Below, one piece after another: positions 1 to 5,735 of a stretch of DNA of 5,735 bases. Below the pieces are notes generated by a model. It was not told where the DNA came from and made no database searches. It was given only the letters and a program-made list of their open reading frames with translations. The DNA is from Bacteroidota bacterium (GTDB taxonomy: Bacteria > Bacteroidota > Bacteroidia > B-17B0 > B-17BO), in NCBI GenBank assembly GCA_025356715.1, contig JANXRU010000115.1:1-5735 (forward strand), read 5' to 3'. The position numbers were made by a program, and so were the translations under genes. The number at the start of each line of letters is the position of its first letter. Within the stretch, counting starts at the first letter, position 1.

Positions 1-102
1 ATAGAAAAAAGAGTAGATTTATGAAACGAAGAAGAACTAAAAAACTAAGCAAAGTTGGTGAAAATTGCAAGATTTGCTTTAAAAAACTAAGGCTATAAGT
101 AA

Positions 103-111
103 GTTGGGCGT
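103..111 (+). repeat. Left boundary box of unit 1 (attC R'-like, GTTGGGCGT)
   Basis: GTTGGGC fits the integron R' consensus GTTRRRY. The nine bases 103-111 are the exact reverse complement of ACGCCCAAC at 2415-2423, at the far end of the four-gene unit. The rest of the element this box would belong to is not convincing. A possible right-arm remnant (CTAAGGCT, 87-94) precedes it, but I find no matching left arm in positions 1-86, so the left half is degenerate or lies outside the window. The assignment rests on the match with 2415-2423 and on the same arrangement being repeated in the next unit. Confidence 0.6.
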
Positions 112-135
112 CATTCTACCGAAACCGTAGAAAAC

Positions 136-498
136 CTAACATTCACCATTTAAGACATCTTTTTTATACTCACTTATTAATCGTTTCATTTCTTTCAAAT
201 CCTTTATTTTTTTGTCAAGCGTAACCAGTTTTTCATCCAGAAAAGTCAATTTTTCATCTTTTGACAATTTATTGCTGTACCAAGCATCAATCAATTGAGC
301 AATTTCACTAATTGTATATCCTATCGCTTTAGCATCACGAATTAATTCCAATTTTGCAACTGTTTCTTCATCGTAATGAAAATAGTTATTTGACTTTATG
401 TTTTCATCACGAACACCTTTTATCAACCCCGATTTTTCATAAAATCGAATTGTGTGTGCAGTAATACCAGTTCGTTTCGACAATTCATTTATCAGCAT
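136..498 (-). CDS. MerR-family transcriptional regulator
   Basis: This 120-residue protein has the compact MerR layout. An N-terminal winged helix-turn-helix (about residues 2-70) includes ELSKRTGITAHTIRFYEKSGLI, split here as ELSKRTGITAHT (5-16) then IRFYEKSGLI (17-26). A second helical pair follows (KAIGYTISEIAQLI, 57-70), and then a charged dimerisation coiled coil (about 82-116). There is no separate effector domain; the only cysteine is the last residue, so a Cys-cluster metal sensor is unlikely. The wing is longer than usual and reads NNYFHY (37-42) where the family normally has GYRxY. The start is the ATG at 498-496. The gene is divergent from the dehydrogenase operon, and a perfect palindrome lies between them. 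By family knowledge it would bind there and control both directions. The effector is not inferable. Confidence 0.9.
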   Translation of the reverse strand: MLINELSKRTGITAHTIRFYEKSGLIKGVRDENIKSNNYFHYDEETVAKLELIRDAKAIGYTISEIAQLIDAWYSNKLSKDEKLTFLDEKLVTLDKKIKDLKEMKRLISEYKKDVLNGEC

Positions 499-515
499 TT
501 CCTATGTTTTTTTGG

Positions 516-546
516 CAAAGATAAATTATTTTTAAAATAATTGCAA
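516..546 (-). promoter_or_regulatory. Promoter of the merR gene
   Basis: On the minus strand, TTG (546-544) is followed after exactly 20 nt by TATCTTTG (523-516), a full match to the Bacteroidota -7 consensus TAnnTTTG. The ATG lies 17 nt downstream of the box. The -33 element touches the edge of the palindrome at 546-560, so a bound regulator would be expected to affect its own transcription. The assignment is from consensus matching only. Confidence 0.65.
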
Positions 547-569
547 GTATAGACTATACTCTAATGTTG
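541..569 (+). promoter_or_regulatory. Operator-containing promoter of the dehydrogenase operon (P1)
   Basis: TTG at 541-543 and TAATGTTG at 562-569 are separated by 18 nt, with one mismatch to TAnnTTTG. The palindrome sits entirely within the spacer, the position where MerR-type regulators distort DNA to activate. It competes as a candidate with P2 just downstream; the sequence alone does not say which is used. Confidence 0.45.
546..560. promoter_or_regulatory. Likely MerR operator, perfect 15-bp palindrome
   Basis: AGTATAG-A-CTATACT is a perfect dyad with 7-bp arms around one central base. It is the only strong palindrome in the divergent intergenic region. MerR-family proteins bind dyads of this size, usually in the spacer of the promoter they activate. 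Here it fills the spacer between TTG (541-543) and the box at 562-569 on the plus strand, and it abuts the -33 element of the merR promoter. That placement is what makes the operator reading persuasive. No binding data are implied. Confidence 0.75.
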
Positions 570-597
570 TAGGTTTGGAAATATTGATTTAGATTTG
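567..597 (+). promoter_or_regulatory. Second candidate promoter of the dehydrogenase operon (P2)
   Basis: TTG at 567-569, a 20-nt spacer and TAGATTTG at 590-597 give an exact match to the Bacteroidota consensus. Transcription would begin near 603-604, upstream of the ATG at 622. This argues against the TTG codon at 595 as the true start, since it would fall inside the -7 box. The operator would then lie just upstream of the -33 element rather than in the spacer. Confidence 0.55.
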
Positions 598-621
598 CAG
601 AAATTTAAAAATAAATTCAAA

Positions 622-1413
622 ATGACAAAGACGATTTTAATTACAGGAGCAGGTCACGGATTTGCAAAAACAACTGCTTTTATTTTAGCAGAAAAAGGGC
701 ATAATGTTATTGCAACAGCAGAAATTTGGCCACAAGTAACAGAACTTAAAGCTGAAGCAAAAGCGAAAAAGCTTACCAATTTGACAATAGAAAAACTAGA
801 TGTAACCAAACAGAGAGAAAGAAAATATTTAATTGAAAAGTACGACATTGATGTTTTATTCAGCAATGCAGGACTTATGGAAGCAGGACCAATTGGCGAA
901 CAACCACTTGATTTAATCCGCTCTATGTTTGATATTAATGTGTTTTCAGCTTTAGAATTTGCACAAGGATTTATCAAAAAAATGGTTGCTAAAAAATCAG
1001 GCAAAATTGTATTCACTTCTTCAATGGGTGGTTTGCTAACTGTTCCTTACGCATCGGCTTATTGTGCTACAAAACACGCCTTGGAAGCTATTGCAGAAGG
1101 ATTAAAAGTGGAATTAGAACCTTTCAATATTAAAATTGCTACGGTAAATCCAGGTGCTTTTGACACAGGTTTTAATGACAGAGGAATGGACAGCATCAGA
1201 CATTGGTACAATCCAAAAACGAACTTTACATCTGAAACCATTTTTGCAGGATTTGAAGAAATGTTATCACAACAATTTGACCCACAAATGATGGTTGATG
1301 TAATTGTTGATGTAATTCTTTCAGACAATCCAAACTTCAGAAACGTTTGTCCACAACCTGTTGAAGATTATATTAAACAACTTCAAGAAAATGCTTGGAC
1401 TTTAAAGAGTTAA
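622..1413 (+). CDS. SDR-family NAD(P)-dependent oxidoreductase
   Basis: This is a classical short-chain dehydrogenase/reductase of 263 residues from the ATG at 622, a usual length for the family. Visible landmarks are the nucleotide-binding loop TGAGHGFA (8-15), LDV (59-61), SNAG (81-84, usual NNAG), and the catalytic tetrad N106, S134, Y147 and K151 (YCATK, 147-151). NPG (176-178) follows the active site. The third glycine of the usual TGxxxGxG loop is alanine (A15). The family catalyses reversible alcohol/carbonyl redox with NAD(H) or NADP(H); the substrate cannot be told. An in-frame TTG at 595 would add nine residues, but it overlaps a promoter box and precedes the SDR fold, so the ATG is preferred. 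It is first in a three-gene operon divergent from the MerR gene. Confidence 0.92.
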   Translation: MTKTILITGAGHGFAKTTAFILAEKGHNVIATAEIWPQVTELKAEAKAKKLTNLTIEKLDVTKQRERKYLIEKYDIDVLFSNAGLMEAGPIGEQPLDLIRSMFDINVFSALEFAQGFIKKMVAKKSGKIVFTSSMGGLLTVPYASAYCATKHALEAIAEGLKVELEPFNIKIATVNPGAFDTGFNDRGMDSIRHWYNPKTNFTSETIFAGFEEMLSQQFDPQMMVDVIVDVILSDNPNFRNVCPQPVEDYIKQLQENAWTLKS

Positions 1414-1417
1414 GAAA

Positions 1418-1930
1418 ATGGAAGCAATAAAAAATTATTTTAATGCTGAAAAAGCTGAAAGCCTATTATTCATAGGCTTCGGCATTTTTACACTCGTACT
1501 ATCTATATATTTTTTCTTTTTCATAAAAGATGGCTTTTGGAAAGGTTTAGCTATTCCATTAATCTTTTTTTCATTGGTACAAATTGTTATTGGAACAACA
1601 ATCTTTACAAGAAGTCCTAAGGACGATTTAAAAGTAGAAAACATTTTAAAATATGAACCACAAAAAATTCAATTAGAAGAAATTCCAAGAATGGAAAAAG
1701 TGATGAAAAACTTTGTTTACTATCGCTATTTTGAAATTGGAATGATGGTTTTAGGACTCGTTCTTATGTTTTCTTTATCCAATTATGGCTTTTGGAAAGG
1801 CTTTGGTTTAGGTCTTTTTATTCAATGTGCTGTTTTACTTTCATTAGACTTTTTCGCTGAAAAAAGAGGGCATTTTTACATCGAACATTTAAAAACAATC
1901 AATCAAAAAATTCAGAGTAATGACAAATAA
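1418..1930 (+). CDS. Four-helix integral membrane protein with an internal duplication
   Basis: This is a 170-residue protein of no family I recognise. Four hydrophobic segments are visible, at about 16-36, 44-63, 105-121 and 127-145. They form two hairpins, and each hairpin carries the same turn motif GFWKG (39-43 and 124-128). The hairpins are joined by a charged linker (about 65-100, with KDDLKVENILKYEPQKIQLE), and a basic tail follows (about 148-170). This suggests an internal duplication of a two-helix unit. No signal peptide, heme or metal motif is evident. The gene starts 4 nt after the dehydrogenase stop and overlaps the next gene by 11 nt, so the three are almost certainly co-transcribed and translationally coupled. 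A role in membrane stress or export can be imagined from context but not shown. Confidence 0.85.
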   Translation: MEAIKNYFNAEKAESLLFIGFGIFTLVLSIYFFFFIKDGFWKGLAIPLIFFSLVQIVIGTTIFTRSPKDDLKVENILKYEPQKIQLEEIPRMEKVMKNFVYYRYFEIGMMVLGLVLMFSLSNYGFWKGFGLGLFIQCAVLLSLDFFAEKRGHFYIEHLKTINQKIQSNDK

Positions 1931-2387
1931 TAAAATCACAAAACACTCAACATTTAAAAGAAGTGTTCATACAGAAATACTAATAAACGCACCAATAGAA
2001 AAAGTTTGGCGTGAACTAACTAACTTCAAAGAAATGCCAACTTGGAGTAAATCGTTACAAAAAATTGAAGGCGATTTTAGAAAAAATGGACAAACAGAAG
2101 TTCATTTTATGGCCAACAAAGGTAAAGTTGGTATTTATAAACACGAACTTATACACTTTGAAGAAGGAAAATTATTTGGTTGGAGCGACCCATTTATTTT
2201 AGGTATAACAGACAACCACAAATATCAATTGGAAAAAGTATCCGAAAATCAAACGAAACTTATTCAATCAGACGAAGCAAATGGATTTGCAACAATATTT
2301 ATGGGCAATTTCATTATGAACTTTTTCTTAAAAAGCTATACGGAATTTAATCAGACATTGAAGAGCCGAATAGAAAATAATAGTTAA
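1920..2387 (+). CDS. SRPBCC-fold (START/polyketide cyclase-like) protein
   Basis: This 155-residue soluble protein resembles the SRPBCC superfamily. The first strand and helix give TEILINAPIEKVWRELTNF (18-36), followed by MPTWSKS (39-45). Central strands include GQTEVHFMANKGKVGIY (57-73) and LFGWSD (85-90). HKYQLEKV (100-107) and QTKLIQSDEANG (111-122) are typical of the last strands before the long C-terminal helix (about 124-152). Members enclose a hydrophobic cavity for small ligands; many act as cyclases, lipid carriers or stress-response proteins. No catalytic set is recognisable. The ATG at 1920 overlaps the preceding gene by 11 nt in another frame. It is the last gene of the operon and ends 28 nt before the hairpin element at 2415. 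Confidence 0.8.
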   Translation: MTNNKITKHSTFKRSVHTEILINAPIEKVWRELTNFKEMPTWSKSLQKIEGDFRKNGQTEVHFMANKGKVGIYKHELIHFEEGKLFGWSDPFILGITDNHKYQLEKVSENQTKLIQSDEANGFATIFMGNFIMNFFLKSYTEFNQTLKSRIENNS

Positions 2388-2414
2388 GTAAAAATAGCGG
2401 AAGAAAAAGAACGA

Positions 2415-2550
2415 ACGCCCAACAAGGGTTTTGCAAAATTGGGGCAGAAGTGCTAAATTTGAGCATTGGAATTCTAATGAACATTTGTGCTAAATTGAAC
2501 ATTTGTGCCTTGAATGCCCCAACTTCGCAAAGCCCCAATCCGTTAGCAGT
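2415..2550 (+). repeat. attC-like hairpin element 1 (junction of units 1 and 2)
   Basis: This 136-bp imperfect inverted repeat has a left box ACGCCCAAC (2415-2423; GCCCAAC fits RYYYAAC). The outer stem is GGGTTTTGC (2426-2434) with GCAAAGCCC (2527-2535), paired except for one T:G wobble at 2429/2532. The inner stem is TTGGGGCA (2439-2446) with TGCCCCAA (2515-2522), perfect over 8 bp. A 68-nt centre follows, and the right box is GTTAGCAGT (2542-2550). The two outer boxes do not pair with each other beyond AAC/GTT. Instead the left box pairs with 103-111 and the right box with 3634-3642. By integron logic the exchange point would be between G2542 and T2543. It could also act as a 3' mRNA hairpin. 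Confidence 0.72.
2450..2508 (+). repeat. Direct repeats in the centre of element 1
   Basis: GTGCTAAATT occurs at 2450-2459 and again at 2487-2496. GAACATTTGTGC occurs at 2479-2490 and again at 2497-2508, the two copies separated by six bases. The repeats make this hairpin's centre longer than that of element 2 (68 nt against 31 nt between the inner stems). They look like a local tandem expansion of the variable part. Confidence 0.7.
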
Positions 2551-2557
2551 AAGTTTG
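2550..2557 (+). promoter_or_regulatory. Candidate -7 box immediately inside unit 2
   Basis: TAAGTTTG matches TAnnTTTG exactly and begins on the last base of the right box of element 1, 28 nt before the ATG of the thioredoxin-like gene. No TTG lies at the expected distance upstream; the nearest similar triplet is TTC at 2524-2526. It would therefore be a weak or half promoter whose -33 region would come from the previous unit. Confidence 0.35.
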
Positions 2558-2585
2558 CGGACACACTTCGGAAACAAACCTTTAC

Positions 2586-3587
2586 ATGAAGAAATTGAAC
2601 TTACTTAACATATTTTGTTTCTTGACAGTTGTGTCTTACGGACAATTGACAATTCACCAAGTAGGACTAAAAAATAATCTGTATCCCGACCTTGTTATAG
2701 CAGAATACGCAGACAGTACTTACAAAAAAATCAATGACTCGACCATTGTTTTTAATTGTAATCCAAAAGACAACGAATGCCTTTTCATCTTAATTGACCA
2801 GCAGACAAGGTGGTTTTCACGAATTTGGTTAAAACCAAACTATAAGAAAAAAGAACTAATAATTGACTACTCAAAAAGGACAGCAAAAATAAAATTCCCA
2901 GACGAATGGGATGAAGTGACCGAAATGGTAATCACGCTAGGACAAAAAGGAAACCAAAACGCAGAGGACAGCGTTTCATTTGCATACCTACAAAAACATA
3001 CCGACTCTTATTTGTCGCTTTGGTTTCTTTCTCATGGCTTATATATTGATTATCCAAGTAAAAAAATGAATGCATTAAAAATATTAAGTCCATCTCTAAA
3101 AAATTATCCCGAATACAAACAAACTCTGGCAAGTTTAACACAAAGAAAAATTCCAAACGTAGGCGACACGTTTGAAGAATTTGAACTCGCTGATAAAAAT
3201 GAAATCGTTTTTAAATCATCTACAATTAAAAATAAATGGATACTAATTAATTTATGGTCGAACAGTTGCGGTCCTTGCGTAAGAGAAATGGACGCATTAG
3301 TTAATTTCTACAAATCTGTTGACACTTCAAAAGCAGAGTTTATTTCGGTTGGCTTAGACGACAAAAAAGAGAACTGGAAAACTGCGAAAGCGACAAACAA
3401 AATAATCTGGCCATCGGTTTGGCAACAAGGTGGCGTTTATGGCGACTTATGTTTAAATTACAATCTTATGGCAATGCCCTTTTTCGTTCTCTTTGACAAC
3501 AATAAAACAATATTTTACATTAAAGACGGAGCCAATGAGCTTGACAATATTAAAATCACTTTTAAGGAAAAAAACTTATTTAAGTAA
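2586..3587 (+). CDS. Exported thioredoxin-like (TlpA/ResA-type) protein
   Basis: This is a 333-residue protein with an N-terminal signal peptide (KK at 2-3, hydrophobic 5-17, probable cleavage near SYG-Q at 19/20) and no lipobox. Residues about 21-185 are an uncharacterised N-terminal region with a close cysteine pair (C58, C65). The C-terminal thioredoxin-like domain (about 188-333) starts with VGDTFEEFEL (192-201), typical of Redoxin/AhpC-TSA domains. It has the active site NSCGPC (226-231; C228 and C231) and the expected proline AMPF (296-299; P298). CGPC points to dithiol/disulfide exchange on exported proteins. The organisation, a long N-terminal region plus a TlpA domain, is common in Bacteroidota periplasmic proteins. 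It is the only gene between elements 1 and 2. Aspartate codons are strongly GAC-biased (18 of 21), unlike the dehydrogenase (6 of 13). Confidence 0.87.
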   Translation: MKKLNLLNIFCFLTVVSYGQLTIHQVGLKNNLYPDLVIAEYADSTYKKINDSTIVFNCNPKDNECLFILIDQQTRWFSRIWLKPNYKKKELIIDYSKRTAKIKFPDEWDEVTEMVITLGQKGNQNAEDSVSFAYLQKHTDSYLSLWFLSHGLYIDYPSKKMNALKILSPSLKNYPEYKQTLASLTQRKIPNVGDTFEEFELADKNEIVFKSSTIKNKWILINLWSNSCGPCVREMDALVNFYKSVDTSKAEFISVGLDDKKENWKTAKATNKIIWPSVWQQGGVYGDLCLNYNLMAMPFFVLFDNNKTIFYIKDGANELDNIKITFKEKNLFK

Positions 3588-3633
3588 AACATGCAGACAC
3601 TTAAGCAAAACGTAAACTGTGTACGCAAACCGA

Positions 3634-3732
3634 ACTGCTAACACAGGTCTTGCTCCATTTTTTGCGTGTTAACGCTCAAATGCATAACTTGGACAAGCAA
3701 AAAACGGCGCAAGGCCTGAAAACGTTAGCAGG
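3634..3732 (+). repeat. attC-like hairpin element 2 (junction of units 2 and 3)
   Basis: This 99-bp imperfect hairpin has left box ACTGCTAAC (3634-3642). The outer stem is CAGGTCTTGC (3644-3653) with GCAAGGCCTG (3709-3718), paired except for one T:G wobble at 3648/3714. The inner stem is TTTTTTGC (3658-3665) with GCAAAAAA (3697-3704), plus CC/GG further out. The loop is 31 nt and the right box is GTTAGCAGG (3724-3732). The left box is the exact 9-bp reverse complement of 2542-2550, the start of unit 2. Left and right boxes also pair with each other over 8 bp because units 2 and 3 happen to share TTAGCAG. Spacings match element 1 exactly: 11 nt from AAC through TTGC, and 15 nt from GCAA to GTT. 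Confidence 0.72.
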
Positions 3733-3750
3733 ACATAAAAACAGACAATT

Positions 3751-5340
3751 ATGACGACGAGACAATTTATTGCAATTTTTATCCTCTTAGTAGGACGATT
3801 GCTTTCACAGCCTCTTCCGCAATGGACTTCAAGTATTGGTTCCAACTTACCTTACTATTTCGCCGACGAACCTAAAATAAAAATTGACAACGCAGGCGAC
3901 CTTGTAGTTTGCGGTAATATTATGACCGGCAGTAACGGAATGAATATGCTCCTTATAAAATACACAACATTAGGAAGTCTAATTTGGCTAAAAACATATA
4001 ATGGAATTAATAATAAAGACGACCAATTGTTTGACTTCGTGTTCGACAGTCAAAATAATATTTATGTTACTGGAAAAACGACAATTGGTACAAATAATTC
4101 AGACGTGATTTCAATCAAATTTGACTCGGGCGGAAATTTTATTTGGCAAAATACTTTCAATGGCTATTGTAATAGAAACGACGAAGGACAATCAATAACA
4201 ATTGACAACACTAATAATACATACATCATTGGAACTACTGAGCTCGATACAAGCGGATGGAGCAGAAAATTGTTCTTAAGAAAAATTGATCCAAGTGGCA
4301 CAACCCTTTGGTCAAAGCGGTACGGCAACGATAGTTCAGCACGATGTAGTGGATTACAGATAAAATATTTAAACAATGAGGTTCGAACCATTGGATATCA
4401 AACATTACCAAATAGATATATCGTAATGAATATAAATCCCAATGGAACATACATATTTACAAACGAAGCTCCTTTTATTAAAGGAATGTCGTCTACTTTT
4501 ATTGACAAGTTCGGTAATTTTTATTGGGGCGCTATGGGGGCATATAAAACAACAAAAATAAATTCAACAGGGACACTTGCCTGGATTGACTCGGTTGGAA
4601 CAAATTTGCCCCCAAACACAACAGGCGACGAAGTTCGGGCTATTGTCGTTGATACCTTACAAAATGTGTATGTTACAGGTAGGCATTACGGTGCAACAAA
4701 TACAAACGCTGATGTTTTAACTGTTAAATATTCCCTGAGTGGTTCTATTCAATGGAGCAAACGATACGAATACTTAAGCAATAACTCTGCCGACATCGGA
4801 AATTCCATTTGTCTGGACAGCCTATTAAATGTTTTTGTTGCGGGTGAAAGTCAAAAGACAACTCTCAGTAACTATGATTATGTTGTTATCAAATACACTA
4901 ATAGCGGTAATCAAGTCGGCATTATTAGGTATGACGATCCGTTTTCAACTGATGATGCAATTACTTCTTTACTCGTCGATAAATTCGGTTGTATTTACGT
5001 TACTGGTCTAACAATGGATAATCTTTCAACTTCTAATACAACTTCACAAAAATATTGTTCTATGTCAACAGACATAAACGAATATTCGTCTGGTGTCATT
5101 AAAGTTAATGCATTTCCAAACCCTTTTACAAATGAGACAACAATAAGCTTGCCTAACGACAACGCAAATGTTTTCAATCTAAAATTGTTTAATACAACTG
5201 GACAGGTTATTTATGAGCAAATTTACTCTGAGACAACAATGCTAAAAATTAATCTACCATATTTAAGCAACGGCCTTTACCACTTTGTTATTAAAAGTGC
5301 AGACAGACAATATCATGGTAAATTAGTAAAGCTCGACTAA
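3751..5340 (+). CDS. Secreted beta-propeller protein with T9SS sorting domain
   Basis: This 529-residue protein has a signal peptide (hydrophobic about 6-18, cleavage near residue 20). Residues about 40-436 contain some eight degenerate SBBP-type repeats of the form D-x-x-x-N-x-Y-V-x-G, then IKY, then a W strand. The repeats start near 46, 99, 152, 207, 252, 301, 356 and 410; clear copies are NNIYVTG (102-108) and QNVYVTG (304-310). The last repeat lacks its W strand, which QWTSSIG (24-30) could supply, closing a ring of eight blades (inference). Residues about 447-529 are a type A T9SS C-terminal domain: NAFPNPF (453-459), GQVIYEQ (484-490), LSNGLYHFVI (505-514) and the basic end GKLVKLD. 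The protein should be exported by the Por system and be cell-surface or extracellular. No catalytic motif is visible. It is the sole gene of unit 3. Confidence 0.9.
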   Translation: MTTRQFIAIFILLVGRLLSQPLPQWTSSIGSNLPYYFADEPKIKIDNAGDLVVCGNIMTGSNGMNMLLIKYTTLGSLIWLKTYNGINNKDDQLFDFVFDSQNNIYVTGKTTIGTNNSDVISIKFDSGGNFIWQNTFNGYCNRNDEGQSITIDNTNNTYIIGTTELDTSGWSRKLFLRKIDPSGTTLWSKRYGNDSSARCSGLQIKYLNNEVRTIGYQTLPNRYIVMNINPNGTYIFTNEAPFIKGMSSTFIDKFGNFYWGAMGAYKTTKINSTGTLAWIDSVGTNLPPNTTGDEVRAIVVDTLQNVYVTGRHYGATNTNADVLTVKYSLSGSIQWSKRYEYLSNNSADIGNSICLDSLLNVFVAGESQKTTLSNYDYVVIKYTNSGNQVGIIRYDDPFSTDDAITSLLVDKFGCIYVTGLTMDNLSTSNTTSQKYCSMSTDINEYSSGVIKVNAFPNPFTNETTISLPNDNANVFNLKLFNTTGQVIYEQIYSETTMLKINLPYLSNGLYHFVIKSADRQYHGKLVKLD

Positions 5341-5348
5341 ATTACTGG

Positions 5349-5371
5349 TGCTAAACAGCAAAAACTTATGC
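5349..5371 (+). repeat. Possible damaged right-end box of unit 3
   Basis: Unit 3 begins GTTAGCAGG, so an intact cassette-like end should read CCTGCTAAC. Just after the propeller gene, TGCTAAAC (5349-5356) differs from TGCTAAC by one inserted A. No matching hairpin arm follows it within about 90 nt. It may be a decayed left box, or chance in AT-rich sequence. Confidence 0.25.
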
Positions 5372-5374
5372 GGG

Positions 5375-5448
5375 CGAAAACAAAGCATTTGCAAATTTCA
5401 AGGTCGCTGCGCGAAAATTATTTTCATTTTGCAAATGTCCAAATGTAA
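5375..5448 (+). repeat. attC-like hairpin element 3, degenerate outer boxes
   Basis: The stem CATTTGCAAA (5386-5395) with TTTGCAAATG (5428-5437) is perfect over 10 bp around a 32-nt centre that itself contains the palindrome GAAAAT-T-ATTTTC (5413-5425). The left spacing is preserved: AAC (5379-5381) is followed by 11 nt ending in TTGC (5382-5392), as in elements 1 and 2. On the right, GCAA starts at 5431, and 14 nt later comes GTAAAC (5445-5450) instead of GTT at 15. The outer boxes CGAAAAC and GTAAACT match neither each other nor the unit 3 start, so this copy seems eroded. It lies between two convergent genes and could also end transcription from both sides. Confidence 0.5.
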
Positions 5449-5456
5449 ACTATCAT

Positions 5457-5735
5457 TTATCTCTCAAATTGATAATGGCTATAATCTAATAAAACTGTTT
5501 TCAAAAAAGTTTCATTATCAAGTGTAGTTGAAACAGCCATTTTAGTTTTTACTTTTTGAGCTAATAATGTCAAATTATCCCGTTTATCATTTGTAATACT
5601 GTGGTCTAAAATTTCTTTCACTATCGCAATATCTTTATCGGTTAACACGGCAACTTGATCAAATATAATTTTATAATTTGAAACCTGTTTGTACAAAATC
5701 GTATCCCTTAATGTCACTTTTGATCCAAGCTTAAT
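5457..5735 (-). CDS. Hypothetical protein, 3' part only
   Basis: The last 92 codons of a minus-strand gene are visible. The frame is open from the window edge to the TAA at 5459-5457. A GTG at 5717-5715 could be read as a start giving 86 residues, but the frame continues upstream without a stop, so the gene most likely begins beyond the window. The visible part is soluble-looking and helix-rich, with many lysines and aspartates. Segments include FDQVAVLTDKDIAIVKEILD and LLAQKVKTKMAVSTT, and it ends HYQFER. I do not recognise a family, and no membrane segment or catalytic motif is seen. It is convergent with the propeller gene, with element 3 between them. Confidence 0.65.
   Translation of the reverse strand: MKLGSKVTLRDTILYKQVSNYKIIFDQVAVLTDKDIAIVKEILDHSITNDKRDNLTLLAQKVKTKMAVSTTLDNETFLKTVLLDYSHYQFER

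What the first reader, a model, noticed from the sequence alone, without database searches (positions are those of the whole stretch)
103..3732. Integron-cassette-like array: each unit carries complementary boxes at its own two ends
Seen: unit 1 starts GTTGGGCGT (103-111) and ends ACGCCCAAC (2415-2423), exact reverse complements over 9 bp and 2.3 kb apart. Unit 2 starts GTTAGCAGT (2542-2550) and ends ACTGCTAAC (3634-3642), again exact over 9 bp and 1.1 kb apart. In the hairpin at the unit 1/unit 2 junction the two outer boxes do not match each other beyond AAC/GTT. Known: this is what happens when attC-bearing circles are inserted by cleavage at G^TT in R', so the R'' at a cassette's 3' end pairs with the R' remnant at its 5' end. 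Inference: the blocks moved as integron-type cassettes, in a phylum where I am not aware of well-characterised integron arrays. No integrase is in the window.
Basis: partly seen in the sequence, partly recalled or inferred. Interest (0 to 1): 0.88.

Follow-up and report, generated by a model that had tools for sequence, protein, structure and literature searches.

The report
Integron-like cassette array in Bacteroidota
This DNA is a row of swappable gene cassettes ended by hairpin sites, part of a Bacteroidota gene-capture system that works like an integron but appears to use a different integrase, and relatives of it carry antibiotic-resistance genes.

Summary
Both 9-bp box pairs are exact. 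In the window, 70 viral contigs and 3 plasmid stretches, 79 of 123 hairpin-to-hairpin units match at all six variable end positions (mean 5.1 of 6; shuffled 3.1). The window's own unit 1 recurs at 92.6% identity as the second cassette of another array (genome G260): the alignment starts exactly at base 103, the G of GTT, and the left neighbours differ. Bases 1-102 resemble the insertion site (attI) that follows an integrase gene in related arrays.

The likely partner, found beside arrays in related genomes, is a tyrosine recombinase family that is not IntI: it lacks the ~42-residue IntI insertion and groups apart from IntI in a tree. Predicted first-cassette starts lie between integrase and first hairpin in 31 of 36 divergent and 22 of 23 co-directional loci.

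Such hairpins probably explain published homology-free cassette integration in Riemerella (PMC13148043); lnu(H) and tet(X2) sit in such units on Empedobacter plasmids. The enzyme's activity is inferred, and no integrase lies in the window. Unit 2's mobility was not shown.

The parts
2..4 (+). TAG, possible stop codon of an upstream integrase gene that lies outside the window
   Evidence: Inference. 98 nt separate it from GTT 103; in co-directional relatives the attI GTT mostly lies 92-110 nt behind the end of the integrase match. The reading frame cannot be seen in the window.
47..105 (+). attI-like site: inverted repeat AAGCAAA (47-53) / TTTGCTT (73-79), then GGCTATAAGTAA and the insertion point in GTT (103-105)
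   Evidence: Best of 253 GTT sites of the window for the attI profile trained on 15 relatives without the window; score 4.1, reached by 0.26% of 17,493 background GTT sites; known sites scored -6.8 to 20.1. A perfect 7-nt inverted repeat in that position occurs in 178 of 6000 background sites and in 14 of 32 relatives.
103..2423 (+). unit (cassette) 1, from the GTT remnant to R''
   Evidence: Exact 9-nt end boxes; the same unit at 92.6% identity as second cassette in G260 (L280 7059-9491), alignment starting at 103.
136..498 (-). MerR-family regulator inside unit 1, opposite to the other genes
   Evidence: Pfam MerR_1 E 2.5e-17
595..1413 (+). short-chain dehydrogenase inside unit 1
   Evidence: Pfam adh_short E 6.8e-40
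1418..1930 (+). small hydrophobic-looking protein inside unit 1
   Evidence: Only a sub-threshold Pfam match, DUF6992 17.6 bits against 27
1920..2387 (+). Polyketide_cyc2-type protein inside unit 1
   Evidence: Pfam E 2.6e-10; 95% identical protein in G260
2415..2550 (+). attC-like hairpin E1: R'' ACGCCCAAC, L'' GGGTTTTGC, L' GCAAAGCCC, R' GTTAGCAGT (R' belongs to unit 2)
   Evidence: R2 120.9 bits, E 3.4e-23; DNA fold -17.2 (top) and -19.6 (bottom) kcal/mol
2542..3642 (+). unit (cassette) 2
   Evidence: Exact 9-nt end boxes
2586..3587 (+). thioredoxin/AhpC-TSA-like protein inside unit 2
   Evidence: Pfam Thioredoxin_8 E 6.9e-11
3634..3732 (+). attC-like hairpin E2: R'' ACTGCTAAC, L'' AGGTCTTGC, L' GCAAGGCCT, R' GTTAGCAGG (R' belongs to unit 3)
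   Evidence: R2 32.0 bits, E 1.6e-5; DNA fold -21.7 and -25.6 kcal/mol
3724..5340 (+). start of unit 3 with a beta-propeller (SBBP) protein bearing a Por_Secre_tail (ORF 3751-5340); the end of the unit was not found
   Evidence: Pfam SBBP E 1.5e-18, Por_Secre_tail E 1.7e-9; no third hairpin

Best explanation
The window is the start of a cassette array of an integron-like system of Bacteroidota. Each unit is a mobile cassette ended by a ~100-136 nt hairpin site (attC-like). A dedicated tyrosine recombinase, encoded just upstream or divergently, joins cassettes to an attI site next to its gene or to other hairpins, exchanging strands inside GTT. This leaves the R' remnant at the unit's 5' end that pairs with its own R''. 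Shown: box correspondence, hairpins with covarying arms, same-orientation arrays, integrase-attI-array architecture in relatives, the same unit in two orders with the junction at GTT. Inferred: that this recombinase catalyses the reaction, that the substrate is the folded bottom strand, and that the window's own integrase lies just left of base 1.
For: Unit-end test 79 of 123 and 57 of 86 exact. Window unit 1 in G260, alignment 103-2534 to L280 7059-9491, 92.6%, different left neighbours. Integrase loci in 120 genomes of the family of Algoriella (NCBI family Weeksellaceae, recalled): 71 matches of at least 230 bits (my cut-off; the next lower match is 203.5 bits); within 6 kb 42 of 71 have hairpins, 36 of them upstream on the opposite strand, 0 upstream on the same strand. 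Xer-like controls 1 of 13, and that one groups with the 316-aa recombinases in the tree. 40 of the 49 best-scoring loci of the phylum: 25 have hairpins, 23 of them downstream on the same strand. Predicted first-unit start found between integrase and first hairpin in 31 of 36 and 22 of 23 loci; with boxes of other loci 0-9% and 0-19%. Conserved sequence before that GTT. Hairpins co-occur with the integrase: 46 of 78 hairpin genomes against 48 of 218 others, P 6e-9, in the phylum; 56 of 73 against 9 of 47, P 5e-10, in the family (no correction for kinship). Arms pair with covariation at the same offset; bottom strand more stable in 179 of 209. Published: a cassette with 27 bp 5' and 140 bp 3' (attC-like) sequence integrates without homology in R. 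anatipestifer ATCC 11845 at a locus marked by relE, hthR and cdf (PMC13148043, section read); genome G053 has a hairpin (L132 2869-3005) between a RelE/HTH pair and a CDF gene within a hairpin array, and encodes the integrase.
Against: No integrase in the window; its genome is not held. The window's attI score is low for the class (4.1; most relatives 10-20). 31 of 78 hairpin genomes of the phylum sample show neither this integrase nor IntI, 17 of 73 in the family sample lack the integrase, G008 has at least 20 hairpins and no integrase match, and 29 of 71 integrase loci have no hairpin within 6 kb, 10 of them with under 1.5 kb of contig upstream. No recombination was measured. G053 being R. 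anatipestifer is inferred from gene order and size, not named.
Confidence: 0.9

Rival explanations
1. An ordinary integron: a canonical IntI (with its extra domain) elsewhere in the genome moves these cassettes, and the other recombinase is a bystander.
For: IntI passes its curated cut-off in 84 of 296 phylum genomes. The array logic is the same as in integrons. Weak R1/R2 matches occur near 2 of 20 IntI loci (L342, L345).
Against: 0 of 120 family genomes pass the IntI cut-off although 73 have the hairpins. In the phylum sample hairpins avoid IntI genomes (10 of 78 against 74 of 218, P 2.5e-4). Near 20 IntI loci only one locus has matches at E 0.05 or better. attI sites lie beside the other recombinase.
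Confidence: 0.06
2. Host XerC/XerD act on the hairpins, as for phages that use the host Xer system.
For: Xer proteins are relatives of the recombinase.
Against: Xer loci are not linked to arrays (1 of 13, and that one is not a Xer in the tree). The conserved attI next to a dedicated recombinase would be unexplained.
Confidence: 0.02
3. The hairpins are repeats such as transcription terminators or REP-like elements, and the box matches arise by chance or selection on RNA.
For: They lie 3' of genes and fold.
Against: Box correspondence across whole units, far above shuffles; unit swapping at the boxes; invariant GTT/AAC; no Rfam family at its gathering score.
Confidence: 0.01
4. The window is an array without its own integrase (left over, or moved into a secondary site), and 1-102 only resembles attI by chance.
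For: The attI score is modest and an open frame runs across 3-97.
Against: Best of 253 sites, plus the inverted repeat and spacing.
Confidence: 0.2

Closest known systems
Integrons with IntI (class 1, Vibrio and other chromosomal integrons)
   Same: Integrase, adjacent attI, same-orientation cassettes ended by attC hairpins, R''/R' remnants split at GTT, lower energy of the bottom strand.
   Different: The linked recombinase lacks the IntI-specific insertion (58-59 against 100 residues between two catalytic motifs), has in many members an extra N-terminal part of about 80 residues and is a separate clade. Hairpin boxes rarely fit RYYYAAC/GTTRRRY (21 and 13 of 231; that consensus is recalled). 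Outside the family sampled the integrase mostly points the same way as the array.
CALIN: attC clusters lacking an integrase (PMC9024848, passages seen)
   Same: The window alone would be called an attC cluster without integrase.
   Different: It has an attI-like left end, and relatives are complete.
Archaeal integrons (PMC9668308, passages seen)
   Same: Complete integron logic outside the classical hosts.
   Different: Those carry IntI with the additional domain, according to the paper.
Homology-free integration of aph(3')-IVb, lnu(H) and blaRATA in Riemerella anatipestifer (PMC13148043, section 11 and passages seen)
   Same: Gene plus ~140 bp 3' attC-like fold integrates at a fixed locus; the same kind of hairpin is at the matching locus in G053.
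   Different: The authors found no mobile element there and name no recombinase; the array and the enzyme are proposed here.
XerA and XerD recombinases
   Same: Next best solved relatives by sequence.
   Different: No linkage to arrays; best structural match is IntI4, 2a3v.

Membership tests
Integron (IntI type) | IntI with its additional (I2) domain next to the array | tested here: not met
   In relatives the linked enzyme lacks it: in the alignment to IntI4, 21 residues face 64; motif distance 58-59 in 61 of 66 enzymes measured against 100 in 8 of 20 IntI measured; TIGR02249 over cut-off in 0 of 120 family genomes. The window's own integrase is not held.
Integron (IntI type) | attI beside the integrase, used as insertion point | tested here: met
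   Relatives: 31 of 36 and 22 of 23 loci. Window: attI-like site at 103.
Integron (IntI type) | attC architecture R''-L''-L'-R' with imperfect pairing | tested here: met
   231 distinct arm pairs, pairing at offset 4 with mutual-information maxima on the paired columns; left spacer 1 nt, right spacer 5 nt; a T-G mispair at one L position in 47%.
Integron (IntI type) | R box consensus RYYYAAC / GTTRRRY (recalled) | tested here: not met
   21 and 13 of 231 hairpins
Integron (IntI type) | cassettes in one orientation, boundaries at GTT, interchangeable order | tested here: met
   One cassette gene of unit 1 (MerR) points the other way.
Integron (IntI type) | bottom single strand is the substrate | tested here: inconclusive
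   Bottom strand more stable in 179 of 209 hairpins of at most 170 nt, of 231; substrate use not tested.
Integron (IntI type) | recombination catalysed by the linked integrase | not testable with these tools
   No assay. PMC13148043 reports in vivo integration without naming an enzyme.
Integron (IntI type) | cassette promoter Pc in or near attI/intI | not tested
   No search made.
Xer/dif system | XerC/D linked to or acting on the site | tested here: not met
   Hairpins within 6 kb in 1 of 13 Xer-like loci, that one falling in another clade. Action in trans not tested.

The most novel reading that the evidence does not exclude
Bacteroidota carry a second, separately evolved integron: a tyrosine recombinase without the I2 domain that recombines folded single-stranded hairpin sites. 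This would mean that the step held to have created integrons (gain of I2, PMC7790495) is not the only route to single-strand cassette recombination, and that this system is a native source and carrier of tet(X), lnu(H) and other resistance cassettes.
Probability: 0.6. Interest if true: 0.95.

Novelty: new variant of a known kind. Interest (0 to 1): 0.9.

Why it matters
Integrons are the best-known gene-capture platforms of bacteria, and their hallmark is an IntI integrase with an added helix that reads folded single-stranded attC sites. Here the same logic (integrase, attI, hairpin-ended cassettes) is tied to a different recombinase family that lacks that helix. It makes two open questions testable: how cassettes integrate without homology in Riemerella (PMC13148043), and whether single-strand cassette recombination arose more than once. 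On public plasmids lnu(H), mph(G)/mef(C) and tet(X2) lie in units with exact 9 of 9 end boxes, and the tet(X2) unit recurs 100% identical with its ends at the boxes in an array of genome G017. Tools that demand IntI would overlook these arrays.

Tried and rejected
Rfam: only two microRNA models far below their gathering scores. Plasmid blastn of the whole window: four records, matching only the E1 hairpin region. The single genome-contig scan used too strict a pattern and gave one locus, Algoriella xinjiangensis; it served as the entry to the genome searches. Viral-contig searches for relatives of unit 2 and of the unit 1 Polyketide_cyc2 protein found none; a phylum search for the unit 2 protein found nothing above 37% identity and no best match above 33%, so unit 2's mobility could not be tested. 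The 378-aa recombinase near a hairpin in G001 (L088, Arm-DNA-bind_5 and SAM_5 domains) was set aside as a phage- or ICE-type integrase because its homologs did not track arrays in the loci fetched. I first took GTT 103 for a secondary-site insertion; the attI comparison changed that. I expected IntI to be rare in the phylum; one search showed the opposite. A protein in G119 (C1:2142041-2142922) matches the IntI model end to end at 147.5 bits, below the 265 cut-off; not followed up. Literature: (open-licence PMC papers only, no preprints) listed no paper that describes this integrase-attI-hairpin system; subscription papers were not searched. Papers seen as passages: PMC9668308, PMC8618304, PMC9024848, PMC8352920, PMC2426708, PMC7790495 (abstract and passages), PMC9366087, PMC11214618, PMC11194056; PMC13148043 passages and section 11; figures were not seen. 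Genomes' co-occurrence tests ignore kinship. The tree drew long-branch warnings and the integrase group has support 88/89 only (30 of 66 integrases, 12 Xer-like, 8 of 16 of the 316-aa group, 14 of 20 IntI). Integrases with stops were left out of A6 and. The structure model has pTM 0.57.


Full report
What was checked. Seven GTT-led 9-mers of the window have an exact reverse complement 0.2-4 kb downstream, so the boxes alone prove little. The hairpins do: a model made from 124 sites of other genomes, without the window, finds 2415-2550 (120.9 bits) and 3634-3732 (32.0 bits) and no third site on the plus strand.

The unit-end rule is general. A strict pattern taken from these hairpins hit 70 viral contigs, and blastn hit four Bacteroidota plasmids. 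A covariance model from 23 of these sites (the two window hairpins included) gave 206 matches in 74 sequences, with arrays of more than ten sites in one orientation in L013. In 79 of 123 clean units the six bases after GTT are the exact complement of the six before the next AAC; mean 5.11 of 6 against 3.11 (s.d. 0.09) for shuffled ends and 3.02 within a hairpin. In array stretches of genomes 57 of 86 are exact. Near-copies among the viral contigs make these counts not fully independent.

The window's own unit 1 moved. Its Polyketide_cyc2 protein has a 95% identical match in one of 296 sampled genomes of the phylum, G260, on a stretch already fetched because it carries the integrase described below (L280). 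blastn of the window against L280 gives one alignment, 103-2534 to 7059-9491, 92.6% identity, starting at the G of GTT. To the left the window has an attI-like sequence, L280 has the right arm of a hairpin; the end boxes are the same 9 bases in both. No such relative was found for unit 2.

The partner enzyme. In the Algoriella xinjiangensis genome (G001) 16 hairpins were found and one of nine tyrosine recombinases lies beside a hairpin and divergent from it. Homologs of at least 230 bits were found 71 times in 120 genomes of that family. Of 71, 42 have hairpins within 6 kb: 36 upstream on the opposite strand, 4 downstream same strand, 2 downstream opposite; 29 have none, 10 of these with under 1.5 kb of contig upstream. 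Of 13 Xer-like controls one has hairpins, and that protein groups with the 316-aa recombinases, not with Xer. Among 40 of the 49 best-scoring loci of the phylum sample, 25 have hairpins, and 23 of these lie downstream on the same strand: a second layout.

attI. For each locus the first hairpin's R'' predicts the first nine bases of the first cassette. They were found between integrase and hairpin in 31 of 36 divergent loci (23 of them 112-231 nt from the integrase) and 22 of 23 co-directional loci (15 of them 70-252 nt behind it); boxes of other loci were found in 0-9% and 0-19%. The longer distances fit a first hairpin that the model missed (inference). The bases before this GTT are conserved: often CGTATATTTGAGT in the first layout, CATATAAACAA-like in the second, with an inverted repeat before it in many. 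Base 103 of the window is the best of 253 GTT sites for the second profile (score 4.1; 0.26% of 17,493 background sites) and has a perfect 7-nt inverted repeat in the expected place (3.0% of background). The score is low for the class, so this is likely, not certain. A TAG at 2-4 stands where the integrase stop would be (inference).

It is not IntI. Aligned to IntI4 (2a3v), 21 residues of the enzyme face 64 of IntI4. Between two catalytic motifs there are 58-59 residues in the 61 enzymes measured, 100 in the 8 IntI measured, 64-66 in the others measured. The IntI model gives 188 bits in two pieces against a cut-off of 265. In a tree IntI is one group (100/100) and the new enzymes another (88/89), with long-branch warnings. 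The best solved fold is still IntI4 (model pLDDT 85, pTM 0.57). NCBI's own names on plasmids vary: 'site-specific tyrosine recombinase/integron integrase' and 'site-specific integrase'. PMC7790495 (abstract and passages) states that integron integrases gained single-strand recombination through the I2 helix, which makes an enzyme without it interesting.

Which enzyme goes with the hairpins. Canonical IntI passes its cut-off in 84 of 296 phylum genomes and in 0 of 120 family genomes. Hairpin genomes: 46 of 78 have the new enzyme, 10 of 78 have IntI, 9 both, 31 neither. Association with the new enzyme P 6e-9, avoidance of IntI P 2.5e-4, both without correction for kinship. Around 20 IntI loci hairpin matches at E 0.05 or better occur in one.

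How the sites are built. In 231 distinct arm pairs the L arms pair at a fixed offset (1 unpaired base left, 5 right), and for left positions 3-6 and 8-11 the paired column has the highest mutual information; one position is a T-G mispair in 47%. The bottom strand is predicted more stable in 179 of 209. This fits integron-type single-strand use but does not prove it.

Published function. PMC13148043 (section 11 read) reports that aph(3')-IVb with 27 bp of 5' and 140 bp of 3' sequence integrates into R. anatipestifer ATCC 11845 without homology, at a locus marked by relE, hthR and cdf, and that the 3' part folds like attC; no mobile element was recognised. Genome G053 (unnamed, 2.16 Mb contig) has an array of the present hairpins in which one, L132 2869-3005, lies between a RelE-type/HTH pair and a CDF transporter gene, and it encodes the enzyme. 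I infer that G053 is that species or a close one and that the published event was cassette insertion at this hairpin.

Verdict. The window is a cassette array of an integron-like system; membership in the IntI family of integrons fails for the linked enzyme. New variant of a known kind, perhaps a second origin of the principle.

Noticed in passing
L071 9082-10020 and 15137-16344; L072 7579-10003: On Empedobacter plasmids lnu(H), tet(X2) and mph(G)/mef(C) lie in units with exact 9 of 9 end boxes; the tet(X2) unit is 100% identical to a unit in G017 (L222 4802-6137), ends at the boxes.
   Followed up: partly
L271 6052-6717: Beside tet(X3) on an Acinetobacter indicus plasmid lies a recombinase gene matching residues 121-356 of the array integrase (47% identity), with a weak partial hairpin behind tet(X3) (R2 26.6 bits, E 0.008; R1 E 0.41). 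50 of 389 matching plasmid records are Acinetobacter.
   Followed up: partly
L236, L239, L245, L250, L251; L273-L275: A 316-aa recombinase, multicopy, lies 149 or 155 nt from a hairpin on the opposite strand in 5 of 16 loci; on three plasmids a relative is paired with an IS91-family transposase, in one between tet(X2), catB and aadS. It may be an element that targets the hairpins.
   Followed up: no
genomes: Canonical IntI over the curated cut-off in 84 of 296 Bacteroidota genomes, far more than RefSeq-based surveys suggest (PMC9024848 passages).
   Followed up: no
G119:C1:2142041-2142922: A 335-aa protein matching the IntI model from end to end at 147.5 bits, below the cut-off.
   Followed up: no
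L272, L275: Chryseobacterium plasmids carry the integrase with an attI of the second layout; a hairpin was found in L272 only. Such plasmids could be mobile versions.
   Followed up: partly
window 5457-5717 (-) and 5340-5456: Behind unit 3 there is an unmatched ORF on the minus strand and no detectable hairpin.
   Followed up: no
window 3-97 (+): An open frame without start in view ends at 97, overlapping the proposed attI; probably not coding, not tested.
   Followed up: no
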